Positions 1 through 64,000 of a stretch of 64,000 nt of DNA are shown piece by piece. The notes beneath the pieces were generated by a model. The model was not told where the DNA came from. It was given only the letters and a program-made list of their open reading frames with translations, and did no database searches. How positions within the stretch are numbered: the stretch's first letter is position 1; the number at the start of each line of letters is the position of its first letter. Location of the stretch: assembly GCF_000026045.1 (NCBI RefSeq), contig NC_007427.1, positions 1 to 64,000 on the forward strand. Reading direction: 5' to 3'. Origin of the DNA: Natronomonas pharaonis DSM 2160 (GTDB taxonomy: Archaea; Halobacteriota; Halobacteria; Halobacteriales; Haloarculaceae). The position numbers were made by a program, and so were the translations under genes.

Positions 1-1449
1 GGTCGTGTCGCAAAGCGGTCTAGAGTTCAGTAGCAACTGACTCCCGTGAGGAACGGGACGCCTCTGGTGTCCATCCCAAGAGGTGTCCCATGCACGCCAC
101 AATCGACGTGCGGTTGACCGTTAGCATCGACGACCACAAAACGATACCGCTGGCCACGCTTGCCGAGTCCATTACCGACCAAAACATCGAATCGGTCCTT
201 CTCGAAGGACTCGTCGAAAGCCTCGACGCGGCCCGCGTCGAGGCGCTCTGTGGCGAAAAACACACCCACGGCAACGGCGAAAACCGGTTCCAACGAGCCG
301 GCACTGATACTCGCACAGCCGTCACAACCGCCGGTGAACACGAGCTCGATCTTCATTACGTCAAAGACACAGCTGCTGATCACGACGAATCCAGTTACTT
401 CCGGCCCGTCGAAGACGTTCTCGGCTTCGACGGCCAAAATCGCTATCAACAGGACATTGCCGCCAAAAGCGTCGATCTCGCTACCTCACTCAGTTATCGT
501 GATGCGGCAGATCACGGCGACGGCATCTTCGAGAGGATGCCGTCGCCGACCACCATCAACCGTCGCACCAAAGAATACGGCACCAAGCTCAAGCAGTTTC
601 TTCCCGACTGTGTCGCTGACACCGACGCTGACGCCGTTATTCCTGACGGCACACAGTGTCACAGCCAAGACGAAGACCGCTCGTACCACTCTGTCCAAGC
701 CACGCTTGGCGAAAACACCGCCGAGGAGTCACGCTCTCTGCTCGATCTCTCGGTCAACGCTGACTGGGACGAGACAGCCGCCGAACTCGAAGACATCGGC
801 GCAGTCACTGACGACGCGACGGTCGTCAGTGACGGCGATAGCGGCATTGTCACAGCCTTTACGGACGAACACAGCGATCACCAACTCGATCTCGTCCACG
901 TTGGCCGAACGCTTGACTACAACCTCTGGGACGACGGTGTCTTTTCGTTGGATCGGCGTAACCAGATCGTTTCAGAAGTAATCGAAGATGTGTTCCATCT
1001 GAAGAACTCGGTCATCAAGCACCGGCCAGAAGAGGAGTTCGCGGCGATCCGCGAGCGGATCACGCGAACGACCGAGCGTATCGAGAAGACAGCGTGGCAG
1101 CTGAATCAGTACGGGTCGGAGAAGGCGGCGAGGTATCTTCGGCGGTGGCTGCCGTCGATAGTGAGATTTGCCAAGCAGGCCATCGAGGGGTTCGAGGTGC
1201 CATGGACCTCGAACCCCGTCGAACGACTGATGGGCGAAGTCAGCAAGCGGTGCAAGAACCAGTGGATGCGCTGGACAAAGGAAGGATTAGAGGCGATCCT
1301 CCAGCTTCGGCTGGTGAAGTACGCTGATCCATCATACTACCAGTGGTTCCTCGACGAACTGCTCCAGCGACCGACCAAAACAGCAATGAGTTGTGACCTC
1401 TCAATTGAGAGCACCAGAGGCAAACTCTAGACCGCTTTGTGACACGACC
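1..1449 (+). mobile_element. ISH6-like insertion sequence
   Basis: The element is bounded by 27-base terminal inverted repeats at 1-27 and 1423-1449 that differ at one position (the outer end reads GGTCGTGTC on both sides). One transposase gene fills the interior. The left flank lies outside the window, so a target duplication cannot be checked. The right end lands inside a minus-strand host gene (1427-1675), whose reading frame runs into the inverted repeat. This shows that the element inserted into that gene. Near-identical ends and an uninterrupted transposase suggest a recent, possibly active copy. Confidence 0.88.
90..1430 (+). CDS. ISH6 family transposase
   Basis: The protein has 446 residues and occupies almost all of the inverted-repeat-bounded element. 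It would catalyse cut-and-paste movement of its own element. The C-terminal third is the recognisable part: the stretch around VPWTSNPVERLMGEV and KNQWMRWTKEGLEAIL resembles the last catalytic block of DDE transposases, where the Glu of NPVERLMGE is the likely third acidic residue. Acidic residues near IPDGTQ and VVSDGDSGI are candidates for the other two. The start ATG lies 63 bases inside the left inverted repeat, and the stop overlaps the right one. Family assignment comes from overall resemblance to ISH6 elements of haloarchaea. Confidence 0.82.
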   Translation: MHATIDVRLTVSIDDHKTIPLATLAESITDQNIESVLLEGLVESLDAARVEALCGEKHTHGNGENRFQRAGTDTRTAVTTAGEHELDLHYVKDTAADHDESSYFRPVEDVLGFDGQNRYQQDIAAKSVDLATSLSYRDAADHGDGIFERMPSPTTINRRTKEYGTKLKQFLPDCVADTDADAVIPDGTQCHSQDEDRSYHSVQATLGENTAEESRSLLDLSVNADWDETAAELEDIGAVTDDATVVSDGDSGIVTAFTDEHSDHQLDLVHVGRTLDYNLWDDGVFSLDRRNQIVSEVIEDVFHLKNSVIKHRPEEEFAAIRERITRTTERIEKTAWQLNQYGSEKAARYLRRWLPSIVRFAKQAIEGFEVPWTSNPVERLMGEVSKRCKNQWMRWTKEGLEAILQLRLVKYADPSYYQWFLDELLQRPTKTAMSCDLSIESTRGKL

Positions 1450-1675
1450 GACTTTTTTGCTCTGTGGTGGCCCCCACGGGCGTTTCAGGGTCATCTTCAG
1501 CCGACTGCATCTCGTAATCTTCGACGAATTCCTGTAGCGAAGTTAGAACGGAGTGATAATCCTCATCTTCGCTAGCTTCAATTTCAACGTCAATCGGACC
1601 ATCTTGAAACGAGATATGGATATCCATATCTCGTCGTGCTAGCCGAACCCACATGAAATCTCGCATCGATGCCAT
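1427..1675 (-). pseudogene. Small acidic protein truncated by the ISH6 element
   Basis: The reading frame enters the ISH6 right end: host codons run from 1675 to about 1450, and the last eight codons are IS sequence. The visible N-terminal part includes MDIHISFQDGPIDVEIEA and an acidic helical stretch (EDYHSVLTSLQEFVEDYEM). No family is recognised. An internal ATG at codon 17 is an alternative start. The gene lies 75 bases downstream of the 290-aa HEPN-like gene on the same strand, so the two were probably one operon. The rest of the host gene should lie left of the window. Confidence 0.6.
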
Positions 1676-1750
1676 GATCTTGTAAAGGAGCAGCTGATCA
1701 CTCTTGAAGCGGAAGAACAGAGCCGGTGATTAAGCCGCTCAGAGTTCAAA

Positions 1751-2623
1751 TCAGCCGAGTGAGAGTTGTTTAAGCGCCTCACCGACCCGATGCCCTGGAA
1801 TCATATACTCACCGCTGGCATTGCCGGCCTGAATGAATCCAAAATCACGGATGATTTGTCTCACTCGCTCATCTGAGACATCAGTCTCTTCACTTAAATC
1901 GGGCACAGATGCCCCGGCATTCTCAACGTAGCTAATGTCTACAGCAGCACGGTGCCCAAGCAGAAGTACAATCACTTGACCGGTAGTGGAGAGTTCTTCG
2001 TAGTCTGATCCAGTAATCGGATGAACCGTTCCCTCTGTAATCTGTACTACGCCCGAGAGCTGATCAGCCAGTGCCTGTCGGTCAAACTCATCGGGAGACT
2101 GTGCTAGATCTTCAAGTGGATTTTTATCATCGGCCGGTTCTGATATCTCGTCAATGAGGCCCGCTATTTCTCCCATGTTATCAGTACCGTTGCCGTAAAC
2201 ACGCAAAATTTCGGCTAACATCCATGAGCACATCGCTATCCCAGCCTGTGTATCAGCCCGATTAACAGGCACTTTGAGATTAACGTGGACAGAGTCTCTG
2301 TTGTTCCGGATATCATACGCAGCTCGGATTACCCTTGGAATCTGTAGGCGGACACTGTCGGGCTCGTCATTACCAATACCGTTGCTCAAGCACTTATTTA
2401 CGAAATAGTCTACATTGGGACGCTTCTGTACCTCTTCGCCCATTTGGTCAAGTAGTATGTTGACCATATTCTCACAGAAATTCCCGATATGCGTCCCTGC
2501 TTCGGCGAACTCTCCTTCACTAAACCGGTTGCTCATCGACTCGTAATGGTCCAACAAACGTTCAAGAGATTCTTTATGAAGCCCGCCGGCCAGCAACTCC
2601 TCACGTACGCGCTCAACGCTCAT
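1751..2623 (-). CDS. Hypothetical protein with HEPN-like RNxxxxxH motif and C-terminal winged helix
   Basis: The protein has 290 residues. The N-terminal half is helical and carries AAYDIRNNRDSVHVNL, in which R106, N107 and H113 fit the RX4-6H signature (polar residue after Arg) of HEPN RNases. The C-terminal 70 residues (around LSEETDVSDERVRQIIRDFGFI) look like a winged-helix or domain-fold DNA-binding module. Similar architectures occur in defence and abortive-infection genes. That is general family knowledge, and this protein is not matched to a named family. It is first in a minus-strand operon, followed by the ISH6-split gene, so the system may be inactivated. Upstream AT-rich DNA near 2640-2690 could hold the promoter. 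Confidence 0.6.
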   Translation of the reverse strand: MSVERVREELLAGGLHKESLERLLDHYESMSNRFSEGEFAEAGTHIGNFCENMVNILLDQMGEEVQKRPNVDYFVNKCLSNGIGNDEPDSVRLQIPRVIRAAYDIRNNRDSVHVNLKVPVNRADTQAGIAMCSWMLAEILRVYGNGTDNMGEIAGLIDEISEPADDKNPLEDLAQSPDEFDRQALADQLSGVVQITEGTVHPITGSDYEELSTTGQVIVLLLGHRAAVDISYVENAGASVPDLSEETDVSDERVRQIIRDFGFIQAGNASGEYMIPGHRVGEALKQLSLG

Positions 2624-3248
2624 CGTCGAGAGGTACCCCCAGCTAACATATTATGAAAACAATAATTCTATAACATAATAGCCTTTGTTGGTCAACTTTC
2701 GGTCTGCAGCGAGTTGTTTACCAAGTCTATCCCACACGGGTATCAGCAGCCTTGAGCAGGCTCGGCGTATCTTAACCAACTTCTGGCAGGTGTTCTCGTC
2801 TGTTGGTTAAAACTGTTTGTCTGAATCGACTCTGCGTAACAAAATACAGTATCACTTGCGAAGAGCCTCAACGAGCGACGTGCTGGTAGGCAAAAGCGAC
2901 GAAGGCAACCTCGCCACAGCAATCTAAGACCACCCTCTTCAACCAGCGACACTACCGAACAACAGCCACGGGATAGCCGCCCTGCGGGTCAACCTCCCGA
3001 AGACCAAAGCCGTGCTCGGCAACGACCGCCAACACCACGGCTGGAACCCCCTCGTACGCCTCAGCCACCACAACTTCCGTCCGAAAACTCGGCTCGGCCT
3101 CAGCCGTCCGCGCGCCCTCATATCCTAGAGGTGTTTGCCCTCTCGCATGATTTCTATCCAACCGTTGCGAAGTTTTCGGCCGGTGGTCGTGACGTCCTCG
3201 AACGATGGAATCGCGATACCAACTAAAATCATCCTCGGTGCCGTTGTC
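2624..3248. other. Intergenic region without a convincing gene
   Basis: Several overlapping minus-strand frames (2743-2952, 2952-3161) are open, but none has a recognisable domain and they overlap each other. The stretch around 2952-3120 on the minus strand has fairly good haloarchaeal codon usage, so it may be a decayed gene fragment. The only clear structure is the inverted repeat at 2772-2810, listed separately. Confidence 0.4.
2772..2810. repeat. Inverted repeat TTAACCAAC / GTTGGTTAA, copy 1
   Basis: Arms of 9 bases at 2772-2780 and 2802-2810 are separated by 21 bases. The same arms, extended to 11 bases, recur at 6637-6668 with a 10-base spacer. The two spacers differ by 11 bases, roughly one turn of DNA. 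This suits a protein-binding site better than an RNA hairpin, but the binding protein is unknown. Neither copy is next to a confidently called gene. Confidence 0.55.
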
Positions 3249-4046
3249 ATGCCCATGGAATCAGGGGATTCGTTCCGGGTCGTCATCAAGAAATCCGCTC
3301 TTGAGGCGAACGATGCGGCCCGGCGACTTTGTGACAAAGAAGGCGATTGCGTCGCATTTGACTCCGAAAAAGAGGCTGAAGAAATGGCTGCAGAATTAAC
3401 TCGAGACGCGACAGGAGAGATCAAAATTCAGCAGGCAGCACCCAACGATCCGGCCGATGTCGACGCCTATCTCGTCCACTTTCCAAAACAGCGGAAGCGG
3501 ACACCTGATGGGTCGCTGCAAAAGGGCTGGACGTTCGACACCACTGCCAACCAGTATGGGGCTATCGGAGAGACTCTCATCACAGCACCCGGAACACCGG
3601 CTGTCAAACACTTCGTCAAACAGGATTTAGGACCGTTACCCTCCGACGAAGTGGGAAGCCGAATCCGTACAGAGGTCAAAACCGACAAAGAGGAGTTCGA
3701 CTGGGAGACGCTCCGTTCGGCGGTTGCGAACGACTGGATTAATTGGACGCCGGATTGTGAGATTCGAGTTTTGATCGGCTACCCCCCTGCACAGGTCCAT
3801 CAGTACTTTTGCGAAATAAAATCGGGAGATGCATCGTTCGAGCGCAACCAGCAGGGGGCCATGGACGCAGCCTCGAAGAACGTGGATGTATTGAAAATTC
3901 GAGTCACACTCGAGGGGCTCCCCAATGAGTATTCAGTGAAATTCCGTCGAGTTGGTGATTCATCTCCGGATGTCAACTGGGAGAATCTTCTCGAGCGTGT
4001 CACCCCGTTCTGCCGCGACCAAACCGACCTGTCGGATTTTTACTAA
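3249..4046 (+). CDS. Hypothetical protein with PD-(D/E)XK-like nuclease motif
   Basis: The protein has 265 residues from the ATG at 3249. That start is preferred over upstream ATGs because an AT-rich box (ACTAAAATC, near 3221) lies about 25 bases before it, as expected for a leaderless transcript. The C-terminal half contains VHQYFCEIKSGDASFERNQ, in which E189 and K191 form an ExK motif after a hydrophobic strand, followed by a conserved-looking RNQ. This fits the core of PD-(D/E)XK nucleases, with the acidic partner possibly in the preceding CEIRVLIGYPP segment. A role in restriction or DNA repair is inference. It stands alone between accessory genes. Confidence 0.5.
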   Translation: MPMESGDSFRVVIKKSALEANDAARRLCDKEGDCVAFDSEKEAEEMAAELTRDATGEIKIQQAAPNDPADVDAYLVHFPKQRKRTPDGSLQKGWTFDTTANQYGAIGETLITAPGTPAVKHFVKQDLGPLPSDEVGSRIRTEVKTDKEEFDWETLRSAVANDWINWTPDCEIRVLIGYPPAQVHQYFCEIKSGDASFERNQQGAMDAASKNVDVLKIRVTLEGLPNEYSVKFRRVGDSSPDVNWENLLERVTPFCRDQTDLSDFY

Positions 4047-4067
4047 CGGACCCAGGCTATGTAGCAC

Positions 4068-4136
4068 GGAATCACCGACGAAGGCGAAGCCTATCTCTAT
4101 GAAAAACTCGATGCGAACGAGTTTGAATCACGGTGA
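4068..4136 (+). pseudogene. C-terminal remnant of a winged-helix (phage-repressor-like) gene
   Basis: Reading from 4068 gives GITDEGEAYLYEKLDANEF and then a stop at 4134-4136. This matches the C-terminal end of the adjacent frameshifted gene at 4363-4661, which ends YDITREGEQYLAGKLDARDL. It is therefore a relic of a second, related copy of which only the last 22 codons survive, suggesting past duplication or recombination at this site. Confidence 0.5.
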
Positions 4137-4362
4137 ATATCGTGAACGCGCCCTGATGTGTGTTGTTCACAATATCAAACAGTCTCTGACCCCGTGAAAT
4201 CAAGCTACGTCTGGCGATTCACCACGACCATCTTTTTTGAGTGTTCGGGCCCGACCTGCAGGTCGCACTCGTGTCTCCTCGACAGCCGTCCGCAAGACGC
4301 GTTAAATACCCACGACATCCGCCCGCAGAGCGGGCCCCTCGGCGCTGTCCCACGAGACGATC

Positions 4363-4661
4363 ATGGGCAAGCCAGAGGGGGCACGGAAGCAACAGCAGAC
4401 GACGACGTGGTACGTCCACGCCGACCTTCACGCCGATGACCGCATTCTAGAGCATCTCGCTGACGCCGGCCCCGATACCCCAAGGAAATGGCGGACAGCG
4501 ACCGGGTCCGATTCTCTCGCCAACACATCAATGCCCGCTGCAAGGCGCTGGTCGCATACGGACTCCTCGTCCACCTCGGCAACGGCGTCTACGACATCAC
4601 ACGAGAGGGTGAGCAGTACCTTGCTGGTAAACTCGACGCTCGTGACCTGGAGTCCGAATGA
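4363..4661 (+). pseudogene. Frameshifted winged-helix protein (PhiH1-repressor-like)
   Basis: The first frame starts at ATG 4363 and encodes TTTWYVHADLHADDRILEHL. At the run of C near 4478-4481 the meaningful frame shifts and continues as KEMADSDRVRFSRQHINARC, followed by a typical wing (YGLLVHLGNGVYDITREGEQ), and stops at 4659-4661. One missing base in the C run restores a protein of about 100 residues. Small winged-helix proteins of this type are common in haloarchaeal accessory DNA and proviruses. A homopolymer sequencing error is an alternative to a true mutation. Confidence 0.65.
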
Positions 4662-4663
4662 AG

Positions 4664-5233
4664 CTACTCCTCTAGAAGCGCCACTAGCCGGGCGACGTAT
4701 GGGCTGTTTTCCCAACTGCGATGCGGGCTGATCGTCGTGATCAGCGTTCGCGCCGCTTCGGGGCTCAGATGTCCGTTCCGAGCGTAGTCGACGATGAGCT
4801 GCGGCGTCGGGACGATCCGTGGCCCCTGGAGTACGGCGTGGATGAGTGGGAAGTTCGTCCCACCGAACTCGTCGGTGAGAAACCCATCGACGTCGAGCGC
4901 GTTCGCGAGGACGATGCCGTCGGTTTCACCGTCGTCGAGCCCGAACGTCGGCCGCGAGTCTGGTGTGTCCTCGCGCTCGTACGGGTCCGTGACCGTGTAG
5001 TAGCTGCGGGCTGCGAGGACGTTACTCGCGGCTGCCCCGTGGATATCTTGATACTGCGTGATGTCACGGAGCTCTGAAACGACTTCCGACGGCACGAACA
5101 CGTCACACGACGTGAGCAGATACTGAAACGGGTCGGGGGCATCGGTACCGACAGTTGCATCCGCACGAGGTACGGCGAGACTGACGAGCGCACTAGTGTC
5201 GGCGACGACCGTTCGCAGTCGCCGGCCGCTCAT
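4664..5233 (-). CDS. PIN-domain toxin (VapC-like)
   Basis: The protein has 189 residues and PIN-type spacing of acidic residues: D12 in VVADTSALVSL, a Glu in VPSEVVSEL, LDDGETDGIVLA and FLTDEFGG. PIN proteins are Mg-dependent RNases, many of which act as toxins on tRNA or rRNA. The start overlaps the stop of the upstream RHH gene by 4 bases (5230-5233), the usual coupled arrangement of a type II toxin-antitoxin operon. It is longer than a minimal VapC (about 130 residues) because of a C-terminal helical extension. The all-intact acidic set suggests an active enzyme. Confidence 0.8.
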   Translation of the reverse strand: MSGRRLRTVVADTSALVSLAVPRADATVGTDAPDPFQYLLTSCDVFVPSEVVSELRDITQYQDIHGAAASNVLAARSYYTVTDPYEREDTPDSRPTFGLDDGETDGIVLANALDVDGFLTDEFGGTNFPLIHAVLQGPRIVPTPQLIVDYARNGHLSPEAARTLITTISPHRSWENSPYVARLVALLEE

Positions 5234-5598
5234 TGCTCGTCGTCGGCTGTGGTCTCGACCGCCGTCGCGTCGCCATCGTAGACGTCCACGTCGTCGGGGG
5301 CAGCGAGATCGAGTGGTTCATCCTCGAGATCCGCTTTGAGAAGCCGGAGGCGTTGGGCGGTCTCGGCGCCGACCAACTGCTTGACCGTCTCGAACGCAAG
5401 CTGGTCGTCGTAGTACTTCGTCGCGACCAACTCCTGAAATGTCTCGCTGTCGGCCGTATTTTCGATGTACTCACGAATCGCCTCGACAAGCAGATCCGTC
5501 CGATCCTTATCGAAGAGCTCCGCGATCGCATCCAGCCGGTCGACGAGATACTCCGGCGACTGGAAATGAACCCGCCGTGGATCGTCGCTTGCGCTCAT
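5230..5598 (-). CDS. Ribbon-helix-helix antitoxin of the PIN pair
   Basis: The protein has 122 residues from the ATG at 5596-5598. The open frame extends further upstream, but those codons lie inside the palindromic operator. The N-terminus RRVHFQSPEYLVDRLDAIAE followed by DRTDLLVEAIREYI is a ribbon-helix-helix DNA-binding fold. The acidic C-terminal tail (LDLAAPDDVDVYDGD) is the likely toxin-neutralising part. It precedes and overlaps the PIN gene by 4 bases. A perfect palindrome immediately upstream of the start predicts autorepression. Confidence 0.75.
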   Translation of the reverse strand: MSASDDPRRVHFQSPEYLVDRLDAIAELFDKDRTDLLVEAIREYIENTADSETFQELVATKYYDDQLAFETVKQLVGAETAQRLRLLKADLEDEPLDLAAPDDVDVYDGDATAVETTADDEQ

Positions 5599-5599
5599 T

Positions 5600-5622
5600 C
5601 TATGTGCATATTCTGCACATAG
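5600..5622 (-). promoter_or_regulatory. Palindromic operator of the PIN/RHH operon
   Basis: Perfect 9-base arms CTATGTGCA (5600-5608) and TGCACATAG (5614-5622) flank a 5-base spacer, ending one base before the antitoxin ATG. Two further TGTGCA-type half-sites lie at about 5644-5661. A TATA-like TTATCAC segment sits about 28 bases before the start, so the palindrome covers the predicted transcription start. This is the expected layout for repression by an RHH protein. Confidence 0.6.
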
Positions 5623-5691
5623 AGTGATAACCGTTTCGGCGTATGCACAGAGCTTGCACATCGGTCCTCTGACGGAACCGTCCCGCCAGTC

Positions 5692-6021
5692 TCAGTCGGA
5701 GTCCTGTGCGTTCAGCTCCTTGAGGAACCAGCTGGCTGCCGTCCCGATCCGAACGCCATCGACGTTGCGCATCTCAAGGCCGTTCGTGGCGGTCCGAAAC
5801 GGCTCGTCGTCGACGAGGATACGGTGGATGACTGTGCGGACGGGATCGGTCCCGTAGGTATCAATAACGGTCGCCATCGTCCTGTCGAAATGCGCATCCT
5901 CGTGATCGGTTCGTGGGGCTTGGGCCCGGTGGATCACGAGGTCGACCACATCGTCGACCGATGCGTGGTCGGGATCTCCGGTTTGCTCACGAACGTCATA
6001 GGAAGGCTCTGTATCCGGCAT
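5692..6021 (-). CDS. Hypothetical acidic protein, partner of a winged-helix gene
   Basis: The protein has 109 residues and is strongly acidic at its N-terminus, with a C-terminal segment VDGVRIGTAASWFLKEL. No family is recognised. It lies 63 bases downstream of the winged-helix gene 6085-6444 on the same strand. A related winged-helix gene at 37269 is instead followed by a PemK-type toxin, so this protein could be a different effector linked to the same type of regulator. That link is inference. Confidence 0.55.
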   Translation of the reverse strand: MPDTEPSYDVREQTGDPDHASVDDVVDLVIHRAQAPRTDHEDAHFDRTMATVIDTYGTDPVRTVIHRILVDDEPFRTATNGLEMRNVDGVRIGTAASWFLKELNAQDSD

Positions 6022-6084
6022 TACGAGTCACTCCGTGGCGTCGTCCGTATCGGTTGTCGCCGCGTTCCAGGTCCTCGAACGCCG

Positions 6085-6444
6085 TCACTGTACGCGATCC
6101 ATCTCGTCGGTCTGGAGGTTCTCGAGACGCTCCTCACCGTACTGGTCATCCGCCCTCTCGTGGTGGCGGTGGAGCCGGTAGGCAGATTGGAGCCGTTCCG
6201 TGTCGTCCGTGATCGCCCAGTACGGGCGCTTGTGCCGGACAAGGCCGCGGTCCTTCAGGCGTGAGAGAATCGCACTGACAGCGTCCGTCTCCAGCTCAAG
6301 TCGCTCGGCGATCGTCGCCGCCTTCCATGCCCGGTCGTCATGCGCATCCAGAAACCGCACGATCCGCTCGGTGTCGTTCCGCTCCGCGAAGTCGTCGGCA
6401 TCGGCGTTTTCAAATTCGTCGATGTCGATGGTCCCGCTCGACAT
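6085..6444 (-). CDS. Winged-helix DNA-binding protein (MarR/antitoxin-like)
   Basis: The protein has 119 residues from the ATG at 6442-6444. This start is favoured over the ATG at 6469-6471 because the AT-rich box at 6472-6480 lies about 28 bases upstream of it. Helix-turn-helix region TIAERLELETDAVSAILSRL is followed by the wing KDRGLVRHKRPYWAITDD. The same order and the phrase LVRHK.PYWA recur in the protein at 37269-37637, which is paired with a PemK toxin. It probably represses its own promoter. The downstream partner differs from PemK. Confidence 0.65.
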   Translation of the reverse strand: MSSGTIDIDEFENADADDFAERNDTERIVRFLDAHDDRAWKAATIAERLELETDAVSAILSRLKDRGLVRHKRPYWAITDDTERLQSAYRLHRHHERADDQYGEERLENLQTDEMDRVQ

Positions 6445-6452
6445 AGGCGAAT

Positions 6453-6481
6453 GTTGGGACTGTTGGGACATAGATATTTGG
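6453..6481 (-). promoter_or_regulatory. Promoter with tandem TGTTGGGAC repeat
   Basis: Two adjacent direct copies of TGTTGGGAC (6453-6470 on the plus strand) are followed by the AT-rich TAGATATTTG segment. The AT box is about 28 bases from the ATG at 6444, placing the repeats between TATA box and start. A regulator bound there would block transcription, so autoregulation by the winged-helix product is likely. Confidence 0.45.
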
Positions 6482-6636
6482 CTTGTTTGTTACGTGGCGG
6501 AGATAGCTTCGGGCCCCGAAGGACTGAGAATAGGTCACTCCTGCAGAACGCTACGTTTCCCCTAATTGCCGTCCACTGGTGTTGGTCTGCAGAGTGCAAC
6601 TGGCCTGCCATCGAGATGGCGGCATCGCCATGACCT

Positions 6637-6668
6637 TTAACCAACAGCCAGTAGCGTCTGTTGGTTAA
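6637..6668. repeat. Inverted repeat TTAACCAACAG / CTGTTGGTTAA, copy 2
   Basis: Perfect 11-base arms at 6637-6647 and 6658-6668 flank a 10-base spacer. This is the longer version of the element at 2772-2810. Confidence 0.6.
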
Positions 6669-6758
6669 GACCACAGCCAACTCCCCCACCGTCGCAACTG
6701 CCGATGGGACGAATGGCAGCGACACCGGGGGTCAGATATACGCCTGCGGGTTGCGTGA

Positions 6759-6896
6759 ATGAACGGGCTTGACGACGCCGTTCCTGCGTTCTTCCGTGAG
6801 CTCCGTGAACGCGACGAGAAAGTGCTGGAGCAACGCGAGGTCTACAAGCTCCAGACCGTCGACCACGGGCAGATTGTGAAGTATCTCGGCGACTGA
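6759..6896 (+). CDS. Short 45-aa gene or remnant, paralogue of the decayed gene near 8.6 kb
   Basis: ATG to TGA encodes 45 residues including ERDEKVLEQREVYKLQTVDH. The decayed minus-strand gene at 8.3-8.8 kb contains ERAEKILEQREVYKRQAVDH once the mini-element in it is removed, so the two are paralogues. Haloarchaeal relatives appear to be longer, so this copy is probably truncated at the C-terminus. Function is unknown. Confidence 0.45.
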   Translation: MNGLDDAVPAFFRELRERDEKVLEQREVYKLQTVDHGQIVKYLGD

Positions 6897-7212
6897 CCGG
6901 TGGAGACCGCGAAGAGCGGCCTCCAGCGGGTCGGGTCTCACTCCCGATACGGCTTCGGAAAACTGCGGCTGAAGCCCCTTGGCGAATAGTATCAAGAACC
7001 AGAGAAGTAACGACTAACAGGCCACCAATGCAACACCAGAATCAGGATGAATCGGGCGAGAAGAATACAGCGGTGCGGCTGAATAAAGAAATCGTATCAC
7101 CAACGACTGGTATCACCAATCCTGGTGAGGGCGTCACGCATTGTGATAAGCTGGACAAAATCAGCCCAAGCGTCCGGAGCTTTATTATCAGCCGCCGAGC
7201 AGGTGGACGCGT

Positions 7213-8067
<855 letters not shown>

Positions 8068-8127
8068 CATCCTCCCACGGCTAAAGCCGATTGGATTTCG
8101 CCTCGATACCGCTGTAAGCGGCGTGCG

Positions 8128-8232
8128 CTAGTCTTGGAGCGTCGCGACTGTGCGGCCGGTTTCTTCGGCTTCTTCGCTCCGCGACATCCCGTATGTTGCG
8201 AGAGCCTCTTCAACCGCGTCGTCCAGGCTCAT
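8128..8232 (-). CDS. Very small acidic protein (34 aa)
   Basis: ATG at 8230-8232 to TAG encodes 34 residues with a helical acidic N-terminus (MSLDDAVEEALATYGMS) and haloarchaeal codon use. An ATTATACTT box at 8258-8266 is about 27 bases upstream, as expected for a leaderless gene. No family is recognised. It may be a genuine micro-protein or the tail of a degraded gene. Confidence 0.42.
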   Translation of the reverse strand: MSLDDAVEEALATYGMSRSEEAEETGRTVATLQD

Positions 8233-8269
8233 CGGTCAAACAAATCTTGACCCTGCCGAAGTATAATGT

Positions 8270-8772
8270 CTCGCACGATTTGCGTATCTGCCTAGGTACG
8301 CTCGGTTTCACGGTAGGCAACGTCACGATCAAGGTCTTCGTACATCGGTCAAGCATCGTGAACGCCGACTGGAACTGAGCGCAGTTCTCGCGCATATACT
8401 CGAGTGTCTCTGCCCTCGGGATCACCGGGGGCCCTTCGACGTGCTCGATGTCGGGTGGCACGCATGGCTCAAAGACGATCTGCAGCGGTCCGTCCAACTC
8501 GTCTCGGCGCTGTCGTTCGATGCAGTGGGGTAGCGGTGGAACATCCAGACAAGTCGTAGCGCGTGGTTTGCGGCGGTGTGTGTCGCTCGGACCCATCCCT
8601 GAATAGGTTGGCTTCCGCTCGCTACGTGGTCGACGGCCTGGCGCTTGTGAAGTACCTCGGGGTCAAGCCCCGAGGCACTCTGCCTGCTTTCTCTGTAGAC
8701 CTCCCGTTGCTCGAGGATCTTCTCCGCTCGCTCACGGAGATCGCGTCGATTCTCCTTCCACCACCACGGCAC
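8270..8772 (-). pseudogene. Decayed hypothetical gene split by a mini-element and a frameshift
   Basis: The first part (8772 to about 8535) reads WWWKENRRDLRERAEKILEQ, EVY, then 16 codons of inserted element, then KRQAVDHVASGSQPIQGWVR. Coding sense continues in another frame from about 8545 downward: PLPHCIERQRRDELDGPLQI and PRAETLEYMRENCAQFQSAF. Removing the 48-base element rebuilds EVYKRQAVDH, matching EVYKLQTVDH of the short gene at 6759. No function is recognised. A frameshift near 8540 leaves it broken in any case. Confidence 0.6.
8647..8694 (-). mobile_element. 48-base palindromic mini-element (PATE-like)
   Basis: On the minus strand the element begins AGAGAAAGCAGGCAGAGTGC, forms the hairpin CCTCGGGGCTTGACCCCGAGG's arms around TTGA, and ends TACTTCAC. 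The 5' flank is GTCTAC and the 3' flank AAGCGC. The ends and hairpin match those of the tnpB element at 59518-60887 and the mini-element at 44546-44592. Length is a multiple of three, so it inserted 16 codons without breaking the frame. Palindrome-associated transposable elements of this kind are known from Haloquadratum and are moved by IS200/IS605-type transposases in trans. Confidence 0.75.
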
Positions 8773-8958
8773 GTTCTGGTCAGCGGCCTTGGTACTCCGA
8801 CCGGAACAAAGCCCGCGCTGAAACCCAAGGCCTGCCCACGGTGTTTTCTCCGCCTTTCCCAGACCGCACCGAATACTAAGCTAAATCCCGAGTCGATTGT
8901 CAGGGCCGAACCGAATTTGACCTTTGCCGTAGTACACGTCCACTGATGGGCGACCAAA

Positions 8959-11118
8959 ATGCAAACAACGGATGAGCCAATTCGCGTTCTGCACATCGAC
9001 GACGAGCCGGACTTTGCAGAGGTTGCTGCCGAGCTTCTTGAAAAGCAAGACGACCAGTTCGATGTCGAGGCGGTGACTGACTCGGATGAAGCTCTGGCCC
9101 GCCCTATCGGCACCGAATTCGACTGTATCATCTCAGATTACGAAATGCCAGAACGGGACGGCATCGAACTCCTGAAGCGGGTACGAGATGTCTATCCAGA
9201 GCTGCCGTTCATTTTGTTCACTGCCAAAGGCAGCGAGGAAGTCGCGAGCGAAGCCATCTCCGCAGGTGTCACTGACTACCTACAAAAGGGAGCTGGGACA
9301 AGTCAGTATACGGTTCTCGCAAACCGCATTAAAAACGTTGTCAATCAGCACCGCTCACAACAAGCAGCCCAAGATGCTGAACGAAAGCTCACGCAGTTGG
9401 CAGAGCGGACCGACGACCTCCTCTTCATATTCTCGAACAGTCACAATGAGATTGGGTTCATCAATTCGGCCTACGAAGATATTTGGGGACGGGACACCGC
9501 TAGCTTGCGAGAGGACCCAGGCCAGCTCTTGAAATCCGTTATCCCCGATGACCGTGACCGGTTTTCTCAGGCTGTCGAGCGACTTTCTGCTGGCACCTCC
9601 GATGCGGTCGAATTCCGCATTGAGCGTCCCGACGGTGAAATCCGATGGATACGGTCAGAACTCAAGCCGATCTCTGACGAAGACGGCACCGTTGTCCGCA
9701 TCGTCGGCGTCGGGCGGGATATTACCGAGCGCGTGGAGCGCCAGCGGGAGCTTGAGCGGGTCAAACAGCGGTACCAAGCGCTGCTTGAGAACACGATGGA
9801 CGTGACTACGGTTCTCGACGGAGACGGTCGAATATCGTACCAAAGCCCGGCAGTAGAGCGACTCCTCAAATACGAGCCAGAAGAGATGGTTGGCGACGTC
9901 GTGTTTGATTATATCCACCCCGACGATCGCGAGCATGTCACCCAGCAGTTCACCGAGCTCATAGAACAGTCCGAAACAGCCACAAAAAGACTCACGTTCC
10001 GACTGCAACATTCTGACGGCACGTGGGTCTGGGTCGAAACAATCGGAAGCAATCAGACTGACACCGAGGTTGACGGATACGTCTTCAACTCTCGCGATAT
10101 CACTGCTCGTGAGGAATATCGCCAGCGACTGGAGACGATGCTTGAAAACCTTCCTGGTTACGTTTACCGCCACCGCGATAAGTCGGAGTATCCCCTTGAG
10201 TTCGTCAAAGGGTCGGTCGAGGCTGTCACCGGGTATACGTCTGCGGAACTCACACAAGAAGTCGGTCTGGCTGAAGAGATTATTCACCCCGATGACCGAG
10301 CAGACGTGCGGTCTGAGAGTAGGGCAGAGTCGGATGAAAACGAGAGCTACGAACACACCTACCGGATACTCACAAAGAGCGGTGACACACGGTGGGTCTG
10401 GGAGCGCGGCCGACGTGTTCAGGATCCGGTTAGCGGAGACCCGAAACTCGAGGGATTCATCACCGATATCACCGATCAAAAAGAGCGAGAGCGGCAGCTA
10501 CAGCAACAAAAACAGCAGCTCGATGAGTTCGCCAGCGTCGTCTCCCATGACCTCCAGAACCCACTGAGTGTCGCGCAAGGCCGTCTTGAGCTCATGCGCA
10601 CAGAGTACGACAGCGAGCATATCGCTTCACTCGACCGCGCCCTCACACGGATGGAGACCCTCATTGATGACCTTTTAACGCTTGCTCGTGAAGGCACCCG
10701 GGTCCAAGAAACGGGTGCAGTTGATCTCGCAGAGCTCTTCGAACAGTGCTGGCAAAGCGTCTCAACAGCCGGTGCAACCCTTCATACGCAGCTTGACCGG
10801 ACAGTTCACGCCGACCGAAACAGACTCGCGCAGGTGCTGGAAAATCTCTACCGAAACGCCGTTGAGCACGGCGGCAGTGACGTGCAAGTGACGGCTGGTG
10901 AACTAGATGACGGATTCTATATTGAGGATGACGGGGCAGGAATTCCTGTAGCTGAGCGTGAAAATATCTTCGAGTCTGGCCATTCGACAAACGGCGGGAC
11001 AGGACTCGGACTAACAATCGTCAGACAGATTGTTGAAGCCCACGGTTGGGAGATATCTGTGACGGATGGCACGGATGGTGGCGCTCGGTTTGAGATTACG
11101 TTGTACTCCTCATCCTAA
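8959..11118 (+). CDS. Receiver-PAS-PAS-PAS histidine kinase
   Basis: The protein has 719 residues and no membrane segments, so it is cytoplasmic. An N-terminal receiver domain (about 8-125) has the acidic pocket HIDDEPD, phospho-acceptor D60 in IISDYEMPERDG and the FTAKG lysine. Three PAS domains follow (about 135-255, 260-375, 385-495), each ending in an RDIT-type PAC motif. HisKA has H530 in VVSHDLQNPLS, and the ATPase domain has N (NLYRNAVEHGG), G1 (DDGAGIP) and G2 (GGTGLGLTIV) boxes. Such receiver-first kinases are typical of haloarchaea and likely pass a signal through an unlinked regulator. The downstream HTH-10 gene, 137 bases away, is a candidate partner. Confidence 0.88.
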   Translation: MQTTDEPIRVLHIDDEPDFAEVAAELLEKQDDQFDVEAVTDSDEALARPIGTEFDCIISDYEMPERDGIELLKRVRDVYPELPFILFTAKGSEEVASEAISAGVTDYLQKGAGTSQYTVLANRIKNVVNQHRSQQAAQDAERKLTQLAERTDDLLFIFSNSHNEIGFINSAYEDIWGRDTASLREDPGQLLKSVIPDDRDRFSQAVERLSAGTSDAVEFRIERPDGEIRWIRSELKPISDEDGTVVRIVGVGRDITERVERQRELERVKQRYQALLENTMDVTTVLDGDGRISYQSPAVERLLKYEPEEMVGDVVFDYIHPDDREHVTQQFTELIEQSETATKRLTFRLQHSDGTWVWVETIGSNQTDTEVDGYVFNSRDITAREEYRQRLETMLENLPGYVYRHRDKSEYPLEFVKGSVEAVTGYTSAELTQEVGLAEEIIHPDDRADVRSESRAESDENESYEHTYRILTKSGDTRWVWERGRRVQDPVSGDPKLEGFITDITDQKERERQLQQQKQQLDEFASVVSHDLQNPLSVAQGRLELMRTEYDSEHIASLDRALTRMETLIDDLLTLAREGTRVQETGAVDLAELFEQCWQSVSTAGATLHTQLDRTVHADRNRLAQVLENLYRNAVEHGGSDVQVTAGELDDGFYIEDDGAGIPVAERENIFESGHSTNGGTGLGLTIVRQIVEAHGWEISVTDGTDGGARFEITLYSSS

Positions 11119-11254
11119 CGGCCTTCAGACAAAGCTGCTCTACTATCTTCAGCAAGAATTTTTATAACGCTTATCCGAAGAATATCGGACTGTAAAGCGT
11201 CTCTGTATCCGATTTAGAAAGTCGTATCCCTTCCGAGACCGACCGGTATGTAAG

Positions 11255-12007
11255 ATGAAGTCGTTGAAGCTCGATATGGTCCAGTACGACTGTCCGTACA
11301 TTCGGACCAGTAAGAGCCACGACGTCGCTTTCCGTACGCAGCACTGGGAGTTCAACCAGGCGAACCGCACGCTTGAGACGCGATTACTCACCATCGGTGA
11401 GGACTCAGAGGAGTTACACAGCGCACTCGAGGCGCTAAACAGTTGTGAGATGCTCCAAGACTACGACTTACTCTCGCGAAAGCGGAATACGGCGCTTCTA
11501 CGCTCCCGAATCGACGAAACTGATGCCATGCGAACAATCCGAAAAAACGGCGGCTATGTGACCGGACCATTCGTAATTCGAAACGGGAGCGAGATCTGGA
11601 ACGTTGGCTTCGACCGGGGCCAAGCAGCCGGCGACGCTCTCTCGGAGCTGGACCGGTCAAACGAGTTCTCAATCAAAAGCGACGACTCGGTCCATATCGA
11701 TGATTTCTTTGATATCCTTCAGAACGTCGAATCACTTGGTTCACTACTGAGAACCCTACAAAGCCTCACTGATAGAGAGCGGGAAACGCTTGAAACCGCA
11801 GTCGAAGACGGATACTTCGCAACACCTCGTGGAACGACACTCGACGGAATCGGAGAAGAATTCGATATCTCTAGAATGGGTGCCTCAAAGAACCTCCGAC
11901 GAAGTCAACGAAAGGTCCTGCGGAAGGTCATCCACGTACTAAACGATGTTGAGGCACAGATGGAACTGCAAGAAGAAGGCCCAGAGACCCAGGAGCTGGA
12001 CGAGTAA
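11255..12007 (+). CDS. Bat-type HTH-10 transcriptional regulator
   Basis: The protein has 250 residues. The C-terminal region TDRERETLETAVEDGYFATP, then TTLDGIGEEFDISRMGASKNLRRSQRK split over two helices, is the HTH-10 DNA-binding domain of the bacterio-opsin activator family. The N-terminal 150 residues form the accompanying sensor-like GAF/HTH-associated domain. It lies between a sensor kinase and the convergent CoA-transferase genes, so control of the 3-hydroxybutyrate cluster is plausible but unproven. A TTTTATAAC box at about 11160 implies a leader of roughly 65 bases. Confidence 0.85.
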   Translation: MKSLKLDMVQYDCPYIRTSKSHDVAFRTQHWEFNQANRTLETRLLTIGEDSEELHSALEALNSCEMLQDYDLLSRKRNTALLRSRIDETDAMRTIRKNGGYVTGPFVIRNGSEIWNVGFDRGQAAGDALSELDRSNEFSIKSDDSVHIDDFFDILQNVESLGSLLRTLQSLTDRERETLETAVEDGYFATPRGTTLDGIGEEFDISRMGASKNLRRSQRKVLRKVIHVLNDVEAQMELQEEGPETQELDE

Positions 12008-12053
12008 CCGCCCGTTCTATCCTAAAAATTATCTGATTGGTTGATGGATTTCA

Positions 12054-12117
12054 GGCGCTAAGCCTTCTTCTTCTTCAAGCAGTCGCCAACGGCGGCAAGT
12101 AGGCAGGTGTAGTTCAT
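12054..12117 (+). mobile_element. Degenerate palindromic mini-element, second family
   Basis: The stretch starts GGCGCTAAGCC and ends GCAAGTAGGCAGGTGTAGTTCAT. It matches in layout the copy at 35597-35654 and the ends of the tnpB element at 49153-50569, with an imperfect internal hairpin (GTCGCCAACGGCGGC). Its terminal TTCAT overlaps the last sense codon and stop of the CoA-transferase B gene, so it inserted at that gene's 3' end. Confidence 0.55.
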
Positions 12118-12872
12118 CGGATGATTCCTTGCGGGTCGATTTCCTCACGGAGCAGCCGGAGTTGTTTGTCAGTCGGTTCTGGGCTCCGTTCGTAGTCGCC
12201 AATATGGATCTCGAAGCCGCTTTCTTCAATTACTGTCTCCTCTTCGACGCCGGGGTGTAGGTATTCAAGCGTCAATTCTTGGTTGTCATCAAATCCGTAG
12301 ACACCATACTGGGTGATAACGTTGCTTGGTCCTGTCTCCGCCGGGAGGCCAGCTTCTTTACGAGCACCCGGACCATCAAGATAGCCCGGCGTAGTGCGGA
12401 AATCGAGCTCCTCAACGAAGCTGGTTTCATCTTGGCGCATCGCGACGATTGTTTCGTTCGCGAGCGAGCCGATGTCGTTTGCGCCACCGCTACCGGGAAA
12501 CCGGACGGTCGGGTGTTCCCAGTCGCCGATAACGGTCGAATTCAGGTTTCCGTGGCGGTCTATCTGCGCGGCACCGAGGAATCCATAATCGACAAATCCC
12601 GCGCTCATATAGGACATCACTTCGTGCATACCGGCGGCTTTCACCCCACGATGGAACGTCCGTTCGTCGCCGACTGAGACCGGCAACTCCGGCGCATCTG
12701 GGCCGATCCCCCCGGCTTCATAGATCATCGTCGCGTCAGGTGCGTGGGTTTTCTGTGCTAGCATCGCTGCAAGCATCGGCATACCTGTGCCGACAATAAT
12801 TGTACTCTCATCTTCGATGAGCGTTGACGCGACGGTCGTCAGGAGCTCCGTTGGGGAATACGACTCGCTCAT
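12114..12872 (-). CDS. CoA-transferase subunit B (glutaconate/3-oxoacid type)
   Basis: The protein has 252 residues of family I CoA-transferase, beta-type. Key features are the GTGMPMLAAMLAQKTHAPD nucleotide-loop region and E52 in IYEAGGIG, the likely catalytic Glu that forms the thioester with CoA. The stop codon is supplied by the adjacent mini-element, so the natural C-terminus may have been a few residues longer. It overlaps subunit A by 4 bases. With the sodium symporter and 3-hydroxybutyrate dehydrogenase next door, the likely reaction is transfer of CoA to acetoacetate, giving acetoacetyl-CoA for beta-oxidation. Substrate is inferred from context. Confidence 0.82.
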   Translation of the reverse strand: MSESYSPTELLTTVASTLIEDESTIIVGTGMPMLAAMLAQKTHAPDATMIYEAGGIGPDAPELPVSVGDERTFHRGVKAAGMHEVMSYMSAGFVDYGFLGAAQIDRHGNLNSTVIGDWEHPTVRFPGSGGANDIGSLANETIVAMRQDETSFVEELDFRTTPGYLDGPGARKEAGLPAETGPSNVITQYGVYGFDDNQELTLEYLHPGVEEETVIEESGFEIHIGDYERSPEPTDKQLRLLREEIDPQGIIR

Positions 12873-13891
12873 GCGCGGTCACCTCCATCGTGGCTGCTAG
12901 CCTCCTCGGATTCATATTTTTCAATCGCTTCGAGCTCAGCCAACCGCGTTTCGCCGCCGATGGCTTCGAGGTACTCTTCGAAATCATCAGTGCCGGTAAC
13001 ATAGCGGTCAAGATATTCATCGATCCCTGACTCGGTTTCCGTAAGCTCCATCCACTCTTCGAGATGGTCCTCATCGAAGTAGTACTGATAGGGCATCTCC
13101 CCTGGGTGGCTTCCATACGGCGCCTCAACGACAGCATCGACGAGGAAATACGGGATCTCAACGTCTTCGGACCGGCTCCGTAGCTCGTCGCTGTCGACAA
13201 TCTCTTCGGCAGTGAGTATCAGTCGCTTGGCAGCCCCCGCGAGTTCCGGGTCTTCGACGCTGATGCCGTCGATAACAGCGTTCCCGTATTTATCGGCCTT
13301 TGTGACATGGATGCAGACGACGTCAGGATAGCAGGCGGGAACGAGAGTGATTGGCTCACCAGTCCATGGATCTTCGACGATTTTCGCTGAGCTCTTTTCG
13401 AACGTGTCCGTCCCTGCAAGGACCCTGGTGGGAATGAATGGGACGCCCATCTTTGCGGCGAGAAAGCGCCACTGCAGGGTTGCGTTGCTCGCCTCGGCAA
13501 CGACCTCGACATCGCCCTCCTCAACCCGGCGGCGGCCTGCGGGGGCCAGACCGCGAGTCTCGTGGGCAAAGCAGTATGCGGTCTCAACCTTCGATACGGC
13601 TCCTGCCGCAATCAGCAAATCAGCGTCGAACACGGTGGTCTTTCCTGAAAGCGTCAGGTCTGTCACCTCCTGCCGGATTATCTCATGGAGAATTGGCGTT
13701 GCTATCCGAACGTGGCCGAAGCCCCCGCTGGCGAGCAGGTCACCGTCGTCGACGAACTGATCAACGGCTTCCGCCGCGGTCGTTCGCTTGTCTTCGAACG
13801 CCCGTGAACGGTGTTCTTGATTCCAAGCTCGCATCTCGTCGGGATGTTCCCAGCCGACGAGTTCACCTTCGCCCTCGTCGATAACGTTCAT
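12869..13891 (-). CDS. CoA-transferase subunit A (glutaconate/3-oxoacid type)
   Basis: The protein has 340 residues of the alpha-type family I CoA-transferase fold: GDLLASGGFGHVRIATPIL, LIAAGAVSKVETAYCF, a long central domain with PFIPTRVLAGTDTFE, and HVTKADKYGNAVIDGIS. It pairs with the overlapping subunit B to make the functional heteromer. The C-terminal 60 residues form an acidic haloarchaeal extension. The pair sits directly downstream of, and is co-oriented with, the symporter and dehydrogenase genes, which supports a joint role in ketone-body or hydroxybutyrate use. Confidence 0.83.
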   Translation of the reverse strand: MNVIDEGEGELVGWEHPDEMRAWNQEHRSRAFEDKRTTAAEAVDQFVDDGDLLASGGFGHVRIATPILHEIIRQEVTDLTLSGKTTVFDADLLIAAGAVSKVETAYCFAHETRGLAPAGRRRVEEGDVEVVAEASNATLQWRFLAAKMGVPFIPTRVLAGTDTFEKSSAKIVEDPWTGEPITLVPACYPDVVCIHVTKADKYGNAVIDGISVEDPELAGAAKRLILTAEEIVDSDELRSRSEDVEIPYFLVDAVVEAPYGSHPGEMPYQYYFDEDHLEEWMELTETESGIDEYLDRYVTGTDDFEEYLEAIGGETRLAELEAIEKYESEEASSHDGGDRA

Positions 13892-14208
13892 TCTGCATTC
13901 ACCTCAACCTCGGAAGCGGAACTGCTACTAGAATATGTAACGCTCAATTGATATCTGAAAACGGTCGGTTCGATATCGAGAGAGGTCCGCCCAACACAGT
14001 CGTCGGGGGCAGTCGTGCTTCTGTCTGTCGTCAGTGTGGCTACCATTGATAGAAAATACGGGCCACATGAGCGAAAACCGGCGGGTTGATATGTATACCC
14101 AGTTTTGCGGGATGGCGGGCGGGTGTCGCACAACAGCGCTGCTTGATGGCCCTGTTTCTCGCAAAATTAGGCCTGGCGGTCTGCAAACGGCGGCTGGGGG
14201 CCAGCCGC
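13892..14208. other. Intergenic region between CoA-transferase and symporter genes
   Basis: No supported gene is seen; the open frames at 13888-14240 lack domains. An AT-rich TACATATTCT at about 13931-13941 may be the promoter for the CoA-transferase pair. A hairpin lies at 14189-14209. Confidence 0.45.
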
Positions 14209-14209
14209 C
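14189..14209 (-). terminator. Strong hairpin after the symporter operon
   Basis: Perfect 9-base arms GGCGGCTGG (14189-14197) and CCAGCCGCC (14201-14209) enclose three G residues. The hairpin begins right at the stop codon of the 23-aa peptide on the minus strand. No long T run follows, so it may act in RNA stabilisation rather than intrinsic termination. Confidence 0.4.
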
Positions 14210-14280
14210 TACACCTTCAAAAAGAGCACAATCAGGTTGATGATTAGCATCGCGATGAACCCGATGAGCCAGAGTTCCAT
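14209..14280 (-). CDS. 23-aa membrane peptide, probable small subunit of the sodium symporter
   Basis: ATG at 14278-14280 to TAG encodes MELWLIGFIAMLIINLIVLF plus three residues: a single hydrophobic helix with a positively charged end. It starts 13 bases after the symporter stop and is preceded by GGAGGTGAT, a full complement to the 3' end of 16S rRNA, unusually strong for a haloarchaeon and good evidence that it is translated. Bacterial transporters of the MetP/MetS type have similar 20-60 aa membrane subunits downstream. A helper role here is inference by analogy. Confidence 0.6.
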   Translation of the reverse strand: MELWLIGFIAMLIINLIVLFLKV

Positions 14281-14293
14281 ATCAATCACCTCC

Positions 14294-15808
14294 TTAGAGT
14301 TTGAAGATCGGCTTGACATGTTCAGGAACGTTCTCGCCACTGGCGCCGTCCGTCAGGAACGAGACGAAAATGGTCACCGATATTGAGACGGCTATTGCGA
14401 TGAAATAGAAGTCCATCCCGATGGGGAATGTGAATCCGAGCTGCGTCGCTGCCAGCAACGTGATGTTGAGTATCAACGCGGAGGCGAGTCCAGCGGTGAC
14501 TCCCTCACGGCTTGCACCCTTCCAAAGCAGGCCAACAACGACCGCAGGGACGGTTCCGCTGACGAATGTCCCCCAGCCGAAGGTGCCGAGAATCGCGACG
14601 AGGTGGCCACCATAGAGGCCGAAAAGCACCGACCCAACGCCGACACCGAGCACTGCAGCACGTCCAAGCCACGTCTCGCGTCGCTCGGAAACCTTCCAGC
14701 CCATCGCCCGCACGAAATCCCGGGCGATTGCGCCGGAGGCTACCGACAGGAAGAACGCAGCGGTTGACATAATTGCGGCCACTAAGCCCGCGTAAATGAT
14801 CATTTGCAGGACAATATGGAGCCGCTCAACGAACTCAAAGGCGGCCATGTCGGGATCAACGAGCGGTTCGATGGTTCCCGTAGCGACCATATAGAGCGCG
14901 ACGAAGCCGATAAGCATCCAGAGAAGGCTTCCGACGGCGTAGGTAACACCGCTGACGAGGCCGACCGTACGCAGTCCTTTCGGGTCGTCAATCGAGAACA
15001 TGCGCTGGAGAACCTGTGGCTGCCCCATAACGCCGATGCTGAAGACGATGGGCCATATCAGAAGCAGACCGGGAGCGGCACCCTCGGCGAGTCCCCAACC
15101 ATCAAGCAGCTGTGGCGTGAAGGCTTTCGTCACGTCTTCGCCGGTGAGCTCGCCAGCCTCAACGACTGTTACCGTCGTACTTCCCATCCCACCGGCGATT
15201 TGGAAGAAGCCGACAACAACGCCGACAACGCCGATGAGCATTACGGCACCAGTGTACGCTCCTGCAAGCTGAGCCGATGCCATTCCACCGACGGCGACAT
15301 AGAGGATTATCAGGCCGAAGACAAGCCAGACGGCAGCTTCTATTGAGATACCCAAAATGACCGACAGCACGTATCCACCGCCGGCGACCTGCGAGGCGAG
15401 GTACGCCCAGCAGGCGATGAAGAGAATCAACGCGAGCATCGCACGGATTGCACCGCTGTTGAATCGCTCATCGGCGATGTCGCCGAGCGTGCCGATGTCA
15501 GCGACATCTGCCATCCCACGCACGCGCTTGCCGATAATCCAATAGGCCATTGCAAAGCCAAGCCCACTGGCGAAAGTCATCCACAGCGAGGAGGTGCCCA
15601 TCTCGTAGACAAGCCCCGGCCCGCCGATGAACCCGAACGCGCTCATGATGCCGGACATGCTCGCAAGGGTAATCACCGCTGCACCGAACATCTTGGTCGC
15701 ACCATAGAACTCGTCAGAGGAGTCAATCAACCGCTTGCTATACAGCCCGACACCGAAGACTGAGAGGATAAATAGAGCGACAAAGCCCGGAACGACCAGG
15801 TCCATCAT
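14294..15808 (-). CDS. Sodium:solute symporter (SSS family)
   Basis: The protein has 504 residues and about 12-13 hydrophobic helices. Features typical of the family include MFGAAVITLASMSGIMSAFG near the N-terminus, IYAGLVAAIMSTAAFFLSVA late in the protein, and several Gly-rich helix starts. It would import an organic anion with Na+. The start overlaps the stop of the 165-aa membrane gene by one base (TGATG), so they are translationally coupled. Neighbouring 3-hydroxybutyrate dehydrogenase and CoA-transferase suggest the cargo is 3-hydroxybutyrate, acetoacetate or another short-chain carboxylate. Confidence 0.87.
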   Translation of the reverse strand: MMDLVVPGFVALFILSVFGVGLYSKRLIDSSDEFYGATKMFGAAVITLASMSGIMSAFGFIGGPGLVYEMGTSSLWMTFASGLGFAMAYWIIGKRVRGMADVADIGTLGDIADERFNSGAIRAMLALILFIACWAYLASQVAGGGYVLSVILGISIEAAVWLVFGLIILYVAVGGMASAQLAGAYTGAVMLIGVVGVVVGFFQIAGGMGSTTVTVVEAGELTGEDVTKAFTPQLLDGWGLAEGAAPGLLLIWPIVFSIGVMGQPQVLQRMFSIDDPKGLRTVGLVSGVTYAVGSLLWMLIGFVALYMVATGTIEPLVDPDMAAFEFVERLHIVLQMIIYAGLVAAIMSTAAFFLSVASGAIARDFVRAMGWKVSERRETWLGRAAVLGVGVGSVLFGLYGGHLVAILGTFGWGTFVSGTVPAVVVGLLWKGASREGVTAGLASALILNITLLAATQLGFTFPIGMDFYFIAIAVSISVTIFVSFLTDGASGENVPEHVKPIFKL

Positions 15809-16305
15809 CAGTCATCCACCTCAGCTGATTCGGACTGTCCCGTCGTGTTGGTCTCTGCTTTGACCTGCTCGACTTCTTCGAGGAAGCGATCCCACTCGCC
15901 TTCCGGAAGGAAGTATGTCCTGAAATAGAGGCCATACGCTAACGTGACTGTCATGAATCCACCAACCCAGTACAGCCAGTACGCAGCAGCGAAAGAGGGG
16001 TGCATACCGGTGATCAAGAAGTCTGGAGCGCCGCTGAACGCATTTGCGTAGTACTCAACCAAAATGAACGCCGACAACTGTAGTCCCGTCCAGACCCCAA
16101 GCGGGTATACGAGAAGCTTCGTCGATATCTTCCCGCCAGAACTTGCGCCGATAACGAACCACGGGTGGAAGAGAAACACCGACAGAAGCAACGCGACAAA
16201 CCACCGGCCTGCCAGTCCGAGGGCGAGAACAGCTGCCCACAGAACGCCGCTGGCAAGCATTAATTCCGACGTTCGGCTTTCGATATCCACGTAGCCGTCT
16301 AGCAT
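15808..16305 (-). CDS. Four-helix membrane protein coupled to the symporter
   Basis: The protein has 165 residues and four hydrophobic helices (about 18-36, 38-55, 65-85, 105-128), then a charged cytoplasmic tail (WDRFLEEVEQVKAETN). It is translated just before, and coupled to, the symporter gene. Small membrane partners of this kind often precede SSS transporters. The family is not named here with confidence. It likely assists assembly or activity of the transporter. Confidence 0.6.
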   Translation of the reverse strand: MLDGYVDIESRTSELMLASGVLWAAVLALGLAGRWFVALLLSVFLFHPWFVIGASSGGKISTKLLVYPLGVWTGLQLSAFILVEYYANAFSGAPDFLITGMHPSFAAAYWLYWVGGFMTVTLAYGLYFRTYFLPEGEWDRFLEEVEQVKAETNTTGQSESAEVDD

Positions 16306-16380
16306 GGTCCAACCTCTCGGGAGACTGCTGCTCGGCGGTCGCGCTGTCGCTGCAGGGTAGCTCTGTATATCATATCTGTA

Positions 16381-17250
16381 TCACTCATATGTATTTGTGA
16401 ACCCATCGTCCCACAGCAGGTCATCGCCGTTCAGGTGTTTACCATGGCGAGAGAGACCGAACGCGAAGAGGTTACCGACCTCAATCGGCTCCATCATCTC
16501 TCCGCCTCGCGCCTGTCCAAGCATCACATCCTCAACAACTTCTCGTTCAGTGATGTCACGTTCGTGGGCTGTGGCTGCAATCTGGTCCAGCACTAGTGGC
16601 GTTTTGACGTAACCAGTGCTAGCGGTAAACGCGCGAATGTCGCTTTCACCTTCCGCAGCAATCGATTTCGTGAGCCCGCGGAGACCGAACTTCATAGTAT
16701 TGTAGGCGACCTTGTCGCGGGTCACGTAATGGCCGTGAACTGAGGCCATGTTCGCGACCGCGCCAACACCGTCATCAGCCTCCCGAATATGTGGCAGCGC
16801 CAGCTGCGTGATGTACATCGGCGCGCGAAGCATCACCTGATAGAGTCGGTCAAACATCTCCATCGGGAACGACTCAATCGGTGCGACGTGCTGCATACCA
16901 GCAACGTTCACGACGTATCGCAGCTGTCCAGCATTGGCCGCCGTTTCAGCTAAGGCTTCAATTTCGGCATCGTCAGTCAGGTCACAGACGATAGGCTTGA
17001 TTTCGCCGTCAACATTGAGTTCCTCGCCTTTTTGGGCGGTGTTGTACAATCCGTCTTCATCAACATCGGTGGCGACTGTCGTCAGGCCGTTGGCAGCCAA
17101 AACGAGTGCCGTCGCGCGGCCGATACCTGATGCCGCACCGGTCACAAGTGCCACGTTGTTCGAGGTGAAGTGTGGATCATCGATCCGGTGGATCACCTCG
17201 GTGGTGATTTCCGGGGGTTCGATACTGTCTTCAGCTTCGGGACTGCTCAT
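16381..17250 (-). CDS. bdhA: 3-hydroxybutyrate dehydrogenase (SDR family)
   Basis: The protein has 289 residues. It is a short-chain dehydrogenase with the cofactor loop TGAASGIG (37-44), NVAG (115-118) and catalytic S170, Y183 and K187 (MASVHGHY, YNTMK). The C-terminal substrate region GYVKTPLVLDQIAATAHERD, followed by ITEREVVEDVML, closely matches bacterial D-3-hydroxybutyrate dehydrogenases. It oxidises 3-hydroxybutyrate to acetoacetate with NAD+. It is 75 bases upstream of the membrane-partner gene on the same strand and begins the transporter operon. An N-terminal acidic extension of about 30 residues precedes the fold. Confidence 0.83.
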   Translation of the reverse strand: MSSPEAEDSIEPPEITTEVIHRIDDPHFTSNNVALVTGAASGIGRATALVLAANGLTTVATDVDEDGLYNTAQKGEELNVDGEIKPIVCDLTDDAEIEALAETAANAGQLRYVVNVAGMQHVAPIESFPMEMFDRLYQVMLRAPMYITQLALPHIREADDGVGAVANMASVHGHYVTRDKVAYNTMKFGLRGLTKSIAAEGESDIRAFTASTGYVKTPLVLDQIAATAHERDITEREVVEDVMLGQARGGEMMEPIEVGNLFAFGLSRHGKHLNGDDLLWDDGFTNTYE

Positions 17251-17389
17251 GTGGGTAGAATAAAGGACTGTACCGCGGTCAAACGGGAGGTTGACATGTA
17301 ACCGCCACGCCTTTGCGACACACCTATCAGTTGTTGAAAATACGATTTATTTATTCATTCATCATTTCTAGTGAATCTTTATCGAACAA

Positions 17390-18000
17390 CGCTCTAGCGT
17401 AGCACATTGTTGATTTCAGAGAGTCGCTTTGACGGCATGTTTGAGCGCTTCTCGTCCGGGGGTGCGGTAGAGTTCTCGTACTGAGTTGGAACGCTCGGAG
17501 ATACTGTGTGAGGCAGTCTTTTGAGATGCCTCGATGCGGCGAGAGCCACCGTCGCGCCAGCGACGCGTGGCTCTCGCAAGTGTTCACGTGGATCTTGTCG
17601 TCAGCGTACTCGCCGGCTCCGTGAACGACGTATTCGCGGTCGAATTGGTCGTCTTCTGCAAGCGGGTCGTACGCACGAAATCCGTCGGTATAGACGGTGA
17701 GGTGCTCCTGCTGGCGGTCAGCCAGCAGGAGCCGAATCGTCGATTCATCAGCGGATTTCGCTGGCACGATGTATCGCTGCTCGGTGCCGCGATCTACGAG
17801 GACGAAAACGGGCGGCTTGTCCTGTTCATACGTTCCGCGCCCGCGTTGAGAGAGGCCGCGAGAGCGCGACCAGCGGTCGCGCTCGCGGTCTTTCAAGCCG
17901 GCAGAGACGTAGAGCTCGTCAGTTTCGATGGGGCCACGGAGATCGAGTGACGGATGCGCCGAGCTACGCCACCAGCCGACGGCGCTGTATCGCCTCCTAT
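17390..18000 (-). pseudogene. Truncated and frameshifted IS1595 (ISH4-type) transposase
   Basis: The frame encodes GPIETDELYVSAG, RGRGTYEQDKPPVFVLVDRG and CESHASLARRWLSPHRGISK, closely matching the intact transposase at 28722-29606. The N-terminal zinc ribbon and first helices are missing. Near the C-terminus a frameshift separates the open frame from the proper ending PGREALKHAVKATL, whose stop is at 17416-17418. The right inverted repeat (CGCTCTAGCG start, 17390) is retained, but no left end is seen. Confidence 0.8.
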
Positions 18001-18115
18001 ACGACCCACGAGAAGAAGGCGAATAGCGGTAGGGTGGGGGAGTTCACTCGCTGCTAAGGAGCTCTAGAACTGTAACAGCAATACTGATCGAGTCTGTATT
18101 GCCAGCTCCCGCCAA

Positions 18116-19516
18116 TCAGAGGAACAGCAATGCGAAAACGAGGAGCACCGCCAGCACCGTAATGACTCCTGTCTTATTCACGCTGAGCTTCTCAACAGTG
18201 CCTTTGGCTGCCACCTCGTCTTCATATTGCTGTCGGGTGTCGTCCGACCGGAAGTGCTTTTTTGCCCCAACGAAGCGGTCGGTGACAGCACACTCGACAC
18301 AGACCGGTTCGCCGGTCACCCCGTCATGACGCATGTACCGCTCGGCGACTATCGTCTCACAAAGCGGGCAAAACGCATAGGTTGGGTCACCGATCGCCTC
18401 TTTGAGCGCCGTTGCGGCTGCAGGAACGGAATCGATTGACCCACGTCCTTCTTCAGCAAATCGGCACGTTTCAATGGTGTTATCGACGACCCAGCTATCA
18501 TCGGCCGTCGCAAACCAATCAAGTGCGTAGGTCCGCTTGTTCAGCTTCATGCTGGCGTCAATCCGGCAGACGTAGAATGGCCGCAGCAGTCGAATCGTGA
18601 CATCGTCCAGTGAGGGGGCGCACTCTTTGCTGTAAGTCTGGTTGTTATCGCCGGTGTAGGAGACGGTCTCAGTCAGCCGGTCGCGCTCCTGTTGTTTGAT
18701 CCATCGTCGGAATTCCTGGTCGGTCCCCCCAAATCGACGTCGGTCGATCCTGTCTGCAACCTGCGTGTATTCGGCTTCGTCAATGACCTTGACGTCGGTA
18801 TCCAAATCGTATGCTGACACAATCGTATCAAGATCATCAGTGAGTCCATCCAGTTCCGAACTCATTCCATCAACGACGATATTGTCCGTCTCGTCGATGG
18901 TGTGGATGACGCCAGCGCCGGTCTCGAACACTCGATTGGTCTTTGTGTCGGCCGCAATCACCGGATGTAACGAGATGGTTGTCAACGGATCGGGAACCTC
19001 ATCCCGGGAGAGGTACTTAATGCGGTCAATGACCGCGTAGAACTCATCCAGAACGTGCTGTGGGCGTGGTGGGTGGAGAACGCTATCCGTGATAATCTCA
19101 ACGCGACCATTGTACAGGTCCATACCAACCTCGTCAGCAACCTCGCGGATCCGCTGCCCATCGAAAATCTCGATGCCGACCTGCTCGGCATACTCGATTG
19201 CTGGGTTGGTCAGGCGACCGGTTGTAGCGATCATCCCGCGTTTTGGCCCGTCGTGGCTGTAGGTACTGACCGCCGAGTCAAGCTTCTGGACGACAGGCCG
19301 CCCAACAGTATCCGTGTGCTTACACTCGACAACGACGGCTTCATCTTTCCCTCTGGATGCGGAGTCGATCATCGTGATATCTCGACCTTTATCGGCCGTC
19401 TTGCGGGATTTCTCGACGTCCTCATAGCCCAGGTTCCGGAAGACGCTACACATCACCTCTTCAAACTCGAATCCGTCGACTTCATCTAATATTGGCATTG
19501 GTCGGAGAGCTTGCAT
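18116..19516 (-). CDS. Mrr-like restriction endonuclease with zinc-finger and C-terminal membrane anchor
   Basis: The protein has 466 residues from the ATG at 19514-19516. That start is chosen because a TTTTAGA box lies about 25 bases upstream, although the frame extends further. The N-terminal domain FEFEEVMCSVFRNLGYEDVE, with D46 (GRDI), E64 and K66 (VVECKH), is the PD-(D/E)XK core of Mrr-type enzymes that cut modified DNA. A middle region of about 250 residues is unassigned. Near the C-terminus FCPLCETIV and EPVCVECAV form a zinc-binding pair, and the last 20 residues (VITVLAVLLVFALLFL) are a membrane helix. A membrane-tethered Mrr nuclease is unusual. Confidence 0.72.
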   Translation of the reverse strand: MQALRPMPILDEVDGFEFEEVMCSVFRNLGYEDVEKSRKTADKGRDITMIDSASRGKDEAVVVECKHTDTVGRPVVQKLDSAVSTYSHDGPKRGMIATTGRLTNPAIEYAEQVGIEIFDGQRIREVADEVGMDLYNGRVEIITDSVLHPPRPQHVLDEFYAVIDRIKYLSRDEVPDPLTTISLHPVIAADTKTNRVFETGAGVIHTIDETDNIVVDGMSSELDGLTDDLDTIVSAYDLDTDVKVIDEAEYTQVADRIDRRRFGGTDQEFRRWIKQQERDRLTETVSYTGDNNQTYSKECAPSLDDVTIRLLRPFYVCRIDASMKLNKRTYALDWFATADDSWVVDNTIETCRFAEEGRGSIDSVPAAATALKEAIGDPTYAFCPLCETIVAERYMRHDGVTGEPVCVECAVTDRFVGAKKHFRSDDTRQQYEDEVAAKGTVEKLSVNKTGVITVLAVLLVFALLFL

Positions 19517-19654
19517 GTACTGTCTGGGAGACAGCTCTAAAATCCCCGTGTTTAATATCAGCATACGGCAAAGAGAAGTTTGCCGTGCTCGGTCGTTCCG
19601 CCGCAGTGACAGCATCCCCCCGCTAGTCAGAGCTCGTCAGAAATTTTCACGTAA

Positions 19655-19808
19655 CGCTCTTCCGTAGGAGATTGTTGATTCAGTTGTGTTGCTCATCTGT
19701 TTGACCGAGATCTGCGTGTAGAGCGGTTCCTGATTGATGACTCAGTTCATCATAATCAGTGCACAATCACAAGAGGGCGCTCCATCAACAATGTGCTACA
19801 CAAGAGCG
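19655..19808. mobile_element. 154-base MITE of the IS1595 element
   Basis: The ends CGCTCTTCCGTAGGAGATTG (from 19655) and the complement of CAATGTGCTACACAAGAGCG (to 19808) form an imperfect inverted repeat of about 24 bases, about 20 of them matching. They match the ends of the intact IS1595 element at 28632-29634 and the remnant at 17390. There is no coding potential inside. It is a non-autonomous derivative that could be moved by the intact transposase. Confidence 0.68.
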
Positions 19809-19970
19809 TAGGGGGAATGTTATCTCGCCGACAAAATTGTATTCAATCTCTCTCAATCTCGTGGCTCCAGTTTTTGTTGGGCTTGTTCTGACTCGTTGCG
19901 CCTCACTTGACAACCGGCATTGAGGACCGGAGCTATGCTTATGTAGAGGCGGAGTCGGTGAATAAACACG

Positions 19971-20810
19971 GTGAGGCGCATCAAGTGTATTCAATATCCG
20001 CTCGCACAGTCGCCTGATGATACTGTGGTCCCGGGAGGTGTGGAGACAATTACGTGTGGTGCCGATGGCGTCCGGTTCGTCCAAGCAAATGGCGACGAAA
20101 CGTGTACGGGACAATACGATGATCGCCGACACCCACAGGTGTTCGTCCACGAACAGAACTACTGGTTTATCGAATTCTCTGACGACTGGGCTGAGCGGTG
20201 GAACCTCAATCACAGGTCGCCTGGAAGGCAAGTAGACAAGCTACTCCTGGCTATGAATATCCAGCTTGACCCTGGTGTTATTCTGACAACCACGGCAAGG
20301 CACACTCATCATGCAGTGATGTTCAATGAAGACTGGCAAGCGATTACGAGAGATGGGGACTTTGTATCGACTCTTAGAGCTGTGGAGACCGAACCAGACT
20401 GCGCTGAAATCGATGCTGACACTGTCTCAAACATTGTCGACGCACTGGAGACTCACTCTGTCTTCGCCACCAATCTCAATGATCACGAACGGGACGTAAT
20501 TAACGCAATTGAGCTGTACGCTGATGGACTCTACTCATTTGATGCGAGCATCCAATGGTCGTACTTCTGGTTCTGTATCGAGAACCTTCTGGGAGAAGGG
20601 AGAGGTTCCGGCCGTGACACAAAGAACCATCTCGTCCAACAAGACCTCTTATCCACTGAAGACGCAGACAAGTGGAAGAGCGCAGTAGATCGAATCAAGC
20701 ATCCGGACAAGGGTGTAGACAGCGATATGACGGATATATCGCTACCTTCTGCATTCAAATGTCGTGAGGTCGCCTCAGAGGTGCTGCTCGGACGGCTTAC
20801 GGATAGGTGA
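19971..20810 (+). CDS. Hypothetical protein with possible HEPN-like C-terminal domain
   Basis: The protein has 279 residues from a GTG start; a CTTATGTA box about 27-30 bases upstream supports it. The C-terminal third is helical, with SYFWFCIENLLGEGRG and later VDRIKHPDKG. A run of this shape (hydrophobic E-helix, then R.xxH) recalls Apea-like HEPN proteins, but the match is weak. Its neighbours are the Mrr-like nuclease and the MNT/HEPN pair, so it may belong to a defence cluster. No function is assigned. Confidence 0.5.
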   Translation: MRRIKCIQYPLAQSPDDTVVPGGVETITCGADGVRFVQANGDETCTGQYDDRRHPQVFVHEQNYWFIEFSDDWAERWNLNHRSPGRQVDKLLLAMNIQLDPGVILTTTARHTHHAVMFNEDWQAITRDGDFVSTLRAVETEPDCAEIDADTVSNIVDALETHSVFATNLNDHERDVINAIELYADGLYSFDASIQWSYFWFCIENLLGEGRGSGRDTKNHLVQQDLLSTEDADKWKSAVDRIKHPDKGVDSDMTDISLPSAFKCREVASEVLLGRLTDR

Positions 20811-21043
20811 CAGAGATATCCTGATTGTAGCTGTGTTTCAGTTGGCGTACTCAATTCGCTGCTGGGTACGAGTAAACGACCCCCTCCGTGTTTCTACATA
20901 AGAGCGAAGACGACTCGACACCGGGGCAACCGACAGCACGTATCACCTCCGAATCAACGTCGAGCCGGACACGCTTGCGCCGATAGAGTCCTAACTGAAC
21001 CCGCTAACTCGCAGAGCAAAGCAGCCTACCGCGTCTCGCCGCC

Positions 21044-21055
21044 ATTTATTTATAT
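21044..21055 (+). promoter_or_regulatory. TATA box of the MNT/HEPN operon
   Basis: ATTTATTTATAT is centred 27 bases before the GTG at 21077, the expected distance for a leaderless archaeal transcript. This supports the GTG rather than the internal ATG at 21086 as start. Confidence 0.55.
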
Positions 21056-21076
21056 GTAGTTGCACAAAATCAGATA

Positions 21077-21766
21077 GTGTCTGAAATGGCGAAACAGGAT
21101 ATAAGGATCTGTATCGATGCGTATCCCGGCCCGGACACCGATGTCTTTCGGATCAGTGCTGCGGACAATATTCTTCGGCTGCTTGCCGACGCCCACGAGA
21201 CGGAGTTTACCATTCCCGAACTCGTCGACGCCACCGGTGTTACTCGCTCAACGGTCTGGCGGGCCGTCGACCTCCTCAACAGTATCGGCGCCATCCAGAT
21301 TCGAGAGACGCCCCAGCGAAACTACATCTCGATCAACCCAGACCGTCTCCAGAAAGACGACCCGATCCTCGGGATTCCTCAATCAGAATTCCACGCGCCG
21401 ATCCGAGCATTCGTCGACCGCGTCCAAGCCACGACCGCCGACGCCGACGACATTAACGATCTCCTCGGGATCGTCGTCTTTGGAAGCGTCGCCCGTGGGG
21501 AGGCAGACCGCCAGAGCGATATCGATTGCTTCGTGGTCGTCGATGGCGACCGGACAACAGCCCGCCGGCAGATTACCGACGTCGTCGCCGATCTCCAGTC
21601 CGAACGGTTCGACGGTGACAGATTCGTGTTTGAGCCGTATGTCGAATCTGTAGAGAGCGCTGGGAGGGCCGGATCGAAACTCCACGAGATCTTTACCGAG
21701 GGGATTACAGTATACAGGAGCGACCGCCTCGACGCGCTCCGCAAGGAGGTCGTCGCCGATGAGTAG
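21077..21766 (+). CDS. Winged-helix nucleotidyltransferase (MNT antitoxin)
   Basis: The protein has 229 residues. Residues 27-85 are a winged helix (TIPELVDATGVTRSTVWRAV). The following minimal nucleotidyltransferase domain carries the GSX10DXD signature in FGSVARGEADRQSDIDCF. MNT proteins of this class act as antitoxins, in known cases by transferring nucleotides onto the HEPN toxin partner. The gene overlaps the HEPN gene by 8 bases. The added DNA-binding domain suggests it also represses its own promoter. Confidence 0.8.
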   Translation: MSEMAKQDIRICIDAYPGPDTDVFRISAADNILRLLADAHETEFTIPELVDATGVTRSTVWRAVDLLNSIGAIQIRETPQRNYISINPDRLQKDDPILGIPQSEFHAPIRAFVDRVQATTADADDINDLLGIVVFGSVARGEADRQSDIDCFVVVDGDRTTARRQITDVVADLQSERFDGDRFVFEPYVESVESAGRAGSKLHEIFTEGITVYRSDRLDALRKEVVADE

Positions 21767-22256
21767 TACGCGCATCGAGCATCTCATCGACGAGGTGCAA
21801 GCCGCATTTGACCGCCGGCCAACGGACATTGAGGCCGGTCTCGATGTTGAGGACGCCGCCCTGCTCCAGCTACGGAAGGCCTGTCGGTTGCTCGCCGGCG
21901 CCGAGTCTCTCCGGGATGCCAGCTACTACACGCTCGTCATCGAAGCGTCGTTTGTCGCCATTGAACGCACCGTCGAATTTCGGCTCCTCGAGCGCGGCAC
22001 GATGCAGCCGGATGATCTCCCCGGTACCCATCCTGGTGTCTATCGGGAGGCTGCAGCGGCCGGTGTCTTCGGGGAGTCAGTGGCCGCGGACCTCGCGGAT
22101 CTCTGGCGTGACCACCGAGCAAAGACGTATTATCAGGATGGACTTGCCTCCGCAGCGCGTGCCGACGCGATGTACGAACTCGCTACTGAACTCCACGCAT
22201 ACGTAACTGGCCGATCTCGACAGGGTCACGAGTGCCTCTGCGGAGAGACAACGTAG
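21759..22256 (+). CDS. HEPN toxin of the MNT/HEPN pair
   Basis: The protein has 165 residues, all helical, with ASYYTLVIEASFVAIERTVE and the motif region DLWRDHRAKTYYQDG. The classic RX4-6HXY motif of HepT is not exact: the position expected for the catalytic His is replaced within RAKTYY, although tyrosines suited to nucleotidylation are present. It overlaps the MNT gene by 8 bases. It probably acts as an RNase toxin held inactive by the MNT partner. The altered motif makes activity uncertain. Confidence 0.72.
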   Translation: MSSTRIEHLIDEVQAAFDRRPTDIEAGLDVEDAALLQLRKACRLLAGAESLRDASYYTLVIEASFVAIERTVEFRLLERGTMQPDDLPGTHPGVYREAAAAGVFGESVAADLADLWRDHRAKTYYQDGLASAARADAMYELATELHAYVTGRSRQGHECLCGETT

Positions 22257-22403
22257 CGAATTCGTGTCCACCAGAAGACGACAGTAGGTGAGTCTGGTTA
22301 ACCGACGCGAGAGGTGATTACGGTTTATCGCGAGGTATTTGAGTTCTAAGTAGTACCTTTGCTTGACTCTCACACGGCTGTTGGGAGAGCGGAGCATTCG
22401 CAG

Positions 22404-22517
22404 AGCAGGTTGGTACCTGCTGTCTCGCTCAGGCACGGTCAGCTGCCAACGGTCTCGGCCGTTGGCAGCTGACGAGCTTGGATGATTTGGAGCCCAGCAG
22501 TTAGGCCGACTGCTGGG
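22404..22517. repeat. Three consecutive hairpins
   Basis: Inverted repeats lie at 22404-22421 (AGCAGGT/ACCTGCT, 4-base loop), 22438-22473 (15-base perfect arms starting GTCAGCTGCCAACGG, 6-base loop) and 22493-22517 (CCCAGCAGT/ACTGCTGGG, 7-base loop). The last overlaps the stop codon of the minus-strand frame at 22501. The middle one is strong enough to fold in RNA. They could be terminators, an untranslated RNA or transposon ends. Confidence 0.5.
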
Positions 22518-22947
22518 GGTCGACCTCGTACTCTCCGGGGTCGACTCGTTCGATACCGGTGCCCGGTTCGTCGGCGGATTGGTCCAGCAGCGCCCGACAC
22601 TTTGCTTTCGGCACGGGGCAGCCTCTCGCAACCTCGTCGAGGGCGACGGAGATAGGATCGGGAGCTTCCTCTGCGTCTCCATCAAGATCACGGTCGGCCA
22701 GTACTGCGCCTACGATTGTCGAGACAGCACTCCGAACCTGTTCGGCGTGATACGCTTCAATGTCGCCGACGGACCGCTCGCCGTGCTCGAAGACAGCCCT
22801 GCCGCAGCTCCCTTCGAGCAGTTGGCCGAGGCCGTCGCCGACCGCGTCGGGGTCAGAAACCGCGCCGAAGTCGCCGACATTGACCCCGAAGATGCCCCTG
22901 GCGAGCCAACTGGGACGGAATCGTATCTCGAAGCCGCGACGACCGAG
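22501..22947 (-). pseudogene. Unrecognised minus-strand gene, 5' end unclear
   Basis: The frame is open for 148 codons above the stop at 22501-22503 but has no ATG. Coding character is clear from about 22740 down: VALDEVARGCPVPKAKCRAL and ERVDPGEYEVDPQQSA are acidic and use haloarchaeal codons. Above 22745 the opposite strand looks more like coding DNA. The gene is therefore probably truncated at its 5' end or joined to unrelated DNA. No family is recognised. Confidence 0.4.
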
Positions 22948-23061
22948 TCACAGGAGGCCGACGTAGCATCCAAAAGCAGCCGGTCCGACTCCGATAGCTC
23001 ACCTGAGGATGACGCTGGCACGGACGGGCTCTCGGGCGGCCTCGACATCTCGGAAAAGTAG
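22747..23061 (+). CDS. Hypothetical acidic protein, possibly a 3' gene fragment
   Basis: From a possible GTG at 22747 the frame encodes about 104 residues, including FEQLAEAVADRVGVRNRAEV and a very acidic Ser/Asp/Glu-rich tail ending GLSGGLDISEK. Codon use is strongly haloarchaeal, supporting real coding on this strand to the right of about 22780. Start and function are unknown. It diverges head-to-head from the fragment at 22501, consistent with a rearrangement junction near 22745. Confidence 0.4.
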   Translation: MIRFNVADGPLAVLEDSPAAAPFEQLAEAVADRVGVRNRAEVADIDPEDAPGEPTGTESYLEAATTESQEADVASKSSRSDSDSSPEDDAGTDGLSGGLDISEK

Positions 23062-23301
23062 GCGCTGGCGAGCCCAGCAACAACAATTCGTTTTCGAAGT
23101 CCGCTCCTCGCTGCATTTGGTTGGGTGTGTCCCCAGTTGCTTGTTGCTGCATACTCTGAAGAAAGATGAAACATTACTCAATCAATGCCCACCGTCTATC
23201 GACCAGTATCCACCAGCAAGTGATACGAAGTGGCGTATTCTGCCGCAAAATCTCCCATCCCATCGAAACTATTAATTGAGAAAGTCTTCAACTAGACGCC
23301 A

Positions 23302-23703
23302 ATGGCACAGACAACAGAGCGACTTCAACGCTATCTCAGCGACGAACTCGGAGAGTGTTGCAGCGAGGATGTCGAACAGCGGCTCAACGAACTGGAAACG
23401 CTTGGCGACGCGCTTGCGACCGAACAGATAGCAAGCGAGCTGGATGTGCTTTCGGCGCTCGCCAACGAGACCCGGTATACGATCATCCGTGTGCTCGTCG
23501 CCGCTGAGGAGGAACTCTGTGTCTGTGAACTGAATGCCGTCGTCGACGTCACCGAGAGCGGACTCAGTCATGCGCTTTCACAGCTCGTGGATGCGGACCT
23601 CGTCGACGGCCGTAAGGACGGCCGCTGGAAGAAGTACCGAGCGACCAACCGTGCAGTAGCGCTTGTTACCCTGCTTGAAGGCAGTGTGAGCACGGATGCG
23701 TGA
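23302..23703 (+). CDS. arsR: ArsR-family metalloregulator
   Basis: The protein has 133 residues. The winged-helix core (LDVLSALANETRYTIIRVLV) is followed by the metal-site signature ELCVCEL at the recognition helix, the arsenite/antimonite-binding CxC of ArsR repressors. It overlaps the Acr3 gene by 8 bases. It should repress the operon until arsenite binds. An AT-rich ACTATTAATTG box about 27 bases before the ATG marks a leaderless promoter. Confidence 0.87.
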   Translation: MAQTTERLQRYLSDELGECCSEDVEQRLNELETLGDALATEQIASELDVLSALANETRYTIIRVLVAAEEELCVCELNAVVDVTESGLSHALSQLVDADLVDGRKDGRWKKYRATNRAVALVTLLEGSVSTDA

Positions 23704-24877
23704 CGCCGGCCACGAGCACGGCCCTGACTGTGGTTGCGAAAGCTGCGGTGACCCACGGTCGATGGATTTCCTTGATAAGTATCTGACCGTCTGGATATTC
23801 TTAGCGATGGGTGTTGGCGTCGGGCTGGGCTATGTCGCGCCCAGCATCGTTGCCCCGATTCAGGAGTATTACTTGGTCGAGATCGGCCTCATTGCGATGA
23901 TGTATCCGCCGTTGGCGAAGGTCAACTACCGTCAGCTCCCGCGAGTGTTCAGCGCGTGGCGCGTTCTCAGCTTGAGCCTCATCCAAAACTGGCTCATCGG
24001 GCCGACGCTGATGTTCCTGCTCGCCGTGGTCTTCTTTAGCGGCCTCGTCCCGCCGTTCCCGGCCCATCCCGAATACTTCCTCGGGCTGATTTTCATCGGC
24101 ATGGCCCGCTGTATCGCAATGGTGCTCGTCTGGAACGACCTTGCGGACGGCTCCTCGGAGTATGCTGCCGGACTGGTCGCGTTCAACAGCGTCTTCCAGA
24201 TAATCACCTACGGTGTGTACATCTGGTTTTTCGCGCTGTTCCTGCCGCCGTTGTTGGGTATGGATGCACTGGCCGCTGGCATCGGGACCTTCGATATTAC
24301 CGTCACACAGGTGTTTTGGGCGATCGCGATATTCCTCGGCATTCCCTTCGCTGGCGGTATCCTGACCCGACTCGGCGGTGTTCGAACGAAAGGCGAAACA
24401 TGGTATGAAGAGGAGTTCGTCCCGAAAATCAGCCCGGTGACGCTGCTTGCGCTGCTCTTTACTGTCATCGTGATGTTCGCCACTCAGGGCGATAATATTC
24501 TTGCCCAGCCAACCGACGTATTGTGGATCGCTGTCCCCCTGACGATCTACTTTATTATCATGTTCTTGGTGAGCTTCGCGATGGGACGCGGCATCGGCGC
24601 AGACTACTCGACGACGACCGCCATCGGGTTCACCGCCGCGTCGAACAATTTCGAACTCGCAATAGCCGTCTCCGTTGCCGTCTTCGGCGTCGGCTCCGGC
24701 GTCGCGTTCGCGACCGTCATCGGCCCCCTCATCGAGGTTCCCGTATTGCTTGCGCTGGTGAACGTCGCGATCTACTTCCAGCAGCGATTCGATTGGGCTG
24801 GCTACGAAACCGGCCAGATAGAACGTCCCGCTTCAGCGGCTGAAGAACAGTCTCCACCCAGCACAAACGACGATTAA
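23696..24877 (+). CDS. acr3: Acr3-type arsenite efflux permease
   Basis: The protein has 393 residues and about ten membrane helices, with Acr3 hallmarks LIAMMYPPLAKVNYRQLP, GMARCIAMVLVWNDLADG (a conserved Cys needed for arsenite transport) and the late AASNNFELAIAV helix. It pumps arsenite out of the cell. The N-terminus has a Cys/His-rich extension (HEHGPDCGCESCG) that could bind metal. A shorter start at M23 (MDFLDKYL) would omit it. It is transcribed with arsR and followed 15 bases later by a tandem Usp gene. Confidence 0.88.
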   Translation: MRDAGHEHGPDCGCESCGDPRSMDFLDKYLTVWIFLAMGVGVGLGYVAPSIVAPIQEYYLVEIGLIAMMYPPLAKVNYRQLPRVFSAWRVLSLSLIQNWLIGPTLMFLLAVVFFSGLVPPFPAHPEYFLGLIFIGMARCIAMVLVWNDLADGSSEYAAGLVAFNSVFQIITYGVYIWFFALFLPPLLGMDALAAGIGTFDITVTQVFWAIAIFLGIPFAGGILTRLGGVRTKGETWYEEEFVPKISPVTLLALLFTVIVMFATQGDNILAQPTDVLWIAVPLTIYFIIMFLVSFAMGRGIGADYSTTTAIGFTAASNNFELAIAVSVAVFGVGSGVAFATVIGPLIEVPVLLALVNVAIYFQQRFDWAGYETGQIERPASAAEEQSPPSTNDD

Positions 24878-24891
24878 CCACTCGACGAACA

Positions 24892-25815
24892 ATGATACTT
24901 GATACACTACTGGTTCCGACCGACGGCAGCGAACCGGCTGTGGCTGCTGCACAGCGGGCCTTCGAGCTTGCTGTGGAGCTTGATGCAACGGTACATATCC
25001 TTTCGGTCGCAGACAGTTCGATAGCAACCGGGGCCGGCTATTCGGGCGACTCCACATCGATTCGCGAGCAACTGCGACAGACGGCTACGGACAGAGCCAC
25101 TTCGCTCCGTGATACGGCTTCCGAGTACGGGCTGGATGCGACCGCTGTCGTTCGAGAAGGCATCCCTGCGCAGGAAATCGTGGCGTATGCTGACGACCAC
25201 GCGGTCGATGCGATCACTATCGGAACGTCCGGACGGGGCGGCGTCACCCGCGCAATCATCGGCAGTGTCGCCGACAAAGTCGTTCGAACATCGCCCGTGC
25301 CTGTTGTGACGGTCACCCCGGCGGCGGCTCGGGCGGAGACGGGGGTGTCTGGGGTCGACTCGATGCTCGTCCCCACGGATGGAAGCGACCCGGCCACGGT
25401 GGCTATCGAGCACGCCCTACTGGTCGCAGCACAGCTCGAAGCCACGGTCCACCTGCTCTCGGTTCGCAACGCTGGGCTCGAAGCGTCGTTGTCGGCCGCC
25501 ACAGCAGACGACGCTGCCTCTCACCCACAGCCCCGCGAGCACATCGTGGAGCACCTGCAGACGCTCGCGGCCGATGCGGAAGCGAACAATCTTGCGACCA
25601 CCACGGCAATCACAGACGGCTCACCCGCCCGAGAGATTATAGCGTACGCTGATGAGAACGACGTCGACATGATCGCGATGGGCACTCACGGCCGCGGGGG
25701 CTTCGAGCGGGCTGTGGTTGGAAGCGTGACCGACGCAGTGATTCGGGAGTCATCAGTTCCCGTATTTTCCGTTCGACCGGACAGTGTCGCTCTAGAAGAC
25801 GTTGATGAGACGTAG
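24892..25815 (+). CDS. Tandem universal stress protein
   Basis: The protein has 307 residues: two UspA domains of about 145 residues each, starting LDTLLVPTDGSEPAVAAAQ and VDSMLVPTDGSDPATVAIEH. Both carry the ATP-site pattern G(T)xGRGG near the end (TIGTSGRGGVTRAIIGSVAD and GTHGRGGFERAVVGSVTD). Soluble. It lies 15 bases after acr3, so it is likely co-transcribed and induced by arsenic or a linked stress. Confidence 0.87.
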   Translation: MILDTLLVPTDGSEPAVAAAQRAFELAVELDATVHILSVADSSIATGAGYSGDSTSIREQLRQTATDRATSLRDTASEYGLDATAVVREGIPAQEIVAYADDHAVDAITIGTSGRGGVTRAIIGSVADKVVRTSPVPVVTVTPAAARAETGVSGVDSMLVPTDGSDPATVAIEHALLVAAQLEATVHLLSVRNAGLEASLSAATADDAASHPQPREHIVEHLQTLAADAEANNLATTTAITDGSPAREIIAYADENDVDMIAMGTHGRGGFERAVVGSVTDAVIRESSVPVFSVRPDSVALEDVDET

Positions 25816-25873
25816 CTGAACCCATCGCACCGATTTCGAAATCCATTCGTGAACGGAAACAGCAACGACAGGC

Positions 25874-26064
25874 ATGTCTGACGCAGCGACGCTATTTGAG
25901 AATCCGGTCTTTCGGTGGGGATGGGCGCTTTTGATGCCGCTTTGCTTGCGGCGATAGGACTGTTCTTCGTTGAGGATGCAACCGTCCGGCTGGGGCTGTA
26001 TGGGTTGGCTGCAGCCAGTCTCGTGCTCACGCCGATGGTGCTACGACGAGCAGCCGAAAACTAG
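25874..26064 (+). pseudogene. Frameshifted small membrane protein after the Usp gene
   Basis: ATG at 25874 reads MSDAATLFENPVFRWGWALL; after a run of four T (25929-25932) the frame shifts and continues DAALLAAIGLFFVED and LGLYGLAAASLVLTPMVL to TAG at 26062-26064. Inserting one T gives a 63-residue protein with two membrane helices (RWGWALFDAALLAAIGLFF). Either a true mutation or a homopolymer sequencing error. It is probably the last gene of the arsenic/Usp operon. Confidence 0.6.
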
Positions 26065-26164
26065 TGAGTGCCTCCTCCGAGAATTGATAAAACCCGATGG
26101 GAATTATCAGACGGTGCGTGCAAAGAGCAGAGTGAAATAGTGACAGACAGTAATACCACCCACG

Positions 26165-27955
26165 ATGGATCCTGTGCGGTCGGTGCGTTGCGACGGCGGG
26201 AGACGGCCCCCCGATAACCGGCCGGAACCGCTTGTCATCCACAGCGACAATCAAATTGTCTCGGTCAACGATGCGGCGCTCGTGCTATTCGGTGCAGATA
26301 GCGAAGACGATATCCTCGGACGAAGCCTGCAGGCGTTCGTCGTGTCCGACAACAGCGGGGCGGTTGGACGAACATTCGACCAACTCTTAGCCGACGACAC
26401 ACAGGTATTCGGGCTCGCCGTATCGATCGAATCGCTTGACGGCGACATCCGAGACGCAATTGCACTCAACTCCGCCATCGACTGGGACGGCACACAGGCT
26501 GTCCAGACCATGCTGCTGGACGTGACCGCTGATGGGGGCGGCGCGCTGACCACGTTTTGGGAGGAAGCAATGCATGAGGCACCTGTCGGGATCAGCATCG
26601 CCGACGCGCGCAAGGATGATCTCCCGATTACCTATGTCAACAATCGCTTCGTCGAGATAACCGGCTATGCTCGTGCTGAGGTCCTCGGCCGGAACTGCCG
26701 CTTCCTCCAAGGTGAAGCGACCAGAGACGAGCCCATCGCCCAACTACGAGCGGCGATCGAACGGGGAGAGACCGCGACCGTCGAACTTCGCAACTACCGC
26801 AAGGACGGGACGATGTTTTGGAACCGGGTGACGGTATCGCCGCTCAAAAATCACAACGGCGAGGTGACACATTATATCGGCTTTCAAGAGGACATTTCTG
26901 AAGCCAAGAGCTTCGAGCGCGAATCAACACTGCTCGAGTCGCAGGTTGCAGCGACCAACGAGGCGACGTTTATCACCGACTCCGATGGTACCATCCAATA
27001 TGTGAATCAGGCCTTCGAGGAACTCACCGGCTACACTGCCGAGGAAGCGGTCGGCCGAGACCCGAGTCTGCTTAATGCCGGCAGACAAGACGAGACGTTC
27101 TATGAGAAACTGTGGGAAACAATTACGGCTGGCGATGTCTGGCAAGAGACGCTTTGGAACCAAACAAAGACCGGAGAATACTACCAAGCCGACCAGACCA
27201 TCGTCCCGGTAACGAACGACCAAGGCGAGATTCGCAACTTCGTCGCCATCCAAACCGAGATCACACGCGATGAAATCCGCGAGCAGGTCCTCCAAGTGCT
27301 TGACCGAGTCCTCAGACATAACATCAGCCACACGGTGATGAAGATCTCCGGGTTCGCAAGCGAGTTGGAAGCGGATTTGGATGCACAAGAGGGCCGTGAG
27401 GCGGTCGAGCAGATTCAATCCGCGGCGACAGACCTAGAGTCGATTAGCGAACGCATCCGTCCGGTCGTTGAACTGTTTCATGGCGCTTACGAGGACACCC
27501 CATGGACAAAAGATCGACTCGCCATGGCGATTGGAGCTGCACAAGAGGCCTACCCGGATGCCGATATCGTTGTTGACAATCGGATGTCAGCAGATGAACT
27601 CATCGCGAATGGCGAGGCGGTATCGATTGCGCTGATGGAAGCGATCGAAAACGCCGTCAAGCATAGCGATCAAGCGAGCCCAACAGTCGAGATAACGCTC
27701 CGCAGTGATAAAAACCCGCCACGGCTGTACCTCAGCATCGCAGATGACGGACCAGGTGCCCCGACAGAAGCGTGGGATATCGTCCAGTCGGGGGTAGAAA
27801 CACAGCTGTCACACACCACCGGCATTGGACTGTGGATCGTCTACTGGACGATAGCGGCAGTCGGCGGCAACGTGACGATGACCGACAACGACCCACGCGG
27901 TGCGGTCGTCGAAATGGAGATACCGCTGGAGACTACTACCGCATCTGTGGATTGA
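26165..27955 (+). CDS. LOV-domain (blue-light) histidine kinase
   Basis: The protein has 596 residues and no membrane helix. A degenerate PAS domain (about 20-125) is followed by a LOV domain (about 135-255) with the canonical GRNCRFLQG: C178 is the flavin-adduct cysteine. A further PAS domain (about 258-378) precedes the kinase core with H385 in RVLRHNISHTV, N-box MEAIENAVKHSD, G1 ADDGPGAP and G2 TGIGLWIV. The set predicts a cytoplasmic blue-light or redox sensor kinase. No response regulator is adjacent. Function as a photoreceptor is inferred from the intact cysteine motif. Confidence 0.87.
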   Translation: MDPVRSVRCDGGRRPPDNRPEPLVIHSDNQIVSVNDAALVLFGADSEDDILGRSLQAFVVSDNSGAVGRTFDQLLADDTQVFGLAVSIESLDGDIRDAIALNSAIDWDGTQAVQTMLLDVTADGGGALTTFWEEAMHEAPVGISIADARKDDLPITYVNNRFVEITGYARAEVLGRNCRFLQGEATRDEPIAQLRAAIERGETATVELRNYRKDGTMFWNRVTVSPLKNHNGEVTHYIGFQEDISEAKSFERESTLLESQVAATNEATFITDSDGTIQYVNQAFEELTGYTAEEAVGRDPSLLNAGRQDETFYEKLWETITAGDVWQETLWNQTKTGEYYQADQTIVPVTNDQGEIRNFVAIQTEITRDEIREQVLQVLDRVLRHNISHTVMKISGFASELEADLDAQEGREAVEQIQSAATDLESISERIRPVVELFHGAYEDTPWTKDRLAMAIGAAQEAYPDADIVVDNRMSADELIANGEAVSIALMEAIENAVKHSDQASPTVEITLRSDKNPPRLYLSIADDGPGAPTEAWDIVQSGVETQLSHTTGIGLWIVYWTIAAVGGNVTMTDNDPRGAVVEMEIPLETTTASVD

Positions 27956-28010
27956 TATTGCTTTACAGTTATCTTGATTCAGCGAGAGAATCCCGCCGTT
28001 CACGGCGTTG

Positions 28011-28057
28011 ACGAGAGCGAAGCTCTCGTTCGCACACCAGAACGCTTCGCGTTCTGG
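28011..28057. repeat. Two tight tandem hairpins
   Basis: ACGAGAGC/GCTCTCGT (28011-28029) and CCAGAACGC/GCGTTCTGG (28037-28057), each with a 3-base loop, lie 7 bases apart in the gap between the LOV kinase and a lipoprotein gene. Paired hairpins like these occur at the ends of IS200/IS605-type elements, but no tnpB is attached here. Confidence 0.45.
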
Positions 28058-28631
28058 GGACGGGCGTGGATCGCGCAAGCCCGGTGCCATATTTTACACG
28101 GCCCTCGTGCAGTAGCAGCTCGGACACACGAACCGGGACTTGTATTAGGTCACTCAATAACACTTGGTGCAAATGCCCTCCAGACGTTATATTCTCGCGT
28201 GTGTTGGAGCTGCTTCGATTGCCGGCGCTGGTTGTACGGATCTTTCGGATTCCAACGGCAGACCGGTCCGGTTCGGTACGCTCGACTATCCAGACGGGGA
28301 AATCGTCGCACGAACAGTAAGAGAAGATACCCTCGGCGACGGGTGGACTGTTCAAGCGGATGCACTCGTCCACGAGCGAGCAGGCGGACGGCTCGCATTG
28401 TTAACGGTGTATCGTGTGCTGAGCGAAATCGGGTCGAACGACTGGGAGTATACTGGGATGGACGAAGTCCATGATTGGACGGTTGGTTCAGCGTCCCCGA
28501 CTCTTCACAACATGGGTTCGAACGCCGAACCGGTCGACAATGACATGGCACAGGGAAGATATAAGAATCGCTCGGCGAGTGATGTCGGGCGGTGGCTGAT
28601 TCGGCTCACCTCGCCATCGACATCGAGTATA

Positions 28632-29634
28632 CGCTCTTCGGAAGCAGATTGTTGGTCGGGTAGAGCTGTCGCTGTGAAAGCGTAGCGGGCAAGGGTGACG
28701 CGAACGCGTCACCCGAACGCAATGTTCCCATTTGAATTGCTGAGCTCAGAGGCGAGCGCCGCGAACCTGCTGGAGCAGGTTCGCTGGCGCGAGGGCCTCT
28801 GTTGCCCGCGCTGCCGGTCTGAGTCGGTGATCAAACACGGCAGCTATCGAGAGTACCAGCGGTATCTCTGTAAGGATTGCGACCGCACGTTCAACGACAA
28901 GACCGGCACGATCTTCGCGCACGCGAAGATCGGCCTCGACAAGCTGTTGTTCGCGTTCTACTCGTTGCTCCGGTTCAACACGAGTATCCGCCAGTTAGAC
29001 GCTGAAATTGACGTGTCGTATCGCTCACTTCGCCGGCGCGTCGAGCAGTTCGCCAGAACGCTCGACGCGCCAGCCATCAACCTCGTTGGCCCGGTCGAGA
29101 TCGACGAGTTCTACGTCTCTGCCGGGAAGAAGGGCCGCAAGCGCGACCGAGAGTCGCGCTCGCGTGCTCTCTCGAAACGCGGACGAGGAACGTATGAGGA
29201 GGACAAACCACCAGTGTTCACGCTCGTTGATCGCGGCACCGGTCAGCGATACGTCGTCCCGGCGAAATCCGCCGACGAAGCGACGGTGCGACTCCTTCTC
29301 GAAAACCACGAGAAGGAGTCGCTAACCGTCTATACCGACGGATTTCGGGCATACGATCCACTTGACGATGATGAGGACTTCCACCGAGAATCAGTAATTC
29401 ACGGTGACGGCGAGTACGTTGATGGAGACGCACACGTGAACACGTGCGAGAGCCACGCGTCGCTGGCGCGACGGTGGCTCTCGCCACATCGAGGCGTCTC
29501 AAAGGACAAACTGACAGCGTATCTTAGACCGTTCCAACTTCGGCGACGAATCCTCCGCAAACCGGGACGAGAAGCACTGAAACAGATTATTCGAGAAGTT
29601 CTCTGACTCACCAACAATGTACTTCACAAGAGCG
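28632..29634 (+). mobile_element. Intact IS1595-type element (ISH4-like)
   Basis: Inverted repeats begin CGCTCTTCGGAAGCAGATTG (28632) and end with the complement of CGCTCTTGTGAAGTACATTG (29634). TCGAGTATA occurs directly on both sides (28623-28631 and 29635-29643), an 8-9 base target duplication that proves simple transposition into the lipoprotein gene. The transposase is intact. A MITE at 19655 and a remnant at 17390 share these ends. Confidence 0.85.
28722..29606 (+). CDS. IS1595-family transposase
   Basis: The protein has 294 residues from the ATG at 28722; a GTG 27 bases earlier is an alternative. The N-terminal zinc ribbon CCPRCRSESVIKHG...CKDC precedes the ISXO2-like DDE domain: D in VGPVEIDEFYVSAG, D in LTVYTDGFRAYDPL, then CESHASLARRWLSPHRGVSK. 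These match the truncated copy at 17.4-18.0 kb. All catalytic-region motifs look intact, so it could also act on the MITE. Confidence 0.87.
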   Translation: MFPFELLSSEASAANLLEQVRWREGLCCPRCRSESVIKHGSYREYQRYLCKDCDRTFNDKTGTIFAHAKIGLDKLLFAFYSLLRFNTSIRQLDAEIDVSYRSLRRRVEQFARTLDAPAINLVGPVEIDEFYVSAGKKGRKRDRESRSRALSKRGRGTYEEDKPPVFTLVDRGTGQRYVVPAKSADEATVRLLLENHEKESLTVYTDGFRAYDPLDDDEDFHRESVIHGDGEYVDGDAHVNTCESHASLARRWLSPHRGVSKDKLTAYLRPFQLRRRILRKPGREALKQIIREVL

Positions 29635-29955
29635 TCGAGTATAACTCACCAGTTTTTCACCGACATTAGCGATCAAATCGCTCCCGAGTCCGGTGATCTC
29701 CTCGTCGAGTGTAGGCCGACGCTTCATATTGACGAGGCTGGATTCTTCGGCGGTTCGGATCAACGAGAAATGTCACTTGAGCTCGTATACGGCGAGATTA
29801 CCGGGTGAGCCGCTGCTGTCTGTCCCGGTCCATACACCCGCTCTATTGAACAGCTGTTTCCGTAAGGAAATTGAAATAGACCGTTGTCAAGTGCTGCATT
29901 GATATCTGAGCTGAGCTGCCAGAAAATACTTATTTACTTCCGAACGCATTGACGT

Positions 29956-30606
29956 ATGAATCGGAGGGCTGCCCTGACCGTCGTCACAACCGCAACTGCT
30001 TCGGCCCTCGCTGGCTGTGGTGGCGTGGATATCGGCACCAGCGGGGCTGGTGATGAAGAGGATGACCACAAGGAGACTGACGCAAATAATAATGGTGCGT
30101 CTCAAGAAAGCGATGCCCCGACACACGACCCGCCGTGTGACTCTCCTGCATACATCTTTGATCAGGACAACCAGAGAATATCCTTCGACTTTGCGATGTG
30201 GATGATATGGGGTGATATCAACACAACCTCATCAAGCATGAACCGGGAACGCGGCAACGTCAGCGATATTGAGTGGAACGTTGGCGATAAGATCGCCCGA
30301 GACAATAGCGTCTATGAAATTCAGGTCGCGGATGGGGCCCTAGTTATGGAACCAACCAACGGTGGGCAGCGATAATCGTACAGCACCGGTGAACAATTCG
30401 GCTTCAGACACGAAGTCTGGGAAGTCAAGGAGATCACTGCCGACACAGTCGTGCTTGAGTTGGCCAGCCCAGCGCCACCGTCTCCGTCTCTCAAAACTGG
30501 ATGGAGCGACGGCGATTATGTCAATCTTGACGGTGATATCTTCGTCGTCGATATCGAACCGGAGTCTCGAATATATCTTTGCCGACTTGAGGAGATCGAC
30601 CAGTGA
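29956..30606 (+). pseudogene. Lipoprotein gene with an in-frame stop
   Basis: Signal MNRRAALTVVTTATASALAG followed by Cys marks a Tat lipoprotein. The frame is clean to TAA at 30373-30375, then continues in the same frame without another stop to 30604-30606, with clear coding (STGEQFGFRHEVWEVKEITA, SDGDYVNLDGDIFVVDIEPE). Without the TAA the protein would have about 216 residues. A single nonsense mutation, or a sequence error, explains it. A TATA-like box near 29925-29935 suits the ATG. Confidence 0.65.
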
Positions 30607-30694
30607 AAGCTGCTGGGCATGCTACCTCGCTGATAATAGCTCTAGTACGTGGCCACGCTGGTTGTCTAGAACCGATATATTTTCACTGCGTGGA

Positions 30695-30910
30695 TCACGT
30701 TGGTCCCGCTTGGCTCCGGTATGCATCAAGGGCAACGCCAAGCCCCATCGCAAAAGCGACCCCCAGCGCTAAGCTCTCGAACAAAAGCCCAAGCCCGATG
30801 CCCATGCCAGTCCCACCTACAATCCCCGCGCCATTCAGTTCTGGATTTTGCTTTGAGACTCCCCAGACACCATATTCCAAATATAATATACTGAAAAGCC
30901 GTTGATTCAC
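30695..30910 (-). CDS. Glycine-rich hydrophobic small protein (uncertain)
   Basis: From a GTG at 30908-30910 that overlaps the selO stop, 71 residues include GIVGGTGMGIGLGLLFESLA and LGVAFAMGLGVALDAYRS, a Gly-rich double membrane segment seen in short haloarchaeal membrane proteins. An ATG at codon 36 is an alternative start. Codon use is weak evidence, and it may be non-coding. Confidence 0.35.
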   Translation of the reverse strand: MNQRLFSILYLEYGVWGVSKQNPELNGAGIVGGTGMGIGLGLLFESLALGVAFAMGLGVALDAYRSQAGPT

Positions 30911-32301
30911 GTATTACAGTACGTCGTATATTTTGAATCAAATTCCTCCGGCGGCGGCTGTTGGAATTGCGAATCCACATCCTTCGATTCATACGGGTTC
31001 TCCAGAACATCCAGTAGACGACGGAATTTGGATAGGTCCTTCTTTTCCAGATACTCATTCAGCGCCTCTTCTACCAAGTAGTTGCGGGGGATGTAGCGAG
31101 GATTGGCTTCCGCCATCAGTTGCTTGTCCAAGCCAACAGCAGCTAACTCACTCTGGAGGTGGTTGAACTCCGTAGATGAATAGACTGGGGCCGCAAAGGT
31201 GCCGGGATTTTCCAATTCGAGGAACGTATTCGTATAGTCTGCGCCTGACTCGCGAAGCCAGTCTACGAACCTATCTATTAGTGGTTTCTCTCCATCTGAT
31301 TTGATTCCCAGCTTCTTTCTCATCATGCTGTAGTACTTCGCATCGAATGTTTCGTCAAAATTGCCCAGCGTGGCTTCTAGCTCATCAAAGCCGTGAGCTG
31401 ATTCGTCGAAGAGCGGCTTGAGGGATTCCGCAAAGCGTTCGAGATTCCACTTCAGGATATCTCGTTGGCTCCCGAAGGAATATCTACCCCTTTTATCGAC
31501 TGAGCTGAAGACGGTGTCCTCGTCATAATAGTTCATGAAGGCACATGGGCCGTAATCAAATGTTTCTCCGTCTATACTCATGTTGTCTGTATTCATGACG
31601 CCGTGTATGAATCCGACCCGCATCCAGTCAACAACCATGTCTATAGAAGACCGCATAACCTCATCAAAGAATTTCACGTATTTTTTATCAGCACCATCCA
31701 GGTGGGGGTAGTGTCTGTCGATTACGTAATCGGTGAAGCTCGCGAGTTCTTCGGGGGCTCGGTGTGCAACATATTGGAACGTCCCGTATCTAATGTGGCT
31801 GTTCATCACCCTCACGAGGACGGCTCCGGGTTCCGTTCTCCGCCTCTGTACTGATTCTTCGGTTTCTACGACCGACAAGCTCCTAGACGTTTTTATACCA
31901 AGGTTCTGCATCGAATACGAGTAAATATACTCTCTGAGCATGGAGCTAACGGTCGCGTTTCCGTCCCCTCTTCCCGAGTAAGGAGTTCTGCCAGAGCCTT
32001 TCAATTGAATATCGTATCTACTGCCATCGTGTACGTGCTCGCCCAACACCATCGCCCTTCCGTCGCCAAGGACAGTGAAATTCCCAAATTGATGTCCTGC
32101 ATATGCTTGGGCGATCGGCGCTTCCAGCGTATCCTGCCCTGAAAGGAGCTGGCTGTCTAAGTCCTCTTTGTTTAGGCCGAGGGCATCACATAGATCCGCA
32201 TTAAGAACTAGAACCTCCGGGTCATCGATGTTCTTTGGCGTCGCTCCCGAATAGAGCTTGGAGTCCAAGTCTTTGTAGCTCGTATCAAATGAAAAAGCCA
32301 T
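30907..32301 (-). CDS. selO: SelO/YdiU protein AMPylator
   Basis: The protein has 464 residues of the SelO pseudokinase family, which transfers AMP from ATP to protein hydroxyl groups. Hallmarks include APIAQAYAGHQFGNFTVLGD, LKGSGRTPYSGRGDG and the metal-site segment HGVMNTDNMSIDGETFDYGP. The usual bacterial length is about 480. SelO is widespread in bacteria and eukaryotes and uncommon in haloarchaea. The DNA here is visibly poorer in GC than the neighbours (about 47 percent in one 60-base line I counted), and codons such as ATA, AGA and TTT are frequent. Together these point to acquisition from bacteria. Confidence 0.88.
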   Translation of the reverse strand: MAFSFDTSYKDLDSKLYSGATPKNIDDPEVLVLNADLCDALGLNKEDLDSQLLSGQDTLEAPIAQAYAGHQFGNFTVLGDGRAMVLGEHVHDGSRYDIQLKGSGRTPYSGRGDGNATVSSMLREYIYSYSMQNLGIKTSRSLSVVETEESVQRRRTEPGAVLVRVMNSHIRYGTFQYVAHRAPEELASFTDYVIDRHYPHLDGADKKYVKFFDEVMRSSIDMVVDWMRVGFIHGVMNTDNMSIDGETFDYGPCAFMNYYDEDTVFSSVDKRGRYSFGSQRDILKWNLERFAESLKPLFDESAHGFDELEATLGNFDETFDAKYYSMMRKKLGIKSDGEKPLIDRFVDWLRESGADYTNTFLELENPGTFAAPVYSSTEFNHLQSELAAVGLDKQLMAEANPRYIPRNYLVEEALNEYLEKKDLSKFRRLLDVLENPYESKDVDSQFQQPPPEEFDSKYTTYCNT

Positions 32302-32586
32302 GTGTTATTCTGTAGTAGCGGTGGCGCAAAAGCGTTGGCCCGCCAGCACTCGAACTGCAAACCAGTGCCGTGTGTGCCGGTCGAGAACACCTCCGCCACC
32401 GATTGACGATTGACAGTCGTCCGGGGTTGGTGTCGACGAGGTCGTCCAACAACCGACCCACTCTGAAGGCGGGAGTGCAAAATAGTTCACGTTTCAAAAG
32501 CTGTATTTTCAAATTGAGTCTAAAACCTTGGGATTTGCCAGTATATTATCACTGTTTCCAACCGATGCTTCAATCGAGAGTGCCAA
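32302..32586. other. Intergenic region upstream of the DoxX-like gene
   Basis: No gene is supported. A phrase like GTGCCGGTCGAGAAC(A/G)CC occurs at about 32370-32390 and again at about 33490-33510, bracketing the two membrane genes. AGTATATTATCAC at about 32539 is a likely TATA box. Confidence 0.4.
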
Positions 32587-33123
32587 ATGGCTACTCAAAA
32601 TAAACGAACTACCACGAAATTGTTCGGCCGAGGAGTCTCATACGGGACGAGCGGCCAGTGGAACAGTTACTGGTTGCTATTCCTCCGACTTGTCATGGGT
32701 TGGTGGTTTTTCAGCAGTGGACTGTCAAAGATCGTCGAATACGGCGTGCTGTACGACGCCCACGGCTGGATGATGTTCGGCACTGAGGGAACCATTGTCT
32801 ACCCAATTACAGCATGGTTCGCCGCTAACGCAGTCTGGTTGCCGAACCTGCTCATCCCGTGGGGACAGCTCCTGATCGGACTGGGACTGATAGTCGGCTG
32901 TCTAACCAGACTTGCTGCAGCCAACGGAGCTGTCCTGATGTTTTTCTTTTATTTCGGGAACGCCGAATGGGGGAATGGATTCGTCAACGGAGACCTGTTC
33001 GGGCTGTTGCTATTCCTAACCATTATCGTATTCGCCGCTGGCCGCGTTTGGGGAATCGACGCCTACCTAGAGGGAACCAACTACGTCAAAAACCGGCCGA
33101 AACTTCGGTACATCTTGGGCTAA
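32587..33123 (+). CDS. DoxX-family membrane protein
   Basis: The protein has 178 residues and four helices. SYWLLFLRLVMGWWFFSSGL at the first helix and LIPWGQLLIGLGLIVGCLTR in the third match DoxX/thiosulfate:quinone oxidoreductase large-subunit-like proteins. It probably works in membrane redox chemistry, but no thiosulfate or sulfur genes are adjacent. It is followed after 10 bases by a two-helix membrane gene that is likely co-transcribed. Confidence 0.78.
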   Translation: MATQNKRTTTKLFGRGVSYGTSGQWNSYWLLFLRLVMGWWFFSSGLSKIVEYGVLYDAHGWMMFGTEGTIVYPITAWFAANAVWLPNLLIPWGQLLIGLGLIVGCLTRLAAANGAVLMFFFYFGNAEWGNGFVNGDLFGLLLFLTIIVFAAGRVWGIDAYLEGTNYVKNRPKLRYILG

Positions 33124-33133
33124 GGTGACTGCA

Positions 33134-33421
33134 ATGACGAACAACACACTCACGACCGCAGATCGAATCGCCATGCTTGGCGGCGGCAGCCTAATCCTCT
33201 GTGGGATCGCCGTCATGGGGCTAGTCAACGAACTCGCTGGAGCGCCACACATCCCTGTCGAGGAGGAAGGGGTTATTGTAGCGACCCCCGTCGTCGCGCC
33301 AGAACTCCGGGCCTACGTCGTTGGGTTCGGCTTGGTTGTGTGGCTGTTCTACGGGCTATACAAGCTTGCCGCAGCGCCCGGCGGCGACGGTGAACGGGAG
33401 CGAGCAAGCCCGACAGCGTGA
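33134..33421 (+). CDS. Two-helix membrane protein downstream of DoxX
   Basis: The protein has 95 residues from the ATG at 33134 (another ATG lies 9 bases earlier). Helices at about 12-33 (IAMLGGGSLILCGIAVMGLV) and 60-80 (RAYVVGFGLVVWLFYGLYKL) flank an external loop. Ten bases separate it from the DoxX-like gene, so they form a pair. No family is recognised. Confidence 0.6.
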   Translation: MTNNTLTTADRIAMLGGGSLILCGIAVMGLVNELAGAPHIPVEEEGVIVATPVVAPELRAYVVGFGLVVWLFYGLYKLAAAPGGDGERERASPTA

Positions 33422-33809
33422 GGGGCACGGTCGTTGGTGAGGTACATAGAATCGCTCTGTGAACCGCTTCAATCGGGTGTTCGAGACCGGTGCCGGTCGA
33501 GAACGCCCCCTGCTCGAACACATCGATAGAGGGGTGTCCCCCACGGCTCCAACATGACTGCCGGACGCACTCAACGACTTGCACGACGCCGTGGATGCGG
33601 CTGCCGCCGTGTGGATTCACCAGCCACGGCCGCGAGCCGATACAGGCCCACAAGTCCATCGACATTGAGCTACGAAAGATTCGAGGCACAAGACTCGCCA
33701 TTCATTCTCGCCAAGGCGCGGGATGCTCTCGCTGTGTTAAGATCTAGACCGACGACACTGGTGTTGTCGGTCAAAGCGAACGAGGTCAATGTCGTCCCAC
33801 CGGGTCGAA
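33422..33809. other. Region without a supported gene
   Basis: Frames on both strands are open (for example minus 33273-33701), but they overlap the preceding gene or carry no domain. The composition is GC-rich like coding DNA, so a decayed gene or transposon fragment is possible. Nothing specific can be named. Confidence 0.35.
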
Positions 33810-35558
33810 TCACTCCGTGTGACTCTCGGCGCGAGGAAGCCACAGCGTGACGGTGCTTCCGCGGGGGTCGTTGTCCGAAATCTCGACTTCCCCTCCGTGG
33901 TCGGTGACGAGCCAGTGAATGTGCGATAGTCCGATACCGCTACCGTGTTTCAGCGGGTCTTCGGCATCAAGCTCAACCGCAGTCCGTTCCTGCGGCGGAA
34001 TACCGGGGCCGTTATCCGACACTTCGAGCCGAACCCGCTTTGCGTCGCCCCCCGGCGTCTCGACTGTGATTCCGACCTTCAGAACCTCGCGATCGTTGTG
34101 GACAATGGCGTTCTCGAGCAGCTCGAACAGGAGCCGCCGGCAGGTCGCTGCACCCATACGAACCACGACCGGCTCGACGTCGGTGTGAATCTCCGCGTCC
34201 GGATACAGCTCCCGCGCGTCGGCCACGAGCTCCGGTATCACTGTCTTTGGGCGACAGACTGCCCCGCCGTCGTAGTCGTGGTCGATCCGCTGCTGGAGCC
34301 GGGTGATCTTCTCGCTCGTCTCGGTGAGGGCGTCCGCACGCTCGAGTATCCACTCCAGTTGCTCGTGTGCCTCGCCGTCTAACTCATTGGCGAGGAGTTC
34401 CGCGTTCCCCCTGATCGCCGCCAGTTCGTTACGCACGTTGTGTCGCAGGACCCGGTGGAGTTCCGAGAGCCGCTTTTCCTTCAGCTTTCGCTCGGTGATG
34501 TCTTTCTGAACGGCGACGAAGTTCGTGATTTCATCGTCCTCGACGATAGGGGCAATCGTGTGTTCCACGTAGTACAGTTCGCCGGACTTGCGCTGGTTGA
34601 CTAGTTCGGCTTCCCAGACCTTTCCGGAGAGGACCGTCCCCCACAACCGGTCGTAGAAGCGGTCGTCCTGCTTGCCGGATTTGAGTACACGGGGCGTCCG
34701 ACCGACAACTTCCTCGCTCTCGTACCCCGTGACAGATTCAAAGGCGGAGTTGACGTATTCGATGACGCCCGCAGCGTCGGTGATGATGACCGAGTGACCG
34801 GCCTGTTCGACAGCCTCGCGAAACACCTGCAGTTCGCGTCTGGACTCCTCGCGCTGGGTCACATCGTGGATAATCGAGAACAACAGCGTCTGCCCCTCGA
34901 TTGTGACCGGTGAGGAGTGGACTTCCACGTCACGGACATCACCGGATTCGAGACGGTGTTCGAACAGGAAGTGATTCCGGTCTTCGCGTTTGGCCCGCTC
35001 GCGCTCGCGGGCGATCTGTTCGGGAGAAAGACAGTTGATCTCTTGGATCGACATCTCGTGGAGCTGGTCGGCGTCGTAGCCATAGAACTCGACCGCCGAC
35101 CGGTTCGCCTTCTCGATCCGCCCTGAGTCGGGATCGATGAGCAACATCGGCGCGCTGTGTCGTTCGAACATCGCCCGGAAACGCTGCGCCTCATGACGGA
35201 GCTGCCGCAGCACCACGAGCGCACCCGAGACGCCGCTCTCATCGAAGAGGGTGACACGAGCGTCAACGGGTACGGACGTGGCCTCGGGCAGCCCCGCCTC
35301 GACCTCGACCCGGCGGTCGCTATGGGTTCCCGAGCGGACATCCTCAATCGCCGCCGCGAGGTCATCGAACCCACGGTCGATGAACGGTTCGAGAGCGGCG
35401 AGTGGCTCCCCAAGCAAAGCGTCGTCCGAGGTATCCAGGACGTCAAGCAGTCGTTGGTTCGCATACGAGAGCCTTCCCTGCTTGTCGACGGTAAAGAGCG
35501 CATCCGAGAGACTATCGAGGACGGCGTGCCCGTCGATGTCTCCATATTCCGTCCCCAT
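33810..35558 (-). CDS. PAS histidine kinase
   Basis: The protein has 582 residues from the ATG at 35556-35558. The frame extends upstream only through a mobile mini-element, so the internal start is chosen. Three PAS domains (about 8-120, 125-240, 245-360: TVDKQGRLSYANQRLLDVLD, FYGYDADQLHEMS, GYESEEVVGRTPRVLKSG) are followed by H373 in RVLRHNVRNELAAIRG and an ATPase domain with N-box ELLENAIVHND, G1 DNGPGIPP and G2 GSGIGLSHIH. It is cytoplasmic with no receiver domain attached. Ligand and partner are unknown. Confidence 0.85.
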   Translation of the reverse strand: MGTEYGDIDGHAVLDSLSDALFTVDKQGRLSYANQRLLDVLDTSDDALLGEPLAALEPFIDRGFDDLAAAIEDVRSGTHSDRRVEVEAGLPEATSVPVDARVTLFDESGVSGALVVLRQLRHEAQRFRAMFERHSAPMLLIDPDSGRIEKANRSAVEFYGYDADQLHEMSIQEINCLSPEQIARERERAKREDRNHFLFEHRLESGDVRDVEVHSSPVTIEGQTLLFSIIHDVTQREESRRELQVFREAVEQAGHSVIITDAAGVIEYVNSAFESVTGYESEEVVGRTPRVLKSGKQDDRFYDRLWGTVLSGKVWEAELVNQRKSGELYYVEHTIAPIVEDDEITNFVAVQKDITERKLKEKRLSELHRVLRHNVRNELAAIRGNAELLANELDGEAHEQLEWILERADALTETSEKITRLQQRIDHDYDGGAVCRPKTVIPELVADARELYPDAEIHTDVEPVVVRMGAATCRRLLFELLENAIVHNDREVLKVGITVETPGGDAKRVRLEVSDNGPGIPPQERTAVELDAEDPLKHGSGIGLSHIHWLVTDHGGEVEISDNDPRGSTVTLWLPRAESHTE

Positions 35559-35596
35559 CACCTCAGGACAGGGCGGCCCGGATATTAACTTTTGCA

Positions 35597-35654
35597 GGCT
35601 AAGTCCCGTCCTCAAGGAGCCTGCGAAGCAGGCGAGTAGGCAGGGGTAGTTCAC
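35597..35654 (+). mobile_element. Palindromic mini-element, second family
   Basis: The element reads from GGCTAAGTCCCGTCCTCAAG through the hairpin GCCTGC-GAA-GCAGGC nested in CCGTCC.../...GGCAGG and ends GGGGTAGTTCAC. The 3' half is identical to the right end of the tnpB element at 49153-50569. It has no gene. It abuts a truncated nuclease gene on its right and lies just upstream of the PAS kinase start, which its frame artificially extends. Confidence 0.7.
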
Positions 35655-35659
35655 CGTGT

Positions 35660-35914
35660 CGTGATCTGTACGATGAGCCTGCTACACGTGCAGGATATGC
35701 CTATGTCGTTGAGATCGGGCCGAAGATCGAATCCCGAATGTTCTGCGACGGTGACCTAGCGGCGGTCAGAGACGACGTGACGGCGTCGATGACCCGCATC
35801 GCCGAGTTCTCATTCGAGCAGTACACTGCTGGTGAGCACTGTCAGTGGTGTCAACACAACCAACTGGCCTGCACACCGGATTCGTTCACTGTCGGTCCAG
35901 GATTTGAGGAGTGA
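35660..35914 (+). pseudogene. C-terminal fragment of a RecB/Cas4-like nuclease
   Basis: 84 codons from the mini-element to TGA at 35912-35914 read RDLYDEPATRAGYAYVVEIG, then SFEQYTAGEHCQWCQHNQLA with a third Cys. The CxxC....C cluster at the end of a PD-(D/E)XK-type protein is typical of RecB/Cas4-like nucleases with an iron-sulfur cluster. The nuclease core is missing, cut off exactly at the mini-element. It could be a relic of a Cas4-like gene, since a small CRISPR array lies 2.3 kb downstream, but other RecB-like proteins fit as well. Confidence 0.5.
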
Positions 35915-36317
35915 TCAGTCGAAGCCGCGTGTTTGGACGGACGGTATTCCCGTCTTCACTGAAAGACAGTGCTGTCATAACCTCAATTTCAGATATGAAC
36001 GCCACGGAAATCGGAACAGCGCCAAACGTGTCTTTCGAGAAATAACACGTCGAGCTACCATTTCTCAAACTGTTTCACCCACGCCGAAACGGACATCGCC
36101 GGCAAGTGGCTTCGATCCTTCGCCTTCACATGGAATCAGCGTATCTGAACACTACCAGAGAGATGGCATGACGTGTTTCGACGAGTCAAGTCGTGAGCTG
36201 TCACGGCGTGAGCACGCACGCTGTGTTCGACGAGTGCTAATACATCTGTCTCCTTCCGGAACCGCCATTCTGGAGGCGGGCACAAGAGATTTGTCAGCGG
36301 GGTCGTGAGCGTGCAGT
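35915..36317. other. Region without a supported gene
   Basis: One plus-strand frame (35832-36308) is open but overlaps the nuclease fragment and has low-quality codon use. No repeats or RNA features were seen. Confidence 0.4.
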
Positions 36318-37145
36318 ATGCGACGACGCGCCCTCCTCGCCGCCACTGGAACAGCCTGTGGTGTCCTCGCTGGCTGTCTCGACATCGACTCACGCTTCAG
36401 CGGTTCCCCTGCCGATGCCCGCGAGTCGCTTGACCTAGCTGTGCCTGAAATCCAGTTGCGGACGTCGTATCTGTATCCCACACATCCTGATGCGGCGGCG
36501 GTCCGTGCCGGCGGGAGCGACCAGTTTATTTTCCTCGATGTCGCGACCGAGTCGACGGTGTCGTATCAAGACATCTCATTGCAGCTCGAGGGGGAAGCCG
36601 AGACACCAGTTGAGCGAGTGGGACGTGAGACGATGGATTCCGTCTTTCATCACGGCTGGATGGCCGACTCGGCGTTGCCGGCCCGCCCGTATGAGGGCGG
36701 CGACGGGTTGGTCGGGTTCTCCGTTCCGCGCGATATCGCTCCGGTCGAATCCGCCACGCTCGTCGCCGAGACAAAAGAGAAACGCGGTGAGTGGTCGGCT
36801 CCCGCCGAGACGGTGGCGCAACTGCATACCCCTCCCGAATTCGAGGCGTCACTGTCGCTGCCAGAGGAGATTGTCTGGGAGAGTACCTTCGAGGCGGAAC
36901 TCAGCGTGACGAACGACGGCGGGCGAGCAGGCGTCTTCGTCGCCGTTCTGGGCGTCGAATCCGCGATGCACCCCAACAGAATTACCACGACAGTGCCCGC
37001 CGGCGAGACGGAGACCTGGACGACCCAACTAGAGTATCCATCCCCGTTCGAAGGCGGCTCTGATGAGCCACGTGCGTCGGTGACGTACGAACTCGATTCC
37101 GGCGAGGAGGTTGTCACGGCGACCACCACGGTCGTCGCCGACTGA
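36318..37145 (+). CDS. Tat-exported lipoprotein
   Basis: The protein has 275 residues. MRRRALLAATGTACGVLAGC is a twin-arginine signal with lipobox. The mature part has two beta-sandwich-like regions: residues 45-150, and a C-terminal domain with ELSVTNDGGRAGVFVAVLGV and TTTVPAGETETWTTQLEYPS, the pattern of CARDB/DUF-type extracellular adhesion or binding domains. Ligand unknown. It stands alone in its orientation. Confidence 0.72.
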   Translation: MRRRALLAATGTACGVLAGCLDIDSRFSGSPADARESLDLAVPEIQLRTSYLYPTHPDAAAVRAGGSDQFIFLDVATESTVSYQDISLQLEGEAETPVERVGRETMDSVFHHGWMADSALPARPYEGGDGLVGFSVPRDIAPVESATLVAETKEKRGEWSAPAETVAQLHTPPEFEASLSLPEEIVWESTFEAELSVTNDGGRAGVFVAVLGVESAMHPNRITTTVPAGETETWTTQLEYPSPFEGGSDEPRASVTYELDSGEEVVTATTTVVAD

Positions 37146-37268
37146 CGCACATCTCCGTGTCGGGCTGTGCTAATTTAACTGCACACGCAATCTCCAGGGG
37201 ATAAACCACACACAGCATGACAAAATCTCTCCCCAACACCTAATACAGTACAGATACAATTCTCGTAT

Positions 37269-37637
37269 ATGCCCGTCGATTTCGAAACACACGAACCTGG
37301 AAACCCCCGCGTGGACCTGTCAGAAGGGACCAACGCGAGGCGATTGCTGGAGTTCCTGTTGAAGACACCGTCCGTCGGATACACGCCAGCGGAATTGGCA
37401 GAAGAAACAGGGGTCCCGCGTGGGAGTGTTGGACCGACATTGAACCGGCTCGAAGCTGCGGGGCTCGTTCGTCACAAGGAACCGTATTGGGCAGCCGCGG
37501 AAGACGACCGGATCGCAGCAGCAACGGCTGCCTTCATTGGGGTCGAGACGGTAGCTTCCACGTACAGCGATGACTGGTACGCTCAGAACGACGGGTGGGA
37601 TGAAGAATTGCCCGACCTGAGCGACGAGGAGACGTAG
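37269..37637 (+). CDS. Winged-helix antitoxin-like protein paired with PemK
   Basis: The protein has 122 residues with helix-turn-helix YTPAELAEETGVPRGSVGPT and wing AAGLVRHKEPYWAAAEDDR, close to the protein at 6085-6444. It ends 3 bases before the PemK gene and so takes the antitoxin/regulator position. A CTAATACAG box about 25 bases before the ATG indicates a leaderless promoter. Winged-helix antitoxins for PemK are less usual than AbrB or RHH types. Confidence 0.72.
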   Translation: MPVDFETHEPGNPRVDLSEGTNARRLLEFLLKTPSVGYTPAELAEETGVPRGSVGPTLNRLEAAGLVRHKEPYWAAAEDDRIAAATAAFIGVETVASTYSDDWYAQNDGWDEELPDLSDEET

Positions 37638-37640
37638 CGA

Positions 37641-37970
37641 ATGGCGTATTCGCAAGGCGCTATCGTCATCGCGGACGACCCGTTCGGCAACAACCCGAAA
37701 CGCCCGTACCTAATCCTCTCGAACGATCACGTCCCCTTCCACGGCCAAGAGTACGTTGCGGCAGTGATCACGACGACGGCTCGAACTGAGGCCGTTGAAC
37801 TCACTGCCAACAGGCTCGAACGGGGACAACTCCCCCGGACGTCCTACGTGTCTCCGTGGTCAGTTCTCACGCTCAAGGACTGGATGATCACGAAACAACC
37901 CGCAGAAGCGAGTGACGCGACCGTCGATGAGGTGCGACAAGAATTGGACACATATCTTCAGACTGGATAA
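37641..37970 (+). CDS. PemK/MazF-type endoribonuclease toxin
   Basis: The protein has 109 residues. QGAIVIADDPFGNNPKRPYL, ILSNDHVPFHGQEYVAAVIT and SYVSPWSVLTLKDW follow the PemK/MazF barrel, which cleaves mRNA at short sites. It is 3 bases downstream of the winged-helix gene. Length is normal for the family and no key segment is missing, so activity is likely. Confidence 0.78.
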   Translation: MAYSQGAIVIADDPFGNNPKRPYLILSNDHVPFHGQEYVAAVITTTARTEAVELTANRLERGQLPRTSYVSPWSVLTLKDWMITKQPAEASDATVDEVRQELDTYLQTG

Positions 37971-38118
37971 CCAATATTCGGGACGGTTGCATGTGCAACT
38001 ATTCAAGGATTCGCGCGTACTGATAGCGGCGTGCTACTGCCGGTACATAAGTGTGGGTGGAAATTCCGGGAGACGTTCTTGTCAGCGAGTTATTCTGAGA
38101 CAGGGGGTTTCGAGAACC

Positions 38119-38219
38119 CTTCCGTCGACCCTCCGGGGGTGTGGCTGGTATTGCCGGTTGACGGAAACAACCAAGTTCAAGCACGGTGTACAACCGCTTA
38201 CGTGCCGCTTTCCGGCATG
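38119..38219 (+). promoter_or_regulatory. Putative CRISPR leader
   Basis: The segment directly before the first repeat contains an imperfect inverted repeat, TTCCGTCGACC (about 38121) and GGTTGACGGAA (about 38156), around a GC-rich stretch. Haloarchaeal type I leaders carry comparable GTCGACC elements, from memory of the family. The leader call is therefore inference from position plus this motif. Confidence 0.4.
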
Positions 38220-38381
38220 GTTCCAGACGAACCCTTGTGGGGTTGAAGCGCCGATCAGGAGCTCTACGACGAGCTGGCAGAGCGTGTTTCAGACGAACCC
38301 TTGTGGGGTTGAAGCATGATCGAAGACCAACCCGAGGAAACGGAGGATCGGGTTTCAGACGAACCCTCGTGGGGTTGAAGC
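38220..38381 (+). CRISPR. Three-repeat CRISPR array, haloarchaeal type I-B repeat
   Basis: Three 30-base repeats (38220-38249, 38286-38315, 38352-38381) begin GTTTCAGACGAACCC and end GGGGTTGAAGC; repeat 1 has C at position 4 and repeat 3 has C at position 17. Two spacers of exactly 36 bases (38250-38285, 38316-38351) separate them. Both spacers are open in one frame. The repeat is the familiar haloarchaeal I-B type. No cas gene is intact in the window, so maturation and interference would need cas genes elsewhere. Confidence 0.9.
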
Positions 38382-38527
38382 TCCCGTCGAGGCCGTCCAC
38401 GATGGCGGTGTTGGTGTCCGGAAACGCGTTGAACTGAAAGGCAGCGCTCGGAAGTCGCCGGTGACACCGTATTCGCTCGCACCGAAGAGCAGTGACAGAG
38501 ATACGTGGGAGTTCAACGTCGGCCTTG

Positions 38528-38941
38528 CTACCGCTGTAATTCGTCGAATAGCGCTTGAACGTTCGACCTAACAGCATCGCGTATTGCCCGTGCTTCCTCG
38601 ACAGTCGCGTCATCAGGGTCGGCAAGCGCCCAGTCGCGAACGTCAACGGTTGTCTCCAACTCAAGAGTCGAACAGCCCATCGTCGCGACAACGTCACATT
38701 GCTCAAGCTCTGCGGGCGTGATTTTTTGTGGTGACCTCTCAGCGATGTCGATGTCAACCTCCTCCATAACGCGGATGACGATGTTATGGACGGATTCAGC
38801 CGGGGCAGTGCCGCCAGTGACGATGTCGACTTCTGCTTCGAGACCGCGTTTGTTTCGTTCCTGTTCAGCAAACGCCGTGGCCATCTGGCTTCGGCCCGCG
38901 CTCTGGACGCAGACGAAGCCGATGCGTGTTGTCTCTGTCAT
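38528..38941 (-). CDS. Low-molecular-weight phosphatase / arsenate reductase-like
   Basis: The protein has 137 residues. The phosphate-binding loop FVCVQSAGRSQMA gives CX5R with C11 and R17, and DWALADPDD supplies the general acid region. The family includes protein tyrosine phosphatases and ArsC arsenate reductases. It overlaps the AbrB-PhoU gene by 4 bases at the end of the pst operon, which suggests a link to phosphate (or its analogue arsenate, which enters by Pst). The Acr3 system lies 14 kb away. Confidence 0.78.
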   Translation of the reverse strand: MTETTRIGFVCVQSAGRSQMATAFAEQERNKRGLEAEVDIVTGGTAPAESVHNIVIRVMEEVDIDIAERSPQKITPAELEQCDVVATMGCSTLELETTVDVRDWALADPDDATVEEARAIRDAVRSNVQALFDELQR

Positions 38942-39948
38942 ACGTCCCCCATAATCCTATCGAGCGTGATGATTTCGGCGATGTTGCCGCCGTATCCGGC
39001 GGTCCGGCGGATGCTCTCCAGCAGCCGCCCGTAGAGGTAGACCTCCGGCGGTGGGTCTTCATAGAGCCGACGGTCTAGTTCGTCGATTCGCTCATCGACG
39101 CTGTCGCGGCGCAGCAGCGCTTCACCGGTATTGCCGTCGAGTGCCGTCCTGACAACCCGACGGGCGTCGGCGGCAACGGCTTCGAACGCACTGGCGAGTT
39201 CATTGCTCGGTGGCGCTTCAAGCCGGGACCCGACATCGGCGATGCGTTCGGCGTGGTCAGCGATGCGCTCAAGTTGCCGGGCGACACGAAACTGTGTGAA
39301 AACAGTTCGACGCCCCGCCCGGAGCGTCTCGACTTCCCGAATGTCGGTAAGGATGCGGCAGAACTGGCGGCTCACCAACGCGAACAGCCGGTCGACGTCA
39401 TCATCCCGTGAAATGATATGGGCGGTCATTTCCTCGTCGGTTTCGCTGGAGAGCACGCTGGAAACAGCGTTTTCGTGCATCGACAGCGCAATCTGTCGTA
39501 TCTGGTCGACGGTGTCATCCAACGAGATCTCGGCTGGGTCAAGCAGGCTTTTTGCCAGCAGCTCCCGTTCAGTCTCGCTGGCGATTTCCATCCCGACGAG
39601 GTTCGTTATCGCCCGGGTGGCCGTTCGACGCTGTACCGCAGAAAAGCCAGTATCAGAGGTCACGGCTATCTCGTCTACGCCGGCGGCGTAGGCTGCCTCA
39701 ACCTGCTTTTTGATAGCGTCGTCGCCAACCGTATCGACATCGATGTGGGTCCGTTGGGCTTGGCCGTCCGCATCAGGACGGGCGACAACCAGCCGGTCAT
39801 CGAACGGATAAAGATACACGGGCGATCCGGAGCCGATGTCGCGGTCATTGGCCCAGAACTTCGGGATTGAAACCGTGTATGTCGATCCACCCGTTACCTG
39901 CACCTTCCGTTCTATCGGGCCGCCGTCCGGGAGCGTTCGGTCGGTCAT
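38938..39948 (-). CDS. AbrB-PhoU fusion regulator
   Basis: The protein has 336 residues. An N-terminal AbrB/SpoVT-like DNA-binding swapped hairpin (ERKVQVTGGSTYTVSIPKFW) is followed by a PhoU-like pair of three-helix bundles (ARQLERIADHAERIADV, TAGYGGNIAEIIT). PhoU proteins restrain Pst activity when phosphate is plentiful. The added AbrB domain suggests direct transcription control of the operon. It overlaps the phosphatase and abuts phoU at 39948 by one base. Confidence 0.83.
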   Translation of the reverse strand: MTDRTLPDGGPIERKVQVTGGSTYTVSIPKFWANDRDIGSGSPVYLYPFDDRLVVARPDADGQAQRTHIDVDTVGDDAIKKQVEAAYAAGVDEIAVTSDTGFSAVQRRTATRAITNLVGMEIASETERELLAKSLLDPAEISLDDTVDQIRQIALSMHENAVSSVLSSETDEEMTAHIISRDDDVDRLFALVSRQFCRILTDIREVETLRAGRRTVFTQFRVARQLERIADHAERIADVGSRLEAPPSNELASAFEAVAADARRVVRTALDGNTGEALLRRDSVDERIDELDRRLYEDPPPEVYLYGRLLESIRRTAGYGGNIAEIITLDRIMGDV

Positions 39949-40613
39949 CAGTAAATCAGTTCGTCGTCGTGTTCGGCCATGTAGACGGTTCGAGCACAGA
40001 TGTTCACAGCGTGGTCGCTCACTCGTTCAAGGTCACGGACTGTCAACAGCAGCCGGGAGGCGTCCTCAACGACGGCCTCTATATTATCGTTGTATTGGGT
40101 TTCGATGAGGTCCTGCATAACGGCTTCGCCAGCCTCCTCACAGAGCCGGTCGATTCGGTCATCACGGGCGGCGATTTCGCGTGCCCGGTCGGCGTCGGCA
40201 TCGGCATAGGCAGCCATCGCATCGCCAACCATGGCTCCGGCTTCGGTACCGATATACGATATATCGATCTCGGAATATCGGTTCTGCTCGGCTTCGATGG
40301 CATAGCCCGCAAGGTTCGTTGCGAAATCCCCGATTCGTTCGAGGTCGGTGATGATCTTGAACGTCGAGGCGATGAACCTGAGGTCGCCAGCAACGGGCTG
40401 CTGGAGGGCAAACAGCTCAATGCAGTCGCTTTCGAGATCGAGATACAGCTGGTTTACGTCCTCGTCACCCTCGATAACCGACTGAGCCATTGGTTCGTCT
40501 TTTGTTTCCATCGTCGTCAGTGCCCGGTTGTACCGGTCCAAGACAAGGTCGCTCATCGAAACGACATCCGACCGGAGCTCGTCGAGCTTTCGCTGGTAGT
40601 CCTTTCGTGCCAT
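39948..40613 (-). CDS. phoU: Phosphate uptake regulator PhoU
   Basis: The protein has 221 residues, two three-helix bundles, each with the metal-binding E/D-rich motif: IITDLERIGDFATNLAGYAI and TVRDLERVSDHAVNICARTV. It lies 2 bases after pstB and overlaps the AbrB-PhoU gene by one base. It likely forms the negative signal from the Pst transporter. Confidence 0.88.
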   Translation of the reverse strand: MARKDYQRKLDELRSDVVSMSDLVLDRYNRALTTMETKDEPMAQSVIEGDEDVNQLYLDLESDCIELFALQQPVAGDLRFIASTFKIITDLERIGDFATNLAGYAIEAEQNRYSEIDISYIGTEAGAMVGDAMAAYADADADRAREIAARDDRIDRLCEEAGEAVMQDLIETQYNDNIEAVVEDASRLLLTVRDLERVSDHAVNICARTVYMAEHDDELIY

Positions 40614-40615
40614 CG

Positions 40616-41443
40616 TTAGCCGAACTTCCCGGTGATGTAGTCTTCAACACGGTCGTCTTCCGGATTCTCGAAGATGTTCGTCGTATCATCGAACTCAACG
40701 AGGTTGCCACCGGTGAGAAAGACCGCCGTTTTATCCGAGATGCGGGCGGCTTGCTGCATGTTGTGGGTGACGATAATGACGGTGTAGTCCTCGACGAGTT
40801 CGTCGATGAGGTCTTCAATTTTCGAGGCGGCGACGGGGTCCAGCGCCGATGTCGGTTCGTCCATGAGGATGACCTCCGGGTCGGGCGCGATGGCACGGGC
40901 GATGCAGAGCCGCTGTTGTTGGCCACCCGACAGATCGAGGCCCGATGAATCGAGTTGGTTGTTGACCTCGTCCCACAGTGCCGCACCACGGAGGGCGCGT
41001 TCGACGTCCTCGTCACTTGCGGGTTCGCCCTGTACCTCGAGTCCGTAGACAACATTCTCACGGATGCTTTTGGGGAACGGGTTGGGTGTCTGGAACACCT
41101 GTCCGATTTTCCGGCGCAAGGCCACGGGGTCGACGTCATCGTCGTAGACGTTCTTGCCCTTGAATACGACCTTGCCATCGACCCGGCACGCGTCAATCTG
41201 GTCGTTCATCCGGTTGATACACCGCAGGAACGTCGACTTTCCACATCCCGAGGGACCGATGAGTGCGGTCACCTTGTTCTCGGGGATGTCGATGCTGACG
41301 TCGTCGAGCGCCTGCTCGTCGCCGTAGTGGACGTCGAGGTGTTTCGTTTCGACAACGGTTTCGTCGGGCTGGTCGCCCCGTTCGGTCGCGTCTGTCTGTA
41401 CGTCGGTCGAAATGAGTGAGTCGTCTGTTTCCTGTGTTGCCAT
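40616..41443 (-). CDS. pstB: Phosphate ABC transporter ATP-binding protein
   Basis: The protein has 275 residues from the ATG at 41441-41443; the frame extends back into pstA but this start follows pstA's stop by two bases. Walker [11 protein letters not shown]-loop [11 protein letters not shown], signature [14 protein letters not shown], Walker [15 protein letters not shown] and switch VTHNMQQA are all intact. It powers phosphate import through PstCA. The 25-residue acidic N-terminal extension is typical of halophiles. Confidence 0.92.
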
Positions 41444-41445
41444 CC

Positions 41446-42357
41446 TTATATCTCCGTTTCGTACTTGTTCCGCAGATAGACTGCAATGCCGTTCATCACC
41501 AGCATGAACGTCAACAGCACGACGATACCCACCGCCGCAAGATGGATGAAGTGCTGGCTCGGTTCGGCGGCCCACGAGTAAATCTGGGTCGGCATACCGC
41601 TGAAGCGGTCCATCAGGCCTCTTGGCATTCGGTTGACAAACAGCGCACCCACCATCAGAAGCGGTGCGGTCTCCCCGATAGCACGCGCAAGCGCGAGAAT
41701 TGTCCCGGTAAAGATGCCGGGGAGTGCCGCGGGGAGGACGACCTTGCGGATGGTTTGCCACTGGGTCGCGCCAGTTGCGTAGGACCCACGACGGACGCTG
41801 TCGGGGACCGCCCGCAGCGCCTCCTGACTGGAGACGATAATAATCGGCATCACGAGTAGCGCCAGCGCGACCCCACCGACTAAGACGATAGGCCCGAGGC
41901 CGATACCGTTCCGAAGTGCCGCCAGCGCCAACAGTCCGTAAACGATGGAGGGGACGCCGGCGAGGTTCGCGAGGTTCGCCTCAATGAGCCGCGTGATGCG
42001 GTTGTCGGGGGCGTACTCCTCGAGATAGATTGCCGAGCCAACGCCGATGAAGAACGACAGGAACGCCGTAAGCGCCATCAGCATCACCGAGGCGACGATT
42101 GCACCCCGAAAGCCGGACAGCTCGGGACGCCGGGACCCATCACGGGTGACGAAATCGACCAAACTGATGTTGAACTCGGTCAGACCGACGTAGAAGTCGG
42201 TGATAACGTCGAAGATGAGTACCCCGAGCGCGACGACGCCGAACATCGCCGCCCCGAAGAGGAGGTACTTGAACAGCCGATTCTTCAGGTGCTCCCAGCC
42301 AAGGTCGACGTCGTCGAAGAGACCCTCTCCGGTCGGGGTGTCGGCCGGCGTGCTCAT
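41446..42357 (-). CDS. pstA: Phosphate ABC transporter permease PstA
   Basis: The protein has 303 residues and six helices. The cytoplasmic coupling motif is [20 protein letters not shown] followed by [36 protein letters not shown] is the conserved PstA/PstC loop. It overlaps pstC by 4 bases. Confidence 0.9.
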
Positions 42358-43352
42358 CGGTATTCCTCCTGGAAGCGGCGCTTCATATAGTCGTTCAGCA
42401 GGTTCATCGACAGCGTCATCACGAACAGCAACAACCCGACGGCGAACAGCGACTGATATTCGATGGTGCCGACCGCGGAGGTTCCGCGGGCCATCGAGAC
42501 CATGTACGCCGTCATGGTCATGATTTCGTCGAAGGGGTTGGCGGTGATGTTGGCGTTGAAGCCCGCCGCCAGCGTTACGGCCATCGTCTCACCGACGGCC
42601 CGCGACACGGCGAGGATGTAGGAGGCGAAGATGCCCGAAATCGCGGCGGGAACGACGACGTTGACTGACACATCGTACTTTGTTGCGCCGAGCGCGTAGG
42701 CGCCGTTCCGCAGGTCGTCCGGAACGGCCTGCATGGCGTCCTCGCTGATCGAGGAGACCATCGGGATCGTCATGATGCCGACAACCAGCATGCCGGAGAG
42801 CATGCTGTAGCGGCCGATGTTGATGCCGAACAGCGCGTCGGCGATGGGGCCGAGGACAACGGGGTTGATGAACGCGATGGCGAAGTATCCGTAAACGATC
42901 GTCGGGATGCCTGCGAGCACCTCAAGCGTCGGTTTGAGCTTCGACCGGACCCCCGGCGCGGCATACTCGGAGACGTACAGCGCTGTCGCCGTCCCGATAG
43001 GGATGGAGACGAACGCTGCTCCAACCGTAATAGATAGCGTCCCGAAGACCACCGGGAGGATACCATGGGCGGGTGTCGCGTGCTCAGGTGCCCACCGCGT
43101 GCCCGCGAAGAACTCGGTGAAGGTGATTTCCTGCTGGAACGGCTCGCCGAACAACAGCGCATGGGAGAGCCGCGAACTCCAGAAGTAACTGGTCGCGTTA
43201 TCCAGGAGCACAAAGAAGATAGCCAGAGTTGTGAGGACTGTGATGGTGGCACAGCCGAACAGCACCCGCCGGGCACGGCGGTTCTGTATCTGGTCGGCCT
43301 GCGTGCCGCTGCCCTTCGTTATCCCCGGATCGGGTTGCGATTCGGTTGCCAT
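42354..43352 (-). CDS. pstC: Phosphate ABC transporter permease PstC
   Basis: The protein has 332 residues and six helices. LEVLAGIPTIVYGYFAIAFI and the EAA-type loop EDAMQAVPDDLRNGAYALGA, then VVVPAAISGIFASYILAVSR, are characteristic. It is longer between helices 1 and 2 than PstA, as usual. pstS ends 9 bases upstream. Confidence 0.9.
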   Translation of the reverse strand: MATESQPDPGITKGSGTQADQIQNRRARRVLFGCATITVLTTLAIFFVLLDNATSYFWSSRLSHALLFGEPFQQEITFTEFFAGTRWAPEHATPAHGILPVVFGTLSITVGAAFVSIPIGTATALYVSEYAAPGVRSKLKPTLEVLAGIPTIVYGYFAIAFINPVVLGPIADALFGINIGRYSMLSGMLVVGIMTIPMVSSISEDAMQAVPDDLRNGAYALGATKYDVSVNVVVPAAISGIFASYILAVSRAVGETMAVTLAAGFNANITANPFDEIMTMTAYMVSMARGTSAVGTIEYQSLFAVGLLLFVMTLSMNLLNDYMKRRFQEEYR

Positions 43353-43361
43353 CCTGGAATC

Positions 43362-44375
43362 CTACTCCCGCTGGACCGTGAGGTCGTCCGGGCTCGCTCC
43401 AACCTGGTCGAGCCAGCTGTCGATCTTGTCGTGGTTCTCGTCGGTGACCTCCGGCGGCGCGGCGAAGAAGCCCTCGTCGCGGGCGTAGTCTTGTGCATCG
43501 TTCGTATAGAAACGGGCGAACGACCCGATGAGGTCGGTTCTCTCTTCGAGACTCGCCAGGTTGAAATACGCAAACAGCGGTCGGGCCAGCGGCGAGTAGT
43601 CCCCCGATTCGACGTTCTCCCGCTGCGGCAGGAAGAAGCCATCCACCGAGTCGCTCTCGACGGGGACGGCCTCGATGGGCTGGTCGTCCTCAATGGCACG
43701 CAGGTAGCCGACGCCACCCCAGCCGAAACCGTCGATGTTGTCAGCGACCGCACCCATGATTTCGTTCGTCTGGCTTGTCGCCGAGTAATCGTCGCGGATG
43801 TTCCCGATCTCGCCGTTAATCGCCCGGGTGAAGTAGTCGAAGGTCCCCGAGGCGGAGTCCCGCGCGTGCAGCGCGATCTCTCGGTCGGGCCACTCCGACC
43901 GGATGTCGCTCCAGGTTTCGACATCGGACTGGAACTCCCAGACCTGCTGGAGTTCGTCCAAGGTGATGTTGTCCACCCAGTCGTTCTCGGAGTTTTTCAC
44001 GACTGCGAGCCCGTCGAGGCCGACCTCAAGGTGGTCGTAGTTGACGTCGTTTTCGTTACAGAGGTCGACCTCCTCGTCGGTGATGAGGCGACTCGCAGAC
44101 TGGACGTCGGAGTTCTGTCGACAGAACTCCTGGAAGCCAGCGCCGGTTCCCTGCGGGTCGACATCTACGAGGACGTCCGGAAACTCGTTGGAGAAGTTCT
44201 CGCCCGCCCACGAGGTGATGGGAGCGACGGTGTTGGACCCGGAGGCGTCGATGGTACCCGAGAGGCCGTCGCCGCCCCCGCCACCGAGACAGCCAGCCAG
44301 CCCAAAAGCCGCTGCAGCGCCGGTGGTTGCGAGCACGCTACGACGAGATACTCGGTCTGATGGGGTGTGTGCCAT
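43362..44375 (-). CDS. pstS: Phosphate-binding lipoprotein PstS
   Basis: The protein has 337 residues from the ATG at 44373-44375; a GTG one codon earlier is possible. Tat signal DRVSRRSVLATTGAAAAFGL and lipobox LAGC (C29). Phosphate-site segments include GSNTVAPITSWAGENF, RDSASGTFDYF and GWGGVGYLRA. It captures phosphate outside the membrane for PstCAB. It is the first gene of the pst-phoU operon. A TATA box 27 bases before the ATG indicates a leaderless transcript. Confidence 0.9.
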   Translation of the reverse strand: MAHTPSDRVSRRSVLATTGAAAAFGLAGCLGGGGGDGLSGTIDASGSNTVAPITSWAGENFSNEFPDVLVDVDPQGTGAGFQEFCRQNSDVQSASRLITDEEVDLCNENDVNYDHLEVGLDGLAVVKNSENDWVDNITLDELQQVWEFQSDVETWSDIRSEWPDREIALHARDSASGTFDYFTRAINGEIGNIRDDYSATSQTNEIMGAVADNIDGFGWGGVGYLRAIEDDQPIEAVPVESDSVDGFFLPQRENVESGDYSPLARPLFAYFNLASLEERTDLIGSFARFYTNDAQDYARDEGFFAAPPEVTDENHDKIDSWLDQVGASPDDLTVQRE

Positions 44376-44397
44376 CACCTGTGGCTTCCGAAGAGAT

Positions 44398-44490
44398 GTA
44401 TAAAACCGTCGCTATGAGGGGTCTAGACGGTCGTATACCTATCTATTCCAAGAGGTAGCGGTACAGGAGACTATATACATCTATATACAT
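44398..44490 (-). promoter_or_regulatory. pst promoter: TATA box and upstream tandem repeat
   Basis: GTATAAAACC (44398-44407) lies about 27 bases before the pstS ATG. At 44471-44490 the decamer CTATATACAT occurs twice head to tail, about 100 bases upstream of the start. The pst genes of haloarchaea respond to phosphate through an upstream P-box. This tandem repeat is a candidate, or a second distal TATA-like promoter. Confidence 0.5.
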
Positions 44491-44545
44491 CCATTCGAAG
44501 AGCAGTGTGGAGTTCTATTAATCATATACGGCGACACTCGTCGGA

Positions 44546-44592
44546 GTGAACTCCCCCCGGGTCAAGCCCCGGGACAGTCGCCTCGACCGCCT
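44546..44592 (-). mobile_element. 47-base palindromic mini-element (PATE-like)
   Basis: On the minus strand it begins AGGCGGTCGAGGCGACTGTC, carries the hairpin arms CCCGGGG/CCCGGGG-type around CTTGA, and ends GGGAGTTCAC. The 5' flank is ATGTAC. The first 20 bases match the left end of the tnpB element at 60887 (AGGCTGTCGAGGCGAATGCC) at 16 of 20 positions. It lies in the pstS upstream region beyond the tandem repeat. Confidence 0.75.
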
Positions 44593-44788
44593 GTACATAC
44601 GCACGGAGCTACCCTAGTGCGGCCATGTCTCTCCCCCGATTCGTACTGTTCCAAACGATATCGAAGATATGCTCGCTTACATCTTCAGTCCAAACGCTAC
44701 CTATAAAAGCGAGGTTTCGTTTCATTTATATGCTGCGTCGATAAACACGGTGGCACGCAAGCAGTAGCACAAAAAGTCCGGTACGACT

Positions 44789-45019
44789 ATGACTCCGATA
44801 CCATCGCTCCGGGGAGTTCTGGCAGCTCTTTCCGGGACAGACGCAACCGTTGAATGCCCTACCTGCGCGGCGAGTGTTGACGTTAGCGATTCGGAGTGTT
44901 CTTCCTGCGGTGCTGTGCTGCTCGTCGAGTGTCGGAGCTGCGGTGAAACAATCGGTGCCAGTACTGATGCATGTCCGGCGTGCGAGAAGTCTGATTTCGG
45001 GGTTTTCAGGATTGATTGA
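44789..45019 (+). CDS. Small double zinc-ribbon protein
   Basis: The protein has 76 residues. Four CxxC knuckles (CPTC, CSSC, CRSC, CPAC) form two treble-clef or ribbon zinc sites. No other domain is present. Such proteins are common in haloarchaea and may bind nucleic acid or proteins. It stands alone between the pst and trk loci. The 413 bases before it hold the pst promoter and a mini-element. Confidence 0.65.
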   Translation: MTPIPSLRGVLAALSGTDATVECPTCAASVDVSDSECSSCGAVLLVECRSCGETIGASTDACPACEKSDFGVFRID

Positions 45020-45114
45020 TATTTTTCACGATGTTCCGAGAGCATTCAATTCTTCTCAAATATTCGCTTCTGCGCCCACGCGGAGGGGGATGTCAATATG
45101 CGATGTTGCTTGTC

Positions 45115-45888
45115 CTAAGCCTCGTGGTCCGGCGGCGACCGGAACCCCTCAGCGACGAGTTCGCCGGCACCGCCGGGCGAAAAAACGGTCACAACATCCT
45201 GCGGCTGGATTTCGGTATCGCCCTTGGGCGTGATGACGGTGTCGTCGCGCTCGATTGCAATAACGAGCGTCTGTTCTTCGATAATGTTTTTTTGGGTCGC
45301 TTCTTCCAGCGTACAACCAACGATTGGAGCCGATTCCTCAACGGTCAGTTCGACGACTTCAGCGCCACCGGCGAGGCTCATGTAATCGGCCAGCGGTTTC
45401 CCTGGCCGGCTCTCTTCGGGACCGTAGGGAAGGTACGGGAAGTGCAGCTCCTGCTGAAGCAGAAACTCGTCTTCGATTTCGATGTCCAACTCCTCAATCT
45501 CGCGGCCGATACGCCGTAGGTCGTCGGTGTCCCGACCAACTGCGAGGACGTGAAGGTTGCGGCGGCCACCCATCAGTTCGCGAACGTTGATGACGCCGGG
45601 GACTGTTCCTAATTTTCGCGAAACGGCCTCAACCTCGCCGAACGGTGCATGACAAAGATAGAGATTCATCAACGAACCGTCGGCCTGCTCAAAATCGATG
45701 GTTGCTTGATAGTCCTTGATTATGCCGCGTTCTTCTAACCGCGCAATCCGGTTCCGAACAGTGGCCCCTGAGACGCTCAGGTGTTCGGCGATATCCGGCG
45801 CTGACGTATTCCGTGCATCCCCCATCAGGGCGTAGATGATCCGCCGGTCTATCTGGTCGAGCCGATGCTCGCTACCCGTGTCCGACAT
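45115..45888 (-). CDS. Lrp/AsnC-type regulator fused to an RCK-C (TrkA-C) domain
   Basis: The protein has 257 residues from the ATG at 45886-45888. Winged helix RRIIYALMGDARNTSAPDIA / SVSGATVRNRIARLEERGII, then an Lrp-like RAM region (about 70-140), then a TrkA-C domain (about 170-250: VGCTLEEATQKNIIEEQTLV, TPKGDTEIQPQDVVTVFSPG). RCK-C domains bind ligands that gate potassium transport. It is divergent from the Usp-trkA-trkH operon, so it probably controls that operon in response to a nucleotide or ion. Confidence 0.82.
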   Translation of the reverse strand: MSDTGSEHRLDQIDRRIIYALMGDARNTSAPDIAEHLSVSGATVRNRIARLEERGIIKDYQATIDFEQADGSLMNLYLCHAPFGEVEAVSRKLGTVPGVINVRELMGGRRNLHVLAVGRDTDDLRRIGREIEELDIEIEDEFLLQQELHFPYLPYGPEESRPGKPLADYMSLAGGAEVVELTVEESAPIVGCTLEEATQKNIIEEQTLVIAIERDDTVITPKGDTEIQPQDVVTVFSPGGAGELVAEGFRSPPDHEA

Positions 45889-46065
45889 ATCGGTATCTCG
45901 GGCCGGTAGGTGGTTTACTGTTGCGGTAACTATCTCTCGTGGAGAGCGCCCCCGGCCCAACCATTGTTACTGATTCAAAAATATAGAGAGAGTATATTTT
46001 CGATGCCGAATCTATATGCGACAGCTTTATTATTACACAATCGCTCAGAGGTGACGAAGGTATCT

Positions 46066-46512
46066 ATGACAGACCTCCTGCAACGGACGCTTGTCCCCGT
46101 TAAGAACAGCGATGACGCTATCGCGACCTGTACAGCACTTGCTGATTACCTCGACGGAGACACCAAGCTGGTCGCCATACTGCACGTCGCCGAGCAGACG
46201 GAGGGGTACATGGACCACGCTTCTCCGGAAGCTCTCCGCGAGCGGGCAAACGAACTGTTCGCCCTCTGCGGTAAGCAGCTCGACGAATCGTTACCCGTCC
46301 GGACAGAGCTTCGATTCGGGACGGACGTAGTCGAGGAAATCGCCGAGGCCGCGGTGGAATTGGATGTTGATGCAATTGTGTTCCGGCCGTGCTCTGAGCG
46401 CAGGCTTACCGACCTTCTATCCGGAGACGCCGAGCGCCGGCTGCTTCGCAATGCTCCATGTCCGGTCGTCACACTCAGTGACGATGGCGGGGTGTCGGAG
46501 GTGTCCGCCTGA
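46066..46512 (+). CDS. UspA-like stress protein of the trk operon
   Basis: The protein has 148 residues from the ATG at 46066 (MTDLLQRTLVPVKNSDDAIA). A single Usp fold, ending DVDAIVFRPCSERRLTDLLS and RNAPCPVVTLSDD. The usual ATP-loop glycines (GxxGxxG) are replaced by RPCSERR, so nucleotide binding may be lost or altered. Its stop overlaps the trkA start by one base (TGATG), indicating translational coupling with potassium uptake. Confidence 0.75.
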   Translation: MTDLLQRTLVPVKNSDDAIATCTALADYLDGDTKLVAILHVAEQTEGYMDHASPEALRERANELFALCGKQLDESLPVRTELRFGTDVVEEIAEAAVELDVDAIVFRPCSERRLTDLLSGDAERRLLRNAPCPVVTLSDDGGVSEVSA

Positions 46513-47189
46513 TGTACCTGATTATCGTCGGCGCGGGGAAAATCGGGTCGAACCTCATCGAGATGGCGACCGGCGACGGTAACGACGTCGTAGTCATCGA
46601 AGAAGATGAAGCGGTCGCCGACCGGATATCAGCCACCTACGACTGTCTCGTACTGTGTGCCGACGCAACGGAAAGCGATATCCTCGAAGAGGCAGGCATC
46701 GACCGCGCCGAGGCGGTCATCAGCACGACCAATCTCGATGCCGTCAATACGATGGTAATGTTGCTGGCCCGCGAACACGATGTCCCATCGCTCGTGAGCG
46801 TGGTCCACGACCCGGCACACATCCCGATTTTCGAGCAAATCGGCGTCAACATCGTTGAGAACCCACAGAATCTCATTGCCGACCATCTCTATCACTCTGT
46901 TCGGTATCCCGGCGTGCAGGACTTCATGTCGCTTGGGGAAAACTCGGAGTTCATCGAGATCGAACCGAAGGCTGGCGCGCCGGTCACGGAACACCCGCTC
47001 TCGGAGGTACACGATCGCGGCATCCTTCCGGACGATGCGCTTGTCGCGGCAATCAAGCGAGGCGACGACGTCCTGACACCGCGAGGCGAAACCACTGTTG
47101 CAGTGGGTGACCTCGTCACCGTTCTGGTGAATGATACCGCTGTCGAGGCCGTCCTCTCTGCGTTCGGCCACGACAGCAACGGGAGGTAA
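46512..47189 (+). CDS. trkA: Potassium uptake regulatory protein TrkA
   Basis: The protein has 225 residues. RCK-N: MYLIIVGAGKIGSNLIEMA Rossmann loop with the acidic ribose-binding end VVVIEEDE, and LCADATESDILEEAGIDRAE. RCK-C: about 145-220, including RGDDVLTPRGETTVAVGD. It binds NAD(H) or nucleotides and gates TrkH from the cytoplasmic face. It sits between the coupled Usp gene and trkH. Confidence 0.9.
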   Translation: MYLIIVGAGKIGSNLIEMATGDGNDVVVIEEDEAVADRISATYDCLVLCADATESDILEEAGIDRAEAVISTTNLDAVNTMVMLLAREHDVPSLVSVVHDPAHIPIFEQIGVNIVENPQNLIADHLYHSVRYPGVQDFMSLGENSEFIEIEPKAGAPVTEHPLSEVHDRGILPDDALVAAIKRGDDVLTPRGETTVAVGDLVTVLVNDTAVEAVLSAFGHDSNGR

Positions 47190-47191
47190 GC

Positions 47192-48847
47192 ATGGGGACG
47201 TTTTCGACTGTCGCCCGCGATGTCGGGCGTATCCTGCAGGTCGTCTCGTTGATGCTCGTTGTTTCAGCCGTTGTCGCGGTTGTCACCAGCGAGTTCTTTG
47301 CCGTGCCGGCGTTTCTGGTTTCGGCCGGTATCATGGCGGCCATCGGGACAGGTCTGGCTCAGCGGTACGCCGATGCCCCCTCGTCAGGAAAGCTTGAAGC
47401 GATGGTCACCGCCGCCAGTGCTTGGGGTGTGCTGACGATTCTTGGTGGACTACCGTTTATTTTTATCGCATGGACCATCTATCTCGACCCGCTGCCGGCG
47501 TGGGCGAATACGCCGGAGATGATCAGTGACACGACGGACGTGTTCCGGCATCCGCTAAACGGGTTCTTCGAGTCCATCAGCGGCTTCACCAGTACCGGGC
47601 TGACGATGGCAGTTGTCGAAGACGACCTGCCACGGTCGCTGCACTGGTGGCGCTCCTTTACCGAGTGGATCGGTGGTGTCGGTGTCATCGTCCTCACGGT
47701 CGCGATTCTCGCCCGCCCCGGCAGCGGTTCGCTGACGCTGTTCGAGTCCGAGGCCCGAAAAAAGAAGAGTAAGGTACTCCCGAGTGTGGTCTCGACGGTA
47801 AAGGAGATCTGGAAGATCTATCTCGGGCTGACGGTCGCGTCGATTCTCCTGTTGCTCTTTGCCGGGCCGGTCTGGGCGGCGGCCACCGGACAGGCGTCGT
47901 TCGTTGAGGAACTGCTTGCGGTACTGGGCAATGGCGACCCAGCAGTCGGGATGCCGCTGTGGCCAGCTATCAACCACGGAATGACCGGCATCGCGACCGG
48001 CGGGTTCTCGGTACACGCCGCCTCGATAGGCGAGTACGGCCCCATTATTCAGTATGCGGTCATCCCCATTATGGTCGCGGGCAGTATCGCCTTCCCGGTC
48101 CACTATCTTATCCTGAAAGGAGAAATAAAGAACTTCTATGCGGACCTACAGACACGATGGGTTTTCGGCTGGTTTGCCATCGGGTCGGTGCTGCTGACCA
48201 CCGTGCTCCTGCTCGGCGGCGACGCCAGCGGCCAATTCGACACGTTTGAGGAGACGTTCCGTGCCGCGTTCTTCCAGTTCGTCTCGGCAGCGTCGAACAC
48301 CGGATTCGGCACGGCCGCTATTGGCGGCGGGACGGAGCGAGCCATGTCGGCGGGCGCAACGTTCCTGTTGTGTCTGGGGATGCTTACCGGCGCAGCAGCC
48401 GGGTCGACCGTTGGTGGGCTAAAGCTCATCCGCGTGCTAACGCTCATCAAAGGGACCATCTGGCAGGTCCGCGACATCTTCGCGCCCGACCACGCGGTCC
48501 GACAACTGCAGATGGGCAAGCGGACGCTCAGCGAAGAGCAGGTTCAGGCGGAGTACACCGAGGCAGCCGTCGTGTTCGTGCTCTGGGTGCTCTGTCTCAT
48601 CGTCGGCGTCGCGGTGCTACTGTGGACGCTCTCACCGGACCATCCGGCGGAGTACGTCATCTTCGACGTGATGAGCGCACAAAGCAACGTCGGGCTTGAT
48701 GCCGGCATCACTGGCCCCGACATGCCCGATGCAGCGAAGGTGATGCTCATCTTCAATATGTGGATCGGGCGGCTGGAAATCATCCCGGTCGCGGTGCTGC
48801 TCGGCGCGATTTTGCAGCAGCTCAACCTCTATCGAACCGACGGGTGA
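47192..48847 (+). CDS. trkH: Potassium uptake channel TrkH
   Basis: The protein has 551 residues and four M1-P-M2 repeats. Selectivity-filter-like P-loops: FFESISGFTSTGLTMAV, NHGMTGIATGGFSVHA, QFVSAASNTGFGTAA and FDVMSAQSNVGLDAGI. It is the ion-conducting subunit of Trk and starts 2 bases after trkA. Potassium uptake is central to the salt-in strategy of haloarchaea. Confidence 0.9.
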   Translation: MGTFSTVARDVGRILQVVSLMLVVSAVVAVVTSEFFAVPAFLVSAGIMAAIGTGLAQRYADAPSSGKLEAMVTAASAWGVLTILGGLPFIFIAWTIYLDPLPAWANTPEMISDTTDVFRHPLNGFFESISGFTSTGLTMAVVEDDLPRSLHWWRSFTEWIGGVGVIVLTVAILARPGSGSLTLFESEARKKKSKVLPSVVSTVKEIWKIYLGLTVASILLLLFAGPVWAAATGQASFVEELLAVLGNGDPAVGMPLWPAINHGMTGIATGGFSVHAASIGEYGPIIQYAVIPIMVAGSIAFPVHYLILKGEIKNFYADLQTRWVFGWFAIGSVLLTTVLLLGGDASGQFDTFEETFRAAFFQFVSAASNTGFGTAAIGGGTERAMSAGATFLLCLGMLTGAAAGSTVGGLKLIRVLTLIKGTIWQVRDIFAPDHAVRQLQMGKRTLSEEQVQAEYTEAAVVFVLWVLCLIVGVAVLLWTLSPDHPAEYVIFDVMSAQSNVGLDAGITGPDMPDAAKVMLIFNMWIGRLEIIPVAVLLGAILQQLNLYRTDG

Positions 48848-49152
48848 TACAGCGGGCAACCGCCCGCTCGGAACCACTCTCTGCTTGATATCCGGCGAGC
48901 GGAACCCCCCACCGAAAGTGACGGATGAGAGCAGGCCTGTCTTTGGTTAACGGCAGTCGATAGTCAGCGAAATATTTACTATACACTGTCCGTACGTCGC
49001 GAATATTAGAGCCGTGAAGCACGTGTCAAGACGACGGTGCGTCTCCATAGCTGCCGTCACAGCTCTTGCCGGCTGCCTGCGATTCCAAGGTGGTGCGGAA
49101 AACTCAGAAGACGAAACCAATCCCACCGATGGCGCGTTAGCTGAAGAGAGGG

Positions 49153-50569
49153 CGCTAAGCCCCCGTCCTCAAGGAGCGACCAACGGGAGCGAGTAGGGCG
49201 GGGATACAGCGCCCGCACGACTATCAACCACGCACAACCAACATGTTTAATAAACTATAAAGCGAAAACACAAGTACACGCGCATGGACTACAGCCCGCG
49301 TTTCAGACTCTTGCCAACAAGTAGACAGCGAGAGCTACTGGGCTGGCAGCGTGACACCGTGCGCCAAGTCTACAACCACGCATTGTACCGGCTCGACCAA
49401 CTCCCCGAACGCGCCGACCAAACCGTCCGCCAACGCGTCTGGAGCGTTCGTGACGAACTCCCCGACTGGAAAACCAAGTGGGAGGAGTGGAGTAGCGTCT
49501 ACTCCACCGTCCTCCAAGCCGCTGTGGAGCGTATCTACCACAGCATCACTGGACTCGCCCAGCAACGCGATAACGGGCACAAAATCGGGGACTTGAACTG
49601 GAAGAAGCCGCGAGAATTCCAGAGTTTCACGTATCGCCAGCGGGGCTTCGAACTCGACAACAAGAGTGGCCCCGAGGGTCGTGGACTTTTAACACTCAAG
49701 AAAGTGCGTGGTAAGACGCTCGAAATCCCCATCCGAATTCACCGCGACATCGACCCGGACGACATCAAACACGTCACCGTCAAGCAAGAGGCGACGGGTG
49801 CGTGGTATACGTCGTTCAGCATAGACCGAGACGAACCAGAGAAACCAGACCCCGAAGACATCGATCCCGAAGATACAGTGGGCCTTGACCTCGGCGTCCT
49901 CAACTTCATCCACGATTCGGACGGGCGGTCAATCAACCGTCTCGGCCTGTCTGACGACCGCGAACGCCTCGAACGCGAGCACCGGTCGCTCTCCCGCAAG
50001 GAATACGAGTCGAACAACTGGGAAAAGCAGCGCCAGCGCGTCGCAGAGGTCCACATGGATATGCGGAACAAGAAACGCGATTACAAGCACAAACTCGCCC
50101 ACGCGTACACGACCGAGTACGACGCCGTGTTCGTCGAGGACTTGGACGTGAAGCCGATGCTGGAAGATGATGGGAATGCCCGAAACAAAGCCGAGGTGGG
50201 CTGGCGCGACTTCATCCGTATTCTCAAGCATCACGGGCGGAAACACGGCTGTCATGTGGTCGAAGTCGAACCAGCGGGGACGACGAAAGAGTGTGCCTCG
50301 TGTGGGGTGGAGACGGCGAAGCCATTGTGGGTTCGCGAACACTCGTGTCCCGCGTGTGGCTTTGAGTTGGGCCGGGATTTCAACGCGTCGCTAAACGTTC
50401 TTTCTCGCGGTCTCGCCAAGCTAGGAGTGGGTCACTCCGAAGCGACAACGCCTGCGGAGACTGCGACCGCTGTGGACTCGGTTTCCGTGTCTGCAAGTCG
50501 CGTCGTTGAATCAGGAAGCCCCTGCCTCAAGGAGCCTGCGAAGCAGGCGAGTAGGCAGGGGTAGTTCAC
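49153..50569 (+). mobile_element. tnpB element (IS200/IS605 group, no tnpA)
   Basis: The left end has the palindromic segment CGCTAAGCC...GAGTAGGGCGGGG (about 49153-49205). The right end has the hairpin from about 50517 (CCCCTGCCTCAAGGAGCCTG...GCAGGCGAGTAGGCAGGGG) and ends TAGTTCAC at 50569. Both ends share the CTCAAGGAGC and GAGTAGG motifs. The mini-elements at 35597 and 12054 are copies of these ends. No tnpA is present, so movement needs a transposase in trans. The exact left boundary is uncertain by a few bases. Confidence 0.7.
49284..50564 (+). CDS. tnpB: TnpB RNA-guided nuclease
   Basis: The protein has 426 residues. RuvC residues are intact: D in TVGLDLGVLNFIHD, E in VFVEDLDVKPML and D in ELGRDFNASLNVLSRG. 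Zinc finger ECASCGVETAKPLW...CPACGF. TnpB proteins cut DNA at sites next to a short motif, guided by an RNA made from the element's right end. Here the stop codon lies inside the right-end hairpin, so the guide RNA would overlap the gene's 3' end and its guide would start at 50570 (ACACCGACGCTGGGGGCGTA). An AAACTATAAAG box about 27 bases before the ATG suggests its own promoter. Confidence 0.87.
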   Translation: MDYSPRFRLLPTSRQRELLGWQRDTVRQVYNHALYRLDQLPERADQTVRQRVWSVRDELPDWKTKWEEWSSVYSTVLQAAVERIYHSITGLAQQRDNGHKIGDLNWKKPREFQSFTYRQRGFELDNKSGPEGRGLLTLKKVRGKTLEIPIRIHRDIDPDDIKHVTVKQEATGAWYTSFSIDRDEPEKPDPEDIDPEDTVGLDLGVLNFIHDSDGRSINRLGLSDDRERLEREHRSLSRKEYESNNWEKQRQRVAEVHMDMRNKKRDYKHKLAHAYTTEYDAVFVEDLDVKPMLEDDGNARNKAEVGWRDFIRILKHHGRKHGCHVVEVEPAGTTKECASCGVETAKPLWVREHSCPACGFELGRDFNASLNVLSRGLAKLGVGHSEATTPAETATAVDSVSVSASRVVESGSPCLKEPAKQASRQG

Positions 50570-50818
50570 ACACCGACGCTGGGGGCGTACTGTATCAACG
50601 AACGGTCGAGGACTCGGAGAACCGGGTCGCGGCTCTGGACGGACGCGTGTTTATTTCCGAACACTACTGGGAAGCGTACGACATCGAACGGGTGTGAGCA
50701 GCCCTCGTCGGTCGAAACCCCGCGAACCGGGCGGTGTTGTAGTCGCTCCCGACCGTTGGATGGCTCTGGTGGGCGCTCCCGCATCTGTACACGATAAATA
50801 GGTAGTTAGCTCAGAAGT

Positions 50819-51031
50819 TCACTTTGGTTCGAACACGTACATACGGTACTCAAACCGGTAGGGCTCGCTGTACTCCTCCGGAGCTGGTGGTGGAGACGCC
50901 CCATCGACGTCGGCTGCAGCCGATTCAATCGGATTCTCATCAATCATTTGCGGGACGTGCCAAACACTGTTCGTCGTATCCATACTGAGTTTTTCGGCAG
51001 GGCCTTTGGTCGCCACCTCATCAGCGGGGAG
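50819..51031 (-). pseudogene. C-terminal remnant related to the Mrr-like protein
   Basis: Reading from about 51031, DEVATKGPAEKLSMDTTN matches DEVAAKGTVEKLSVNKTG near the C-terminus of the Mrr-like protein at 18116-19516. A different tail follows (SVWHVPQMIDENPIESAAAD, PYRFEYRMYVFEP). A stop lies just upstream in frame, so the rest of the gene is gone. It begins 4 bases from the phnE stop, marking a recombination junction. Confidence 0.45.
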
Positions 51032-51034
51032 TCA

Positions 51035-51826
51035 TCACCGTATCTTCCCGCGAATGACTGCCGAGATGCCTTCGCTCACCAGCACAACAACGAGAATCGC
51101 AATGAGAATCGTGAGCGCAGCGTCCCACCGGAAGAAATCCAGTACCGCAAACAGCTCCGTACCGATGCCCCCTGCGCCAACAAAGCCGAGAACCGTTGAT
51201 GAGCGAACGTTGATATCCCATCGGTGGGTCGTGATGCCGACGACGGCGGGGGTGATTTGCGGCACAATTCCGTACACCATAACGTCGACAGCGTTACCGC
51301 CGGTTGCTCGAATTGCCTCCGGCTGTCGAGGTTGGATTTCCTCGATCGCTTCCGCGAGCAACTTGCCGATAAACCCAATAGAGCGTACGGCGATGGCGAC
51401 CACCCCCGCCAGTGGGCCGGGGCCGAAAATCACGACGAAAAGTAGCGCCCAGATAATCACGCTGACCGAACGCGTTGCCGTTACCACGAACTTGCCGAGC
51501 AGATACGTCAGCCGGTTCGGTGAGGTGTTCTCGGCTGCGAGATAGGCGATTGGAACCGACAGCACAACTGACAGACCGGTTCCAAGGACTGCGATGTTGA
51601 CCGTTTCAATCATCGGGCCGACGATCTCGTAGCTGTATGCCGCATCAGGCGGATACATCCGGACGAGGAGGTCTTCCACCTCAGCCGGGGCTGACCGAAC
51701 GAAATCATACCGTACCTCAAGCGTCTGCCATGCCCACGCGAAGACGACCAGCGTGAGTAATAGCCCGACAAACCGAGCGAGTCGCTGTCGGCGCGTACGG
51801 TATTCCCAGTGCGGCGGCTCGCTCAT
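51035..51826 (-). CDS. phnE: Phosphonate-type ABC permease PhnE (second)
   Basis: The protein has 263 residues and about six helices, with the EAA-type loop AEAIEEIQPRQPEAIRATGG followed by VDVMVYGIVPQITPAVVG. It pairs with the adjacent PhnE (TAATG overlap at 51826). Two PhnE-type permeases in tandem form the channel in several phosphonate or phosphite importers. Confidence 0.86.
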   Translation of the reverse strand: MSEPPHWEYRTRRQRLARFVGLLLTLVVFAWAWQTLEVRYDFVRSAPAEVEDLLVRMYPPDAAYSYEIVGPMIETVNIAVLGTGLSVVLSVPIAYLAAENTSPNRLTYLLGKFVVTATRSVSVIIWALLFVVIFGPGPLAGVVAIAVRSIGFIGKLLAEAIEEIQPRQPEAIRATGGNAVDVMVYGIVPQITPAVVGITTHRWDINVRSSTVLGFVGAGGIGTELFAVLDFFRWDAALTILIAILVVVLVSEGISAVIRGKIR

Positions 51827-52650
51827 TATTGTATCCGCCTCCGGACCGTTGAGCTGATGATCTCGCCGGCCATCACGATGGCGATGATGCTGATGATGAT
51901 GGCCATCGAGAAGCCGTAATCAAACCGTTCGAAAGAGGTCAAAAGCACTTGACCGAGACCGCCTGCGCCGACAATGCCGATGATGCTGGCCGACCGGATA
52001 TTGATGTCCCACCGGTAAATCGCGAGCCCGACCATCCGTGGCAGTACCTGCGGCAGAAACCCATACAGTATAACGTCCATCCGGCTGCCGCCGGTCGCGC
52101 GGATCGCATCGATCTGTCCTTGGTCGATATCCTCAAGCTCGTCTGCCAGCAGTTTCGAATAAAATCCGACGGTTGTGAAAACGAGGGTGACAACGCCCGC
52201 AAACGGACCGAACCCGAATGCCTTGACAGCGATAATCGCAAATACGAGTCCGTGGAAGGCCCGCGAAAACGTGATCATCCCACGGCCGAGAAGATAGCTC
52301 AGCAGCGGTGAGACGTTCCGAGCAGCCAGAAACCCGATCGGTATCGAGATAGCGACGCCGATAATTGTCGCAACGACCGACATAGCAAGCGTCTCAATAG
52401 TCCCAGAGATGATCACCGAAATTTCATGCCGTCCAACCCCCTCAAGCGTGAGCATGCGGGTGAGCAGCGTCTGCCCTTCAGAAAACCCCAACAGCAGCCG
52501 GTCGAGGGAGATGCGGAGTTGAAATACGTTCCAGGCAAAAAAGACCACGACGAGCAGGTAAACAGCGTATTTAATCAGTTGGCTGCCGAAGACCGTCGGT
52601 CGCTGCCAAGTACGACCGTCGGGGTCGTCATGCCCAGTGTCAGCGGTCAT
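51826..52650 (-). CDS. phnE: Phosphonate-type ABC permease PhnE (first)
   Basis: The protein has 274 residues. The coupling loop ADELEDIDQGQIDAIRATGG and VILYGFLPQVLPRMVGLAIY match its partner. It starts one base inside the phnC stop region (TAATG at 52650), so the operon is tightly coupled. Confidence 0.86.
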   Translation of the reverse strand: MTADTGHDDPDGRTWQRPTVFGSQLIKYAVYLLVVVFFAWNVFQLRISLDRLLLGFSEGQTLLTRMLTLEGVGRHEISVIISGTIETLAMSVVATIIGVAISIPIGFLAARNVSPLLSYLLGRGMITFSRAFHGLVFAIIAVKAFGFGPFAGVVTLVFTTVGFYSKLLADELEDIDQGQIDAIRATGGSRMDVILYGFLPQVLPRMVGLAIYRWDINIRSASIIGIVGAGGLGQVLLTSFERFDYGFSMAIIISIIAIVMAGEIISSTVRRRIQ

Positions 52651-53453
52651 TACCGATGGAGCTCCGTATCGTCGGACAGGGCCGGCTCACTGGATGGTGA
52701 GCTACGGGCTGACTCACGGCCGTTTCGGTAGATTTTATTTTCAATCCCCTCATCGAGCCCATCGGTCGAACCATCGTAAACGATTCGACCGTCAGCAAGC
52801 CCAACGATACGGTCAGCGTACTCCACGGCAAGGTCAACCTCGTGAATATTGAGCAGGACTGGCACGCCTTCGTCACTGGCGATTTCGGTGAGCAGGTCCA
52901 TCACGTCACGAGAGGTATCGGGATCGAGGCTAGAGGTTGGCTCGTCGACGAGCATGATCTTGGGCTGTTGGATCACCGCTCGTGCAATCCCAACCCGTTG
53001 CCGTTGGCCGCCGGACAGCTCGTCCGCACGGTTGTTCTCAAGGCCGCTTAGGCCGACGCGATCGAGGATTTCAAAAGCGCGGTCAACGTCTTCCTGAGGA
53101 AACTTCCGTCGAAACCCTTTCCACGAACTGACGTACCCGAGTCGTCCGGACAGGACGTTTTCCATCACAGTCAGTCGTTCGATGAGATTGTACTCCTGAA
53201 ATATCATCCCCATGTCGCGTCGGACCGCTGGCAACTGTTTTTCCGGAAGGCCGGTCACCTCACGCTCATCAAGCCACACCGTGCCGCTAGTTGGCTCGAC
53301 GAGCCGATTGATGCACCGGACGAGGGTGCTTTTGCCAGCGCCGCTGGGGCCGATAATGGCGACCGTCTCGCTACCTGAAACGGTAAGGGAGACATCGTCG
53401 AGGGCGACGTCACCGGAGTCGTAGACCTTCCGAAGGGACTCAACGCGTAGCAT
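52650..53453 (-). CDS. phnC: Phosphonate-type ABC ATPase PhnC
   Basis: The protein has 267 residues. Walker [11 protein letters not shown]-loop [10 protein letters not shown], signature [14 protein letters not shown], Walker [16 protein letters not shown]-switch NIHEVDLA. The segment [15 protein letters not shown] is typical of PhnC. It starts 23 bases after phnD. Confidence 0.89.
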
Positions 53454-53476
53454 ATGCTCGTTGGACAGCCAGGGAG

Positions 53477-54583
53477 TTAGTCGAGGTTGTCTTCGATGTA
53501 CTCGATTCCCTGTTCTTCATGCACCTGTAGCACCGGGTCGTAGTGAGTAGCGTAGTCGATGGGGGCAAACGTATCGAATCGGTTGACGATCTCGTAGAGA
53601 TCCGTCCCACCGTAGTCGTAATCAAAGTGAGCCCGCTTGATTCCCTCGCGGACCTCTTCGGGGAGATTATACTGATAGCACATTGGCCCAAGGGGACGGG
53701 CGAACGGACCGGCCCAGACCACTTTGAGTTCCTCGGCGTTGATTTCGTCGTCGTTATCCATGACCTCGGGAATCGGGCCAGCTACCGGGCCGACTTCGTA
53801 GTCGCCGAGGTAGATACCGCGCACGCTTCGGAAATGACCACCGGAGAAGCTGATGTCGTAATCGTCGCCGGGGACGATTCCCTCCTGTTCTTCGAGGAAC
53901 AGGGAGGGCTCGAGATGTCCTGAACCGGACGTTTGCTCGGTATGCACGACATCGCGGCCGACGAGGTCATCGACAGTATTGATGTCGTCGTTGTCGATCC
54001 GCGTGATTATCCACAACCGATTGCCAAAGGTACCGTCACCGTACGGCATCGAGAACGGGACCGCGCCGGTCATATTGACTGCGAACGGAACATTGCCGGC
54101 CGCAACCCGGGCGATATGCAGCCGCTCCGAACGGAAGGCTTCGGTCATCGCCGCGTATGAATCAATGACTTGCACCTCAACATCGCGGCCGGTTTCAGCG
54201 CTGATATTTTCAATGAGCGGGTCCAGTCCCTCCTGATACACCTGCTGTTCCTCGCCCGGCGTCCACGCGAACACGAGCGGGTCAGGGTCGATTATCTCGT
54301 CGGCTGTTTCCGGGTCACGCGGCGCTCGCCCGTATCTCGGCTCGTCACGGGGCTCGAAGTTCTCCTCGAGTTCTTCGATCGAAGCGCGAGCGAATCCTTC
54401 CTCAATGAGCCGCCCCGCCGGTTGTGGATATTCCGGATCAAGCGGGTCGAAGTCGGGAAACTCATCGTAGTTGACATCAACCTCCTCGTTTTCGCCACCA
54501 AGGCAACCTGCAAGTGCGCCAATACCAGCGGCGCCACCCACAGCTAGCATTTCACGTCGCGTCCGAGTACACTGGTCGTCCAT
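53477..54583 (-). CDS. phnD: Phosphonate-type binding lipoprotein PhnD
   Basis: The protein has 368 residues from the ATG at 54581-54583; CATTTAACT about 27 bases upstream supports this start. Tat signal [20 protein letters not shown] with C27 as lipid anchor. PhnD domain: [40 protein letters not shown] (ligand site), [20 protein letters not shown]. It captures phosphonate, phosphite or a similar oxyanion. No C-P lyase gene is nearby, so the true substrate is open. Confidence 0.86.
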
Positions 54584-54800
54584 TACCCGTTCGTACCACC
54601 CACGAGTTAAATGGGTTAATATGTTCGACGGTACACGGGGGGCCGAGCGGTTCTGCATTTCGAACCACTCGATTTCCCACTCACCCTCAGCAGTATCAAA
54701 TGATTAGTCGTCCATTATATTGTTAATCGTGCATCCAACTTATACGCAAATAGGTTGAGGTAATCCAAACAAATATGCCCTGACGTTCCAACCCAAAAGC

Positions 54801-57290
54801 ATGGGACCACGAGGTACGATACTGGAAAAGTTGGGTCGAAGCACCCTCGTTTCGACCGGCAGTGTTGGCGGAGTAGGTGGTCTGATAGGCAAGTCTACTG
54901 TGTCCGGCAGCCGAGATGACCCAATTACTCTGGCTGTTCTTGAGAACCGGTCAGGAAAATTTGCGGAGCTCGGGACCTCAAAGTGGCAAGCTAGTCGCCT
55001 CGCAGTCGAAGAGCTAAACGAAAGTGGAGGCGCACTCGGCCGTAAAATTGAGTTGATCGACCCGGACCCGGCGTCCGATGTAAAGCGGTACCGGCAACTG
55101 ACCACCGAAATTCTTGAGGAGCGCGACGTAGACGCGATCTGGGCCGGCTATGCCTCTTCCGAGCGGGAAGTCGTTCGTCCGATAACGAATGCTCACAGAC
55201 AGCTTTACTTCTACACGAACCAGTACGAAGGAGGGGTTTGTGACCGATATACGTTCCCTGTCGGAGCGACTGCCCGCCAGCAGCTTGGAGCTGTGCTCCC
55301 GTACCTCGTATCAGAATACGGACCGAAAATTTTCACCATTGCGGCGGACTACAACTTCGGCCATCTGTCCTCTGACTGGGTGGAGATTCTAGCAGCCGAG
55401 AACGACGCCGAGGTAATCGGCACGGAGTTTGTGCCGTTGTCGGAGACGTCTTTCGAGTGGCTGGTAGACAGAATCGAGGCCGCCGACCCCGACTTCGTCA
55501 TGTCGATGCTCGTCGGGGACAACCACGCGGAGTTCTTCCGAGAAAAGGCCACCCGTGACCTCTCGATGCCTATCGGAACGTCAACTGCGATGGCGCAGGC
55601 GTTCGAACACAAGCGATACGAACCGCCAGCCTTCGCCGACGTGTACGCTGGCGTCAACTACATGGAAGAGCTCTCCACGCAGGAGAACACGACCTTCGTC
55701 GAGCGGTTTTACGAGATGTTCCCGGACGCGGACTACATCAACCAAGAAGCACAGAACAACTACGTCTCGATACATCTCTACGCGAAAGCCGTCGAGGCCG
55801 CAGGGACAACCGACCAAGATGCCGTGATAGAACAGCTGGAAAGCGGACTGTCGTTCGATGCCCCGGAAGGGAGAGTGGCCATCGACGGAGCAACACACCA
55901 CATCAACCACACCATGCGAATCGCGAGGGCTGACGAAGACCACAATATCGAATTCTTCAACGAGCAGCGGATAGATGAGACATTTCTCTCGCAGACGGTC
56001 GGATGTGACCTCCGCGAAGTCGCCGAGACAACGCAGTACAGACCGGCACTGTTCCATCAGCAGGGGACATTCGACAGTATGCACGATGCGCTGGAAGATC
56101 GGGTACAAGATGCGCATGAATCAGAGAAATTGCGTGAGCAACTCGAAGCACGCACACAAGCGTACAGCGACGCGATGCGGGCGGCCGCAGAGGGCGACCT
56201 CACGACCCGCATGTCGACGGGCGCCAACAACGAGGCGCTGGCCGTAATCGCCGAGGAATTCAACGAGATGATCGCCGAGATGGAGCGAACACTCGCCGAC
56301 ATAGGTGAGTTCGCGGATGACGTAGCCAGCGCATCCCGGGAAGTCACCACCTCCACAGACGAGGTCAGAGCAACGAGCGAGTCCGTCGCCAGCTCTATCG
56401 ATCAGATATCTGACGGGGCGGCCGACCAAAACGAATCGCTCCAAGTCGTTAACGACGAGATGAGCGACCTCTCGGCGACAATCGAAGAAGTCGCCGCCAC
56501 CACCGACGAGGTCGCCGACGTTGCAGCCAAGACCGCAGCGGCCGGAAGCCACGGTCAAGAGGCCGCAACCGACGCAATAGCCGGCATGAATGAAACGGAG
56601 CAGAAAGCCGAGCAGGCCGTCGACGCTATCCACGAGCTTGAAGCAGAGGTGACAGAAATCGACGCTCTGATCGACCAAATTTCGGAAATCGCCGAGCAGA
56701 CGAATATCTTAGCACTCAACGCCAACATTGAGGCTGCCCGCACCGGCGGCGACGGTGAGAGCAACGGTGATGGGTTCGCCGTGGTCGCAAACGAAGTCAA
56801 GGAGCTCTCTGAGGAAGTAAAGCAGGCCGCCGAGTCGGCCGAAAGTCGCGTCGAGGCGATTCAAGAGCGAACGGACCGCTCGACGACAGCGGTCGAGGCA
56901 ACGAGCGAGCGCATCGCGGGAGCCTCCGAGCAAGTAACCGAAGCAGTCGAAGCGCTGGAAGAAATCGCAGCGTACGCCGACGAGACCAACGATGGTATCC
57001 AAGAAATCTCCAACACGACTGAAGACCAAGCGACATCGACTGAGGAGACAGTCTCGATGATAGACGAGGTGGCGTCGATAAGCGAAGAGACGACAACGGA
57101 AGCAGAGTCGGTGGCCGCAGCAGCAGAAGAACAGTCGGCATCGCTAGCAGAGGTTTCTGCTTCGGCGACAGAACTCTCAGAGCGGGCGGCAGAGCTGTCA
57201 GAGGCGATAAGCCGTTTTGAGGTCGGGGCCGATCTCGACGACGACGCCGTTGACACATCCGGCGCAGCTGAGCCAGGCGTCTCCGACTAG
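54801..57290 (+). CDS. Fused substrate-binding / methyl-accepting transducer
   Basis: The protein has 829 residues. Residues about 40-400 form a type I periplasmic-binding fold of the urea/short-chain-amide class ([50 protein letters not shown]). A HAMP-like stretch follows (about 450-500: [20 protein letters not shown]), then the MCP signalling domain (about 505-800) with hairpin tip [20 protein letters not shown]. No membrane helix is seen between the parts. Only a weakly hydrophobic N-terminal segment ([16 protein letters not shown]) precedes the binding domain, with no lipobox. It should signal to CheA/CheW, but whether ligand is sensed inside or outside is unclear. Convergent pressure from the adjacent phn importer on ligand type is speculation. 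Confidence 0.83.
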
Positions 57291-57395
57291 CGCACAGCGC
57301 CGGTATCGCCGATACCCAGCGGCTGCGATTCTGGGAAACGATTATGCCAACCGTTCGCACAAAATACGTGACAGGGCAAAGAGCGGCCACTTAGC
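57251..57395. repeat. 145-base direct repeat, copy A
   Basis: Identical to 58247-58391 at 143 of 145 positions. Copy A covers the last 13 codons and stop of the transducer gene and its downstream flank. The 851 bases between the copies hold a RelE/RHH pair and a tnpB remnant. Confidence 0.9.
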
Positions 57396-57409
57396 TCTCG
57401 GCAGGCCGA

Positions 57410-57700
57410 TTAGTCGTCGTCGGGGGTGTAGGCCCCTGGACGCTTCTCGATGGTGTAGACCCACAGAATCTGGTCATCCTGGACTGCCTTACAACCGAGA
57501 CGAAACGCACCGATACGGAGCTTCGAATGCGGCGCACCGGTGAGTGGCTCCAGGTAGTCGCTCGGATCACGCCACTGGTCGGTGACAATCTCGTCAAGCT
57601 TCGAGACGATGCGCTCCTGCTCGTGCGGCTGGAGCTTCTCGTACTCACGTTCTGCGGGATCAGTGAGCCTCCAGTCCCATTCGTCATCACTCGCCGGCAT
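57410..57700 (-). CDS. RelE-family toxin
   Basis: The protein has 96 residues. WRLTDPAEREYEKLQPHEQE, LTGAPHSKLRIGAFRLGCKA and ILWVYTIEKRPGAY follow the RelE/ParE fold: the Arg/Lys strands and terminal aromatic strand fit a ribosome-dependent mRNA nuclease. It overlaps the RHH gene by 14 bases. The module is enclosed by the 145-base direct repeats, a sign of recent mobility. Confidence 0.8.
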   Translation of the reverse strand: MPASDDEWDWRLTDPAEREYEKLQPHEQERIVSKLDEIVTDQWRDPSDYLEPLTGAPHSKLRIGAFRLGCKAVQDDQILWVYTIEKRPGAYTPDDD

Positions 57701-57944
57701 CCATGTCCTTGTTCAGACGCGCTCGGATCTCGTCGCTGCTGTAGGTTCGCCCCTCAGCGGTCGCCAGCTGGTGTTCGCTCGCGGCGATGTCCTTCCAACC
57801 CTTCCGCGAGAACGTGGGGTGTTTCACGGCATCACGGAGCGCCCACCGGATAAACTCGCTCCGGGACGGGAAGTCTTCGGCCCGCCAAGTCGCATCAAGG
57901 TCGTCAAGGAACGCCTCCGGAATCTTGAGCGTGATGGTGGTCAT
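57687..57944 (-). CDS. RHH antitoxin of the RelE pair
   Basis: The protein has 85 residues from the ATG at 57942-57944; a longer start 39 bases upstream is possible. MTTITLKIPEAFLDDLDATW and FPSRSEFIRWALRDAVK form a ribbon-helix-helix. The C-terminal acidic tail (YSSDEIRARLNKDMDAGE) would bind the toxin. A TATTACCTCCGTATTACC stretch just upstream contains two TATTACC repeats that may be the operator. Confidence 0.77.
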   Translation of the reverse strand: MTTITLKIPEAFLDDLDATWRAEDFPSRSEFIRWALRDAVKHPTFSRKGWKDIAASEHQLATAEGRTYSSDEIRARLNKDMDAGE

Positions 57945-58021
57945 GTTAGGGTCGTCATTGGCCCCTGCGTCAGCGTCGGACATACATCTGTATTACCTCC
58001 GTATTACCATAAGCATTGTCG

Positions 58022-58246
58022 GTGGGTCGGAGTTCACTTCCTCCCGCACTTGACTCTCGCCTCGCGCCGACGTCCCGTGTCGGTCAACACCCAAACCCGA
58101 ACCGTGAGGTCCGTGAAAGTCGGGACCTCCACCAGCCCCGATGCCGCCCGATAATACACACCGCCGCTTTTCGATCCGCGTGGTCTTGGAATCCACACTG
58201 TCTGCATTTGAACCGTTTCTTCTGACGATTCCCACGCGACGTATGC
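58022..58246 (-). pseudogene. Remnant of a tnpB gene 3' end
   Basis: On the minus strand the first codons read HTSRGNRQKKRFKCRQCGFQ, then DHADRKAAVCIIG: the second half of the TnpB zinc finger and the last RuvC aspartate. It then runs into GC-rich right-end sequence ending CGGGAGGAAGTGAACTCC. The 5' part is missing exactly at the start of direct repeat copy B. The RelE/RHH pair may have travelled next to this element. Confidence 0.65.
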
Positions 58247-58391
58247 TGACACATCCGGCGCAGCTGAGCCAGGCGTCTCCGACTAGCGCACAGCGCCGGT
58301 ATCGCTGATACCCAGCGGCTGCGATTCTGGGAAACGATTATGCCAACTGTTCGCACAAAATACGTGACAGGGCAAAGAGCGGCCACTTAGC
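58247..58391. repeat. 145-base direct repeat, copy B
   Basis: Second copy of 57251-57395 with two base changes. It carries only the last codons of the transducer gene and therefore lies in non-coding context here. Confidence 0.9.
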
Positions 58392-58423
58392 GGGAGTGTG
58401 AGTTCCAGAGGCTACACAAAAGC

Positions 58424-58594
58424 ATGACCGAGACAGAACGGAACGTCGGCGAGCTAACGGACGAAGAACTGCTTGCAGAATACAAATCAACGGTAGCATT
58501 TCGGCGACAAGAACGAGAGTGGGGAGAAATCGCGCCCGAATTGGATATGAAAATCCAAGCGATCGAGGAGGAGATTCTGGAGCGAATGGGGTAA
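58424..58594 (+). CDS. Small charged helical protein (56 aa)
   Basis: ATG 58424 to TAA encodes 56 residues, mostly helical: LTDEELLAEYKSTVAFRRQE and DMKIQAIEEEILERMG. Codon use is haloarchaeal. No family is recognised. It follows direct repeat copy B by 32 bases. Confidence 0.5.
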   Translation: MTETERNVGELTDEELLAEYKSTVAFRRQEREWGEIAPELDMKIQAIEEEILERMG

Positions 58595-58675
58595 GCTCAA
58601 AGCACAGCGAGGGCGTCCAGCTGTTCGTCGGTCGCAACTGATATTTCGACGCCGCTGCAAGGTGTAGCCATTGAT

Positions 58676-58978
58676 ATGTCCGAGGACACTGGCGAGGAAA
58701 CTGATGGAGAATCCGTTGCGGAGCGTCTCGACACCGTCGAAGAACAGATCGATAAGCTGGGCTTCGAGAATATCGATAGCCGGGTCAAAACCATTGAGAG
58801 CGAACAGGCAGAGCTTCGGGCCGACCTCGAGGAACTGGTAGAACGGATCCGTAGCGAAGGCGAAGAGACGCCGCACATTGACTCAGTCGAAATGCTATAC
58901 GAGCGTCTTGGAACGCTCGAAACCAATATTGCGACGCTCCGAGACTCGCTCGAAGAGGTCGTCAAGGACGGCCAGTGA
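58676..58978 (+). CDS. Coiled-coil hypothetical protein
   Basis: The protein has 100 residues, strongly acidic, with heptad-like stretches (RLDTVEEQIDKLGFENIDSR, SEQAELRADLEELVERIRSE, YERLGTLETNIATLRDSLEE) indicating a long coiled coil. A TGATATTTC box about 27 bases before the ATG suits leaderless transcription. Role unknown. Confidence 0.62.
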   Translation: MSEDTGEETDGESVAERLDTVEEQIDKLGFENIDSRVKTIESEQAELRADLEELVERIRSEGEETPHIDSVEMLYERLGTLETNIATLRDSLEEVVKDGQ

Positions 58979-59517
58979 CCTGAACATCTGGGGCACCGAC
59001 TGCAGCCGTCGGTGCTGTTCCAGGCTTGATTTGCTACTACTTGTCTTCACCCGTCGAGTGCGTCCAATCGGCTGTACTCATCCTCCGAGAGTGAAATCGA
59101 GGCGGCGGCGACGTTCTCTTCGAGGTGTGCAACGCTCCCGGTCCCCGGGATGGGCAACACCATGTCCGAGTGCTCAAGCAGCCATGCGAGCGCAATCTGG
59201 TAGATTGTGGCGTCGTGTGCGTCGGCGATCGATTCGATAGCGTCGTGTCCGGAGAGCGACCCAGCGGCAATCGGAAAATAAGGCATAAAGCCGATCCCGT
59301 GGTCCTCGCAGGCTTGGAGGACGTCTTCGTGGTCGCGACTCAAGACGTTGTACTGGTTTTGCACTGTTGCAATCTCGACATGGTCTCTGGCCTGCTCGAG
59401 TTGGTCGACGGTGACGTTCGAGAGGCCGATGTGGTCGACAAGCCCCTCGTCTTTGAGCTCTGCGAACGCCGTGACACTGTCTTCGAACGGCGTGTCCGGG
59501 TCAGGGCTGTGTAGTTG

Positions 59518-60887
59518 GTGAACCGCCTCGGGGTCAAGCCCCGAGGCTTCCCGTTTCGATGACGCGACTTGCAGGAACCGACGAAGACCGGCCTCCATCG
59601 GTTTCCACAGCGGTCGCAGTCTCCACGGGCGTGACTTCGGCCTGTCCCAGACCTAACTCCCGAAGACCGCGAGAAAGAACGTTGTACGACGCATTCGCGT
59701 CCCTGTCCGCCTCGAACCCACACGTCGGACATGAGTGTTCCCGCACCCACAACGGCTTCTCCGTCTCGACGCCACACTCGGCGCACTCTTTGGTTGTCCC
59801 CGCAGGGTTCACTTGGACAACGTGCGTGCCGTACAGGTCGCCCTTATACTCCAGCATATTGATGAACCCACGCCACGCAGCGTCCTGCTTATTCCGGGCG
59901 TTCCCCCGCTGTTGAAGCATCCCTGAGACGTTCAAATCCTCCACGAACACGGCGTCATACGTCTTGACCAGCCATGTCGTGAGTTTGTGCTGGAAATCTT
60001 CGACTTTCCGCTTGATTCGACGTTTGACTTTGGCGACCTCCCGGCGTTGTTTCTTCCAGTTGTTGCTCCTATGTTCTTTTCGGGAGAGATTGCGCTGTTC
60101 CCGACGCAGGCGTTCGTACTCGTCGGAGAGGTTAAGCCAGTCCACGCTGTCGCCATCGCTCGTATAGATGTAGTTGGTGATGCCGAGGTCGATGCCGACA
60201 CAATCCTCGGCATCCAAGTCATCCACGTCGGGTTTCTCGGGGAGCGTGGTGTCTTCGACTTCGAGGCCAAACGTGACGTACCACTCGCCAGTCGTTTCTT
60301 TCTTCAGCGTGACTTCTTTGATAGTGGCGTTGTCGGGGATAGGGCGGTGGTAGCGGATGGGGATGTCACCGATTTTCGAAAGCCAGAGCGTGGCAGTCCG
60401 ACCACTCGTGTTTTTGAGTTCGAAGCCGGACTGCGAGTACGTCACACTCTGGTATTCTCGCGGCGGTTTCCACTTGAGCCACCCGACCTTGTGCCCGTTC
60501 TGTTTCTTCTCGGAAAGGTTCGATAGGTTATCGTAGAAGCGTTCGACGGTTTTCTGCAACGCCTTCGAGTGGACTTCCGAGAACACGGACCATTCGTCTT
60601 TCCACTCGGTGAGGCGCTTCTGGTGTTGATACGCCGAACCGATGTTGTCCTCGTCAGTGTCGAGGGCGTTGTATTCGTAGCGGGTGTGGTTGTAGGCTTG
60701 GCGGTGGATGTCGATGTGGCGTTCCGCTTCCGCAGCCACACCTGTTCGGTCAGGATAGGCACAGAAGCGGTAGTCGTACCACATCGCCGTACCGTGATTA
60801 TTGGCATATTTCGACTTAATGGTTTGGTCCACAAGTTGTCGGCTTCATCCACGGGGTCAAGCCCCGTGGCATTCGCCTCGACAGCCT
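59518..60887 (-). mobile_element. tnpB element inserted in the aldo/keto reductase gene
   Basis: On the minus strand the left end starts AGGCTGTCGAGGCGAATGCC at 60887 with hairpin CCACGGGG/CCCCGTGG. The right end has hairpin CCTCGGGG/CCCCGAGG and ends GGTTCAC at 59518. The 5' flank is CTTTAC. No target duplication is made, as expected for IS200/IS605-type transposition. Total 1370 bases. Mini-elements at 8647 and 44546 share its ends. Confidence 0.85.
59534..60784 (-). CDS. tnpB: TnpB RNA-guided nuclease
   Basis: The protein has 416 residues from the ATG at 60782-60784 (MWYDYRFCAYPDRTGVAAEA); an earlier ATG adds 16 residues of unlikely sequence. RuvC residues intact: D in VGIDLGITNYIYTS, E in VFVEDLNVSGML, D in FEADRDANASYNVLS. 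Zinc finger ECAECGVETEKPLW...CPTCGF. It is about 80 percent alike in its C-terminal third to the copy at 49284. The stop is 16 bases from the element's right edge, so the guide RNA must overlap the coding region. The guide would begin CAACTACACAGCCCTGACCC, inside the reductase gene. Confidence 0.87.
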   Translation of the reverse strand: MWYDYRFCAYPDRTGVAAEAERHIDIHRQAYNHTRYEYNALDTDEDNIGSAYQHQKRLTEWKDEWSVFSEVHSKALQKTVERFYDNLSNLSEKKQNGHKVGWLKWKPPREYQSVTYSQSGFELKNTSGRTATLWLSKIGDIPIRYHRPIPDNATIKEVTLKKETTGEWYVTFGLEVEDTTLPEKPDVDDLDAEDCVGIDLGITNYIYTSDGDSVDWLNLSDEYERLRREQRNLSRKEHRSNNWKKQRREVAKVKRRIKRKVEDFQHKLTTWLVKTYDAVFVEDLNVSGMLQQRGNARNKQDAAWRGFINMLEYKGDLYGTHVVQVNPAGTTKECAECGVETEKPLWVREHSCPTCGFEADRDANASYNVLSRGLRELGLGQAEVTPVETATAVETDGGRSSSVPASRVIETGSLGA

Positions 60888-61265
60888 GTAAAGGTCGATC
60901 GAGTCCACGCCGAGACGGTCACGGCTGACAAGCGCCTGATTGCGGATATACTCGGGGGCGGCGTGGTTGAGCCACTCGCCGTTGCTGTTCCGGAGCAGCC
61001 CGGCCTTGGTGGCAATCGTCACAGCGTCCGTATCAATCGCTTCGCCAAGTAGGCGCTCGCTAACGCCCGGGCCGTAGGAGTCGGCAGTATCGATAAAGTC
61101 GACGCCGAGTTCGACGGCTCGCTGGGCGACCGCTTTGGCGGACTGCTCGTCCGCAGGGGGCCCGATGATATCTTCGCCACAGAGGCGCATTGCGCCAAAG
61201 CCCAGTCGGTTCACAGTCATATCGCCGCCGAGGTCGAACGTATCGCTCTCGTTTGTGAGCGTCAC

Positions 61266-61408
61266 ACTTCGTCTACGTGCAGCGGTGAATTAGCTCTAGG
61301 GTTGCGTAACTGTTACAGAATTCAGTAACAAATAGTAATGTCTAGTTATATACAGTAGCACAACTCACTTCCAGAATGCTTATAAATAACTAACTAATAC
61401 CTAATTGT
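61266..61408 (+). promoter_or_regulatory. AT-rich promoter region with TATA box at 61380-61389
   Basis: The region is unusually AT-rich. TTATAAATAA (61380-61389) lies 27 bases before the ATG at 61409, the classic archaeal TATA position for a leaderless message. It would drive the small gene and the following long tnpB. Confidence 0.6.
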
Positions 61409-61579
61409 ATGGGCGAAGGGGATTCAACCAATGTCAATATTGAACTCGAACAGGAGGATTTCGAGTTTCTCAAAGAGTACAAAGATGAAATGGGGTGGAC
61501 GTGGGAAGGACTGCTCAAAGCTGGCACGCCTTTCCGAGAGTGGAAACAACAGCAGTACGCCAATGACAATCCAGAATGA
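61409..61579 (+). CDS. 56-aa protein coupled to a long tnpB
   Basis: ATG 61409 to TGA 61577-61579 encodes 56 residues: STNVNIELEQEDFEFLKEYK, EMGWTWEGLLKAGTPFREW. The shape (beta strand, then two helices) resembles a ribbon-helix-helix repressor, though the match is by eye. Its stop overlaps the tnpB start in ATGA. A strong TATA box precedes it. It may regulate the element or form part of it. Confidence 0.6.
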   Translation: MGEGDSTNVNIELEQEDFEFLKEYKDEMGWTWEGLLKAGTPFREWKQQQYANDNPE

Positions 61580-63308
61580 CACAACTTACCGAACAGTTCC
61601 ACCTGCCAGACGAGTACCACGACGCCTGTGACCGACTAACGGCGCTCGTCCAGAAACACGCACAGCGGTTGCTCGCTGAGGAATACTGGCGTGACGAGCA
61701 TCTTGACGCCATCAGCGACCACTCGGGCCAGTCCTACACCTACATCCGCGCGACGACCACGACGCCTTCGAAGACGCCGAAGAATACGTCTACAGTCGAT
61801 TCAAACGGTGCGTCTACCATCGCGTTACGCACGTTCTCGACGCCCACAGCGACGAATATCACGCCTTCCAGTTCGTGACTGACACGGTTGCCGAGCGCAA
61901 GATTCGACGCATTGGCTGGCACAGACTCCGCCAACGGTTGTTCGACGAGGACTCACCATACATCGAATGGCGCATATTGGAGTCGGTCGTCGACCAACTC
62001 AACAGCTACTACGACACACATGGCCGCTTCCCCGAGGCGTACACAGAGCTAGTCAAGACGCCCCAACCCAACGGCACACTGCCGTTTGCACCGGACAAGG
62101 GCGACTACCACATCCACGAACTGACAGTCGAAGACGGTGAACTCCGCTTCGTGTTGAATGCGCCGGACTCGCTCTCGCCGGAAAGCTACCACGACTGGAC
62201 AAAACACGTACTTCGCTTCTCAACGCATTCCCGGTTTCAGCAGATGCTCGACGCAGGAGTCGTGAAAGCACCGACACTCCACGCTTCCGGCCACGGCTAC
62301 ACGCTTGACGTGCCTGTTGCTGTGCCCGAACAGGACACTGAGACGGTTGCCGACCGCGTGTTAGCGGCCGATCTCGGCGTTAAAAAGCAGGCCACGGCAG
62401 TCGTTCTTGACAGTGGCGACGTGGCACACGAACAGGTGACGCCGCCACAGTTTCTCGACCATCCAGCGAAAGATAAACTGTTTCGGGTGAAAGCCGACGC
62501 CGAAGGCATCAACGACCGGCTTGCAGAACTCCGCAGACAGGGCAAAGCACACACGGAACGGTTTGACCACTTGCTTAGTGAGTACCGCCAGACGCGGCGA
62601 AAAGAACGCCGTCTTCGTGAGCAAATTCAACACGACGTAGCCAACCAGTTGGTGTGGCTCGCTGCCAAGGATGGTTGTGAAACCATCGTGTTCGAGTCAC
62701 TCGGCCAACTTGACGCAGGCGACACAAGTGGAGAAGTCGCGTGGTCGATCTCGTCGTGGGCACGAGGAGAACTACTCGACCACGTCGAGTACAAGGCCGG
62801 GTTGCTCGGAATCGACGTGACGACGGTGAATCCGTGGGGAACGAGTCGGTTCTGCCCCCGGTGTGGTGAGCGTGGAGAGACGGTGAACGCACCGAACGAC
62901 CACACGGAGTGTCGTCACGGTGGACATTTCCACTGCCCGAATTGTGGCTACGAGGGCGACCGTGACGTGGTTGGGGCAGTGAACGTCGGGCGAAAGCACC
63001 TCTCCGACAGCAAGATGGAGACGGCGACCCCTGCTGAGTATATCTCGGCGGGGAAACACGCCAGTTTTTCATCACGCCGCGCGGGGTGTGCCCGTTCTGC
63101 TGGCGTTCAGTCCGCGACCGATGAACAGGATCAGGCGAGCGGTCGTCAGACCCACCTCTCTCAGTTCCGTGCCCGGTCACTCACTGCGAAATCGGGTGAG
63201 AAAGACATGAGTGGACTGCAACCAAATCACGGTGGTAAGACGGGCCTGCGGTGGCCCAGACGTAGTGTGACACAAACTGTCCTCGTCAGTACTACTGATT
63301 GTGGATGA
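61576..63308 (+). pseudogene. tnpB: Long-form TnpB gene with a frameshift
   Basis: ATG 61576 reads EQFHLPDEYHDACDRLTALV up to SDHSGQSYTYIRA. At about 61757 coding sense moves to another frame (DDHDAFEDAEEYVYSRFKRC) and runs to 63308. Together they make a protein of about 576 residues, longer than the 416-426 of the other two. RuvC residues D (LAADLGVKKQATAV), E (IVFESLGQLDAG) and D (YEGDRDVVGAVNVG) and the zinc finger FCPRCGERGE...CPNCGY are intact, with a 110-residue basic C-terminal tail. A one-base error or a programmed shift cannot be distinguished here. A second start at 61875 would give a 477-aa protein lacking the N-terminus. Confidence 0.75.
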
Positions 63309-63434
63309 ACACTACTGAATACTACTGAAAATCAGAACGGTGACCTGTCTGGTAGTGCTACGTTCTTGATCGCTTGTAATGACAAGTAAATACGCGTCAT
63401 AACATATATGCCTCTCCACGTTGAACGTCAATGT

Positions 63435-63761
63435 ATGAGCGGATCAAGCTACGACAAGACGATTCAGTTCCGTGCGGGGGCAGAAAAAGAGGCTGCGGAG
63501 CTGCTTGATGAGATTCACATCGGTGGGGTCAACGTGAGCGAACTCGCCCGCGTTGGCTTGGTCGAAATGCTTCGGCAGTCATTGGATGAACATGACAAGA
63601 TTGCGGTGTACGAACGATACAGTCGTGGTGAGATCGGTGAGGACGTGGCACGTGTCCTTCTCGGTGAGAAACTCGATAGGATGGAAGAAGAGAAAGAGTC
63701 GTTCGAGGCGGCTATGGAACGAGACACGTCCGAATTCTTGACGGGAAGCGATGGCGAGTGA
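63435..63761 (+). CDS. Antitoxin of a PIN toxin pair
   Basis: The protein has 108 residues from the ATG at 63435; ATAACATATATG about 27 bases upstream makes this start better than the ATG at 63408. DKTIQFRAGAEKEAAELLDE and GGVNVSELARVGLVEMLRQS suggest a DNA-binding antitoxin of RHH or related type. The C-terminal half (KLDRMEEEKESFEAAMERDT) is a charged helix. It overlaps the PIN gene by 11 bases. Confidence 0.65.
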   Translation: MSGSSYDKTIQFRAGAEKEAAELLDEIHIGGVNVSELARVGLVEMLRQSLDEHDKIAVYERYSRGEIGEDVARVLLGEKLDRMEEEKESFEAAMERDTSEFLTGSDGE

Positions 63762-64000
63762 GGCTCGCTATCCGATACTGGCTGATACGAGTTCCTTGAT
63801 CGCGGTTGCGAACACCACTCAGTGGGAGCGACTAAAAGACGCGATCCATCTTACAACGACGAACGTCTGTAAGCACGAACTTCAAAACCACGTCAACTCG
63901 AATAAATACCCGCCTGAGGGCAGCCGTAAGCACTACTTGAAACGAGGGGGCCGACGTGTTCTTGAACATCTAGACGAGGATTCGTCGCCGTGGTCGTGCG
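63751..64000 (+). CDS. PIN-domain toxin, cut by the window end
   Basis: The first 83 codons are visible: YPILADTSSLIAVANTTQWE carries the first PIN aspartate, and NVCKHELQNHVNSNKYP the first conserved Glu. The rest lies beyond 64000. The 11-base overlap with the upstream antitoxin gene supports a type II toxin-antitoxin module. Confidence 0.7.
   Translation, partial: MASEARYPILADTSSLIAVANTTQWERLKDAIHLTTTNVCKHELQNHVNSNKYPPEGSRKHYLKRGGRRVLEHLDEDSSPWSC

Follow-up and report, generated by a model that had tools for sequence, protein, structure and literature searches.

The gene found at positions 54801-57290 of the window (64,000 nucleotides, the initial part of a contig of 130,989 bases that is presumably plasmid PL131 of Natronomonas pharaonis DSM 2160) probably encodes a soluble, cytoplasmic chemotaxis transducer. 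Its sensor would be a haloarchaeal UrtA domain devoid of export signal, reading internal urea, a reading to which a probability of about 0.6 is assigned. Features of the gene and its surroundings are collected in Table 1.

Table 1. Features of the receptor gene and flanking DNA (positions refer to the window).
Feature	Positions	Strand	Details and basis
Phosphonate-type importer PhnD-PhnC-PhnE-PhnE	51035..54658	-	profile searches; divergent neighbour of the receptor gene
Putative soluble UrtA-MCP chemoreceptor gene	54801..57290	+	829 aa; ORF, domain profiles, 5 homologous fusions
N-terminal stretch, codons 1-33	54801..54899	+	missing from 5 homologues; untranslated if GTG 54900 is the start
UrtA/AmiC-type bilobed ligand-binding domain	54921..56045	+	residues 41-415; TIGR03669, AlphaFold2, structure comparison
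Linker and start of output helix	56046..56150	+	residues 416-450; common to the other fusions
Breakpoint between fusion family and membrane-spanning Cache transducers	56151..56168	+	residues 451-456; breakpoint scan, identity table, trees
Degenerate HAMP-like segment (helix, break at 464-477, helix)	56163..56315	+	residues 455-505; predicted secondary structure
MCP signalling domain with hairpin tip	56562..57080	+	residues 588-760; PF00015, E 2e-33
145-nt direct repeat, copy 1	57251..57395	+	last codons of the receptor and 105 nt downstream

Limits, strand and length of the reading frame are exactly those given in an earlier note on this DNA, which had recognized a binding fold of the UrtA/AmiC class and an MCP domain in one chain. 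Pfam, NCBIfam and AlphaFold2 all sustain this description. The N-terminal half matches Peripla_BP_6 (residues 41-381, E 1e-84), and is aligned over the whole length of TIGR03669 (residues 42-415, profile positions 1-375 of 375) with a score of 654.5 bits versus a cut-off of 494.8. TIGR03669 is the archaeal family of urea ABC substrate-binding proteins, of which TIGR03407 is the bacterial counterpart. MCPsignal (PF00015) is matched at 116 bits, the threshold being 34.6. In the AlphaFold2 model the bilobed domain (residues 41-400, pLDDT mostly >90) is followed by long soluble helices, and an output helix is found at 424-463. The HAMP domain announced in the note is present as a HAMP-like helix-break-helix segment, but this is degenerate and escapes Pfam, as no match to PF00672 was found in the receptor at 1e-3. 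The segment aligns to the region that follows the canonical HAMP in membrane-spanning relatives such as L137. Both halves of the receptor are estimated to be under purifying selection, dN/dS being about 0.05-0.15 in the sensory half.

A search for the same architecture in other haloarchaea identified the fusion in five more species, which are Halonotius pteroides, Halosimplex carlsbadense, Halosimplex pelagicum, a third genome of the Halosimplex group (L107) and Haloarcula mannanilytica. No characterized protein was found among these homologues. Within the receptor's own family the fusion is present in 5 of 146 genomes. Sensory halves are about 80% identical between the window protein and the other five; in the corresponding tree all six form one clade (100/100), split at its base into the window copy and the rest, and the stem branch separating fused from free domains measures 0.46. 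Long fusions were not detected in bacteria: only four of 80 genome-contig loci, all haloarchaeal, join binding domain and MCP in one frame. For Paraburkholderia (L135), which had appeared as a longer match, the frame with the binding domain bears no MCP signature, and the Skermanella protein (L136) carries the annotation of a plain UrtA; both were discarded. Chemoreceptors built on a urea-binding protein were not found in the open-licence literature. The UrtA-MCP layout is rare and, as judged provisionally from that literature, combines known parts in a manner not yet described.

The most unexpected feature of the receptor is the exchange of its signalling half. Identity between the window protein and the other fusions remains at about 80% up to about residue 450 and is about 42% beyond. 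Linker residues 421-450 (63-77%) and the hairpin tip (residues 631-660, 73-83%) are both well conserved, and the other five fusions are mutually mostly 60-93% identical over their full length. The signalling half of the window protein is 49-51% identical to membrane-spanning Cache transducers encoded by Natrialbaceae plasmids, and these are the nearest relatives found for it (about 51% for L137, from Natronosalvus amylolyticus). The best single breakpoint, at residues 451-456, coincides with the beginning of the HAMP-like segment and accommodates 95 of 126 informative sites; none of 5000 shuffles performed as well. Since the trees of the two halves disagree, the same sensory module has evidently come to be combined with two distinct signalling rods. 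The window protein is, on sequence comparison, a chimera, with a sensory half from the fusion family and a signalling half from the kin of Cache transducers. The exchange would have taken place at residues 451-456, either in the window lineage or in the lineage of the other fusions; both histories fit the basal split between the window copy and the rest in the sensory tree.

Membrane segments were judged by 19-residue Kyte-Doolittle means and by a biological insertion scale. None of membrane grade was detected in a scan of the whole receptor, where the best mean is 0.99 (residues 16-34), nor at the domain junction (residues 380-470), where the best mean is -0.03. The earlier statement that no membrane segment is visible is thus confirmed over the full chain, N-terminus and junction included. 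By hydropathy, membrane segments are similarly missing from the fusions of all six species. Seven other transducers of the same genome feature clear segments (hydropathy 2.3-2.6), and 10 of the 17 other readable ones have none of membrane grade. Most N. pharaonis transducers therefore look soluble, and soluble transducers are commonplace here; a survey classified 44% of archaeal MCPs as cytoplasmic (PMC9680633). The receptor stands out through its urea-binding protein used as cytoplasmic sensor, rather than through its solubility.

Evidence on the ligand comes from the pocket and from gene content. Nine residues lie near bound urea in Prochlorococcus UrtA (PMC10392092). Transferred to the receptor via alignments, these positions define a predicted pocket made of Y117, S119, Y138, Q141, E143, Y184, F186, V238 and A265. 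The nine are identical in the six fusions, in the UrtA of the host itself (L022) and in the tabulated free haloarchaeal UrtAs, L031 being the exception. Five of the eight residues of the urea-contacting set of Prochlorococcus UrtA (W120, S122, Y141, Q144, E146, Y190, N246, S274) are kept. The changes at the remaining ones (W120 to Y, N246 to V, S274 to A) recur in nearly all the free haloarchaeal UrtAs examined, and these proteins may hold urea in a pocket slightly unlike the bacterial one. The gene for the host's free UrtA (976841-978139) adjoins urease genes (UreB at 978830, UreC at 979240-980934), and UrtB, UrtC and UrtD follow, all subunits except UrtA and UreC having been named by eye from sequence. 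This location ties the haloarchaeal pocket, which this UrtA shares with the receptor, to urea through gene context. Urease is encoded by all six species carrying the fusion, versus 65 of 146 (45%) genomes of the family, though three of the six belong to one genus and they do not represent six independent events. A free UrtA is also retained in all six, and no urea genes were found beside the fusion gene in any species looked at. On the TIGR03669 score, the type of pocket, the host UrtA located beside urease and the urease of the six carriers, urea is favoured as the putative ligand. Its specificity rests on gene context, because of the three pocket changes and of the AmiC-like Tyr/Val pair discussed below.

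In all sampled free haloarchaeal UrtAs with a complete N-terminus, this contains twin arginine, hydrophobic stretch and cysteine, the hallmarks of a Tat-lipoprotein signal. If the N-terminus of the window protein were a working signal or anchor, the binding domain would lie outside or at the membrane. Residues 11-33 are indeed laid out like a Tat signal, and the hydropathy of their h-region (1.33) falls within the range of the free haloarchaeal UrtAs (1.29-1.70). The resemblance is modest, however, as 280 of 20000 shuffles score as well with a simple position matrix. Twin arginine and lipobox cysteine are missing from the N-termini of all six fusions. The other five begin only few residues ahead of the binding domain and lack the stretch altogether. 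The stretch may even precede the real start: translation from codon 34, a GTG in frame (54900), would bring the start in line with that of the five homologues, GC3 is 0.45 in codons 1-33 and 0.69 in the gene body, and the choice between ATG 54801 and GTG 54900 is uncertain. Moreover, no second membrane segment is available to place the MCP half in the cytoplasm. A working signal is hence very improbable. The stretch is possibly a relic of a Tat-lipoprotein signal, but neither as a relic nor as DNA ahead of the start does it speak for export. Of the two options contemplated in the earlier note, sensing in the cytoplasm gains support from the lack of a membrane helix in the fusions of six species and of an N-terminal extension in five copies out of six, while attachment through a weakly hydrophobic N-terminus was discarded on hydropathy and homologue comparison. 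Given the lack of a membrane helix, of an extension in the homologues and of twin arginine and lipobox cysteine, the receptor is most likely cytoplasmic, and not attached in an unusual way. The chimera could in turn be only apparent, if the signalling half of the window protein were merely faster-evolving. MCP halves do outpace sensory halves in other fusions (dN 0.145 versus 0.077, L026-L028), yet this explanation is hardly credible. In the tree of signalling halves the window protein clusters with the Cache transducers (98/97), and the data reject a common descent of its signalling half and those of the other fusions (p-AU 0.004). Identity falls abruptly at residues 451-456, from about 75% to 43%. 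Faster evolution alone is insufficient, because dN of the signalling half is about 5.5-fold that of the sensory half when the window protein is compared to the others, and about 1.3-1.9-fold among the others.

A cytoplasmic receptor of the same kind could respond to an aliphatic amide of small size, such as formamide or acetamide, or to a urea analogue, acting in an AmiC-like manner. Among solved structures, AmiC bound to acetamide is the top match to the binding domain, tied with UrtA-urea structures (Z about 44; for the AmiC structure 1pea, Z 44.1, 359 aligned residues, rmsd 2.5). In addition, Tyr117 and Val238 replace the Trp and Asn of bacterial UrtA, and according to the alignment AmiC, an amide sensor, has Tyr and Val. 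The identical pocket is found, on the other hand, in haloarchaeal UrtAs, including the one beside the host urease; Gln141 and Glu143 correspond to Gln144 and Glu146 of UrtA, and every fusion carrier has urease. An amide is thus a possible, though rather unlikely, ligand. The amide/urea class proposed in the earlier note was correct, and within it urea is favoured over short amides. Quite improbable is the view that the domain no longer senses a free ligand, and reads an importer or another protein partner from inside. UrtA normally docks on its permease, and the 0.46 stem branch between fused and free domains leaves room for a new role. Against it stand the unchanged pocket residues and the very low dN/dS; furthermore, docking occurs on the outer face of the permease, out of reach for a cytoplasmic domain.

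According to the favoured reading, a cytoplasmic sensor of urea, the ligand would reach the cytoplasm by UrtABCDE import or by diffusion, and would be drained by urease. Urea would close the two lobes of the binding domain, and the movement would enter helix 424-463 of the linker, cross the HAMP-like segment and arrive at the MCP hairpin, the tip of which would alter CheA activity and hence archaellum switching. Cells would in this way steer by their internal urea supply. The path through the linker is one that we infer, because residues 419-440 are modelled with pLDDT <50. Chances are about even that the six proteins represent an archaeal family of chemoreceptors gauging internal urea, in which the export signal was lost and, in one lineage, the sensory module was re-joined to another rod at the HAMP border. 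If so, sensory modules would be interchangeable across soluble and membrane-spanning transducers. Binding proteins of importers usually report on the outside, and one would here be apparently turned inward; a cell could steer by urea already imported but undegraded, not by the external supply. For archaeal urea taxis the receptor provides a concrete candidate open to experimental test, and the putative transfer of a sensory module at a precise point may be useful for understanding and building chimeric receptors.

The adjacency to a phosphonate-type importer, pointed out in the earlier note, is real, but a link to the receptor is unsupported. None of the other fusions has the importer beside it, and for this reason it was not judged part of the system; phosphonate sensing via the importer was discarded on the same ground. 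At the other side, the 3' end of the receptor gene is duplicated about 1 kb downstream, as a second copy of the direct repeat, 99% identical to the first, is located at 58247-58391. Between the two copies lie a frame for a RelE/ParE-type toxin (57410-57700) and one for a ribbon-helix-helix antitoxin (57687-57983), both on the minus strand. Three IS605 OrfB/TnpB-type genes (49284-50564, 59534-60832, 61875-63308) are clustered in a region of 14 kb. An inverted stretch of 198 nt, 75% alike, is common to the first two, and the second separates the parts of a split aldo/keto reductase gene (59047-61265, minus strand; profile 1-108 at 60816-61265, 106-289 at 59047-59598). Elsewhere, H. carlsbadense (the L027 genome; G417, contig C5, 57060-61033) hosts two tandem genes for the urease alpha-subunit, both above the family cut-off. 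Tandem genes of this type were also found in genomes G274 and G281.

As to known systems, the receptor shares with UrtA the fold, the full-length profile match and the haloarchaeal-type pocket. It differs in lacking an export signal, in being fused to an MCP and in lying outside a urtABCDE operon. No urtBCDE/urease operon was found around the fusions, which are flanked by the phosphonate importer here and by unrelated genes elsewhere. AmiC is a cytoplasmic protein, and AmiC of Pseudomonas offers a precedent for the type I binding fold as intracellular sensor, with a pocket that has the same Tyr/Val pair. The partner through which AmiC acts is AmiR, which it binds, whereas the domain of the receptor is fused to a chemoreceptor and carries Gln141 as in UrtA. 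The Cache transducers of Natrialbaceae (L137) resemble the window protein in the signalling half, but carry ahead of it a Cache sensor, membrane helices and a canonical HAMP, all missing from the receptor.

Among haloarchaeal transducers, Car of Halobacterium salinarum is a cytoplasmic transducer for arginine (PMC2652253). Like the receptor, it would be a soluble haloarchaeal transducer devoted to an internal nitrogen compound. Car is not known to us to contain a binding-protein domain. BasT and CosT of Halobacterium span the membrane, and the binding lipoproteins BasB and CosB are separate and located outside. There too a binding protein serves chemotaxis, but the task is divided between a lipoprotein and a membrane receptor, whereas in the window protein a single, putatively soluble chain would accomplish both functions.

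What the first reader, a model, noticed from the sequence alone, without database searches (positions are those of the whole stretch)
59047..61265. tnpB element inserted seamlessly in an aldo/keto reductase; removal restores the frame exactly
The element 59518-60887 has 5' flank CTTTAC and ends in TTCAC. The flanking coding parts are 126 and 157 whole codons and join as DLY-QLHSPDPDTP. The predicted guide RNA would read reductase sequence (CAACTACACAGCCCTGACCC) and so would recognise the empty site. This matches the proposed homing role of TnpB, which favours re-establishing the element in emptied alleles.
Basis: partly seen in the sequence, partly recalled or inferred. Interest (0 to 1): 0.75.

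Follow-up and report, generated by a model that had tools for sequence, protein, structure and literature searches.

The report
TnpB jumping gene splitting a reductase
A salt-loving archaeon carries a small RNA-guided jumping gene that has cleanly split a reductase gene; the insertion is real and exact, but it is what this well-known class of element is expected to do.

Summary
A 1370-bp tnpB-only IS200/IS605 (IS1341-type) element lies at 59518-60887 (minus) directly 3' of TTTAC, ends in TTCAC, and splits a 282-residue aldo/keto reductase without adding or losing a base. In 109 of 109 homologues examined the reductase runs gap-free over the junction; in Halohasta salina the halves abut at 6000|6001. 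A second copy in the genome and relatives fix the ends: 28 copies with both ends resolved follow TTTAC (25) or TTTAT (3). TnpB aligns with ISDra2 TnpB at D191/E278/D361. The end of tnpB folds as a conserved RNA with paired changes, so a guide RNA continuing into the reductase is likely. Exact frame restoration follows from transposition without target duplication, and recognition of the empty site is built into every such insertion. Homing was not shown: no RNA data, no empty allele of this gene copy, and 0 of 109 homologues have TTTAC at the site. Side finding: the chromosomal twin has an extra ~54-nt structured cassette in its right-end hairpin loop, resembling published SMR repeats.

The parts
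60888..61265 (-). N-terminal 126 codons of the aldo/keto reductase
   Evidence: Pfam PF00248 profile 1-106; gap-free junction in 109 of 109 homologues
59047..59517 (-). C-terminal 156 codons plus stop of the same reductase
   Evidence: Pfam PF00248 profile 107-289; abuts the N half exactly in L059
60888..60892 (-). TTTAC target of insertion and predicted TAM
   Evidence: TTTAC in 25 and TTTAT in 3 of 28 copies with both ends resolved
59518..60887 (-). tnpB-only IS200/IS605 (IS1341-type) element, 1370 bp
   Evidence: ends set by own copy L002 and by relatives
60849..60870 (-). left subterminal palindrome (CCACGGGG-CTTGA-CCCCGTGG)
59526..59547 (-). right subterminal palindrome, short form without loop cassette
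59534..60784 (-). TnpB coding sequence from the ATG at 60784 (416 aa, start chosen by analogy; frame also open from GTG 60832); stop lies in the right palindrome loop
   Evidence: NCBIfam NF040570 guided_TnpB 278 bits, cut-off 100; match to ISDra2 TnpB structures over residues 44-395 of the 432-aa frame
59518..59629 (-). predicted guide-RNA scaffold overlapping the 3' end of tnpB
   Evidence: 30 pairs, 8 with changes on both sides, all 30 formed in the window copy; folding z -3.4
59498..59517 (-). predicted guide segment read from the reductase (CAACTACACAGCCCTGACCC)
   Evidence: position after TTCAC; no second near-match with target motif in the own genome

Best explanation
This is an IS1341-type (tnpB-only) IS200/IS605 element that was moved in trans by a Y1 HUH transposase (TnpA) and inserted 3' of TTTAC in an aldo/keto reductase on a 131-kb contig, probably a plasmid, knocking it out. 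No target duplication arises, so flanking codons stay in register. Its TnpB is an apparently intact RNA-guided nuclease. The RNA from the end of tnpB and the right end carries a scaffold followed by reductase sequence as guide, so TnpB would cut a copy of this reductase from which the element is missing (TTTAC + CAACTACACAGC...), and repair from an occupied copy would restore the element. Shown here: the insertion, its ends, the conserved target motif, the aligned catalytic positions and the conserved RNA-like structure. Inferred by homology: TnpA in trans, transcription, cleavage, homing.
For: Exact junction: 109 of 109 homologues gap-free, L059 halves abut. Family: Pfam OrfB_IS605 + Cas12f1-like_TNB; NCBIfam guided_TnpB 278 bits, cut-off 100. 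ISDra2 TnpB in the PDB: E 7e-35 over residues 44-395, with D191, E278 and D361 facing query D215, E298 and D378 of the 432-aa frame (counted by hand on the printed alignment). Ends and target: TTTAC 25 and TTTAT 3 of 28 resolved copies; right flanks of 31 copies all different. RNA: on 24 of the 25 short-form right ends (23 distinct), 97.7% of pair cells form, and 50 cells have both sides changed against 18.6 in shuffles (0 of 500 as high) and at most 4 when slid. Window fold z -3.4. Three Y1 transposase genes exist in the genome, all on the other contig. One of them (L053) has a left palindrome with the same core as this element's right palindrome.
Against: No RNA, cleavage or excision data. 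No empty allele of this same gene copy found: the nearest homologue is 84.8% identical with no shared neighbour genes. The candidate helper at L053 has, by analogy of its end, TCTAC rather than TTTAC, so the mobilising TnpA is unproven. 0 of 109 homologues have TTTAC at the site. No Rfam match at E up to 1, although haloarchaeal sotRNA families are said to be in Rfam (PMC12558985). Two of the covariation measures are weak (pairs with double changes 8 against 6.0, 21 of 500 shuffles as high; pair types 25 against 22.9, 60 of 500). Several double changes mostly follow the split between the window's clade and the rest, so they may be few events.
Confidence: 0.86

Rival explanations
1. The insertion is real, but the element is a stranded passenger: TnpB or its RNA is not expressed or active here, and the element persists by drift, without homing.
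For: tnpB-only copy with no tnpA on its contig; no homing evidence at this locus; the 31 copies compared all have different right flanks; the guide has no second target in the genome.
Against: 432-codon frame open, catalytic positions aligned, all 30 scaffold pairs formed in the window copy, a 99.8% identical second copy suggesting recent movement, and both reductase halves still open.
Confidence: 0.3
2. An intervening sequence that is removed from RNA (IStron, group I or II intron) or from DNA in a programmed way, so that the reductase is still made.
For: Seamless junction with exact frame restoration.
Against: No Rfam match at E up to 1 in 31,585 bases of eight loci including the window locus (that Rfam holds group I and II introns is recalled). 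The element has the ends, target and palindromes of IS200/IS605 copies found at 31 different sites. No recombinase gene was recognised in the element besides tnpB.
Confidence: 0.03
3. The TnpB has been tamed into a nuclease-dead RNA-guided repressor (TldR-like).
For: TnpB-only elements are the source of such factors (recalled).
Against: The three RuvC acidic positions align with those of ISDra2 TnpB; the element moves as a unit with ends.
Confidence: 0.03

Closest known systems
ISDra2 (Deinococcus radiodurans) TnpB / reRNA
   Same: TnpB homologous over residues 44-395 with aligned catalytic positions; insertion 3' of a pentanucleotide (TTGAT there, TTTAC here); RNA from the right end with flank as guide; published homing proposal (PMC8612924, passages seen)
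   Different: ISDra2 carries its own tnpA; here none is linked. The target motif differs. Activity is shown there, not here.
IS1341-type elements of Natronomonas pharaonis (ISNph5-ISNph22) and Haloquadratum
   Same: Palindromes near the ends, no target duplication; in Natronomonas 35 of 38 tnpB unlinked to tnpA and 3 tnpA (PMC3119063, passages seen); this genome also has 3 tnpA
   Different: Whether this copy is one of the catalogued ISNph elements could not be checked; it may already be catalogued.
Halobacterium salinarum sotRNAs / omega RNAs
   Same: Right-end RNA associated with tnpB in haloarchaea, with a right-end hairpin (PMC12558985, section 3.3.3 read, passages)
   Different: No Rfam match for the loci searched here; expression is unknown here.
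SMR-A small mobile repeats of Haloquadratum (for the loop cassette of the twin copy)
   Same: Short transposase-free sequences sitting inside near-terminal palindromes of IS605-type elements and PATEs (PMC3119063, passages)
   Different: About 54 nt here against about 110 bp there; sequences were not compared, since the SMR sequences were not at hand.

Membership tests
IS200/IS605 superfamily, IS1341-type (tnpB only) | Encodes a TnpB-family protein | tested here: met
   NF040570 278 bits with cut-off 100; PF01385 and PF07282
IS200/IS605 superfamily, IS1341-type (tnpB only) | Subterminal palindromes at both ends, no terminal inverted repeats | tested here: met
   Palindromes; no inverted-repeat pair reported in 59400-61000
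IS200/IS605 superfamily, IS1341-type (tnpB only) | Insertion 3' of a fixed short target without target duplication | tested here: met
   TTTAC 25 and TTTAT 3 of 28 resolved copies; zero-base junction
IS200/IS605 superfamily, IS1341-type (tnpB only) | No tnpA inside the element; mobilised in trans | tested here: inconclusive
   No tnpA in it; 3 Y1 genes elsewhere, but the helper is not identified
RNA-guided TnpB nuclease (OMEGA) | RuvC catalytic residues present | tested here: met
   Alignment to 8bf8_A: D191, E278, D361 face D215, E298, D378 (counted by hand; that E278 and D361 are catalytic is recalled)
RNA-guided TnpB nuclease (OMEGA) | Structured RNA from the right end, guide from the flank | tested here: inconclusive
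   Conserved structure with paired changes (with the weak measures told); transcription could not be tested
RNA-guided TnpB nuclease (OMEGA) | Guide-dependent DNA cleavage next to the TAM | not testable with these tools
   Needs an assay
TnpB homing / gene drive at this locus | Re-establishment of the element in emptied alleles | not testable with these tools
   No empty allele of this gene copy found
IStron / self-splicing intron | Intron RNA inside the element | tested here: not met
   No Rfam match at E up to 1
TldR-like nuclease-dead TnpB | Loss of RuvC acidic residues | tested here: not met

The most novel reading that the evidence does not exclude
The right-end hairpin loop is a docking site for an exchangeable RNA cassette (hairpin - TGATGACGAG - hairpin, about 54 nt) that jumps between unrelated TnpB families and tnpB-less mini-elements and is thereby built into their guide RNAs. 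The window copy and its 99.8% identical chromosomal twin would be a natural pair without and with it, and the cassette would retune or parasitise TnpB.
Probability: 0.15. Interest if true: 0.55.

Novelty: new member of a known kind. Interest (0 to 1): 0.27.

Why it matters
It is a clean, well-delimited haloarchaeal example with a known pre-insertion gene, target motif (TTTAC), guide and RNA scaffold, so it is ready for a direct test of TnpB homing in an archaeon, where many genome copies per cell (recalled) should favour such a drive. The twin copy, which differs mainly by a structured cassette in the right-end hairpin, offers a matched pair for asking what that cassette does.

Tried and rejected
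Rejected: intron or IStron (no Rfam match at E up to 1), nuclease-dead repressor, and chance frame restoration. None is near-identical, and records near the window's genome may be left out of those collections. Neighbour genes of the window gave no match in L059-L096 at E 1e-4 (eight queries with the two reductase halves). Open frames through the joined flanks of 28 copies were long in many, but mean little in GC-rich DNA and are not used. A pseudoknot between scaffold and TTCAC was considered by eye and not established. Paper searches for TnpB elements of haloarchaea, this plasmid or the interrupted reductase. No title or abstract start in these listings names the element; apart from passages of PMC3119063 and PMC12558985 the texts were not read. 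ISfinder was not available.

Full report
WHAT IS THERE. The window is G000:C2:1-64000 of a 2.75-Mb genome in three contigs. From recall, the contig sizes 2,595,221 and 130,989 fit the Natronomonas pharaonis chromosome and its plasmid PL131; no call names the organism. On the minus strand the sequence reads ...GACTCGATCGACCTTTAC | AGGCTGTCGAGG ... GGCGGTTCAC | CAACTACACAGCCCTGACCC.... The 1370 bp between the bars hold a TnpB gene; outside them lie the two parts of an aldo/keto reductase, 126 codons and 156 codons plus stop.

THE JUNCTION IS EXACT. Both halves match Pfam Aldo_ket_red and meet in the profile at 106/107. I searched only with the C-terminal half. The 29 loci fetched from relatives (46 of 60 genomes had a match, at most 30 loci were returned, the window's own excluded) and the 80 loci of genome contigs (best 80 of a capped list) carry the N-terminal half in one piece with it: 109 of 109 align gap-free over residues 120-134. 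They are homologues, not proven orthologues; some are bacterial. In Halohasta salina the N half ends at L059:6000 and the C half starts at 6001.

THE ENDS ARE REAL. A second copy lies in the chromosome at C1:1631882 (99.8% identical over 1349 bp, other flanks). Of 392 genomes of the order, 339 have some match to the element, many of them partial. I read 34 loci in detail. 31 have a right end in TTCAC (the pattern used required it; L168, L172 and L176 were dropped for lack of it), all with different right flanks. 28 also have a resolved left end: 25 follow TTTAC, 3 follow TTTAT, these being the own copies L003-L005. L159, L169 and L173 have unresolved left ends.

THE PROTEIN. NCBIfam guided_TnpB 278 bits against a cut-off of 100. 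ISDra2 TnpB (8bf8, 8h1j) matches residues 44-395 at E 7e-35; the best PDB match, at E 4e-43, is an AI-designed nuclease. D191, E278 and D361 of ISDra2 TnpB face D215, E298 and D378 of the 432-aa frame, counted by hand on the printed alignment. By analogy the likely start is the ATG at 60784 (416 aa).

THE GUIDE RNA. On 24 of the 25 short-form right ends (the near-copy L003 left out), RNAalifold gives 30 pairs, 8 with changes on both sides. On 23 distinct rows 97.7% of cells pair, and 50 cells show double changes, against 18.6 (sd 3.8) in shuffles, none of 500 as high, and at most 4 when slid. Two measures are weaker: pairs with double changes 8 against 6.0 (21 of 500 as high) and further pair types 25 against 22.9 (60 of 500). 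Shuffles do not keep relatedness; slid versions do, but favour a structure derived from the same alignment. Several of the double changes mostly follow the split between the window's clade and the rest, so the number of independent events is small. The window copy forms all 30 pairs and folds at z -3.4, none of 200 shuffles as good. Because this stretch also encodes the end of TnpB, I take the paired changes as selection on RNA. The stop codon of tnpB lies in the loop of the last hairpin. No Rfam family matches at E up to 1.

DOES IT HOME? The empty site would be TTTAC + CAACTACACAGCCCTGACCC, so the guide fits it by construction, as in every insertion of this class. In the own genome no other place matches (one unrelated site with 3 mismatches and no TTTAC). 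In Halohasta salina the first 14 guide bases and 18 of 20 agree, but the motif reads TCTAC. In 0 of 109 homologues is it TTTAC, in one TTTAT, and the other best guide matches have 4 mismatches. Homing, if it occurs, is confined to near-identical alleles, such as other copies of this contig. That fits published work: homing was proposed with ISDra2 (PMC8612924, passages), and gene drive among plasmid copies is reported for IS200/605 elements (PMC11870625, abstract and introduction). Three Y1 transposases are encoded, all on the other contig. Published counts for Natronomonas are 38 tnpB and 3 tnpA (PMC3119063, passages).

SIDE FINDING. The chromosomal twin differs at its right end: the hairpin CCTCGGGG-CTTGACCCCGAGG of the window copy holds about 54 extra nt in its loop, predicted to fold as two hairpins around TGATGACGAG, with paired changes among 6 long-form copies. 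On a tree of 34 copies (25 short, 6 long, 3 other) the long form needs at least 4 changes; 23 of 500 shuffles need as few. By a strict pattern the cassette occurs in 24 of 117 genomes of the order, the own included. Of 35 places read (7 of the own genome and 28 fetched, only part of its list), 29 lie in a palindrome by my automatic test and 6 failed it (L181, L197, L201-L204). 9 of the 35 have a TnpB relative within 1.4 kb upstream, 4 of them below 30% identity. In the own genome several are mini-elements. This resembles SMR-A repeats, which insert into such palindromes (PMC3119063).

VERDICT. New member of a known kind; it may even be catalogued in ISfinder.

Noticed in passing
L002 (C1:1631824-1631882) against window 59526-59547: The 99.8% identical chromosomal copy carries an extra ~54-nt two-hairpin cassette in the loop of its right-end palindrome that the window copy lacks; the same cassette sits in palindromes of other TnpB elements and of mini-elements.
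   Followed up: partly
L159 left end: A related cassette appears to sit in the left-end palindrome of this copy, so both ends may carry it.
   Followed up: no
window 57251-57395 and 58247-58391: 145-nt direct repeat, 99% identical, flanking a possible toxin-antitoxin pair (57410-57983 minus: weak ParE match E 0.038 below cut-off, RHH_1 match above cut-off).
   Followed up: partly
window 58087-58386 minus: Possible remnant of another tnpB (partial TNB domain, below the family cut-off).
   Followed up: no
window 61576-63308 plus: A second, different tnpB (TNB domain above cut-off, NF040570 below cut-off) whose N-terminal part may lie in another frame, so possibly a pseudogene.
   Followed up: partly
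L053 (C1:2258670-2258990 minus): Y1 transposase whose left palindrome has the same core sequence as this element's right palindrome but, by analogy, TCTAC before its end: a candidate helper in trans.
   Followed up: partly
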